37,673 bases of DNA from an uncultured Gammaproteobacteria bacterium. GTDB taxonomy: Bacteria; Pseudomonadota; Gammaproteobacteria; Francisellales; Francisellaceae. Position 1 is the stretch's first letter. The number at the start of each line of letters is the position of its first letter. The position numbers and the translations under genes are program-made. The stretch covers positions 1 through 37,673 of the forward strand of contig CAJXRW010000003.1 of NCBI GenBank assembly GCA_913060525.1. The letters run 5' to 3'. The notes under the pieces were generated by a model. That model saw nothing but the letters and a program-made list of their open reading frames with translations. It was not told where the DNA came from and did no database searches. Of the stretch, positions 1 to 37,673 are shown piece by piece.

Positions 1-47
1 CTACACAGAGTAGATCGTCGGCAGCGTCAGATGTGTATAAGAGACAG
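1..47 (+). other. Nextera i5-side adapter (artefact)
   Basis: The first 47 bases match the Illumina Nextera layout: the end of the P5 primer (CTACAC), an 8-base index AGAGTAGA (known as index 504), the read-1 transposon adapter TCGTCGGCAGCGTC at 15-28, and the Tn5 mosaic end at 29-47. This is library sequence left in the assembly. The genome begins at base 48 or later, and nothing should be inferred from these bases. Confidence 0.98.
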
Positions 48-80
48 TATTAAAATAATAGAAATATGATACCTAGCCCA

Positions 81-470
81 TTACGGGTAGGCAGGTGGAG
101 AGCGTAATCCAAATGATGAAGTTAAAAGTAAATTACGCCATCGTCGTTTTCGTCGTCTGATATAGCTTATTAAGCTATCAGTTAGGCTTAAATATTTTAT
201 TAAGAAAAACAAGCTGAAAATTAGCGTAAAACCTAAGAGTAAGTTAAACAAAAAATTATTATTAAATAAGGTGCTTTCTGCTTGACCCATAGAAGATACT
301 GAAATTAGATTAGCAGATGAATCCACATTTTCTATTTGTGATGAATGATGATGAGCGGGTGCTGAATGTTGATGCATGCCATGATGAACATAAGCATTCT
401 GAACACAACATAACATCAATGCCAAGTATAGAATTAATCCATATGTACTTATCTTAGTTAATATCTTCAT
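81..470 (-). CDS. Small His-rich membrane protein, copper cluster (paralogue A)
   Basis: A 129-residue protein with an N-terminal hydrophobic segment (about 8-27), a histidine-rich stretch (HHGMHQH and HHH, about 29-43), a second membrane segment (about 73-95), a basic run RRRKRR and a C-terminal tail ending GLRSPPAYP. The same order of parts occurs in the protein at 3890-4303, so the two are probably paralogues. The tail recalls the short proline motif that ends many DUF2946/CopL-like copper-associated proteins; this is resemblance only. It is divergent from the multicopper oxidase at 628, with a large palindrome between them. An extracytoplasmic metal-binding role is inferred from the histidines and neighbours. 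Confidence 0.7.
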   Translation of the reverse strand: MKILTKISTYGLILYLALMLCCVQNAYVHHGMHQHSAPAHHHSSQIENVDSSANLISVSSMGQAESTLFNNNFLFNLLLGFTLIFSLFFLIKYLSLTDSLISYIRRRKRRWRNLLLTSSFGLRSPPAYP

Positions 471-560
471 AGATGCTTCATTTGAATTACATTATAAGTT
501 TGGCATAAAATCTAGTTAATTTCCAAGAGGTAGCGTATTGAAAGATTAAAATATTTCATT

Positions 561-607
561 TTATTTAAAGGGAATGGCTGATAAGATCTACTATTCCCTT
601 TAAATAA
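561..607. promoter_or_regulatory. 15-bp inverted repeat upstream of the multicopper oxidase
   Basis: Arms 561-575 (TTATTTAAAGGGAAT) and 593-607 are perfect inverted repeats separated by 17 bases, with an AGATCT near the centre of the loop. The element ends 20 bases before the oxidase ATG and lies between two divergent genes. It could be an operator shared by both, or a 5' leader hairpin acting on translation or attenuation. There is no following T-run and no gene ends here, so a terminator is less likely. Confidence 0.6.
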
Positions 608-627
608 TAATTACTGGAATTATCCTG

Positions 628-2019
628 ATGAATAAATTAAAGATAGTACTTATATTTTTTGCTTTATCAGTAAATATTTTAACCTTTGCTAAGAATATTG
701 ATCTATTAGTAACCATTAAGAAAATCAACATTAATGGTAAAGAAGTTACTGTTAATACAGTCGTTCAACCTGATGGTACTTGGGGGTATTATGGTATTGA
801 AGGAGATGAGTTTGATGTTACGGTTAAAAATGAACTTAAATATCCTACTGTATTACATTGGCACGGCATGTTGTTACCTAATAACCAAGATGGTACAGAA
901 CTAACTCAGCCATTAATTCAGCCAGGTAAAAGTTATCATTATCATTATAAACTCAAACAAAGTGGTACCTATTGGATGCATTCTCATTACGGTTTTCAAG
1001 AACAAACCTATGTTGAAGCACCATTAATTATCTACCCGAAAGGGTATGACCCAAAAAATGATATTGTCATCATGTTTCAAGACTTTAGTTTTAAATCCCC
1101 CGAAAAAATAATGGAAGACTTAAAAAATAACCCCATGTCCAAACATAATATGAAAATGGATATGGATATGGGTAGCATGAAACATATCAACACAAAGGCA
1201 GAAGAACCAGATTTAAATGATGTTGATTACGATGCTTTTTTAACAAATTATCACACCCTACAGAACCCGATTAGCCAAAGAGTTATTCCAGGTGAAACCT
1301 ATCGTTTAAGATTCATTAATGGATCATCTGCTACTAATTTTTGGATAAATCTTGGTGGCTTGGATGGTACAGCAATAGCAGTAGACGGAAATAAAATAAA
1401 GCCATTCAAAGATAATTTATTCCAATTAGCGATTGCCCAACGAATGGATATTGAAATCACGATTCCTAAAACGGGTGGTGTTTTCCCAATTTTAGGGCAA
1501 GTTGAAGGAGAGAAACAACAAACCGGTTTAATTCTCTATACCAATGATAATAAAATTCCCAACATTCCAGAAACAACCCATAACCAATCACCTGAGTTTA
1601 ATTATGAACAAACCAAAAAAACGCATGCGGATGGAAATGAACTAACAGACATTAAACATGCTGAAGCGATTAATATTAATCTAAGTGGCGATATGAATAA
1701 TTATATTTGGCAGATTAACGGGCAATCCTGGCCAGATGTGACCCCAATAAATCTAACCAAAGGTAAAGCTTATACACTTCAAATAACGAATGACACAGGC
1801 ATGTCTCATCCAATTCACATCCACGGGCATGTGGTAAAAATTATTGCCATTAATGATAAGCCGATTATGAATGGCGCGGTTAGAGACACAGTGTATGTGG
1901 TTGCGAAATCAAGTATTACCGTGGTTATGGAGGCTGATGTAAGTGGAAAATGGTTCATTCATTGTCATATGTTATATCATATGCATTCAGGCATGATGAC
2001 CTTCATTAAAACAAAATAG
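628..2019 (+). CDS. CopA/PcoA-like multicopper oxidase, periplasmic
   Basis: A 463-residue multicopper oxidase. A hydrophobic signal sequence covers about residues 1-21. Copper motifs are HWHG (77-80), HSH (118-120), HPIHIHG (about 393-399) and HCHMLYH (445-451) followed by Met, so all four ligand blocks are present. The spacing between the first and second pairs fits the three-domain type. QSGTYWMHSHYGFQEQ is typical of CopA/PcoA copper-resistance oxidases. A methionine-rich insert (about 170-185, MKMDMDMGSM) is the kind that binds Cu(I). Such enzymes oxidise Cu(I) to Cu(II) in the periplasm; that activity is inferred from family. The signal sequence lacks an obvious twin arginine, unlike many CopA proteins. 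The gene stands alone downstream of the 561-607 inverted repeat and converges on the glycosyltransferase. Confidence 0.9.
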   Translation: MNKLKIVLIFFALSVNILTFAKNIDLLVTIKKININGKEVTVNTVVQPDGTWGYYGIEGDEFDVTVKNELKYPTVLHWHGMLLPNNQDGTELTQPLIQPGKSYHYHYKLKQSGTYWMHSHYGFQEQTYVEAPLIIYPKGYDPKNDIVIMFQDFSFKSPEKIMEDLKNNPMSKHNMKMDMDMGSMKHINTKAEEPDLNDVDYDAFLTNYHTLQNPISQRVIPGETYRLRFINGSSATNFWINLGGLDGTAIAVDGNKIKPFKDNLFQLAIAQRMDIEITIPKTGGVFPILGQVEGEKQQTGLILYTNDNKIPNIPETTHNQSPEFNYEQTKKTHADGNELTDIKHAEAININLSGDMNNYIWQINGQSWPDVTPINLTKGKAYTLQITNDTGMSHPIHIHGHVVKIIAINDKPIMNGAVRDTVYVVAKSSITVVMEADVSGKWFIHCHMLYHMHSGMMTFIKTK

Positions 2020-2074
2020 AGCAAGCTTAGGGATGGTTATAAAGAACCCAAATTATAGCCGAACTGATTGAACA

Positions 2075-3049
2075 TCAATTCTTATTATTCGGTGTTAAGA
2101 CTTCAGGTGGCTTACCGTGCCTTTTTTTAATGATATATAAAGGACGCTTCTTACTTTCATTAAATATCCGAGCAATATATTCTCCTATGACTCCTAATGA
2201 AATTAACTGCACACCACTTAAGAATAATATGGCGCACATCAATGAAGCATATCCTGCTACATGCCCACCAAAAAACAGTTCCTTAAAAAAGATATAACCC
2301 ATAAAAATAAGCGCACCACCTGAAATGAGTAACCCAATATAACTCCAAATACGTAACGGTAAACTACTAAATGAGGTAATGCCATCTATAGCAAAATTAA
2401 TTAACTTCCAATAACTCCATTTTTGAGTCCCTTTTGCTCTAACTTGGCGAGTATAGTGAACCTTTGCGGTTTTGTTATTGCTAGCCCAGCTAAATAGACC
2501 TTTCATAAATCTATTTTTCTCAGGTAATTGCAATAAAACCTCTACTGTGCAACGATCTATTAATCTAAAATCACCTGCATGATACTCAATTTTTAGAGGT
2601 GATAGTTTATTAAAAAGCATATAAAATATGTTTGAAGTAATTTTTTTCATTCGGCTATCTGATGAACGATCTGACCTAATGGCCAGAACCTCATCTGCCC
2701 CATTTTTCCATTCTTCTATCAGCTTAGGAATCAATGCTGGTGGATCTTGTAAATCTGCATCAATCGGAATAACAATATCTCCTTTTGAATATTCCAATCC
2801 TGCTGTTAATGACGCTTCCTTACCAAAGTTTTTATGAAGATCGATAATCACGATTTTTGAATGTTTCTGTTGCAATTCCAATAATACTTTTAAAGTATCA
2901 TCACAACTACCATCATTAACACAAATAATCTCAAAATCATTATTTAATGCATCCAGTATTGGCAATAATTTGCTAAAAAATGGACGAACCATTTCTTGTT
3001 CGTTATACATAGGCACAACAATTGATAATAATTGAAAATCTCTAACCAT
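2075..3049 (-). CDS. GtrB/ArnC-like polyprenyl-phosphate glycosyltransferase
   Basis: A 324-residue family 2 glycosyltransferase. The N-terminal catalytic domain shows SIVVPMYNE (about 9-17), VNDGS and the metal-binding DADLQDPP. Two C-terminal membrane segments (about 233-255 and 268-292) precede the conserved SLGVIGEYIARIFNE and a basic tail. This layout is that of GtrB, ArnC and DPM1-type enzymes, which move a sugar from a nucleotide donor to undecaprenyl phosphate on the cytoplasmic face. The sugar cannot be told. It lies 25 bases downstream of the DUF2231 gene on the same strand, so the two are probably co-transcribed. No flippase or GtrC-like partner is next to it. A link with copper tolerance would be envelope modification, which is speculative. 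Confidence 0.9.
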   Translation of the reverse strand: MVRDFQLLSIVVPMYNEQEMVRPFFSKLLPILDALNNDFEIICVNDGSCDDTLKVLLELQQKHSKIVIIDLHKNFGKEASLTAGLEYSKGDIVIPIDADLQDPPALIPKLIEEWKNGADEVLAIRSDRSSDSRMKKITSNIFYMLFNKLSPLKIEYHAGDFRLIDRCTVEVLLQLPEKNRFMKGLFSWASNNKTAKVHYTRQVRAKGTQKWSYWKLINFAIDGITSFSSLPLRIWSYIGLLISGGALIFMGYIFFKELFFGGHVAGYASLMCAILFLSGVQLISLGVIGEYIARIFNESKKRPLYIIKKRHGKPPEVLTPNNKN

Positions 3050-3074
3050 AATATTCTCCGTTTTTAAATTCTGA

Positions 3075-3719
3075 TTAATGCTCGTGGGTTGTTGTACTAT
3101 GATGATTAGAATCTTGATTTCCTTGGCCAGGGCTATCTGGAATCACATTGCTCGAACTTTCTTCAGCAGAATCATGACGTAAGCCAGAAGTTTCACTTGG
3201 AGGTAATTTCATTATGTTTACATTATTACTTTGATGGATATGTTTATGTTCTTCTTGATTTAGTGGGACCATAACCCCTAAACCATAACGATAGACTAAT
3301 TCAGAGCCATAGAAACCCGTTATCATTACCCCTAAAAAAGCTAAGAATAAACCAAGAGTATACAATAATTTTGGCGGCTTCTTATACCACTGCAATATAA
3401 GAGACCACAAGGACATGACAATGATAACCGTGAATGTAATTAATGCCCAAGTCCTATGAGTTAACATCGCCATATGACTATTCATTGAATGTGAGTTAAC
3501 TGAATAATAAGCATAAAATCCTGCCCCAACAGTACAAATCACTGCTAAAGAGCCCAACCATAAACACCATTTTGAAACGATTAATAGTTCCTTATGAAAT
3601 TTGGTAAAATGAAATGATTTAATTATTTTAGCGCTTAATAAGGATAAGAATGAGATCGTAATAAGCGAAATGGTAAAATGTACAAAAAATGGGTGCAGAT
3701 TTGGAATAATTTCTGGCAT
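3075..3719 (-). CDS. DUF2231 family membrane protein
   Basis: A 214-residue integral membrane protein with about four hydrophobic segments in residues 1-145. The start NLHPFFVHFTISL is the hallmark of the DUF2231 family (usually HPxxVHFP near the N terminus). The C-terminal 60 residues are hydrophilic and rich in His, Ser and Asn, ending in HHSTTTHEH, which may bind metal. It heads a two-gene unit with the glycosyltransferase. The family has no settled function, though members often sit in metal-resistance loci. His-rich tails also mark the two small proteins flanking this region (81-470 and 3890-4303). Confidence 0.8.
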   Translation of the reverse strand: MPEIIPNLHPFFVHFTISLITISFLSLLSAKIIKSFHFTKFHKELLIVSKWCLWLGSLAVICTVGAGFYAYYSVNSHSMNSHMAMLTHRTWALITFTVIIVMSLWSLILQWYKKPPKLLYTLGLFLAFLGVMITGFYGSELVYRYGLGVMVPLNQEEHKHIHQSNNVNIMKLPPSETSGLRHDSAEESSSNVIPDSPGQGNQDSNHHSTTTHEH

Positions 3720-3889
3720 AAAATTTCCTTAATTTTTACAAAGTATATTGCTGATCAAACAAAGACAGCTGTGAGCCTATTGAAAATAGGTTGTAATTCT
3801 CATTCATTAGCGGTGAAGACTAAACAACTTCAAATAACAGGATAACTGAAAATTGTTTATTCAAGACACATTCCAAACTAATGAAATTT

Positions 3890-4303
3890 CTATAAGGATA
3901 CCGGTGGTGCTCTAACACCTAGAGTAGAGGAGAATGATAGTTCATATCGTAATCGTTTTCGTCTTTTTTTACGACAATAGAAACAACAACGCTCTAAAAC
4001 GACTGGATACAGATTAAAATTTGGAAATAAAACAATAACCCATAATATTACTCCTACCATCATTGCCAAGATGATATTATTAATATGAATCGGGTTTGTC
4101 ACTTCTAAGGATTCTTGCTCTTGTGAATGATGATGTCCTATATGATCAGTATTATCCAAAATTAATGCTGACTCAGCAGGTAATATATGAGAGTGACTAT
4201 GTGTTGTGTGGTCCTGCACACAAGCAATAACCGTCACTAGATATGCAATCCAAATATACATTAGCAGACGTTGATATGGTTTTATCTTTCTTAATATGCT
4301 CAT
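3890..4303 (-). CDS. Small His-rich membrane protein, copper cluster (paralogue B)
   Basis: A 137-residue protein built like the one at 81-470: N-terminal ILRKI, a membrane segment ending in VIACVQ, histidine clusters (HTTHSHSH and GHHHSQ), a second membrane segment (about 74-95), a basic run RKKRRKR and a C-terminal LGVRAPPVSL. The VIAC at about 25-28 resembles a lipobox, so it could be a lipoprotein; the same region of paralogue A reads LCCVQ and is a poorer match. It also has a Cys pair (CCFYC) before the basic run. A metal-binding, possibly copper-buffering, envelope role is inferred from composition and context. No close named family is claimed beyond DUF2946/CopL-like resemblance of the tail. 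Confidence 0.7.
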   Translation of the reverse strand: MSILRKIKPYQRLLMYIWIAYLVTVIACVQDHTTHSHSHILPAESALILDNTDHIGHHHSQEQESLEVTNPIHINNIILAMMVGVILWVIVLFPNFNLYPVVLERCCFYCRKKRRKRLRYELSFSSTLGVRAPPVSL

Positions 4304-4452
4304 AGCAATTCAATAATCCTCTTACCTAATAAAGTAGTAGATATATGATCATTTCGCAAACGCTTTAGCACCAAAAGAATATAATGGTTTATAAATGAAA
4401 TATATGAATTTAGGATAGTAAGTTCCTATACAAAATATAAGGCAATATATCT

Positions 4453-5139
4453 GTGAAAATATTTTCATCACATAAAATAGCAATTTTCTTAATCATTTTA
4501 GTTTTATTTTTGATTTTATATCCATATCTGCATGGATATTATCCAGAACATGTCCTGATAACGGAATGCAGCCTTGCAATATTAATGACTAGTGGTGTAT
4601 CAATTTTTTTAGAAAAATCATACCAAAAGATCAGCTCAATTTTACTCGCACTTATAGTTCTTTTAGGGGTATGGTTAGCATCCTACGCACAATATAGGTG
4701 GATAATAGTTTCAACATTATGTGTTGAATTTATATTTTTTAGCTTTATCTTAGTTTCAATGGTTAAATATGTTTTCAGACAGAGAACGATTACGCTAAAT
4801 AAATTATTAGCTGCTATATGTGCATATCTAATATTAGGGCTTTTATTTGCTATCTTCTATACAATTATTTTCACATTACATCCAGGTGCTTTCATATTGG
4901 AAGTATCGAACACATTTATTAATACGAATTTATATCCTCATCCAGCATTTTTTACAGAAGCAATATATTTTAGCTTTGTAACATTAAGTACGCTTGGATA
5001 TGGGGATTTAATACCTACATTTGGGCCATTAAAAATTATTGCATCACTAGAAGCTATTTCAGGACAACTATTTATTGCCATATTAATCGCTAGGCTTGTT
5101 GGTCTGCATATTATCTATACCAATAAATCAAATAATTAA
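4453..5139 (+). CDS. Ion-channel (K+ channel pore) family protein
   Basis: A 228-residue membrane protein with about five hydrophobic segments before a pore loop that reads TLSTLGYGD, the K+ selectivity-filter signature (TxGYGD type), followed by a final membrane helix. This fits the two-TM ion-channel domain (PF07885) fused to extra N-terminal helices. The start is GTG at 4453, with a weak AAGG about 10 bases upstream; no better in-frame start is apparent. There is no cytoplasmic RCK/TrkA-N regulatory domain. It lies between copper-related genes but is transcribed away from the paralogue at 3890-4303. Whether it conducts K+ is inferred from the filter alone. Confidence 0.85.
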   Translation: MKIFSSHKIAIFLIILVLFLILYPYLHGYYPEHVLITECSLAILMTSGVSIFLEKSYQKISSILLALIVLLGVWLASYAQYRWIIVSTLCVEFIFFSFILVSMVKYVFRQRTITLNKLLAAICAYLILGLLFAIFYTIIFTLHPGAFILEVSNTFINTNLYPHPAFFTEAIYFSFVTLSTLGYGDLIPTFGPLKIIASLEAISGQLFIAILIARLVGLHIIYTNKSNN

Positions 5140-5443
5140 AACTCTTAACCCTCGGTATCTGTTGCAAAAACTGCTATTACATCGTCATTAATTCTTAAAT
5201 ATCAAAACAGGGTTTTATTTTGGTGTTGACGTTAATAGACTAGTCATGCCTAAACATTATATACTAATAATATTATCGGTTTTAGTAACGTGTATTTATG
5301 TGTTAGAAAATCTGTATGTTTAACTTTAACGTTTTTTTGTTAAGAGAAAAACTCATTTTTTTGTTAAAAACAAACAATTTTAAGCATAATTTATTTAGAA
5401 GAAGAATACTTTGTAATTGAAATAACCAACGAGTAACCCAGAT
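5140..5443. other. AT-rich intergenic region with a 12-bp tandem direct repeat
   Basis: About 300 bases without a gene. A 12-mer TTTTTTTGTTAA occurs twice (5332-5343 and 5356-5367), 24 bases apart, which is the spacing of two helical turns and could be a protein-binding array ahead of the small gene at 5444. I see no convincing RNA gene. Confidence 0.4.
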
Positions 5444-5719
5444 ATGAAAATTATATTTATTTTACTTTTAGCTTTTAATGTAACGCTAACTTTCGCAGAA
5501 ACAACATACGTGAGAAATACAACAAAAGAAGCCTACACCCACAATACAGAATTGCATGATAAAATTCATGAAAAAAACCCAAAAAGCGCCAAATTTTACC
5601 ATGAAAACTCCACAGTATCAGATGGCGATAATAGAAACCTTCATAGTGCGAACTCCACTAATCATTCACCTGACAATGCGAACGAAACTGAAAAAGTTAC
5701 AGGAAGTTCAAATCCCTAA
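5444..5719 (+). CDS. Small secreted hydrophilic protein
   Basis: A 91-residue protein with a clear signal peptide (MKIIFILLLAFNVTLTFA, likely cleavage after residue 18). The rest is very hydrophilic, rich in Asn, Ser, Thr, His and Glu, with no hydrophobic core, so the mature part is probably disordered. I do not recognise a family. Its His content (about 7) fits the neighbouring metal-related genes, but that is weak evidence. It converges on the small multicopper oxidase. Confidence 0.6.
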   Translation: MKIIFILLLAFNVTLTFAETTYVRNTTKEAYTHNTELHDKIHEKNPKSAKFYHENSTVSDGDNRNLHSANSTNHSPDNANETEKVTGSSNP

Positions 5720-5871
5720 TCTTTAATAGCTCAAAAGCTCTGCCAAAGTCTGAACCTAATTATCAATACGATAACCTCAAGATAGATTTATATGAAAAGC
5801 CTTAAGCATAAAATGGCCTAATACTAAATTTTCCATTATGTTACTATGAACAAATTTAAGGGGTCTGGCAG

Positions 5872-5895
5872 GTATACTCACCCATGGGTAAGTAT
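5872..5895. promoter_or_regulatory. 24-bp near-perfect palindrome
   Basis: Bases 5872-5895 read the same on both strands apart from one symmetric pair; the core is ACCCATGGGT with outer arms TATACT and AGTATA. It lies between two convergent genes, about 35 bases past the stop of the small oxidase. With no loop and no T-run it is a poor terminator. Its resemblance to the TATACC/GGTATA palindrome at 7081 suggests a CsoR/RcnR-type operator, but no gene starts next to it now. Confidence 0.45.
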
Positions 5896-5929
5896 ATCTA
5901 TAATAGCTTTGTGTAACCAGAAAAGTGCT

Positions 5930-7060
5930 TTAATATTTTGACCAATTATTATCTTTTACCCAAGGATAAGCATTTGAGAGATTCGCATCTTTTTCAGGGG
6001 CATCGACGATTAAATAAGTATACATCCCACCCTCTGGAACAATCCCTTTCTTGTCAGCATAATAACTTGGGTTATTAACAATATGATGCAATATATGGCA
6101 ATGTAAACGCCAAATGCCTGGATTATCTGCAATAAATTCAATGTTGCGAGTTTGACCAGGGGCAGTTGCAACTGTTGCAGCTGGCCATTGTGCTGAAGGC
6201 TGAATTGGCCCACCTTCTGTACCAGTTATATTGAAACTATAACCATGTAAGTGAATAGGATGTGCTACATCTGCAGACATATTGGCAAAGCGTATTCTTA
6301 CTTTCTCGCCATAGGGGGCGTGTAATACGGGAAAATTTGGTGCCGCTAAGCTATTAAACGTAAAAAACTTATCTGCCATACTCATGGTATTAATTGTTTC
6401 ACCACCATTACCGAGAACAGGCCAGCCTTGAAGCATAATAGCAAAATCATTTTTAATGTCATTACCTTCTTTTGGCAATACAATAAACATCCCTCTTAAC
6501 CCTGAAATAACCTGTTTTGTATCATTAAAGCCACTATGATACGCATAAGTCCCTGGTTTGTTGACAATCGGGAATTCATATACAGTCGATTTTCCTGGCA
6601 TAACTACTGGGTCATCTGTTCCACCAGCACCATCCATATCATTTGGAAGAATGATTCCATGCCAATGCACGCTTGTTGGTTGATCAAGGTTGTTCGTAAA
6701 TTCAACCCTTATAATATCTCCTTCATTTACAATTATGGTTGGCCCTGGGATTGAGTTATTATATCCCAGCCCATTTACAACTTGTTTCTCCAGTGGTTGC
6801 GATAATGTTGGCCCGATATATCTTGCCTCTTTGGGTACATCTTTTTCAATTAGATTAATACTGCTATCAAATATGATCTTGGTTACGGGCGCAGCTGCAA
6901 TTTTAAAAATTTTTACATTATTATCATCTAGCACATAACCCAAATTACTCCCACCTGGCGTCATAACAGAATTGGGTACAATTATATTCTGATTGCTAGC
7001 TGCTACTATAAAAACACTATTTGCACAGCCAATAATAAATATTAATAATTGTTTCAACAC
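5930..7060 (-). CDS. Two-domain (small) multicopper oxidase
   Basis: A 376-residue secreted cupredoxin protein. It has a signal peptide (about 1-21) and about 70 extra residues before the first domain. Copper motifs are HWHG (132-135), then YHSG (174-177), HPIHLHG (267-273) and HCHILHH (320-326). Only about 130 residues separate the first and second blocks, so there are two cupredoxin domains, not three, as in small laccases, which work as trimers. The second block is HSG where the family has HSH: one type-3 copper histidine is replaced by Gly177. The neighbouring residues are conserved, so this is a real change and not a frame error. It may alter or abolish oxygen reduction. A CsoR-like palindrome sits 20 bases upstream. 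Confidence 0.85.
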   Translation of the reverse strand: MLKQLLIFIIGCANSVFIVAASNQNIIVPNSVMTPGGSNLGYVLDDNNVKIFKIAAAPVTKIIFDSSINLIEKDVPKEARYIGPTLSQPLEKQVVNGLGYNNSIPGPTIIVNEGDIIRVEFTNNLDQPTSVHWHGIILPNDMDGAGGTDDPVVMPGKSTVYEFPIVNKPGTYAYHSGFNDTKQVISGLRGMFIVLPKEGNDIKNDFAIMLQGWPVLGNGGETINTMSMADKFFTFNSLAAPNFPVLHAPYGEKVRIRFANMSADVAHPIHLHGYSFNITGTEGGPIQPSAQWPAATVATAPGQTRNIEFIADNPGIWRLHCHILHHIVNNPSYYADKKGIVPEGGMYTYLIVDAPEKDANLSNAYPWVKDNNWSKY

Positions 7061-7080
7061 TATAAATCCTCATTAACTTT

Positions 7081-7096
7081 TATACCTATTGGTATA
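7081..7096. promoter_or_regulatory. CsoR/RcnR-like operator upstream of the small oxidase
   Basis: TATACC, a 4-base spacer, then GGTATA: a perfect 6-bp inverted repeat, 20 bases ahead of the oxidase start (7060, minus strand). Cu(I)-sensing CsoR-family repressors bind ATACC...GGTAT-type palindromes. The match is by eye, and no csoR gene lies in the window. Confidence 0.45.
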
Positions 7097-7249
7097 GGTG
7101 ATACTGACACCATTTACAAATTTTCTTAGCTTCTTTATCTAGGTTTTGGCGTGTAAAACTGTAAACTACGGTTGCATCATCTGATGTGAAATTTGCTTCT
7201 GAAAGCTTGTGTTTACAACAAAATAATCCTTATAACATAAAAGCATTTT

Positions 7250-7876
7250 TTATTTTTGATACTCCAGATTTCCCAAAACTTCTAAAGCTTGTGGTCTTAG
7301 CATTCCATCAGGTCCAACATAACGATATAAGGTTGGTCGAGTAACGCCTAGCTCTTTACATAATTCACTTACAACTGTTTCTTTTTTACCCATGGCTGCT
7401 TGAGCCAATCTAATTTGCGATTTTGTTAATGCATGTTTACGACCACCTTTGCGACCTCTAGCTCTTGCAGATTCCAATCCAGCTTTAGTGCGCTCAATAA
7501 TAAGGTCACGCTCAAACTCAGCCAATACTGCAAAGAAACCAAAAAACATCTTTCCCGTTGGTGTGGAGGTATCAATATTAGCTCCTTTGCCCGTTAAGAC
7601 TTTGAGTCCGATTCCTTTATCTGAAAATTTTTGAACAAGATTAACCAAGTCGTGTAAACTTCTGCCTAATCGATCAAGCTTCCAGACAACTAAAATATCA
7701 TGTTGTCTTAATGCTTTAATACAGGCATCCAATCCAGGGCGATCTGCCTTTTTACCTGAACACTGATCAGAATAAATATTTTCAGAATCAATACCTGCTT
7801 CTACTAAGGCATCATTCTGTAAATCTAAATTTTGAGTCCCATCTGTTTTAGAAACTCTTGCATATCCTATTAACAT
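7250..7876 (-). CDS. tnpR: Tn3-family resolvase (serine recombinase)
   Basis: A 208-residue resolvase. The N-terminal catalytic domain begins MLIGYARVSK with the nucleophile Ser9, followed by the conserved VVWKLDRLGRS (about 63-73) and the EFERDLIIERTKAGLESARARG helix region (about 117-138). The C-terminal helix-turn-helix (KELGVTRPTLYRYV, about 168-181) binds res. The length is slightly above the usual 185 residues. It is divergent from tnpA, with 139 bases between them holding the presumed res site. It resolves cointegrates after replicative transposition. Confidence 0.95.
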   Translation of the reverse strand: MLIGYARVSKTDGTQNLDLQNDALVEAGIDSENIYSDQCSGKKADRPGLDACIKALRQHDILVVWKLDRLGRSLHDLVNLVQKFSDKGIGLKVLTGKGANIDTSTPTGKMFFGFFAVLAEFERDLIIERTKAGLESARARGRKGGRKHALTKSQIRLAQAAMGKKETVVSELCKELGVTRPTLYRYVGPDGMLRPQALEVLGNLEYQK

Positions 7877-8015
7877 ATCTGTTTCACAAACGACCGTTTA
7901 TTTAACACTAACAATATTTGCATAAACGAGATTGATTTGTGTTTCAAAACCCGTAACGTAATTTACGTTATACAAATACCAATTGTTTTATATAAATTTA
8001 CACTAGAAATTTAAA
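7877..8015. promoter_or_regulatory. Presumed res site between tnpR and tnpA
   Basis: This 139-base gap between divergent resolvase and transposase genes is where Tn3 elements carry res and both promoters. It contains a 17-bp inverted repeat at 7954-7970 (TAACGTAA, one base, TTACGTTA), suited to a resolvase dimer, and AAACGACCGTTTA near 7890. Subsite boundaries cannot be set by eye. Confidence 0.6.
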
Positions 8016-11015
8016 ATGTCTACCATTGAGCGTACCGCATATCCAAGATATTCAAAAAGACGAAAAATCAAGCAAAAGGATCTTGATGAATATTACACAC
8101 TGTCTTCAGATGAAGTTGCCTTAATGAATAAACACACAAGAAAGTCTCAGCCAAAACTTAATTTTGCAATTCAGCTAAAGACTTTTCAAAAACTCGGCTA
8201 TTTTATTTCAATAGATGAAATACCAGAAGTGATTATTTTTCATCTAAAGAGATCACTACGATTTCATCACAGAACAAAAGTTGGCTATGATTCGCTTTCA
8301 CCAACAACACTCTATACCCATCGAAATGTTATTCGTACTTATCTGAAAATCACTAAGTGGGAGCATCAAGAGGTTAATGGTAGACGAATAAATGTTGCAA
8401 GAAAATCTGCAATTAAATTTGCATACAACATTTCTCACAACATGAACAATATTGCTGATATCATTAGTGCAGTGGTTCAACACCTCATTGAAAATGGCTA
8501 TGAGCTACCCAGTTTCCATACATTAGACCAGTTAGTCAGACATACTCGCCATACAGTAAATAATAAAATCTTTAATGCAGTGAGTAAGAAAGCCGTATCT
8601 AATGGCACGGACAAGTTATTTACTGAGTTACTTCAAGTTGAAAACAATCATTCACTTTTCAATGACCTTAAGAAACAGCCAAAGAGACCTTCGATTAAAA
8701 GGTTCAGAGATTTTCTGAAGCATTATGAATGGTTGTGCAGTTTGGGTGATATTAATGTTTTTCTATCTGAGGTCGCTAAAGTTAAAGTTGAACAGTTTGC
8801 AGAAGAAGCCAAAAGTTTGACTGCAGATGAAATGAAAAAAATATCAACCTCAAGACAGCACACACTTGTTGCCTCTTTAATATCAAGGTCTCAAGCAATT
8901 TCAAAGGATGCACTCACATCAATGCTTTGCAGAATGGTTGCTTCTGCACATAAAAGCGCTCGCAATGAGCTTGATCAAAAACTTGAAGATAATAAAGCTG
9001 ATTCTTGTGAAGTTGCTGATATTTTAATGAATATTGTTGGGCGATCTAAAACCATTCCACAAGCTAATAGTTATGGTGACTGGGTTTTCAATGAAATAAG
9101 CAAATCTGGTGGCGCAGATGCGATTATTGATAAATGCCAAGATGTAATTATTAGCCATAGTAATGAACATAGGCTATTTCTTTCGCTAAAATTGTTGAGA
9201 AACAGATCACTCCTCTATAGCATCACTCAACGTATTGACCCAAAATCTTCCACAGCGCATCAGGCTTTAATTAATGCGATATCATTTATTTTAGACTACC
9301 AAAATGACAAGCCAAAGTATTTTGATGATGATGTAGATTTATCCTTTACAACTGAATTCTGGAAAAATCGTATTTACACCAATATGAATAGTAAAGTGAA
9401 ATTGAATCGAAAAGAACTAGAAACTAGCGTATTTGAGTTTCTCTCTAAAGGTTTAAATTCTGGTGATATTTATGTCGATGGTGCTGATAACTATGCAGAT
9501 TATCGAGCTGAATTGCTCCCCTGGGATGAGTGTAAAAAGCATTTGGATAAGTTTTGCCAGCAAGTAGGTATTCCAAATAACCCGTTAGAAATGATTAAAA
9601 ATCTAAAGAAGGAATTAATTGAAAAAGCAGATTATGTAGATCAAAATTATCATAACATCCCTGACTTTGTATTGAGTGATGAGGGGATACCCTGTATCAA
9701 AAAGCATGAGCCAAAACCTGCCAGTGAATCAGCGCAAAAACTTGAGTCAATCATAAAATCAAGAATGCCAGAACGATCATTACTGGATGTGCTTTCAAAC
9801 TCAGAATATTACGTTAATTGGACAGCAGAGTGTGGCTCTCTTGATGGGAGTGAATCCAAACTAGACAACCCAGTTGAAAAGTATATTCTTACTACCTTTG
9901 CAAAAGGGACAGGGCTTGGGTTAAATCAAACTTCTAGACACATCCGTAATGAAGTTTCACCACGTGTTTTATCCAGAGTAAACCAGAAACACTTCTCCAT
10001 CAAATCCCTCAATAAATCACTAACCAAAATCATTGATTGTATTAATCAATTTGAACTACCTAAAGCCTGGGGAGACGGGAAGCGATGTGCCGTTGATGGC
10101 ACAATGGAAGACATCAATGACAATAATTTAATTGCTGAGCCACATTTTAGATATCGTAAAAAAGGTGGGGTTGCGTATCATCATGTTGCCGATAACTACA
10201 TTGCCTTATTTTCAACTTTCATTCAGTGTGGTGTATGGGAAGCCATACATATTATTGATGGCTTATTACAAAATGCATCAGAAATTCAACCTAAAATTGT
10301 ACATTCAGACACTCAAGGACAATCTTTACCAGTATTTGCTTTTGCATACCTTTTTGGCATTACTCTAATGCCTCGAATTAGACATTGGAAAAATCTAAAG
10401 ATTTACAGACCAGAAAAAAAGTCAAAATATAAAAATATCGATGATATGTTTTGTGATGCTTGGATTGATTGGAATATGATTGCGACTCACTGGCAAGATT
10501 TAATGCAAGTTATTATTTCCGTTAAAATGGGGAAAGTATCTTCCTCATTCATGCTCAGCAAACTAAACTCTTATAATTATAAGAACAGGCTTTATAAGGC
10601 ATTCCAGGAATTAGGCAAAGTAATCAGGACAACTTTTTTGTTAGATTATATATCAGATATGAACTTACGCCAGAATATTACTGACACAACTAATAAAGCC
10701 GAAGCTTATAATGGTTTGTCAGATTGGGTAAGATTTGGAGCTAAGAAGTTGGTCGCCACAAATGATCCTGATGAAATGGAGAAGTCTATAAAATATAATC
10801 AAATCATTACTAATAGCATTATGCTACAAGATGTTGTCGATATGACAAATATACTCCATGAATTAAAGGATGAAGGTTACGAATATACCAAAGAAGATGT
10901 CAGTTATCTAAGCCCATATATTCGTGAACATCTGAAGCGTTTTGGTGAATATGTATTAGATTTAAACAAGAAGCCTGCAAATATAGATAGGATAAGGGAT
11001 AAAGAGGTGTTTTAA
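8016..11015 (+). CDS. tnpA: Tn3-family transposase
   Basis: A 999-residue transposase, full length for the family (about 950-1010). The C-terminal DDE nuclease is intact: Asp694 (AVDGT), Asp765 (HSDTQG) and Glu896 (KAEAYN). The N-terminal part (about 10-160) carries the family DUF4158-type DNA-binding region. The gene is uninterrupted, so the element may be active. It is divergent from tnpR. A possible right end ending in AGACCCCC lies at 11144-11156. I could not find a matching left inverted repeat, so I cannot say whether the copper genes are its cargo. Confidence 0.95.
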   Translation: MSTIERTAYPRYSKRRKIKQKDLDEYYTLSSDEVALMNKHTRKSQPKLNFAIQLKTFQKLGYFISIDEIPEVIIFHLKRSLRFHHRTKVGYDSLSPTTLYTHRNVIRTYLKITKWEHQEVNGRRINVARKSAIKFAYNISHNMNNIADIISAVVQHLIENGYELPSFHTLDQLVRHTRHTVNNKIFNAVSKKAVSNGTDKLFTELLQVENNHSLFNDLKKQPKRPSIKRFRDFLKHYEWLCSLGDINVFLSEVAKVKVEQFAEEAKSLTADEMKKISTSRQHTLVASLISRSQAISKDALTSMLCRMVASAHKSARNELDQKLEDNKADSCEVADILMNIVGRSKTIPQANSYGDWVFNEISKSGGADAIIDKCQDVIISHSNEHRLFLSLKLLRNRSLLYSITQRIDPKSSTAHQALINAISFILDYQNDKPKYFDDDVDLSFTTEFWKNRIYTNMNSKVKLNRKELETSVFEFLSKGLNSGDIYVDGADNYADYRAELLPWDECKKHLDKFCQQVGIPNNPLEMIKNLKKELIEKADYVDQNYHNIPDFVLSDEGIPCIKKHEPKPASESAQKLESIIKSRMPERSLLDVLSNSEYYVNWTAECGSLDGSESKLDNPVEKYILTTFAKGTGLGLNQTSRHIRNEVSPRVLSRVNQKHFSIKSLNKSLTKIIDCINQFELPKAWGDGKRCAVDGTMEDINDNNLIAEPHFRYRKKGGVAYHHVADNYIALFSTFIQCGVWEAIHIIDGLLQNASEIQPKIVHSDTQGQSLPVFAFAYLFGITLMPRIRHWKNLKIYRPEKKSKYKNIDDMFCDAWIDWNMIATHWQDLMQVIISVKMGKVSSSFMLSKLNSYNYKNRLYKAFQELGKVIRTTFLLDYISDMNLRQNITDTTNKAEAYNGLSDWVRFGAKKLVATNDPDEMEKSIKYNQIITNSIMLQDVVDMTNILHELKDEGYEYTKEDVSYLSPYIREHLKRFGEYVLDLNKKPANIDRIRDKEVF

Positions 11016-11117
11016 AATGCTTACTGTCTATTTACTGACGTATTCCGACTAGCTACCAATTAGTATCGATGATCAATAAAAGACCTACATAATGGTAAAT
11101 CTAAGTTATTTATTGCC

Positions 11118-11156
11118 AAATATAATAATAGGATTAAAATTTAACCCTAGACCCCC
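11118..11156 (+). repeat. Candidate right end of the Tn3 element
   Basis: Read inward from 11156 on the minus strand, the sequence starts GGGGGTCTAGGG, like the G-rich outer end of Tn3-family inverted repeats, and it lies about 140 bases after tnpA. Coding-like sequence linked to the next gene begins right after it. No convincing partner was found to the left: GGGGTCT at 5860 shares only the first 7 bases. Boundary and length are approximate. Confidence 0.4.
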
Positions 11157-11262
11157 ATGCTGTGTTATTTTATCCTTAGCTGACCATTATTCTCTTGGAA
11201 AAGGAAAATCAATTGAATTTGAGCATAACTGGTATGAATACACCAAGGATCTGCCAAAATGA
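11157..11262 (+). pseudogene. 3' remnant of a gene apparently cut by the Tn3 insertion
   Basis: An open frame runs from ATG 11092 to TGA 11260-11262. The part before 11157 lies inside the presumed transposon end. The part after it reads like a real C terminus, including DHYSLGKGKSIEFEHNWYEY. Its TGA overlaps the ATG of the next gene in an ATGA arrangement, the usual sign of translational coupling in an operon. I infer that this is the tail of a host gene whose 5' portion was separated by the insertion. The family is not recognised. Confidence 0.5.
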
Positions 11263-11732
11263 GAATTATATCCATAATTGTAATGATCTTAATACTACAA
11301 TCAGCCTATTCAAAAACTCAGATTTACATGTCACAGGGTAAATATACCACCTACTATCATATTGCATTCAAGCTAATACAAACCAATTTCATTCTTCCTC
11401 AAAAACAAATAAGCAATAATGGCCAGTTTGAAATATTAATCTCTAAGTCTAAATTCCCTATTGATGCACCGAATTGTAATAAAAATATCATACTCAGAAT
11501 GCCTAGCACTTCTGCTGCCAAGGATGTTAAGCCTTATGAGGGAAGGGAGGCGTTATTTAATAAAATATTAGAAGTTAAAAAGGGTACAATAAAATCATTA
11601 GACGTTGTAATTGAGCTTAACCCATATATAAACATATTAAATGCAAATCCTCCTGATATTCAACTCCAATACTGCAATGTTTTCTTTAGAACATCTAAAG
11701 ATCAATACATTAACAGTGTCGATCACTCGTAA
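11259..11732 (+). CDS. Secreted hypothetical protein
   Basis: A 157-residue protein with a signal peptide (MRIISIIVMILILQSAYS, cleavage after about residue 18). The mature part contains two cysteines (in PNCNK and QYCNV) that could form a disulfide. No family is recognised. Its start overlaps the stop of the truncated upstream frame (ATGA), so it was probably the second gene of an operon whose first gene was cut by the Tn3 element. It may now lack its native promoter. Confidence 0.65.
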   Translation: MRIISIIVMILILQSAYSKTQIYMSQGKYTTYYHIAFKLIQTNFILPQKQISNNGQFEILISKSKFPIDAPNCNKNIILRMPSTSAAKDVKPYEGREALFNKILEVKKGTIKSLDVVIELNPYINILNANPPDIQLQYCNVFFRTSKDQYINSVDHS

Positions 11733-11763
11733 TCGTAAGTGAGGTTGTAGGTGAGCATAATAA

Positions 11764-11792
11764 TGGGTTCTAGGGTCATACGGCATATTTGG
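11764..11792 (+). repeat. Degenerate direct repeat, copy X
   Basis: TGGGTTCTA (11764-11772) and CATATTTGG (11784-11792) are both repeated in the same order at 12789-12809, with 11 bases between them here and 3 there. The two copies flank the CPBP protease gene in direct orientation. They may be ends of a lost insertion element or a recombination footprint. Confidence 0.35.
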
Positions 11793-11907
11793 TCGTAAAC
11801 AGGGGGCAAAACAGTCACTGCTTTAAAATAATTTTATTTAGCTAAATTAACCGCAGTTTTAATGGATTTTTTGCACTAACATCAACAACTATAATCTTAA
11901 CGAACGT

Positions 11908-12723
11908 TCATTGCATAGCACAACCCACCTTTTTCTTATCAATTTTAGCTAAACATAAAACGCAAACAAATAAACTAAAACCTATAAAATACAGCAAACC
12001 CACTTGAGCAATATTATTGATTCCAAATTTGTCCAATATCCCAGTATTGCTTATATACGCAATTAAATTATTGGACATGTGTAATAAAATTGGAATGAAA
12101 ACTGACCGATAATGCAGGAAAACATAACACAAAATAATGCTGGTGATGCCAGTTGATACAAGCCCTATCGGTGATTTCCAAACGTGAGCGAAAGTGAACA
12201 TTAACACTGAAAGTAATACAAAAATTGGCGTAAAGAATTTGCTCTTATCTGACGACTTAAAGAATCTAAAGATACAGCCCAATGCTAAGAATAATCCTAG
12301 CCTGAATGCAACTTCTTCGGAGATTGGCGCATAAATAACATCAGCGAAAAAAGCATGACTGATTTTACCATTCTGTGCTAATGCCGTGCCTCTGAATATC
12401 TCGTTTAAAGCTGCTTGCAATGGAATAAATGCTAGGTATATTAAGCATAAAGAGCAAAGCAATATAAAGCTTTTTCTATTGATATTTGGAGCTTGAATAA
12501 AACCAACTAACTTATTAAAAAACCTGGCATCATCATGAAAAAATGGAATAGCACTTAAAGCACCAAATAGAATTAACAGCATAACTGGAAAGTTATAAAT
12601 CGAGATTGTTGCCCTCATGTCAAACATTGCTGCAACTGGCACTGATAAAAGCAAGAGAAGCAAGCACAGATAGCAAGTTATCTCTAATACTGGCACACTG
12701 TATGTTTCGTATTTTTTAATCAT
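11908..12723 (-). CDS. CPBP (CAAX/Abi-type) intramembrane metalloprotease
   Basis: A 271-residue membrane protein with about seven hydrophobic segments. It carries the CPBP (PF02517) active-site motifs: Glu136-Glu137 with Arg141 in SEEVAFR, His180 in FTFAH, and His215 with Asn219 in HMSNN. These residues form the metal-dependent intramembrane protease site. In bacteria such proteins are linked to bacteriocin self-immunity and processing of membrane proteins; the substrate here is unknown. It stands alone between two degenerate direct repeats (11764 and 12789), which suggests it came in as a unit. Confidence 0.85.
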   Translation of the reverse strand: MIKKYETYSVPVLEITCYLCLLLLLLSVPVAAMFDMRATISIYNFPVMLLILFGALSAIPFFHDDARFFNKLVGFIQAPNINRKSFILLCSLCLIYLAFIPLQAALNEIFRGTALAQNGKISHAFFADVIYAPISEEVAFRLGLFLALGCIFRFFKSSDKSKFFTPIFVLLSVLMFTFAHVWKSPIGLVSTGITSIILCYVFLHYRSVFIPILLHMSNNLIAYISNTGILDKFGINNIAQVGLLYFIGFSLFVCVLCLAKIDKKKVGCAMQ

Positions 12724-12788
12724 TTTTTTACCGTAGGGGTCATCATAGAGCGACCAGCATGCTTAATTATAAATCTAGTACGCATCAA

Positions 12789-12809
12789 TGGGTTCTATCA
12801 CATATTTGG
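12789..12809 (+). repeat. Degenerate direct repeat, copy Y
   Basis: TGGGTTCTA (12789-12797), TCA, CATATTTGG (12801-12809): the second copy of the pair described at 11764. It is followed by GGGACTAAAATCCC, a short inverted repeat that overlaps the end of the 9-mer. Confidence 0.35.
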
Positions 12810-12851
12810 GACTAAAATCCCACTTCGGTACAAATAACAATCACTTTCACA

Positions 12852-13172
12852 TTAAACTCCTTGGTCTAGTTGTTGGAATTGATTTATCTTTACCGAGCCA
12901 TCAGGAAACCTAGCAACAATATCTAGCGTACCGCCCATTGCTTCAATGTAGCTTTTAAGTGTAGATATATACATATCTGTATTTTTTTCGAGCCTAGATA
13001 TATTGCTTTGGCGTTTACCTAATATTTCACCAATGCGTTCTTGGCTCAGTTTACGAGCTTCACGCAATTCATATAAAGGCATATCCTCCATAAGTTGCGC
13101 TGCTTTAAGTTTTGCCTTTTCCCTAGCTTCAGGGGTCATTTTTTCTCTTAGTTTGTTAAAGCTCTTAGCCAT
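12852..13172 (-). CDS. HigA-like XRE antitoxin
   Basis: A 106-residue helix-turn-helix protein when started at the ATG ending at 13172 (MAKSFNKLREKM); a longer frame to 13220 exists but its first 16 residues do not look like the family. The HTH_XRE domain covers about residues 37-90 (LSQERIGEILGKRQSNISRLEK), followed by a short C-terminal strand region (GTLDIVARFPDGSVKI) common in HigA-type antitoxins of the toxin-first arrangement. It overlaps the toxin gene by 8 bases, so it is translationally coupled. It should neutralise the toxin and repress the shared promoter, which carries two palindromes (13560 and 13588). Confidence 0.88.
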   Translation of the reverse strand: MAKSFNKLREKMTPEAREKAKLKAAQLMEDMPLYELREARKLSQERIGEILGKRQSNISRLEKNTDMYISTLKSYIEAMGGTLDIVARFPDGSVKINQFQQLDQGV

Positions 13173-13524
13173 TTTTATCACCCTTATCCAAAGTTTCAAT
13201 ATGTGTATCGTAGAGATCATCTGCTATTGGTACATACTCATCATACCAGTTATCATTACCTGTCTTATCCCCACCTATAAGCAAAATAGCGCATCTTTTG
13301 GGGTCAAAAGCATATAATATTCGATATGGTCTGCCTTTATGTTGAACCCTGAGTTCTCGCATATGACTATGTTTTGACTCGTGAATCGAAGAAGAGTAAG
13401 GGGAAGGCAATTTAACACCAAGCTTCTCTAATAAAGTAACAACGGCATCAATGTCGCTCTGCTCATCTTCATTAAGGATACCCCACCAATTCCCAAACTC
13501 ATCAGTATATTCAACTTCCCACAC
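13165..13524 (-). CDS. HigB-like (RelE superfamily, Gp49-type) toxin
   Basis: A 119-residue toxin of the RelE/HigB superfamily (PF05973). It starts WEVEYTDEFGNWW and contains the core MRELRVQHKGRPYRILYAFDPKR, with the strand holding the basic catalytic surface, then AILLIGGDKTG. Such toxins are ribosome-dependent mRNA endonucleases; activity is inferred from the family. The start is GTG at 13524, and the second toxin in this window also starts GTG-TGG-GAA. The toxin gene comes first and overlaps the antitoxin by 8 bases. The pair sits between a CPBP protease and the 3' end of the relaxase gene, a typical place for plasmid stabilisation modules. Confidence 0.88.
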   Translation of the reverse strand: MWEVEYTDEFGNWWGILNEDEQSDIDAVVTLLEKLGVKLPSPYSSSIHESKHSHMRELRVQHKGRPYRILYAFDPKRCAILLIGGDKTGNDNWYDEYVPIADDLYDTHIETLDKGDKNG

Positions 13525-13559
13525 AGCAATACAACATAGATTATTATATCAATAAGTAT

Positions 13560-13611
13560 ATATATCATTTATGATATATTCAACATGTATCTATATCGTA
13601 CGATATAGATA
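13560..13611. promoter_or_regulatory. Two palindromic operators of the toxin-antitoxin operon
   Basis: A 20-bp palindrome at 13560-13579 (ATATATCAT, TT, ATGATATAT) and a perfect 24-bp palindrome at 13588-13611 centred on CGTACG lie just upstream of the toxin start (13524, minus strand). Their different sequences suggest either two binding modes of the antitoxin or a second regulator. A role in autoregulation is the family norm. Confidence 0.65.
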
Positions 13612-13741
13612 ATGAGTTTTGGTAGCAAGACAGAAAATTAAACCTAAGGAAAGATTGTGAACAAATCGGCAATATAATGGGTGTAAAATAATCAGATTGC
13701 ATCGTGGTGGGAATTCAGGAGCAACACTACAATAAATTTGA

Positions 13742-16700
13742 CTATCTACGCATACCTTTACTACGTGATTGCTGGATATTTTCTTTCTGGCTCTCACGTT
13801 GTTTTTTACGACTTACTTCTGTTTCAATTCGATTAATCATGGCACTCACGCTTTCTGAGTCTATGGCTTTATCATTAAAGCTGACTTGTTTTCGTGTCGC
13901 AAAATCAGCATTCATCTGCTCATAAGAGACATTACGTTTTTTCAATACATCAAATAAATCTTTCTTTTGATCATTGAGCGCAATCAGTTTATCTTCAATA
14001 ACTCGATTCTCTTTCCTATCAAGCATATCTTTTACAACCGATTTCATCTGCAGTCTGGTGTCACTATCCAGCCTGATCTGCTTACTATGCGCTACTAATA
14101 CTTGCTGTTCTTTGATAGATAAAGGCTTGTCCTGTTTTAAATGCTTAATCGCAACGGCTGCAGAAGCTGCTGTCGGCTTTAAATCAGTGTTAAAGCGACT
14201 GTGCCTAAAAGTTTCACTGATCTTTTCAGATAGCTTAGAAGTTTCAATCGCACTTTTCATGGTGTCAGTCCGTTTTAACTGGTCAACGCTATTCATGTAT
14301 GATTTTAATGCTTGGTAGCCTGATTGATCTGGTTTTAAGTAGTAAGTTGCGCTGGCATTGTTAAGTTTAGGTCTAACAATTTCCATTTGCTCGACAGGCT
14401 TATTGCGCCTATTAAACAACTTTTCAGTGAGAGATTCTGGCTTAACGGTAAAATCATAATGTTTCATACGATACTTATCAGGATTCATTGCAAATGCTTC
14501 AGCAACACTGGTATGCGTATGAGGTGATTTTATATCTGGCACAACGGTTTGAACCTTGCCACCATTCGGCATAATTAACCTTACTTGTTCTTTTAGGACC
14601 TGGTGCGTTTTTTCTTGAACGTTATCAAGCACAACGACAGCCGATTCTGACTTAAGAATTGCTACTTTTGATAGTTGCTCCTGGTTCGCCAAAATAATGC
14701 CTGAATTTGGACTAAGCTTGCTAATTGCATGAGCATCTTGTAAGTTCTGACAAACGTACACCTTATCCAGTGCATGTTTCTTTTCTTTTAGCTGGAATGG
14801 CTCATTTGAAGCTAAGCGCTCATTATGATAGTCATAGCGAGCATTTGATGCTTGACCCAATACAATTTGATCGTTTTTAGCATCATAACGATACTTAGAA
14901 AAATCACTATCTTGTAATGCTTCATGCTTAGTTAGATAGGCTTCAGCTGCCGTCTCTCTAATATCCTGTGTATCGAATTGCATCCTTACCCCCTCTATGC
15001 CTTGGCCTTTTAAAACATCATTCCAATCTGTTTTCTGTAATCCCTGAACGGCTGCAGGGTATTTCACTATAACTTGATCACCCAACTTCATGGCTGATTC
15101 TTCAATCTGATAACGAGTCGCTGCATTTTCCCCATCATTATCTGCAGCAATGATAATTTGTTTTGGTTTTAATGCTTCAATAACAGGTTTAAGTTCAGCT
15201 AAATTACTGACACTAAAAGAAGTTAAAACAGTCGATTTAGGATAAGCAACCGCTAATGTTGCTGCTGTCTCTGGACCTTCAGCAATGATCACCTTGTCAT
15301 CCGTACCTCTTTGTACAATGCCTGCAGAACCTTGAACCACACCTTTTGACAATTTGGCATTATCCATAAAGGTGTTTTTGTCTGCAGTAACCTCATCTAA
15401 GTACACCCTTTGAACTGCAGTCACATTACCTTGATGATCCTCTGCTTTAATGACGGCTGCTGGTATTTTATTAATACGCTCGATGCGCAGGCCTTGATCG
15501 TTATAATCAACCCATTTTGCACCCTTTGGCCAATGCCTAATTTCAAGATTATCTGTCGCTTGAATATTTCTATGTTGCTGCAAATAACGCTCACTTAACG
15601 TACCTTTCAATGGCTGTGATCCCATCCAGATAGACTGTGCAGCTTCAACTTTTTGTTTATGCTCGGTTTCAATCTTCACCTGGTGCGCTGGGTTTTGTTT
15701 TTCCCTAACAATGTAATGATCAGTTTGCGCTTGAGATTCGCTTAAATTCGCAATCTCTGCACCTTTTTTCAGCGCATCAACAAAATTCATCCCTTGCTCA
15801 TGCATTAGTGCTTGAATTGGCGTACCGCCCTTTTTATCGACAAAGCTATACCATGTGCCTGCTTTGTTACCTTTCAGGGTAACAACAACGCCATTCGTCC
15901 ACCTGGCTTCAAACGTACTGACCTTTTTAGGTTGTCCAAATATCTGAGAATAAGTTGAAACTGGATCTTGCATTAAGCTTTGGGTGATACGATTTGCATC
16001 CCAAGTGCGCCTAACCGTTACCTCTTGCTGTGTGTTGTTTTGCGTTGGTTTGCTAGATTTCTGATAAGAACGTGACTGCAGCTCGGCATGCTTATCTAAT
16101 TTCTCAAGGCTAATTTTCTCTCTATTTAGATGTGGCTCGTAAGCTGGCAGTGCCTGCGTAATCTTTGCTGCAAAGGCATTCCTTTCTTTTACTAATTGAA
16201 CGCCTGCAGCTCGATCCCCTTTGGCATAAGCTTCGGCTGTTTTTATCGACTTGGTGCGATAAGCCAGTACGGTATCATAGCGTAATTGTTCTGCTTGGGA
16301 TAACCCGTTACGATAACCAACCTGATAACCAGCTTTTGCATCTTTCCAGAAGTCTGCAGGTGCAATATTTTGTGCTGCTAATTTTCTCTGGAGTTGTTTA
16401 GCATCATAACGATCACTAATTTCATAAGCTAATTGCTTAGATTGGTCTGTTCCAATGCTGTTTCGGTATCGTTGCAAATCAACAATGACTTGATGACTTT
16501 GCGCAGATTGGACCAGCTTAGTGACATCAATATTACGCCAGACTTGTTTATGCTCGACAAATGTTTCAAAAACAGGACTATCCAAGTGCTTACCTAACAT
16601 TTGTGATGCCTGATAAGCCTTTTCATCTCGGAGCGCATTTTTATTTAAAGCCTGGTGCTTAAATTCAGCGTTTGATTTGCCTTGCTTCTCGCTCACTCTG

Positions 16701-19700
16701 ACAGACTGCCAAGCTTGTTTGGCTTCATCTCTAGCAATTACATAATCAGATAACACTTGATGTAATTGCTGATCTTCACCTGATAACTTGGCGTTATCAA
16801 GCTGGTATTGATGCCGTTGAGATAGCTGCCATATTTCTGATTCTTTAATCTCATGGTGCTGTAAATGAAAACGATGCTTGCCGATACGCTGAGTCATCCC
16901 ATACGCCAATGGCAAACCACTATTTAAACGTTCTGCTTCAGATAGACCAGCAAATATTGTTACTCGCTCTTTTGCCTGCAGATAAGCTTCATGGTATTTA
17001 ACATGGGTAGTGAATTTTTCAGGGTTATAGCCCGGCACAACTTCTTTTAAGTTTTCTTTATTCAGATTTGTTAATTCAACCAACTCTGGAAAATCTTCAC
17101 GTATCTGGTAGGCAACCTCATGACGGACTGCCATCAGTTTGAACATCTCTGTTCGGGACATCTGCAGCTCAGGCGTTACTTTCTCTTTTGGTATCTCCGC
17201 TTGCTCAGATAAGTTCAGAGATTGCTTACATGATTTCTCAAGCGTTTTAACAGTGACATAAGCATCTGCAGCTTGACGGCAAACACCTTGATATGACTGC
17301 ATAGAATCAAATACATCATGGTATTGCTCATCAAGTTTGGCTCTTGCCTGCCTAACTTTCTCAGGATAAGCCGTTTTGTTAACACTACCCCAAACTAACC
17401 CCTCATCATAACCCAAGGCAACATGACCTTTGAAATCTTGGTTTAAACGATAAGCTGCCAATTCTCTTTGATATCTAGTTGAGCTAGGAGAAATATAGGT
17501 ACGGATCGTGATGCGCTTCTGGTGATTATCAGCTCTACTTTCAAGCTTACTAACGATCTTTTCACGCTTCGCTTGATCTGGGTATCTTGCTGCTAAAACT
17601 GGCTGGTAATGATCAAACTCTTTAATAATTTTATGGGCATATTCATCAGCTTTTTTATGGTAAGCGTTGGATAATATTTTTAATGCTTCAGCTTTATGAG
17701 CAACTGTTTGTGACTTACGCCAAGCTGCTTGTGCTGCAGATTGATTATCTAAATAACGATTTAAAATTTGATTATAGCCAATAACAGCATGCGAACTTTT
17801 ATTTTTGGCAAGTCTAGCAATATCCTGCGCTTGGCGTTGACCTTTAAGCTGCGATGATAAATTGTGGTGCTCAATATAATGACCATATTGCCCATACTGA
17901 GACAACATCTCTGCAGATAATTTACGCTGTTGCATTTTCCCTGCAGACAGATAATTTTGTACACCTTGGTGAGTACGATATTGCCCTGATAATTTATCAG
18001 TATCAATTTTAAATACGGATAATGCGCCAACATGTAAATGCGCATCTTGCATGATCTTATGTGCAATCTGGTTTCTTGATCGAGCGTAATGCTGAGCCAA
18101 CGATAATGTAGATGATTGACGTGGAGAATTTTTCTCTTTCAATACCTGATGCTTAGCGAATGACTCTCTAGCGAGTTGTGCTGTATTAAAATAATTTTTA
18201 ACTAAGGCAATGGATGCCTGCGCTTTTGGATCAGATGAACCCAAAGACCTTAATGCTTGCTGTTGTCCATAGTGCCAATTTTCAATATTAATTTGTTTTA
18301 AGCCTGTCTCAAAATGTTGCTCAAAATAAGGTGCATAAGTCATCATTTCACTTTTAACACGCTTAGCAATCGACTGTTTAAAATGATTCGGCTGTGCAAG
18401 GGTACTATCTGTTAAACGCTCAAATTCAAGTACCGCTTTATTTGATTTTTCATGTTGATCAATATGGCGTTGTAATTGCTTAACATCCACTTTGAAATGA
18501 TCACCCAGCTCAGGATGATTGTTTATCTCAGTGGCAAATTCATTGCGTTTTATAATCGTGGCATTAATTGTCTTTTGCAGTGATACATCTTTATACTCGC
18601 CTGCTTTATGCTGTTGGCGCAATTCATTCAAGGTTGATTCATACTGAATATAATCACGACATTTGATCAGTAATGGTCGCTGCTCGACCCCAAATTTTTC
18701 AAGTGCTGTTTCATACTGTTTGATCGCTGCCTGGTTACGCAATTGCGCCATAAAATCAAAGTATTTTTGACCACTTATTTGACGCACATGCTTTTGATAA
18801 TCCCCTAAGTCATTAATGATATTATTTGCGCTATTGATATCCCATAACTGACTTTGTTGATATTTGGTATACAAATGTTTTATTTGATCATGACGCTCTT
18901 TAAATTCAACCGATGAATTTAAACGGCTAGTTGAAATGCGGTTAGCTTCAATGGCAGCCTGCAGGTCAACTTCACCATGTTTAATCTGATATGCCAACTC
19001 TGCAGCTTGCAATTCTTGACCATATACTCGATCCCACAATTCAGGATTAATCTCTTCTTCCTGTTCTCTCAAAGCATGTATTTCTTTATAACTTACGGCA
19101 ATTTCAATACGCTGATCAGCATAGGATGCGACAATTTTAGCTTGCTCTCTGATTGGGTCTTGGTTCTGAACGATTGCATTTTCATGACGCTGTTTTTGAT
19201 TCTCTAAATAACGCTCATAATTAGATACATACAACCAACCATCATGAATTTTATCTTTAATACCTGATAGTTTTTTAGCTGCCAGTTCACTCACTGATTG
19301 CACATCATGCCCACGTGAGCGTGAAAACATAACAGGGTAATCCGATAAATGATCCTTTAATCCGTTACGTGAAACGACTTCTTTAGCTTCATCCACTGTT
19401 TTAAATTGTTTACCATCAATATAAAGATTAAATGAAGATTTATGACGAGAAGCAGCAACCAACATTAAATGACGATCCCAACCATGACTATCTAACAGAG
19501 CAAAGCAATGCTCAACACTCGCACCCTGTATTTTATGAATAGTCGCTGCATAACCATGTTTAATATGATTATAGTCATTTAATGAGAATGTTAAGGTTTC
19601 ACCACCATCAATTTTGACGCTTAACTGTTTATCATTGATATTGGTAATCTGACCAAAATAACCATTTTCAATACCAAGCTGTTTGTCTCTCTTGGTAAAT

Positions 19701-21664
19701 GTAATGCGATCACCAACGCTTAAATTAGCTTGTCTGTCTGCTAGTTTAAAAGACTGACCTTGCTCTAACTGACCAGTTGAAATTAAATATTGTCGTACTT
19801 GAGTATTTAACTTATCCGCACTTTCATTGGTATAAGTGACAACCAACAAATCAGAAGATTTAGACACATTTTGACTTGCATTAATCCAATCTGAAACAAG
19901 CTTATCTGCAACTGAGTTGTCTTGATCAACATAGTGTATATGACCATGTTGCTGATATAAGTCAAAAGCGTTAAGCGTTTGTTGTGTCTCCATCATGACC
20001 GTCGCATCACGCTGCCAATCTACTTTTTGTCGCCTAACATCAGTCATAGTAACTGTGCCAATTTCCTCAATCATAGATCGAGTTGGTGCGCCTGACCCAA
20101 TTGATTGGGTTTGCTCAACATCACCAATACCAACAAATTTTGCACCAGTTGATTTAGCATAAGCAATAATGGTTTGCATGGACTCAAGATTTGTCATGCC
20201 CATTTCATCCATCACAATAATGCTTTTATCGTTAAATACTTGTTCGCCATTTTTAAGACGTTTAACAATAGATGCGACAGTGTAAGAAGTAATGCCAGTA
20301 TCTTTTTCAAGTGAAGCAGCAACCACACCAGATAATGCGACACCAATTGGCTTATATCCGCTTTGACTCCAAATCTCTTGAGCTGGTTTAAGCATATAGC
20401 TTTTGCCTGTACCAGCAAAACCAGTAACAATAGCTGCACGATTAGGCAAGGTAATATGTTTAAGCGCATTTGCTTGAGAAGCATTTAAACCATACTTAGC
20501 AACAGCAGAATCAATCAATGGTTTATCTACACTAAAGCGCAAATCATTTGACATACTAGATATGTCTTTTCGCAATTCTTTTTCACGATTAAATATTGTT
20601 TTAGTCGTATAGGTCTGGCGACCATCAACACCCAAACCTAATGGAATTACTTGATCAGATTGAGTGAGTTTAGTAACAATATTCTGGTGGTCTTGTGTGT
20701 GTTCACTCAATTGAAATATAGCACGGTTCACATCTTTCTCAGTGAATATACCGAGGTCGTTTTCAAGCACTTTAATAGTATCACTAACAACCTGTGATCG
20801 TGATTTATCTTGCTGGTCTAAGTGATGTTTCTCAAGATCAATCGGTACATTATAGCGCATTGCTTGTTGCTTAATATCATCCGCATTAAATACATCTTTT
20901 GACGACTCCAAACGCTTTAATAGTATTTCAGGTTGAGCGTTAATGCGTTGCAGATTGGTCGCCTTAATGCTTTCGTTCTTAGCAACTTTGTCTTTCTGTA
21001 ATAAGCTACCATTCATGTATTTTGATTTACCAATTTTCTGCATTGGTACTAGATCAATTCCTCTATCTGCATAACTACGGTGATCAATGCGAGCATCAAT
21101 ATTGTATTGTTCCATCTTACGATTTGCGTGACTGGCAAAGTCACTTCTAATCTCTTTGACTCGTTGGCTGAGCTGACTTGGTGTTAATCTTTCTTTGAGT
21201 GAAAACCCTGTTTCAGTTAACTTTCTGTAAGCAGGCATAGCGACATGAAAGTGAGGATTACCACTCTCCCAATGGATTGCGACATCAGCAAAAACCCCAT
21301 CAATAGCTAGTTTTTCTTTTACAAATTCATCAACTAATTCTTTCGCTTGAGAAAACTTCAGCTCAACAGGTATAGCAATATCATCGTGAATATATAACTG
21401 GGAATCGTTACGTTTTTCAGCAAATTCAATAATGTTCCATAATTCAGGGGATAGCTTATCTTGATCTAAGCTAGAGACCCATTTAGGTGCATTTTCAGGA
21501 AGATAGGTTTTTTTGAAAAGAACATTATGTTTGTCTGAGAAATCGATTGTTTCTCCAGTACGATTACAGGTTTGTTTTTCGGCTCGGATATAGGCAGCAC
21601 AAAATACAGCATTCTTGCCGTTACCTCTTGTACCTGTATGCCTACCGTAATGAAACTCTGCCAT
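13742..21664 (-). CDS. traA: Giant conjugative relaxase-helicase-primase (TraA/MobA type)
   Basis: A 2640-residue protein with three catalytic blocks. First, a MobA/MobL relaxase (about 1-230): start MAEFHYGRHTGTRGNGK, and the metal-binding HFH at 138-140 in GNPHFHVAMP. Second, a RecD/TraA-like superfamily 1 helicase (about 380-770): Walker A GFAGTGKS (415-422), Walker B VMDEMG (Asp486), and TIHKIQGAS near 706. Third, a TOPRIM primase-like domain (about 2000-2240): IIAEGPETAA (Glu2129) and AADNDG (Asp2175, Asp2177), preceded by a zinc-ribbon-less SFVDKKGGTPIQALM region. Between 780 and 1900 lies a long, charged, helical stretch with weak internal repeats. It would nick oriT, unwind the plasmid and possibly prime the complementary strand in the recipient. 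The oriT lies just upstream of its start. Confidence 0.92.
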   Translation of the reverse strand: MAEFHYGRHTGTRGNGKNAVFCAAYIRAEKQTCNRTGETIDFSDKHNVLFKKTYLPENAPKWVSSLDQDKLSPELWNIIEFAEKRNDSQLYIHDDIAIPVELKFSQAKELVDEFVKEKLAIDGVFADVAIHWESGNPHFHVAMPAYRKLTETGFSLKERLTPSQLSQRVKEIRSDFASHANRKMEQYNIDARIDHRSYADRGIDLVPMQKIGKSKYMNGSLLQKDKVAKNESIKATNLQRINAQPEILLKRLESSKDVFNADDIKQQAMRYNVPIDLEKHHLDQQDKSRSQVVSDTIKVLENDLGIFTEKDVNRAIFQLSEHTQDHQNIVTKLTQSDQVIPLGLGVDGRQTYTTKTIFNREKELRKDISSMSNDLRFSVDKPLIDSAVAKYGLNASQANALKHITLPNRAAIVTGFAGTGKSYMLKPAQEIWSQSGYKPIGVALSGVVAASLEKDTGITSYTVASIVKRLKNGEQVFNDKSIIVMDEMGMTNLESMQTIIAYAKSTGAKFVGIGDVEQTQSIGSGAPTRSMIEEIGTVTMTDVRRQKVDWQRDATVMMETQQTLNAFDLYQQHGHIHYVDQDNSVADKLVSDWINASQNVSKSSDLLVVTYTNESADKLNTQVRQYLISTGQLEQGQSFKLADRQANLSVGDRITFTKRDKQLGIENGYFGQITNINDKQLSVKIDGGETLTFSLNDYNHIKHGYAATIHKIQGASVEHCFALLDSHGWDRHLMLVAASRHKSSFNLYIDGKQFKTVDEAKEVVSRNGLKDHLSDYPVMFSRSRGHDVQSVSELAAKKLSGIKDKIHDGWLYVSNYERYLENQKQRHENAIVQNQDPIREQAKIVASYADQRIEIAVSYKEIHALREQEEEINPELWDRVYGQELQAAELAYQIKHGEVDLQAAIEANRISTSRLNSSVEFKERHDQIKHLYTKYQQSQLWDINSANNIINDLGDYQKHVRQISGQKYFDFMAQLRNQAAIKQYETALEKFGVEQRPLLIKCRDYIQYESTLNELRQQHKAGEYKDVSLQKTINATIIKRNEFATEINNHPELGDHFKVDVKQLQRHIDQHEKSNKAVLEFERLTDSTLAQPNHFKQSIAKRVKSEMMTYAPYFEQHFETGLKQINIENWHYGQQQALRSLGSSDPKAQASIALVKNYFNTAQLARESFAKHQVLKEKNSPRQSSTLSLAQHYARSRNQIAHKIMQDAHLHVGALSVFKIDTDKLSGQYRTHQGVQNYLSAGKMQQRKLSAEMLSQYGQYGHYIEHHNLSSQLKGQRQAQDIARLAKNKSSHAVIGYNQILNRYLDNQSAAQAAWRKSQTVAHKAEALKILSNAYHKKADEYAHKIIKEFDHYQPVLAARYPDQAKREKIVSKLESRADNHQKRITIRTYISPSSTRYQRELAAYRLNQDFKGHVALGYDEGLVWGSVNKTAYPEKVRQARAKLDEQYHDVFDSMQSYQGVCRQAADAYVTVKTLEKSCKQSLNLSEQAEIPKEKVTPELQMSRTEMFKLMAVRHEVAYQIREDFPELVELTNLNKENLKEVVPGYNPEKFTTHVKYHEAYLQAKERVTIFAGLSEAERLNSGLPLAYGMTQRIGKHRFHLQHHEIKESEIWQLSQRHQYQLDNAKLSGEDQQLHQVLSDYVIARDEAKQAWQSVRVSEKQGKSNAEFKHQALNKNALRDEKAYQASQMLGKHLDSPVFETFVEHKQVWRNIDVTKLVQSAQSHQVIVDLQRYRNSIGTDQSKQLAYEISDRYDAKQLQRKLAAQNIAPADFWKDAKAGYQVGYRNGLSQAEQLRYDTVLAYRTKSIKTAEAYAKGDRAAGVQLVKERNAFAAKITQALPAYEPHLNREKISLEKLDKHAELQSRSYQKSSKPTQNNTQQEVTVRRTWDANRITQSLMQDPVSTYSQIFGQPKKVSTFEARWTNGVVVTLKGNKAGTWYSFVDKKGGTPIQALMHEQGMNFVDALKKGAEIANLSESQAQTDHYIVREKQNPAHQVKIETEHKQKVEAAQSIWMGSQPLKGTLSERYLQQHRNIQATDNLEIRHWPKGAKWVDYNDQGLRIERINKIPAAVIKAEDHQGNVTAVQRVYLDEVTADKNTFMDNAKLSKGVVQGSAGIVQRGTDDKVIIAEGPETAATLAVAYPKSTVLTSFSVSNLAELKPVIEALKPKQIIIAADNDGENAATRYQIEESAMKLGDQVIVKYPAAVQGLQKTDWNDVLKGQGIEGVRMQFDTQDIRETAAEAYLTKHEALQDSDFSKYRYDAKNDQIVLGQASNARYDYHNERLASNEPFQLKEKKHALDKVYVCQNLQDAHAISKLSPNSGIILANQEQLSKVAILKSESAVVVLDNVQEKTHQVLKEQVRLIMPNGGKVQTVVPDIKSPHTHTSVAEAFAMNPDKYRMKHYDFTVKPESLTEKLFNRRNKPVEQMEIVRPKLNNASATYYLKPDQSGYQALKSYMNSVDQLKRTDTMKSAIETSKLSEKISETFRHSRFNTDLKPTAASAAVAIKHLKQDKPLSIKEQQVLVAHSKQIRLDSDTRLQMKSVVKDMLDRKENRVIEDKLIALNDQKKDLFDVLKKRNVSYEQMNADFATRKQVSFNDKAIDSESVSAMINRIETEVSRKKQRESQKENIQQSRSKGMRR

Positions 21665-21705
21665 TTACACAAAACCTGATATATGCAATTAGAATAATAG
21701 CAGAT

Positions 21706-21740
21706 CGCACACGTTGATGCAATCAACGTATAAGTGCGCA
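21706..21740 (+). other. oriT: oriT, MobQ/RSF1010-like
   Basis: An inverted repeat ACGTTGAT (21711-21718), GCA, ATCAACGT (21722-21729) is followed by TAAGTGCGC (21731-21739), close to the RSF1010/R1162-family nic region (TAAxTGCG followed by C). An outer pair CGCAC (21706-21710) and GTGCG (21734-21738) extends the fold. It lies between the relaxase gene and the divergent traC/traD genes, the same arrangement as on Ti plasmids. By analogy, nicking would fall on the + strand near 21738, leading rightward into the recipient. Exact nick site not determined. Confidence 0.75.
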
Positions 21741-21886
21741 TTAGTAAAAACGTCTTATCTTCGATATTCCTTATTTTACCTTATGTTGATATGTGCTCAC
21801 TGGCGTTCGTTTATTTTTTAATTGTTATTCGTTTTTAGCATTGGTATAGTATTGTTTAAGTAAAATAAAATAGATTAAGGTTAGTT

Positions 21887-22222
21887 ATGGCAGCTAGAAA
21901 GAAACGTAAATCCGATATTGAACTCAAAAATGATTTACTAAAAGAAATTGAAAAGCTCAAACAACAGGCAATTGAAATAGACAATAAGCGAGCTGATAAA
22001 ATTGGTCAATTAGCCAAGGATGCGAAAATTACTGACTTGGATGACACGACAATCAAAAAAGAGTTTGAAGCCATTTATACCAAATATCAAAACCAAACTA
22101 GCCCTGAGCATAATGTAAATAAACAAGTAAAAAAGTCAGGGCAAGGTTCAGGAGAGCCAGCGCAAAACTCTCAAGAATCCGCACCAAGCAACGAACAAAG
22201 TCAGCCCGCTCAAAATTTTTAG
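21887..22222 (+). CDS. traC: TraC-like relaxosome accessory protein
   Basis: A 111-residue basic, helical protein. Residues 1-75 resemble TraC-type mobilisation proteins of Ti-like plasmids: an Arg/Lys-rich start, a predicted coiled coil (about 10-36), and ADKIGQLAKDAKITDLDD followed by an EFEAIYTKY-like helix. The last 29 residues are Gln/Ser/Pro/Asn-rich and look unstructured. It is divergent from the relaxase across oriT and probably helps the relaxase bind there. An A-AAA-AAG heptamer in frame at 22129-22135 could shift ribosomes into the traD frame. Confidence 0.75.
   Translation: MAARKKRKSDIELKNDLLKEIEKLKQQAIEIDNKRADKIGQLAKDAKITDLDDTTIKKEFEAIYTKYQNQTSPEHNVNKQVKKSGQGSGEPAQNSQESAPSNEQSQPAQNF
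22129..22135 (+). promoter_or_regulatory. Candidate -1 frameshift site (A AAA AAG) joining traC and traD
   Basis: The traC frame reads GTA-AAA-AAG here, so the bases form the X-XXY-YYZ heptamer A-AAA-AAG, the slippery sequence of E. coli dnaX. The -1 frame is open from 22123 through the traD stop at 22563 and has no ATG, GTG or TTG before 22258. A small stem, GAGAG (22152-22156) with CTCTC (22168-22172), lies downstream, somewhat farther than usual. Confidence 0.45.
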
Positions 22223-22257
22223 CAGGTCTGGCTTTTGAAAAAAGCTCACTTGATTTA

Positions 22258-22563
22258 GTGGATGGTGGTTATATCAGTTCTGATAAGGCGCAACTGATCT
22301 GTTATGACATTATGAGCTTAATTGAATTAAACACGAGTGAGCATAAATACTATGCCATTGGTAGCGACTATTTTGCCAAACCAGAAAGTGAAAAGGATGA
22401 AATAAAACTAGACCTATTAAATAAAACTTTAGGTGATCAATGGCAAAAAATTCGATTTCACAATTTAGTCAGGCTTGGCGGTGATATACAAGCTACTGGT
22501 TTAGGTGAATACCATAAAGCAACCATCATGGGCGCATTTCTAACTTATTCAAAAAACCAATAA
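22258..22563 (+). CDS. traD: TraD-like conjugal transfer protein
   Basis: At least 101 residues from a GTG at 22258. The open frame continues upstream to 22123 and encodes an Arg/Lys-rich stretch and then FLAGLAFEKSSLDLV, which looks like the conserved N-terminal LGGLVVKAGL region of Ti-type TraD proteins. The conserved part therefore begins before the only ordinary start, and that GTG lacks a ribosome-binding site. Either a rare start is used or the protein is made as a TraC-TraD product by -1 frameshifting at 22129. The last 15 bases overlap the convergent traF gene. A role in the relaxosome is inferred from position. Confidence 0.65.
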   Translation: MDGGYISSDKAQLICYDIMSLIELNTSEHKYYAIGSDYFAKPESEKDEIKLDLLNKTLGDQWQKIRFHNLVRLGGDIQATGLGEYHKATIMGAFLTYSKNQ

Positions 22564-23100
22564 TGGTTTATATTCATGCAAGATATTTGCTTGTGGTACT
22601 TCTCCATAATATCGAGAATCCCAACTATAAGTTGGTGAACCGAAACCATAAAACCAATACCCTGTTGCTTTGTATGAACCATTATTAACGAATCTCTTAA
22701 CCGTTAATCCATGTGAATCATGAAACCCAACAGGCGCATAATATACTTTATGATTAACAATAATATCATTATCATTAATCACAATATCATCGCCAGGTAT
22801 GGCAACCACTTCTTTCATTAATGCAGCGTAACCACCTTGGCAATTACCCTCACCAATATAACCCCTATCATAACCATATTTCGCAATATTTTGTGGTAGA
22901 CAAAAACTAACAATTTGCCCTATTTGGATTTTATTATTAAAATTCTTTTGATAATAAAATCCAGTTGGCAAACTTCCTGTATAAGTGAATACAATGCCAC
23001 ATAAATTCATTATTAAATAAAATATAGGTAGAATACTAATTGCTATACTTATCCATAATAGCTTTTTAGTTGTTGGTTTTTTAAATCTTATTCTACTCAT
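22549..23100 (-). CDS. traF: TraF-type S26 signal peptidase
   Basis: A 183-residue membrane-anchored peptidase. One N-terminal membrane helix (about 14-36) is followed by TGSLPTGFYY with nucleophile Ser43, KEVVAIPGDD with the general base Lys96, and SPTYSWDSRYYGEV near the C terminus, the SxDSR-type box of the S26 family. TraF peptidases mature and cyclise the conjugative pilin TrbC or process related proteins. No trbC or other mating-pore gene lies in the window, so the rest of the transfer machinery must be elsewhere. Its 3' end overlaps traD by 15 bases on the opposite strand. Confidence 0.88.
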   Translation of the reverse strand: MSRIRFKKPTTKKLLWISIAISILPIFYLIMNLCGIVFTYTGSLPTGFYYQKNFNNKIQIGQIVSFCLPQNIAKYGYDRGYIGEGNCQGGYAALMKEVVAIPGDDIVINDNDIIVNHKVYYAPVGFHDSHGLTVKRFVNNGSYKATGYWFYGFGSPTYSWDSRYYGEVPQANILHEYKPLLVF

Positions 23101-23176
23101 TTTTATGCCATACTGCTTTTAATTGATTAAATGTTATCTCGGTATCTTGTGGATTTTTAGCGATGCTAAACCGCAG

Positions 23177-23347
23177 AATAAAATAGGGATATTTTAAATT
23201 TTACTTTTTGGTTAATTTACTCAACTTGTTTTAATTGCATTTAAAGTATCCCTATTTTATTTCCGCTAATCGCACATACGTTTTAGTTTTAAGCATCAAA
23301 GATGCAATAACAAGCTGCGCCACTCTCCCTATTTTATTGGGAGTGGC
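23177..23347. repeat. Three copies of a 12-mer with inverted repeats and a hairpin
   Basis: CCCTATTTTATT occurs three times in this gene-free stretch: inverted at 23177-23188, direct at 23250-23261 and direct at 23327-23338. The first two are part of a 15-bp perfect inverted repeat (23177-23191 and 23247-23261). The third forms the left shoulder of a hairpin (GCCACTC...GAGTGGC, 23319-23347) just past the antitoxin stop. A short GCATC-AAA-GATGC hairpin lies between them. Iteron-like origin, protein-binding array or processed terminator are all possible. Confidence 0.5.
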
Positions 23348-23363
23348 TACGCACCTATTAACT

Positions 23364-23675
23364 CTACTCAAATACTATTCTTGCTTTTTTACCGATAACC
23401 GCACCAAGCTCACTAATCGTCTTAATAGTAAAATTACCACTACCTTTTATTAATGAATTTGTCTTGGCTGGTTGGTCGCTGAATCCTTTTTGAATTTCAT
23501 TAAACCCAATATTATTATCATTCATGTATTTTTTTAAAGTGTCCGATATATCATGTTGCATGGATGTAACATTATCAGCAATTAACTGGGCTTCATGATC
23601 TATTTTGTTAAATAGATCATTTCCTAATTTTTTTCTTGCTGTTTCCTCAAAAGAAGAAATTTTAATCTTATTCAT
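23364..23675 (-). CDS. HTH antitoxin of a second HigBA-like pair
   Basis: A 103-residue protein beginning MNKIKISSFEETARKKLG. A degenerate XRE-type helix-turn-helix covers about residues 40-98 (DISDTLKKYMNDNNIGFNEIQKGF, then TISELGAVIGKKARIVFE). The AVIGKKARI ending is typical of antitoxins paired with small RelE/HigB toxins. A GGAG sits 9-12 bases before the ATG, and the gene lies 6 bases after the toxin stop. It likely represses the promoter at 24026-24041 together with the toxin. Confidence 0.8.
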   Translation of the reverse strand: MNKIKISSFEETARKKLGNDLFNKIDHEAQLIADNVTSMQHDISDTLKKYMNDNNIGFNEIQKGFSDQPAKTNSLIKGSGNFTIKTISELGAVIGKKARIVFE

Positions 23676-23681
23676 GTCTCT

Positions 23682-23993
23682 TCACTCCAGCTCACTTAAT
23701 AACTTTCTAGCAAGCTTTATATCTTTAGCTTGCTGTTTTTTTGTGTTTTTGTCGCCACCATTTAAAAGCATAATTAGCTTATTTCCTTTAAATGTATAAT
23801 ACGCACGTAACCCCATGTTTTTATCTCTTAACTCAAATAAACTTTTACCTAATGACTTACTCCCCTGCTTAATCGTTGCATTATTGCCTAACCTTTTAAG
23901 GGTTAGAATTTTACGAGTGATTAACGCTGCTTTTTCATCAGTTAAAGATAAAAACCAATCTTGAAATATATTTGTTTCTTTAATTTCCCACAC
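23682..23993 (-). CDS. RelE/HigB-like toxin
   Basis: A 103-residue toxin when started at GTG 23993, which has a well-placed GAGG 8 bases upstream and begins GTG-TGG-GAA like the other toxin in this window. A TTG at 24014 would add 7 residues but lacks support. Core motifs are LGKSLFELRDKNMGLRAYYTFKGNKLIMLLNGGDKNTKKQQAKDI in outline (F-E-L-R and the NGGDKxTKxxQxxDI block), typical of the PF05973 'addiction module killer' family. It would be a ribosome-dependent mRNA interferase. It is the first gene of the pair and its promoter overlaps a perfect palindrome. Confidence 0.88.
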   Translation of the reverse strand: MWEIKETNIFQDWFLSLTDEKAALITRKILTLKRLGNNATIKQGSKSLGKSLFELRDKNMGLRAYYTFKGNKLIMLLNGGDKNTKKQQAKDIKLARKLLSELE

Positions 23994-24025
23994 AATAACA
24001 ACCTCAAGATTCAATTTATATTATA

Positions 24026-24041
24026 CTATAATATATTATAG
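24026..24041 (-). promoter_or_regulatory. Palindromic operator/promoter of the second toxin-antitoxin pair
   Basis: CTATAATATATTATAG is a perfect 16-bp palindrome directly abutting the stop of the upstream gene (24042). Near-identical sequences, CTACAATATATTATAG, occur in the leaders at 24557, 25255 and 26188. A TATAAT lies just downstream on the minus strand. The shared operator links the toxin-antitoxin pair to the neighbouring leader repeats. Confidence 0.65.
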
Positions 24042-24473
24042 TTAGCAATTAGATGAGGTTAAACTATACGGTTTATCCCATCTCCCCACATTGATTTCAA
24101 CATAGTAAGAAACATTATAATAATCTGTCATTGGGTCGCTTTCGTGGTAATAGTCCATACTTAAGAGTATCTGTCTAGCTAATAATAAAAATGCTTTGCA
24201 TTTGCCTGTATAATCTTCTTCTATCGAATTTTTACGAACATCAATATAGCCATTTGTGATTAAATTATGTTTTCTACATTCTTCACGATTTTCATTTTGT
24301 ACTTTCAATTCTTCGTTATGGTTGCCAATAAAGTCCAACTCCCCTGCTCTAACATTTAACACAATAGTTGTATGATGGCGCACCGCTAAACTACATTTTA
24401 CACCGTATTTTTTAGCCAATTTTTGTATCTTTGGTGCGATTGATTTTTTATCTTCTTGTGACATATAAGGCAT
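24042..24473 (-). CDS. LPD29-like plasmid/phage accessory protein
   Basis: A 143-residue soluble protein. The start MPYMSQEDKKSIAPKIQKLAKKYGV, the central LAVRHHTTIVLNVRAGELDFIGN, and the ending DYYNVSYYVEINVGRWDKPY closely follow the pattern of the large-polyvalent-protein-associated domain 29 family, found as stand-alone proteins on phages and conjugative elements. Its function is not established; such domains travel with genes used early after entry into a new cell. It has its own leader (copy 1 of the repeat) and an ACGGAG ribosome-binding site 8 bases before the ATG. Confidence 0.75.
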   Translation of the reverse strand: MPYMSQEDKKSIAPKIQKLAKKYGVKCSLAVRHHTTIVLNVRAGELDFIGNHNEELKVQNENREECRKHNLITNGYIDVRKNSIEEDYTGKCKAFLLLARQILLSMDYYHESDPMTDYYNVSYYVEINVGRWDKPYSLTSSNC

Positions 24474-24479
24474 TATCTT

Positions 24480-24572
24480 AACTCCGTTTTAGGTTAGTTC
24501 ACCAAGTCGGCCATTCCGTTCTTGATAATGTTATTATATCATAATAACTTATATAACTACAATATATTATAG
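24480..24572 (-). promoter_or_regulatory. Repeated leader, copy 1 (upstream of the LPD29-like gene)
   Basis: On the minus strand, in order: palindromic operator CTATAATATATTGTAG (24557-24572), -10 TATAAT (24533-24538), a partly broken hairpin (arms around CCAAG and CTTGATAA, loop including GGCCATTCCG), then AACCTAAAACGGAG and the start codon. The + strand around the -10 can fold as GTTATTAT-ATC-ATAATAAC (24530-24548). Confidence 0.75.
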
Positions 24573-24595
24573 TGTTTTATTTTATGTTTTTAGTA

Positions 24596-24895
24596 TTACA
24601 ATGTAATTTTAAACTTAGCATTTAACGACAGAGTTTTATTTTTATGGTCAAACAAACCTGAATAAATTTCTTCGTCTTTTTTAATATTTCTAACCACAAT
24701 TAATTTAAAATGCCTTAAATCTGAATTTTTTGTATTAGCAAAATCATCAAGATCAAAGTAAATTTTTTTTGCTCTAAGTGCTGCAACTTTTCTAACTAAT
24801 CGCTCATAAAGATAAACTAATTGCTTTACTTCCTGGTCACTACAATTCACGCTTTCAATATTTTCAATTATCAGCTTTTCATATCGCTTACTCAT
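24596..24895 (-). CDS. Hypothetical protein, leading region
   Basis: A 99-residue protein of mixed charge, probably alpha/beta: helical N-terminal half (MSKRYEKLIIENIESVNCSDQEVKQL in outline) and beta-prone C-terminal half (HFKLIVVRNIKKDEEIYSGLF, then TLSLNAKFKITL). No membrane segment and no family recognised. It follows the 85-residue gene by 17 bases with no promoter of its own, so the two form an operon driven by leader copy 2. Confidence 0.65.
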   Translation of the reverse strand: MSKRYEKLIIENIESVNCSDQEVKQLVYLYERLVRKVAALRAKKIYFDLDDFANTKNSDLRHFKLIVVRNIKKDEEIYSGLFDHKNKTLSLNAKFKITL

Positions 24896-24912
24896 GTTCT
24901 CACCCTACCCTG

Positions 24913-25170
24913 TTATGCAATTTTTTTAATTTCAGCATAAGAAGATTCGGGCCAGTAACTTGGATAAACTTCTAATAAATCAAAAGCATTATAACAATGT
25001 TTAAAGCCACTCCTTAAGTTATTAATGGCTGACATTGGGTCACAAAAAGTTAAGGTCACTTTAGAGCCTTTTAGCTCAATCCTACTAACACACAAAAGCG
25101 GCTCAAACTCACCAATTGTAATGGCATCTCCTGGCTTAATTTTTGATACTTTTATCACTTTGAAAGACAT
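24913..25170 (-). CDS. Hypothetical beta-rich small protein, leading region
   Basis: An 85-residue protein that is mostly beta-prone: FKVIKVSKIKPGDAITIGEF, LLCVSRIELKGSKVTLTFCDP, and a Tyr/Trp-rich end. The pattern suggests a small SH3-like barrel, which is a guess from sequence only. No family recognised. It is first in a two-gene unit downstream of leader copy 2, with ACGGAG as ribosome-binding site. Confidence 0.65.
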   Translation of the reverse strand: MSFKVIKVSKIKPGDAITIGEFEPLLCVSRIELKGSKVTLTFCDPMSAINNLRSGFKHCYNAFDLLEVYPSYWPESSYAEIKKIA

Positions 25171-25178
25171 AATTTTAA

Positions 25179-25270
25179 TCTCCGTTTAAGGTTATTTTAT
25201 CAAGTCGGCCATTCCGCTCTTGATAATGTTATTATAACATATTAACAATAATAGCTACAATATATTATAG
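25179..25270 (-). promoter_or_regulatory. Repeated leader, copy 2
   Basis: Same order as copy 1. Operator CTACAATATATTATAG (25255-25270) lies inside a longer palindrome with arms TAATAGCTA and TAGCTATTA. The -10 TATAAT is at 25231-25236. The hairpin has perfect 8-bp arms TTATCAAG (25197-25204) and CTTGATAA (25219-25226) around a 14-base loop. ACGGAG precedes the ATG at 25170. Confidence 0.8.
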
Positions 25271-25273
25271 CTA

Positions 25274-26104
25274 TTAATTGGTTAATTTTTCGAGTTCTTC
25301 AATGGTATATTTAGTTGAAAATCTAGCGTTATCGGTTAGTTTTCTAACCCATGCGCTATTATAACGACTCCACTTAAAAGCGTTGCGCTTCAATACATTT
25401 CTGATTTCTTCGGCTGGCTTACCATCAAAGATAAATTTTATATACATAGCTTCAGTATCAAAAACGACTTTAAAGCCTGGCTTCTCAATTTCTTTTATTT
25501 CAATATTTTTAGCGCTTTCTAATGTTGCAATTCTTTTTTCTAATCTTCTAATTTCAACGGTGCTAGGGACATAAGGCTTTATTCTTGCCAGTGGTGGGAA
25601 TGCATAAAATTTAACAATTTGCATAATCTCTTTTGCTGCATCTTCGTATGTTTCGCCTAACTCCTTAACTGCCATTTTAAACGCTTCTTTTTCATCACCT
25701 GATTTTTTAAATGCCTTTGTATAAAGTGATTTATAGAACTTATTAACTGTTTTCATATATTCATTATTGGCTTTTAATGAATCAATTTTGGCTTGTAGTT
25801 TGTCTTTTGCTTCTGGGTCGAGTGAAGATATACCGCCAGTGCCAACGCTATCCGCTTTATTGTCGTAATAATCGGCCTTATCGTTTAACTCAAATGACTT
25901 GCGAAACGTATTACCAACTTTATCTAAATGCTTTCTATGCCTTCTTTCTGAATGATGGCCAACTAAAATAGGCTGTCCAAATGGGATGATGTCAGATAAC
26001 GCTTTTGCTTGTTTGTAGGTGGCTTCTGATTCCTTTCTAACTGCTTGTGCTTTTTCTGCTAGACGTTCTTTTTTAGCTGCTATTCTTGCTTCATATTCAT
26101 TCAT
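25274..26104 (-). CDS. DUF3560 family protein
   Basis: A 276-residue protein. The N-terminal region (about 1-110) matches DUF3560: a charged coiled coil, then IPFGQPILVGHHSERRHRKHLDK, where the GHHSE motif is diagnostic, and later DKADYYDNKADSVGTGGISS. A second conserved block at the C terminus (about 215-265: FDTEAMYIKFIFDGKPAEEIRNVLKRNAFKWSRYNSAWVRKLT in outline) is the type often seen beside polyvalent-protein domains. The biochemical role is unknown. DUF3560 genes are common on conjugative plasmids and phages. It is a single-gene unit behind leader copy 3. Confidence 0.85.
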   Translation of the reverse strand: MNEYEARIAAKKERLAEKAQAVRKESEATYKQAKALSDIIPFGQPILVGHHSERRHRKHLDKVGNTFRKSFELNDKADYYDNKADSVGTGGISSLDPEAKDKLQAKIDSLKANNEYMKTVNKFYKSLYTKAFKKSGDEKEAFKMAVKELGETYEDAAKEIMQIVKFYAFPPLARIKPYVPSTVEIRRLEKRIATLESAKNIEIKEIEKPGFKVVFDTEAMYIKFIFDGKPAEEIRNVLKRNAFKWSRYNSAWVRKLTDNARFSTKYTIEELEKLTN

Positions 26105-26110
26105 CTTATG

Positions 26111-26203
26111 TACTCCGTTTTAGGTTGCTTTATCAAGTCGGCCATTCCGTTCTTGATAATGTTATTATATCATATTAACATATAATACTACAATATATTA
26201 TAG
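26111..26203 (-). promoter_or_regulatory. Repeated leader, copy 3
   Basis: Operator CTACAATATATTATAG as read on the + strand (26188-26203), -10 TATAAT (26164-26169), and hairpin arms TTATCAAG (26130-26137) and CTTGATAA (26152-26159), then AACCTAAAACGGAG before the ATG at 26104. It is nearly identical to copies 1 and 2. Confidence 0.8.
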
Positions 26204-26211
26204 TTAATTAT

Positions 26212-26544
26212 TTATAAAAACATTCTTTTTTTAGTTGTTGCGATACACATGTTTTTAAGAATAGAACCCAATAAATTATCATTTTTTAATACACTAATTA
26301 AATGCTTTTCAGGTTGGTTATATAGATCATTTAGATATGATATTTGTATATTATCTAAGCTAGATATTTTCAGATCAAAATATACGTTATAGCAAGTATA
26401 TTTGCTTTCAATTAGCATCACACCTTTATAGCTTGGGTGATTACATTCAAAAGCTATTGCTCTTTTATCGTTAGTCAGATAAAACATAAAATACTTGTTT
26501 GAATTGATCTGGCAGCATAGCTCAAATAAATTTACTTTACCCAT
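26212..26544 (-). CDS. Hypothetical protein, leading region
   Basis: A 110-residue soluble protein with alternating hydrophobic residues (FELCCQINSNKYFMFYLTNDKRAIAF in outline), probably a small alpha/beta fold. No family recognised. The start codon is one base after the stop of the upstream gene (TGA-T-ATG), so it is the second gene of a tightly coupled pair driven by leader copy 4. Confidence 0.65.
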   Translation of the reverse strand: MGKVNLFELCCQINSNKYFMFYLTNDKRAIAFECNHPSYKGVMLIESKYTCYNVYFDLKISSLDNIQISYLNDLYNQPEKHLISVLKNDNLLGSILKNMCIATTKKRMFL

Positions 26545-26545
26545 A

Positions 26546-26995
26546 TCAACAAACCTTTTCAGCTTGTCTTTTAATGACGGATTCAGTCTGCGCCTGTATT
26601 TGAGTTTGAAAATGCAAATATATGTGCGTACTTATCACGTCATAATTAACCCCGCTTTCAGGGTCATGCTGGTTTCTAATCGTATTTACAATTTTAGAAA
26701 TATCATTATTGTTATAATGAATATATGAGAAATGACGAGCCAATATTGACTTTATTTCATCAGCGCACCAGATAATAGCAGTCAATTTATTTTCTGGTCT
26801 ATGGTTCAGCATAATATTTTGGACATTAGTTGCTGCTGTCTGCTCACCCAATGGAACATTTGTCGGGATTAAATAAGATTTTAAAAATAGCTTAGCAATC
26901 GCTAGTTGAGTTTGACCATTTTTTTCAATAAAAGCCTTTTCTGACATAGCTAGTAAATCATTTACTAAGTTTAAATATTCGCCATTTAATGACAT
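26546..26995 (-). CDS. Hypothetical helical protein, leading region
   Basis: A 149-residue, mostly helical soluble protein (LNLVNDLLAMSEKAFIEKNG at the start, HIYLHFQTQIQAQTESVIKRQAEK at the end). The middle contains DEIKSILARHFSY and a polar loop. No family recognised. It is the first gene behind leader copy 4, divergent from the methylase gene at 27205, and coupled to the 110-residue gene downstream. The setting suggests early expression after transfer; function unknown. Confidence 0.65.
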   Translation of the reverse strand: MSLNGEYLNLVNDLLAMSEKAFIEKNGQTQLAIAKLFLKSYLIPTNVPLGEQTAATNVQNIMLNHRPENKLTAIIWCADEIKSILARHFSYIHYNNNDISKIVNTIRNQHDPESGVNYDVISTHIYLHFQTQIQAQTESVIKRQAEKVC

Positions 26996-27002
26996 TTTTC
27001 AT

Positions 27003-27102
27003 CTCCGTTCAAGGTTAGTTTATCAAGTCGGCCATTCCGTTCTTGATATAGTTATTATAATATAATAACATTAATAAATCAACAATTATTGTTGATATTA
27101 AA
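27003..27102 (-). promoter_or_regulatory. Repeated leader, copy 4, with a different palindrome
   Basis: The hairpin (TTATCAAG at 27021-27028 with CTTGATA at 27043-27049), the -10 TATAAT (27055-27060) and the AACGGAG block are conserved. The palindrome in the operator position is a different sequence: ATCAACAAT, T, ATTGTTGAT near 27077-27095. Position kept but sequence changed suggests either a different repressor or that the fold matters more than the sequence. Confidence 0.7.
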
Positions 27103-27125
27103 TAATAACTTTTTATAAATTTAGC

Positions 27126-27195
27126 TTGTTTGTGTTTGGTTAATATATTATAATAACAATAGCTAAAGAGATTTAGCGTTTAACCTATAACGGAG
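27126..27195 (+). promoter_or_regulatory. Promoter and leader of the methylase operon
   Basis: On the + strand: -35 TTGTTT (27126-27131), a 17-base spacer, -10 TATAAT (27149-27154), a hairpin GCTAAA-GAGA-TTTAGC (27162-27177), then AACCTATAACGGAG (27182-27195) ahead of the ATG at 27205. The last block is the one shared with the minus-strand leaders, and the hairpin takes the same position with another sequence. Confidence 0.7.
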
Positions 27196-27204
27196 CTAAG
27201 AAGT

Positions 27205-28380
27205 ATGTCAAGAATTGAAAAGAATCATAAAATCATCAAGTTTATTCAGTCAGATATTAATTTAAAAGAATATAGCGGTTACGGTGGATTGCATAAAGTA
27301 ATGACCAGTGAGCAACACCAGGAGCTAAAACATATCTTAGGCTTGGAAACCTATCATCATGTAATGAAAAGCTGTAAAACAGCTTACTACACGCCAACAG
27401 AGTTAATTAATTGCATTTATCAGGGGTTGATTAAACTAGGCTTTTCAGGTGGAAAAATACTTGAGCCAAGCTGTGGGCATGGGGCATTCATTTTTAACAT
27501 GCCGGGCAAGCTAATTGAAAGCAGTATTATTCACGCAATCGAGCTAGACAGGCTAAGCGCAAGAATCGCAAAATCCATTTGCCCTTACGCTAAAATCTTA
27601 AACTCAGGTTTTGAAAACTCTAAATTTAATACTAATACGTTTGATGCAATTATTGGCAATCCCCCATACGGAGGTATGACATTAAATGATAATCAATTTA
27701 CAGATTTAAACGGTATGGCGATTCATCATTTCTTTACTGCTAAAAGTATTTATTTATTAAAAGAGAAAGGCATCATGGCTTTTGTATTACCGCAATATTG
27801 CTTTGATAATCTTCATGATCACCCACGTCATATTATGGCACAATATGGCTCATTAATCGCTGCGTTTAGATTACCAGATAACATGTTTGATAATGCAAAA
27901 GTGACAGTTGATATTGTTTTTTACACTAAACAAAAAATTAACGATATTGCATTTACAGATGTTAAAAATATTCAAATCAACGGCCATAAATTAAGAATCA
28001 ATGAGTATTATATTAATCACCCTGAAAACATTATCGGGGAATTAGATACTTGTAATATGTACGGCCAGCGCATCGGCTTAACAGTGAAATCAACCGAAAC
28101 GAAAGAAACCATCTATCATCAACTAGCCAACAAGATTAATGATCTGCCAGTTTGTTTACATAGTGAAACTAAAAATACTGATTATGATGTTTTTAATAGT
28201 ATTGATCAGGCGATAGAGAAGCTTAAACAAAGACAAGCTACTCAAACTAAATTACAAACCAAAATGACAGCTTTTGAAATTGAAAAGCTCAATTATTTAA
28301 AACAAGAGCTTATTAAACAAGAACAAGTTAGTAGTCAGCTACATAATGAAATTAACGCCATTTTAAAACAACAAGTTTAG
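27205..28380 (+). CDS. Orphan N6-adenine DNA methyltransferase
   Basis: A 391-residue methylase. Motif X-like YYTPTELI (about 61-68) and motif I EPSCGHGAF (about 81-90) bind S-adenosylmethionine; the catalytic motif IV is NPPYG (about 150-154). The C-terminal third is a predicted coiled coil (IEKLKQRQATQTKLQTKM region). There is no restriction endonuclease or target-recognition partner. The N-terminal YSGYGGLHKV is like the lead-in of plasmid and phage methylase-helicase polyvalent proteins. A stand-alone methylase in a leading region could protect incoming DNA from restriction; this is inference. The 301-residue gene follows 10 bases after its stop. Confidence 0.88.
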   Translation: MSRIEKNHKIIKFIQSDINLKEYSGYGGLHKVMTSEQHQELKHILGLETYHHVMKSCKTAYYTPTELINCIYQGLIKLGFSGGKILEPSCGHGAFIFNMPGKLIESSIIHAIELDRLSARIAKSICPYAKILNSGFENSKFNTNTFDAIIGNPPYGGMTLNDNQFTDLNGMAIHHFFTAKSIYLLKEKGIMAFVLPQYCFDNLHDHPRHIMAQYGSLIAAFRLPDNMFDNAKVTVDIVFYTKQKINDIAFTDVKNIQINGHKLRINEYYINHPENIIGELDTCNMYGQRIGLTVKSTETKETIYHQLANKINDLPVCLHSETKNTDYDVFNSIDQAIEKLKQRQATQTKLQTKMTAFEIEKLNYLKQELIKQEQVSSQLHNEINAILKQQV

Positions 28381-28389
28381 GAGAAAAAC

Positions 28390-29295
28390 ATGTTAACCAA
28401 AATCATCTTTAACCGCCCTACTCAAAATCGCCCTGGGGATGCTGGTAGGCGCTTCATTAAAAAAAATGATCCAGACAATAAAACCGTTTCAGTGGGTAAT
28501 CTATTTTTAGATTACAATCGAGCGCAAGACAACCAAGAGTTATATAAGAAGCTAGAAACCAACGAGGTCATACAGTGCAAAGAATTTCTAACCACATTCA
28601 ATAAAACTCGCAGGTGTATCCCTAGCGCAAGCAATGCTACATTTAACGCTCAAACGATCTATTGGGATGAAGATTTTGCACATTTACTTTATGAAGTGGC
28701 TGAATTAGCCCAAGAAAATGGCATCGACTTCTTACCAAAAGATACCATGCTTGAAGCTTTATTAAGTAAATTGCAGCAGCTTGAAACAAAGTTGGATTTG
28801 AGCGATATTTTTAATAAATACCAATTTAATTCAACTTATAAAAGGTCAATGCTATCTATAGGTTTTAGTCAAAAGAAAGCATTATTAAAATCCTTTTTAG
28901 AAATAGATGAAAATAAAGATCATTTAATGACATTGTTTAATGACTATATACATGATCAATTAGGAATGGAGAAAACATTCACCTATAAAATGCTTGATGA
29001 TCTTATTCACCAAACGAACGAATCAGAAGATTACAGAGGGTTAAAATCTTATGTGTTAAGTGCCTGTATTGATATTATGGATAATTACGGGGTTAATCCT
29101 TGTGAAGATCATTCACCAGGCATGATCTTCCATTACTGGTATAGCGTCAGGCTTCAGAAGTTTACTGGCCACCAGGCGGTTAAAAAGTTTGTTGCTGAGT
29201 TTGAACCAAATGAAGATGACATGGATCAGGTGTTTTTAGCTTTAACTGACATCATTAGCAAGCCTGTACTACCTAATCATGTTTGTTTAAAATAA
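28390..29295 (+). CDS. Hypothetical protein co-transcribed with the methylase
   Basis: A 301-residue soluble, mostly helical protein starting MLTKIIFNRPTQNRPGDAGRRF. No catalytic motif or family recognised. An AGGAGA ribosome-binding site lies between the methylase stop and this ATG, 10 bases apart, so they form an operon. Features include an acidic region (SNATFNAQTIYWDEDF) and a late HDQLGMEKTF-like helical array. Obligate pairing with an orphan methylase makes it a candidate specificity or anti-defence partner, but nothing in the sequence proves this. Confidence 0.75.
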   Translation: MLTKIIFNRPTQNRPGDAGRRFIKKNDPDNKTVSVGNLFLDYNRAQDNQELYKKLETNEVIQCKEFLTTFNKTRRCIPSASNATFNAQTIYWDEDFAHLLYEVAELAQENGIDFLPKDTMLEALLSKLQQLETKLDLSDIFNKYQFNSTYKRSMLSIGFSQKKALLKSFLEIDENKDHLMTLFNDYIHDQLGMEKTFTYKMLDDLIHQTNESEDYRGLKSYVLSACIDIMDNYGVNPCEDHSPGMIFHYWYSVRLQKFTGHQAVKKFVAEFEPNEDDMDQVFLALTDIISKPVLPNHVCLK

Positions 29296-29313
29296 GGTAT
29301 TAACTATATTGGT

Positions 29314-29613
29314 TCAATCTTCTTTAAGAACAACAGTATCGTCTTCATTACACCAAACCTTCCTAACAGAATCATAGAATTCAAAATAATCTTGGTGTTC
29401 TGGAAGTGGGTATGACAATCCATTTTGATAGATATAAAATTCACCCTCTTCGCTCCATACTGCAACATAGGTTTGATGCCAGTTTAATGTCACTGGATTA
29501 CTACGATTTGTTAATCTCAAAGAACTAACACTTTGCTTTAAGCGGCAGAATACAGGCGACACTAGCATATCAACCTCTATCGCATTATCATCAATAACAG
29601 GTAACTCAATCAT
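29314..29613 (-). CDS. Hypothetical acidic small protein
   Basis: A 99-residue acidic, beta-prone protein (SSLRLTNRSNPVTLNWHQTYVAVW, then EGEFYIYQNGLSYPLPEHQDYFEFY in outline). No signal peptide or membrane helix. Not recognised. Acidic beta-rich small proteins on mobile elements are sometimes DNA mimics, but no specific match supports that. It lies downstream of the Fis-like gene on the same strand, 59 bases away, and is convergent with the methylase operon. Confidence 0.55.
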   Translation of the reverse strand: MIELPVIDDNAIEVDMLVSPVFCRLKQSVSSLRLTNRSNPVTLNWHQTYVAVWSEEGEFYIYQNGLSYPLPEHQDYFEFYDSVRKVWCNEDDTVVLKED

Positions 29614-29672
29614 GATTTATCAACTTTAAAACGGTTAAATAAACTTCATGTTTCAACTATAATTTAGCTGAT

Positions 29673-29954
29673 TTATAACATCCCATAAAATGATAATTTT
29701 TTGCGGAATGTACCACGGTTAAGTCCTAATACACTTGCTGCGGTACTCTGGTTATTGCTGGAATATTCCATTGTTGCTTCAATCAATGGCAATTCTGCTT
29801 CTGACGTAATTAACTCATAAACATTTGCAGGTGTTGCACCCTGCTCTGCCATATTTTTGTAATAATTATTCATGACTTCTTTAATATGATCTCTTAACGG
29901 TAAATCTGTAGTTTCTTGTTTTCTCGTTTCTGGATAATGCATAGTTGCAGGCAT
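29673..29954 (-). CDS. fis: Fis-family nucleoid-associated DNA-binding protein
   Basis: A 93-residue protein of standard Fis length (98 in E. coli). The C-terminal helix-turn-helix reads NNQSTAASVLGLNRGTFRKKL, matching the Fis DNA-binding signature (GxNRGTLRKKL). The N-terminal part has the helices expected for dimerisation (LRDHIKEVMNNYYKNMAEQG in outline). It would bend DNA and modulate transcription or recombination. A Fis carried on a conjugative element can help serine recombinases or moderate host gene expression; the truncated invertase-like recombinase at 37086 is one possible partner. Confidence 0.88.
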   Translation of the reverse strand: MPATMHYPETRKQETTDLPLRDHIKEVMNNYYKNMAEQGATPANVYELITSEAELPLIEATMEYSSNNQSTAASVLGLNRGTFRKKLSFYGML

Positions 29955-30063
29955 GTTTATTTTTCCTTTTTTTGTTATAATTCTGCTTAAATTTCAGGTG
30001 ACAAATAATATACAACCTAACACCAGAGATCAATAATTAAGTTTAAGAAACAAATAGATAAGC

Positions 30064-30331
30064 ATGTCGAAAATAAAAAAAACGTCAAAAGTCAGGTAAA
30101 ATTATAGGTTGGGTTATTCATGTCTTAGCTGAGTACCGCAAAGACAACGATGATACTATTTACTGTGAACGCGCAGCCTTTTCCGTTCCTATACGTGATC
30201 AGAAGCAAATATCTGAATCCGTAGAAGTGCGCGACACGATCACCCAATGGGCGAAAGACACACGCATTGAAGGTGGTTATAATAATAAATTTCATTTTGG
30301 CATTGAAAGGTGGTCGCATTTACGACGATAG
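30064..30331 (+). pseudogene. Small gene with a frameshift at an A8 run
   Basis: ATG at 30064 reads MSKIKK and then stops at TAA after 11 codons. If one A is dropped from the run of eight As at 30077-30084, the frame continues for about 89 residues through GKIIGWVIHVLAEYRKD, YCERAAFSVPIRDQ and GGYNNKFHFGIERW to TAG at 30329-30331. The downstream frame has no ordinary start of its own. So this is a recent inactivating indel, transcriptional slippage on A8, or an assembly error. Family not recognised. It is divergent from the Fis-like gene. Confidence 0.6.
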
Positions 30332-30382
30332 CCAACCTATATCTGGTATACTTATATTAACAATAATATCTAGGGAAACATC

Positions 30383-30583
30383 ATGGATTATCGCGATGAA
30401 GTAACGCATATTATTGACTCATCAGAATCTAAGCGCTATAAAATTGAGCAATTAGAACAGCTAGCTTATGACTGTCAACAACAAATGGAAGCTCAAGATC
30501 AAAATATGAATCCCACCATTCGCCATAAGCTATCGGAAGGTCTACGTATGGCAAAGGATGCATTGCGACAATTACAGCAGTAA
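30383..30583 (+). CDS. Small helical hypothetical protein
   Basis: A 66-residue, highly charged helical protein (KRYKIEQLEQLAYDCQQQME, then GLRMAKDALRQLQQ), probably a short coiled coil. Ribosome-binding AGGGAA lies 7 bases before the ATG. No family recognised. It ends one base from the convergent HTH gene. Confidence 0.6.
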   Translation: MDYRDEVTHIIDSSESKRYKIEQLEQLAYDCQQQMEAQDQNMNPTIRHKLSEGLRMAKDALRQLQQ

Positions 30584-30584
30584 C

Positions 30585-30857
30585 TTAACACCAACTACGT
30601 GATAAAACATTGTGATTATTTAAACGCCCTGTTTTGAATAGTGTACTATCAGCACAAAGCACGATTTCTTTATTGGCAGCTTCAGAAAATGACACCCCAT
30701 TTTTAAATCCGATACTGCGGACACTGCTTGGATGACAATTTAAGATTTCAGCAATCTCCGTTAAACCATTTCCCTGAGACTTTTGATCTTCCAAAAAATC
30801 TTTAACTGAACAGTTGAATTTATCCTTAATTGTAACGGTAATCGGTATGCGCTTCAT
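30585..30857 (-). CDS. Small helix-turn-helix protein
   Basis: A 90-residue protein started at the ATG ending at 30857 (MKRIPITVTIKDKF). A longer frame reaches 31115, but its first 86 residues overlap the real gene at 30961-31176 and do not look coding. A helix-turn-helix is visible at about 29-52 (QGNGLTEIAEILNCHPSSVR), and a second conserved-looking tail follows (STLFKTGRLNNHN). It is probably a DNA-binding regulator of the element. Confidence 0.65.
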   Translation of the reverse strand: MKRIPITVTIKDKFNCSVKDFLEDQKSQGNGLTEIAEILNCHPSSVRSIGFKNGVSFSEAANKEIVLCADSTLFKTGRLNNHNVLSRSWC

Positions 30858-30960
30858 GATTAAATATCTTGCTTCTTTTACTTTAAAGCAGATTATTATA
30901 ACGACCAATGCCTGAAAAATCAAAATCTCGGTTAAGTATAAGCATCTACCCCCTAAAAGA

Positions 30961-31176
30961 CTAATGCTCGATAAGATCATAACCATGTCGGATTCTGGTT
31001 CGCGTAATTTGATCAATGAGTTTTTGAGCGTGATTGTGATCTTCGACACAATAGGTTTTAGTATGACTATGTTTGGTATGACGACTACCGTAATGACACA
31101 CCACAACCAAGTCACCCAATAAGTCGATATTTAACTCAACCACATAGTATTTATCATTTGTTTCAAATTTTAGCAT
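30961..31176 (-). CDS. WGR-domain-like small protein
   Basis: A 71-residue protein: KYYVVELNIDLLGDLVVVCHYGSRHTKH, then ARTK-like strands, a helix (HAQKLIDQITRTR) and a GYDLIEH ending. The order fits the WGR fold (paired strands, a WGR-like CHYGSR turn, a helix, then GY), where WGR domains bind nucleic acid ends in PARPs and bacterial proteins. The Trp is replaced by Tyr here. Stand-alone WGR-like proteins occur on plasmids; function unknown. Confidence 0.6.
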   Translation of the reverse strand: MLKFETNDKYYVVELNIDLLGDLVVVCHYGSRHTKHSHTKTYCVEDHNHAQKLIDQITRTRIRHGYDLIEH

Positions 31177-31364
31177 AATGACCCATCATTTTTGTCATTT
31201 CTTCCAGTGAGCGATTTATAGACCACATAGGATATTTTAAGGGCAATAATCATTTAAATTAAATCAATAACAGCGCAAAACCCTTATAAAATCTCACTTT
31301 ATTGCCAATTTAACGAACTTACACTATAACTAAAGATGAAATTAACCCCATTCAAGGAAACCCT

Positions 31365-31661
31365 ATGGCTGATAAACCTCTATCTAAAAATGATCTGGCT
31401 GCTTGTTTAGTGGAAAACTGTAATGCGTATGATACCAAAACAGAAGCACTTAAAGCGGTTGATGCTGTACTAAATTGTATTCAACGTAACCTAGCTGAAG
31501 GAAAAGAAATCTCAGTCGTAGGCTGGGGTAAGTTCTCCATTTCTGAAAGAAAGGCTCGTGAAGGTCGTAACCCTAGTACGGGAGAAACCATTCAAATAGC
31601 AGCATCTAAAGTCGTAAGCTTTAAAGCTGGATCTGAACTTAAAAAACTGGTCAATTCTTAA
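31365..31661 (+). CDS. hup: HU-family DNA-binding protein
   Basis: A 98-residue HU/IHF-superfamily protein. It has the N-terminal helices (LSKNDLAACLVENCNAYDTKTEALKAV), the beta-arm lead (ISVVGWGKFSISERKAREGRNPSTGETIQI) and the ending ASKVVSFKAGSELKKLVN. GRNPSTGETI is the signature of the DNA-intercalating arm. It binds and bends DNA as a dimer. As with Fis and the DksA-like protein nearby, its presence on a mobile element suggests the element brings its own nucleoid tools. Start ATG with AAGGAAAC upstream. Confidence 0.95.
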   Translation: MADKPLSKNDLAACLVENCNAYDTKTEALKAVDAVLNCIQRNLAEGKEISVVGWGKFSISERKAREGRNPSTGETIQIAASKVVSFKAGSELKKLVNS

Positions 31662-31700
31662 AAGAATCACTCTACATTAAATCAAGAACAGGCTGACAAT

Positions 31701-32594
31701 ATGGCAAATGAGCATGATTTAATTACCAAAGACTTATTTACTAATCGTCAGTTTTCTATCGCTTTTCTAAAAACGTATTTCCCAAAGGATTTGGTTAACC
31801 TGGTTGACTGGGATACCGTTGAGCTAGATTCTGCCAACGTGGAGCATGTGCGCCAGCAAAATAAAGACAATACTAAGCAGAAGGAAATGTCTGATTTAAC
31901 CTTTTTGTTTAAGTTTAAAGACGGGCAGAATGGTGCAGCATTTTTTCATGTCGAATCACAAACAGATAATGACATCACCCTACTCTTACGAGTTCGTCAC
32001 TACCAAACCGCTTATTTATTGGATTACTTAAAGCGCAATAAAGGCGTTAAGAAATTACCGTTAATCGTGAGTATTATCTATTATGCAGATAAAACACCTT
32101 TTAACCAGAGTCTGAATATTTATGATTATTTTCATAATCCCAGACTGGCAGAGCAACATGCTTTTAAAACACATTTAATAGATTTAAGTAAACTCAGTGA
32201 TGATGAGATCATGCAGCATGATTATATTGCTGGTTATGAGCTTATCCTAAAGCATGTCCGTAAAGGCGATATTGATAGTCACATTGAAGTGGCTGCCAAA
32301 CACCTTATTCAATATGACCAATATACCAGACAAGTCTTAATTAAATACATGGCTAATTTCTCAGATATGCAAAGGGATTCATTTTATGATAAAATAATCT
32401 CCAGTAAACCCAGACTTAAAGGGGACGTAATGACAGTCGCAGAACAATGGAAACAGGAAGGTGTACAGCAAGGCATCAGCCAAGAAAAATTCACGATCGC
32501 TAAAATTATGCTAAAGGCTGGTGAGCCTGATGATAAAATCATTGCATTCACTAGTATTGATCAAAAAACCTTAAACGAACTCAAACAGCAATAA
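31701..32594 (+). CDS. Rpn-family PD-(D/E)XK nuclease
   Basis: A 297-residue protein of the Rpn/'transposase_31' family (PF04754). The N-terminal part (about 1-190) has HDLITKDLFTNRQFSIAFLKTYFP, then MSDLTF (acidic residue about 66) and FFHVESQTD (Glu-x-Gln, about 81-86), the PD-(D/E)XK active-site residues. The C-terminal region ends with an ADIAEQWKQEGVQQG-like helix and a short domain typical of the family. Rpn proteins cut DNA and promote RecA-independent recombination in vitro, and some act in phage defence; the role here is open. It follows HU by 39 bases and may be co-transcribed. Confidence 0.9.
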   Translation: MANEHDLITKDLFTNRQFSIAFLKTYFPKDLVNLVDWDTVELDSANVEHVRQQNKDNTKQKEMSDLTFLFKFKDGQNGAAFFHVESQTDNDITLLLRVRHYQTAYLLDYLKRNKGVKKLPLIVSIIYYADKTPFNQSLNIYDYFHNPRLAEQHAFKTHLIDLSKLSDDEIMQHDYIAGYELILKHVRKGDIDSHIEVAAKHLIQYDQYTRQVLIKYMANFSDMQRDSFYDKIISSKPRLKGDVMTVAEQWKQEGVQQGISQEKFTIAKIMLKAGEPDDKIIAFTSIDQKTLNELKQQ

Positions 32595-32633
32595 TTTATA
32601 ATTCTTATTTTTGGTATCGCTTGGTAATATCAT

Positions 32634-33536
32634 TTAATTAACCGACATACCGCTCAACGCCCCACCACGCAAACAAAGGCCATATGTTTTACGCACACAC
32701 TCGGCAATATTATTATTGAGTGGTAAGCGAGACTTTTGCATTTTCTCTAAATAATTTTTGGATAGACTTAGCGCAGATTTTCCTGCGGCAACTTTTGGGT
32801 CGAGCGGTATCCCACCACCGCTTGTCATAAAATATTCACCCATATCCAATAGTGAACAGATAAAAAATAAGCCTTCTTTACGTGATTGGTTAAGCGCCCT
32901 ATCCATTAACAATATTTCTTTTTGAGAAATTACATCAAATACCCTAATACCGCCATGAGGTAAATTCTCCTCTAAGCGCAATATTGAAAACTTAGCATTC
33001 TCTAACGCAGCAACAACTGATTCATTTTGTTGCGTAACTGATTCAGAATTATCTTCTATCCATTGCTTGATCGCCCTCTTACCATTCAGTTTTCGATATA
33101 AGGCAATATACTCATAAAATAAATTGGTTTCAGCTTCATTGCGAATAACGACTTTATCATAATATTTATCAAAATTACCCAGCTCTTTTGCAGCGGTAAT
33201 ATCATAATCCCTTAATAACGCAAACGCCTGATTATGGAAGTCAGAAATGACTTGTCTCTTTGCTATATATTGATTTAACAGCACTTCTAAATCCATATTA
33301 CTTGGAATTGAGTTTTTGGATTTTAAGTTAATCAGGTGGTCGATATAGTCTTGGTCAAAATTATTTAAGTCCTTTTGATCTAAGTAGCCAATATCAGCAT
33401 TAAATGGATCTGGTCTACTCATGATAAAATCAGGTGTAACGACTTGGTTATGCCCTGCAAGCATCATATCCAGAGCGGATGCCATTTGCATTAGCTCATT
33501 ATTTTTTCTGCTTTTTCTTTTTTTAGCCACGGTCAT
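32634..33536 (-). CDS. Hypothetical protein, second gene of a two-gene unit
   Basis: A 300-residue soluble protein beginning MTVAKKRKSRKNNELMQ, a basic head, followed by a helical body. No known motif. The late GGGIPLDPKVAAGKSALSLSKNYLEK contains a glycine-rich loop, but not a Walker A. It overlaps the upstream 144-residue gene by 14 bases, so the two are translationally coupled and probably work together. Convergent with the Rpn gene. Confidence 0.7.
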   Translation of the reverse strand: MTVAKKRKSRKNNELMQMASALDMMLAGHNQVVTPDFIMSRPDPFNADIGYLDQKDLNNFDQDYIDHLINLKSKNSIPSNMDLEVLLNQYIAKRQVISDFHNQAFALLRDYDITAAKELGNFDKYYDKVVIRNEAETNLFYEYIALYRKLNGKRAIKQWIEDNSESVTQQNESVVAALENAKFSILRLEENLPHGGIRVFDVISQKEILLMDRALNQSRKEGLFFICSLLDMGEYFMTSGGGIPLDPKVAAGKSALSLSKNYLEKMQKSRLPLNNNIAECVRKTYGLCLRGGALSGMSVN

Positions 33537-33957
33537 CCTCTTCGTTGAATGATTCTAATACCTGGTGATGTCGATAGGCGTGATATTTGAGCAGCTTAAC
33601 ATCATGCTCATAGTCTTCCTGGGGACACAAAGCAAAACCATGTTTAATATGCAATTTACTCGGTCTTAGCTTATCGCAAATATCAGGTTTGCTTTCACAC
33701 ATATCTAAAGCGATAAGAATGGCATTCCTGAGCAATTCTAATGGTGATTTATCATCTGATTGCTCTTTTTGCTTATGGTAACAACCATGAACCAATATAA
33801 TTAAATCTGTTCTGACATATTTGTTAAGAAGCTGTAAGGAATGGCTTGGTGAACGAATTTCGGCAAACCCAGCCTTATCTTCAGATGGGGTATTAGCATC
33901 AGGATCTTTTCTATTTTCTTGTTTATACGCGCAATAGCGATTTAATCCTTCAGTCAT
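33523..33957 (-). CDS. Hypothetical protein, first gene of a two-gene unit
   Basis: A 144-residue, highly charged soluble protein. It contains several His and Cys residues (HGCYHKQ, CESKPDICDK, HAYRHHQ) that could bind metal, and a helical C terminus. No family recognised. It is the first gene of an operon with the 300-residue protein, with a 14-base overlap. Nothing nearby points to a role. Confidence 0.65.
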   Translation of the reverse strand: MTEGLNRYCAYKQENRKDPDANTPSEDKAGFAEIRSPSHSLQLLNKYVRTDLIILVHGCYHKQKEQSDDKSPLELLRNAILIALDMCESKPDICDKLRPSKLHIKHGFALCPQEDYEHDVKLLKYHAYRHHQVLESFNEEDDRG

Positions 33958-34164
33958 GTAAATTTACCATAAAATATAATAAACCAATCATAACAAAAAC
34001 AATCTTATCCTGATAATAAGTTCAGGCAACTTAAAAATCAATCGCCCTGTTTCACCCAGCAAATAAATTAGTAATAACTACGATATTGATGTAAAACAAC
34101 CTCTTGGTTTATCTTATTATGTTAATGTGTCCTATATCTTGAATACCAACAAGGTGGTTAGGAA

Positions 34165-35313
34165 ATGATAAATAAAGATAATTATACCACCTCATCCCTA
34201 AGCTTGAAATTTGATGATAAATTACTAGAGGCCAGATTCCTAAAAAGTAAAATGCACCATGATAAAATGGTTATGCTCTTGGTATTACCAATCGGCATCT
34301 TAGTCTTGTCTATTGCATTACTGTTTGACCGATACTTTACAGATAGCAATCAAAATCAAATGATACTTATGATCTTACGATACATCGTGATTGCTGTCGG
34401 TATTGTATATTATTTTCTATTTAAACGGACAAAACGCATCAAGGTCTTTACTAAATATATGTACAGCCTGTATGCCATATTTTGCCTATCGTTTATCATT
34501 TCTCAGATTCTTTATAAACCCTATTTTGATGGGTATATCATGTTTAATTTATTATTCATCATGGTTTATGCTAACTTTTCCTTAATTGGGGTTCGATTAC
34601 AGTTGTTACTGTACGGCTTATTTTTCTCGTTATCCTATTTATTCATTTATTACTTTTCTATTTTTGACACCGCACAGCTCATTGTTATTGCACTCGCTTA
34701 TACGGTAACGATAGTTATTTCTATCGCATTAGCATATCGCACACAAATATCCGTTAGAACCGAATTTGCACTAAGACGCTCTCTTAAGGCGAAAGCCTCA
34801 CAGTTATACTTATTATCTCAAAAGGACTCATTAACAAATATTCATAACCGAAGAGCCTTAGAAGGTAATTTTGCCAAATACCATAAGCTGATCACTAAGC
34901 CATCAGAGACAGGGGAAGGTATTTTCTTAATCATGATGGATTTAGATGAATTTAAACAAATTAACGATAATGACGGACATAAAGTGGGTGATGAGGTCAT
35001 TATAAGTATTTGCAGTCTGGTAAAATCAATACTAAGGCTTGACGATGGTTTTTATCGCTTAGGTGGAGATGAATTCTTAATTGTATTGGTTAATTTAGAT
35101 GAAACTACTTGTAAAAGTGTTTGTCAGAAAATCTTAAACTCCATTGCCAGTGAAAAAATATTATATCAAGAAAAACAATATCAAATAACAGCTAGTTTAG
35201 GCATTACCAGGCTACATAAAAATGATGGTTTGGGTAACGGATTATTTCGAGCTGATAAAGCCTTATACACCTCAAAAGAAAAAGGCAGGAATTGTTATAC
35301 CATTTCCAGTTAA
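34165..35313 (+). CDS. Membrane diguanylate cyclase (GGDEF)
   Basis: A 382-residue protein: about six membrane helices (residues 35-195) then a GGDEF domain (about 215-380). DSLTNIHNRRALE begins the domain, MMDLDEFKQINDNDGHKVGDE is the metal/GTP-binding part, and RLGGDEF is intact. An RxxD inhibitory site (RLDD) lies five residues before GGDEF, so product feedback inhibition is likely. It would make cyclic di-GMP, with input from the membrane sensor. It converges on a LuxR-type gene with a 2-base gap, so the two may be functionally linked. Confidence 0.93.
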   Translation: MINKDNYTTSSLSLKFDDKLLEARFLKSKMHHDKMVMLLVLPIGILVLSIALLFDRYFTDSNQNQMILMILRYIVIAVGIVYYFLFKRTKRIKVFTKYMYSLYAIFCLSFIISQILYKPYFDGYIMFNLLFIMVYANFSLIGVRLQLLLYGLFFSLSYLFIYYFSIFDTAQLIVIALAYTVTIVISIALAYRTQISVRTEFALRRSLKAKASQLYLLSQKDSLTNIHNRRALEGNFAKYHKLITKPSETGEGIFLIMMDLDEFKQINDNDGHKVGDEVIISICSLVKSILRLDDGFYRLGGDEFLIVLVNLDETTCKSVCQKILNSIASEKILYQEKQYQITASLGITRLHKNDGLGNGLFRADKALYTSKEKGRNCYTISS

Positions 35314-35315
35314 AG

Positions 35316-36104
35316 TTATTTTACTTGATCATTAGATTCTTTGTGATTAATACGGCTAATTTGGTATTGATCAGAAGGCAGGGAATTTTCCTTGAGGATT
35401 GAATAAGGTATGACCTCATATGGAATATCAATATGACTGGTTATAAACTTAGCAAATAACTGTAATTCCATTTTGTTATATATTTTCAACTTTTTGCCTA
35501 AATCTGCAATTATTTTCTCAATGGTTCTTGGTGATAAATCAAATGAGTTTGCGATCTCTTTAGATGTACCAATGACTGAAATAATTTGTAAATAAGAAAG
35601 CTCTGAACCTGTTAAGTTAACCCAAGGAATCGAGCTTCCAATATCTTGGGAATCATTATTATTAATTATTTTACTACTACTAGTTACTTGTATCGTCTCT
35701 AGCATTAACACATATGTAAGATCAATACAGCGTATCAAGCGGTGTATTAACCCACTTCGCTCCTTACTGGAAAGTGAAGAAAAATGCGCGCTGTTAATAT
35801 CAAATAAGAAATAGTCGTTATGTTTTGGGTATTTTCTTTGGGAAAACAAAATAGAAAGATCACTATCATTTGGTATGCTTTTATAACAAACATTAGATTT
35901 TATCTTTTTCACACATTCAACATCAAAAACAATCTTATCTTTAGTTATTGCCTCTGGATCGTAAAAAGAACAATACTCGCCAGTATGATCTGAAGTGACC
36001 TTGAATCTTCTAAAATCAGAAATTTTTTCGACTGAAAGCGCTTGGGAAATATTAGATATAATCATATTATCTTGTAATATCCTCAACAAGAAAATATTAC
36101 CCAA
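35316..36104 (-). CDS. LuxR-type transcriptional regulator
   Basis: A 262-residue regulator. The C-terminal LuxR helix-turn-helix covers about 165-225: LTGSELSYLQIISVIGTSKEIANSFDLSPRTIEKIIADLGKKL in outline, with the LSPRTIEKI recognition helix. The N-terminal 150 residues have no autoinducer-domain motif that I recognise; they may form a PAS-like sensor. It is convergent with the GGDEF gene, a common pairing for cyclic di-GMP-controlled regulons. Confidence 0.85.
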   Translation of the reverse strand: MGNIFLLRILQDNMIISNISQALSVEKISDFRRFKVTSDHTGEYCSFYDPEAITKDKIVFDVECVKKIKSNVCYKSIPNDSDLSILFSQRKYPKHNDYFLFDINSAHFSSLSSKERSGLIHRLIRCIDLTYVLMLETIQVTSSSKIINNNDSQDIGSSIPWVNLTGSELSYLQIISVIGTSKEIANSFDLSPRTIEKIIADLGKKLKIYNKMELQLFAKFITSHIDIPYEVIPYSILKENSLPSDQYQISRINHKESNDQVK

Positions 36105-36274
36105 TTCCTAATACATCTTTTAACGGTAGTTCAATAACACCTCTAATTCTATGGTAATAAATACGCTATTTCGGAAGGTTTCATCGCTAAATATGCGTTA
36201 TCTGGATTAACAGGTTAGATAAAGGCCAATACCCTGATCTGTCTAGTTATTTAAAAAATAACTCCATAACCTAC

Positions 36275-36721
36275 TTACTCTGAATCATCATCCATATTAT
36301 GGTATTTTTTAGCCAACCCAGATGTTCTTTCTCTGTGTTCTTGTCTTTCTTTGGCTTCCACGCTAAGTGTTGCTGTTGGACGTGCTAATAATCTTTGAAT
36401 GCCGATTGGTTCACCTGTTGATTCGCAATAGCCGTATTCGCCGCAATTAATTAAGGTAATAGTTTTATTTATTTTACTTAGAAGTTTTCTCTCTCTATCC
36501 ATTCTCTTTAATTCAAGTTGTTGCAACTCAATTTTTGTGGCTACATCAGTTTCATCAGAGTTGCTTTCAGTTACTAACAGGCTGCCTTTTGAATCGCTAA
36601 TTGAAACAAGTATATTATTTTTTTGTTCTTCTAATAAATTTTTAAAATAAGCCAACTGAGCGTCATTCATGTAGTCATCTTCCGACATGGATAACAGCGT
36701 ATCTTTTGTTATTATGTTCAT
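36275..36721 (-). CDS. DksA/TraR-family protein lacking most zinc cysteines
   Basis: A 148-residue DksA-family protein. A long N-terminal coiled coil (about 20-95) precedes the globular end: GEYGYCESTGEPIGIQRLLARPTA, then TLSVEAKERQEH. In standard DksA this region carries four zinc cysteines (CxxC ... CxxC). Here the set reads C, T, S, A, so only the first cysteine remains, as in zinc-independent DksA2-like proteins. The coiled-coil tip needed for RNA polymerase control appears retained in outline. Such a protein would modulate transcription initiation with or without ppGpp, possibly under zinc limitation. Confidence 0.88.
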   Translation of the reverse strand: MNIITKDTLLSMSEDDYMNDAQLAYFKNLLEEQKNNILVSISDSKGSLLVTESNSDETDVATKIELQQLELKRMDRERKLLSKINKTITLINCGEYGYCESTGEPIGIQRLLARPTATLSVEAKERQEHRERTSGLAKKYHNMDDDSE

Positions 36722-37085
36722 ATTGTTCTCTTTATAAGCTTATTAAAGCTACATGCTTTATTTCTTAGGTGTAACTTATATTTTATTTAAGTCAAATACA
36801 ATTTGTTCCTCATCGGACAGAGCAAAAAGAACCGTAATATCAATTAAGCTATATCTTAACAATCCATAATTGTTATCAGACATAATCTCTGATCAACCCT
36901 TGCGAGAATCGTGCCAGCTAATCTGACTATTTGCGCTGAATATAGCTACCCTCTTATTAAAAACATAAACCTATAAATTAACAAAAATAACGATCATTTA
37001 TTTTGTTATATATAAACAAATATATATTGATTACATTTATCTCGTTTTGTTAATATAAATTACGTTTTATAGGTTATTTATGTTT
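36722..37085. other. Gene-free region with inverted repeats before the serine recombinase
   Basis: About 360 AT-rich bases without a gene. Near the right edge two nested inverted repeats occur: AACCTATAAA (36968-36977) with TTTATAGGTT (37066-37075), and TTAACAAAA (36978-36986) with TTTTGTTAA (37045-37053). They sit immediately before the recombinase start and look like recombination or operator sites for it. No RNA gene is recognised in the rest. Confidence 0.55.
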
Positions 37086-37631
37086 ATGGCTAATTTTGCA
37101 TATATTAGAGTGAGCAAATCAACTCAAGATACCGACAATCAAAAACTTAAAATCTTAGAATATTGTCAAAAACAAAATGTTCATATTGATGAGTTTTTTA
37201 CAGTGGAGATCAGCTCAAAGAAATCTGACTTTGATCGAAAAATTACCGCCCTACTCTCTCAACTTAAAAAAGGGGATACAATCTATATTACAGAGCTGAG
37301 TCGATTGGCTCGCAATATGCTTGAAATTTTAAACCTACTTTCAAAGCTTCAAAAGGAATACCAGGTTAATGTTGTTTTTGTATTGCAACCTGAATTATCG
37401 ACCAGTGGGCCACACGTTGAATTACTGCAAGCCATTTATGGGTACTTCAGTCAAACTGAACGCGAGCTAATATCTGAGCGCACAAAAATGGCACTGGCTG
37501 CACGAAAAGCTGAAGGAGTAAAACTCGGCAGACCGAAAGGATCTGGTAATAAAAATATAAGCCTATTAAATGGCTATAAATCTGACATTGAAAACCTTTT
37601 AGCTAAAGGTATTTCGATTAGATCAATATGC
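37086..37631 (+). CDS. Serine recombinase (resolvase/invertase), 3' end cut by adapter
   Basis: A partial gene of 182 visible codons with no stop, since adapter begins at 37632. From ATG 37086 the protein begins MANFAYIRVSKSTQDTDNQ with catalytic Ser10; an ATG at 37080 is possible but adds only two residues. Later come IYITELSRLARN (about 75-86) and QTERELISERTKMALAARKAEGVKLGRPKG (about 126-155), the hallmark of the Hin/Pin/Tn3 resolvase catalytic core and hinge. The DNA-binding helix-turn-helix is largely missing. It differs from the tnpR at 7250. Residues after codon 182 in any translation of this contig are adapter-derived. Confidence 0.92.
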
Positions 37632-37673
37632 CTGTCTCTTATACACATCTCCGAGCCCACGAGACAGGCAGAA
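37632..37673 (-). other. Nextera i7-side adapter (artefact)
   Basis: The Tn5 mosaic end in reverse complement (37632-37650), the read-2 adapter CCGAGCCCACGAGAC (37651-37665) and AGGCAGAA (37666-37673), which matches Nextera i7 index 703. It is library sequence. Confidence 0.98.

Follow-up and report, generated by a model that had tools for sequence, protein, structure and literature searches.

A candidate -1 frameshift joining traC and traD beside a MobA/MobL-type relaxase gene in Francisellaceae

Results

Organization of the traC-traD region

The window analysed here is a 37,673-nucleotide stretch of DNA from an uncultured member of the Francisellaceae (Gammaproteobacteria). It carries a traC gene that partly overlaps an open -1 frame with similarity to TraD, the two being divergent from traA (Table 1). 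The traC product falls under the cut-off of both available models, scoring 23.9 bits against PF07820 (TraC; cut-off 27.7, E=5e-5) and E=3e-6 against the NCBIfam TraC model. Despite the low Pfam score, we regard it as a divergent TraC relative, since its position beside traA and traD fits this assignment. TraA is very large (2640 aa; 2389 aa in the related locus of genome G327), its MobA/MobL relaxase, helicase, DUF7146 and Toprim domains being linked by a long region with no Pfam match. The layout in G327 is the same, with a similar peptidase-like ORF beside traD. Farther along the window, positions 23364-24014 of the minus strand encode a Gp49/HigB-like protein (PF05973) next to a small protein with no hit in Pfam; the two probably form a toxin-antitoxin pair.

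Table 1. Features of the traC-traD region (positions are those of the window).
Feature	Position	Strand	Remarks	Basis
traA	13742-21664	-	2640-aa MobA/MobL relaxase-helicase with Toprim; divergent from traC-traD	Pfam
traC	21887-22222	+	111 aa, ATG start; residues 1-83 (to the slip site) would be common to TraC and the fusion	ORF
-1 frame (traD), stop to stop	22123-22563	+	follows TAA 22120-22122, ends with TAA 22561-22563	Alignment with relatives
Slippery heptamer A_AAA_AAG	22129-22135	+	in phase in traC, read GTA-AAA-AAG-TCA	Sequence
Basic linker/helix, VRARFRRASAKLSRIRTKQRTKSARS	22135-22212	+	26 codons, -1 frame; ungapped in three lineages	
Possible stem-loop (candidate stimulator)	22139-22185	+	3 nt 3' of the heptamer	-14.9 kcal/mol
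Second slippery-looking heptamer, A_AAT_TTT	22213-22219	+	immediately 5' of the traC stop, TAG	Sequence
First TraD-like unit, KFLAGLAFEKSSL ... IGSDYF	22213-22398	+	end approximate	Profile-profile match to ordinary TraD, E=2e-8
Second, partial TraD-like unit, VRLGGDIQATGLGEYHKATIMGAFL	22447-22551	+		PF06412, E=6e-4 (under cut-off); profile-profile, E=2e-8
S26 signal-peptidase-like (TraF-type) gene	22549-23100	-	converges on traD, overlaps its last 15 nt	PF10502, E=1e-10

An in-phase slippery heptamer and a traD frame without an early start codon

The initial annotation of this DNA had proposed that traC and traD are joined by a programmed -1 frameshift, on the grounds that a dnaX-type A-AAA-AAG lies exactly in the traC frame, that the -1 frame is open through traD and encodes a basic linker, and that the TraD-like segment begins upstream of traD's only ordinary start, a GTG devoid of a ribosome-binding site. 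Each of these observations holds upon re-examination. A heptamer of the X_XXY_YYZ type in phase in the upstream ORF is what characterizes -1 frameshifts of the dnaX and insertion sequence (IS) type. The fusion would enter the -1 frame at GTC 22135-22137 and run through a linker in which 11 of the 26 residues are K or R (net charge +11). Between position 22123 and GTG 22258, the -1 frame contains no ATG, GTG or TTG, and no Shine-Dalgarno-like stretch is found 5' of this GTG. Initiation at GTG 22258 would cut off FLAGLAFEKSSLDL, including the conserved FLAGLAFEK motif.

Within the window's genes, to which the background count is confined, the expected frequency of an in-phase A_AAA_AAG is 4.6e-4 per codon, and two are present in 8512 codons, the traC copy included. 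The other copy lies at position 10415, in a Tn3-type transposase gene (8016-11015). Across the approximately 34 codons at which slipping into the -1 frame would be of use, the chance expectation is about 0.016. Taken alone, this estimate makes the heptamer a weak argument; it becomes a strong one because the motif is conserved in relatives (see below). The second slippery-looking sequence, A_AAT_TTT, was rejected as the main slip site, as it is missing in the relatives and a slip there would bypass the conserved helix.

In E. coli, the slipperiness of A_AAA_AAG has been ascribed to the presence of tRNA-Lys(UUU) as sole lysine tRNA (PMC5009743), and the motif ranks among the three most efficient -1 motifs when combined with stimulators (PMC4066793). 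The UUU anticodon is likewise the only one found for tRNA-Lys in G000, G011, G016, G003 and G327; G000 is a fragmented assembly (448 contigs, 84% complete), from which a second tRNA-Lys could be absent. As to stimulators, no clear Shine-Dalgarno element was found upstream of the slip site, and no significant conserved structure downstream of it in the window or the relatives. The candidate stem-loop has a z-score of -1.7, with 14 of 200 shuffled sequences folding equally well (not significant), and is weaker in the relatives.

The putative slip site and the -1 frame are kept in relatives with a long TraD

Homologues with a long TraD were found in the same family, in Cysteiniphilum marinum (L011/L015/L018) and in two copies in C. 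litorale (L012/L019 and L002/L020), species whose order we take to be Francisellales. A fourth such locus, in contig C68 of genome G327 (L022), belongs to another family of the class. The sample thus amounts to five loci from three lineages, window included. Searches of IMG/VR, phages and PLSDB detected no long-TraD homologue, the PLSDB matches being to ordinary TraC and TraD only; phylum samples and repeated class samples yielded no further locus.

TraC of the window is 46 and 45% identical to its Cysteiniphilum counterparts and 34% identical to that of G327. In spite of this divergence, the slip motif is kept. GTA-AAA-AAG-TCA occurs at the homologous TraC residues in all three Cysteiniphilum loci (two species; L011, L012, L020), and G327 carries a run of nine A at this site (ACT-AAA-AAA-AAA-TCC-TAG). 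Relative to traC, traD occupies the -1 frame in every long-TraD locus, and this frame becomes open at the A-run or a few codons 5' of it. The conservation check suggested in the initial annotation therefore turns out in favor of the frameshift. The counter-example that it named, a traD with its own upstream start next to a traC lacking the heptamer, is not encountered within the long-TraD group, save that G327 has a TTG and one of the two C. litorale copies a GTG, both late in the helix and at non-homologous columns; among the more distant ordinary Ti- and pJB12-type plasmids it does exist.

The run of nine A in G327 bears on whether the shift occurs during translation or transcription. A fusion could also be made by RNA polymerase adding an extra A in the run, and nine A is a run length known to provoke such slippage. 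Documented cases of transcriptional slippage as an alternative come from insertion sequences and from secretion genes of Shigella (PMC5009743, PMC4066793). Against it, the window and the Cysteiniphilum loci have only six A followed by G, a short run for RNA polymerase slippage. On the ribosome, such a context constitutes a standard heptamer (PMC4066793). We thus consider a transcriptional origin of the fusion improbable for the group, although the G327 run could act in this way.

The linker is conserved as protein in the -1 frame

If ribosomes slip at the A-run, the stretch that follows should be maintained as protein in the -1 frame. From the slip site to a KF-x-GL-x-FEK motif, the distance is exactly 26 codons, without gaps, in all long-TraD loci, and the ungapped similarity of this stretch was matched by 9/20000, 256/20000 and 2/20000 shuffles in three pairwise comparisons. 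The traC-frame tail past the slip site varies in length (28, 11 and 1 residues). When the three Cysteiniphilum copies are compared, the linker stretch has 7 variable sites. Read in the -1 frame, 6 are silent and 1 leads to a replacement (P=0.002); read in the traC frame, 1 is silent and 6 are replacements. Only 3 of the sites vary 5' of the column holding the C. litorale GTG (2 silent, 1 replacement; P=0.2), a number too small for this part to be assessed by itself. These comparisons indicate that, as read in the -1 frame, the linker is selected at the protein level.

Selection extends along TraD, which is free of stops and shows 14 silent and 5 replacement changes over 97 codons (P=1e-5). This pattern speaks against a trivial explanation of the frame change, namely that traC and traD form one gene, or a dead one, interrupted by an indel arising from sequencing error or decay. 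The fragmented assembly from which the window derives (448 contigs) might have invited such a reading; however, two Cysteiniphilum genomes and G327, each assembled separately, change frame at this very position. We regard this explanation as largely refuted and give it next to no credence.

What the long TraD looks like

The TraD portion of the window comprises approximately 142 aa. Its match to PF06412 (TraD) is weak, lies at the C-terminal end (residues 109-143) and reaches 20.0 bits, compared to a cut-off of 22.3; the G327 homologue passes the cut-off with 28.6. A profile built from four N-terminal parts, linker included, aligned over 78 columns with a profile of eight ordinary TraD proteins (hhalign; 95%, E=2e-8). 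The alignment takes in ordinary TraD over its full length, the helix among it. This bears out the earlier suggestion that the region around FLAGLAFEK is TraD-like, and indicates that the basic linker corresponds to the helix with which TraD proteins usually begin. A second match to the TraD core is given by the C-terminal part (hhalign, E=2e-8), hence the long TraD of the window and of L011, L012 and L022 looks like one TraD unit with a second, incomplete TraD-like unit behind it. An AlphaFold model of TraD is all-helical, with a helix at 3-23 in the linker, and found no match in the PDB; given this and its mean pLDDT of 68, no inference was drawn at the level of the fold.

Ordinary traD genes and the question of an independent start

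TraC and TraD cores homologous to those of the window are found in Ti-type systems (traCDG of the Agrobacterium Ti plasmid and pJB12-like plasmids), where traC also lies beside traD and diverges from a MobA/MobL-type TraA. There, traD is a separate short gene with an annotated ATG, in the +1 frame relative to traC in all 14 loci compared, whereas traD of the window is in the -1 frame, has no start of its own and is longer, with a second TraD-like unit. This difference suggests that in the long-TraD group the slip replaces the start codon. In some ordinary traD genes (L059, L065, L023), the gene's own ATG is followed by the helix, complete or in part. In L023 (G061:C10), a short TraD in the +1 frame has its own ATG and the full basic helix; an in-phase A_AAA_AAG is present in traC near this point, without obvious use as traD is in the +1 frame.

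We also inspected the 75 nt leading up to the annotated ATG of traD in a pJB12-type set (L006, L008, L009, L062, L073-L076, L078 and L080). The traD (+1) frame appears conserved as protein upstream of the annotated ATG, variable sites being distributed 11/7/20 over the three codon positions, and a conserved CTG (TTG in L078) lies within this segment. Judging from these alignments, the annotated ATG is probably not the start of traD in pJB12-type plasmids; translation would begin at the upstream CTG/TTG instead, or some shift would lead into the frame.

These ordinary systems lend some plausibility to the idea that traD is translated independently in the long-TraD group as well, either from a weak or non-standard internal codon of the -1 frame or through translational coupling at the traC stop, with the A-run being incidental. 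Separate traD genes with an annotated ATG, the CTG/TTG shared by pJB12-type plasmids, and the start-like codons present within the group (GTG 22258 in the window, and those noted above for one C. litorale copy and for G327) could all be cited in its favor. Yet, no start or near-cognate codon is common to the loci at a homologous column, the candidates that exist are without a clear Shine-Dalgarno sequence, and GTG 22258 drops the conserved FLAGLAFEK. Moreover, independent initiation does not predict an A-run exactly where the TraD helix begins. We therefore view it as unlikely, if somewhat less so than transcriptional slippage.

Discussion

The conserved slip run, the constant linker and the protein-level selection support the initial proposal, and the relatives make the traC-traD frameshift a strong candidate as far as sequence can tell. 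In the scheme that we favor, and hold to be quite probable, traD would lack a functional start codon. While translating traC, ribosomes would arrive at GTA-AAA-AAG, where the majority would carry on and complete TraC (111 aa). A minority would slip back by one base, both tRNA-Lys(UUU) re-pairing from A_AAA_AAG to AAA_AAA, and would then read GTC-AGG-GCA and onward across the basic helix and TraD up to the TAA ending at 22563, yielding a 225-aa TraC(1-83)-TraD fusion. One mRNA would thus supply TraC and TraC-TraD in fixed proportion, and both would work together with TraA at oriT. The ribosomal nature of the shift, the rate at which it happens and the role of the fused protein are inferred.

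The proposed event resembles the frameshifts of E. coli dnaX and of IS1/IS3-family transposase genes in the type of heptamer, the -1 direction and the sole tRNA-Lys(UUU). As in the IS1/IS3 family, it would fuse two overlapping ORFs; unlike the dnaX shift, which shortens the product, it would lengthen it. It also differs from these cases in affecting relaxosome accessory genes, and in having no clear Shine-Dalgarno stimulator and only a candidate hairpin. Another programmed frameshift joining two ORFs of a conjugative element is that of FseA (msi172-msi171) in Mesorhizobium ICEMlSymR7A, but the latter is a +1 shift and concerns a transcription activator of excision rather than DNA-processing proteins (PMC10359603). 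A +1 shift of this type is ruled out for traC-traD, since the traD frame is -1 relative to traC. We found no frameshift described for TraC/TraD in the literature accessible without subscription, and conjugation genes go unmentioned in the main text of a large survey of frame transitions (PMC3711429).

TraA, TraC and TraD are considered to make up the relaxosome of the Ti plasmid and to act as repressors of their own promoters (PMC3907764). By analogy, a fixed ratio of TraC to TraC-TraD would be expected to act in the relaxosome or in self-repression. We are inclined to believe, with less assurance than for the frameshift itself, that a plasmid or conjugative-element family found across two or more bacterial families uses obligatory -1 frameshifting to fix the ratio of two relaxosome proteins, TraD never being made on its own but always fused to TraC. 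Both the assembly of the relaxosome and its self-repression at oriT would then depend on the efficiency of slippage.

Most known examples of -1 recoding in bacteria come from insertion sequences, phages and dnaX. If the present interpretation is correct, it would also set the dose of the DNA-processing proteins of conjugation. The system would offer a clean evolutionary contrast between relatives with a separate traD in another frame and relatives with a slip site where the TraD helix begins, and the role of the TraC to TraC-TraD ratio could be addressed directly by silent changes in the heptamer. Standard annotation would be overlooking TraD in such elements, or beginning it too late.
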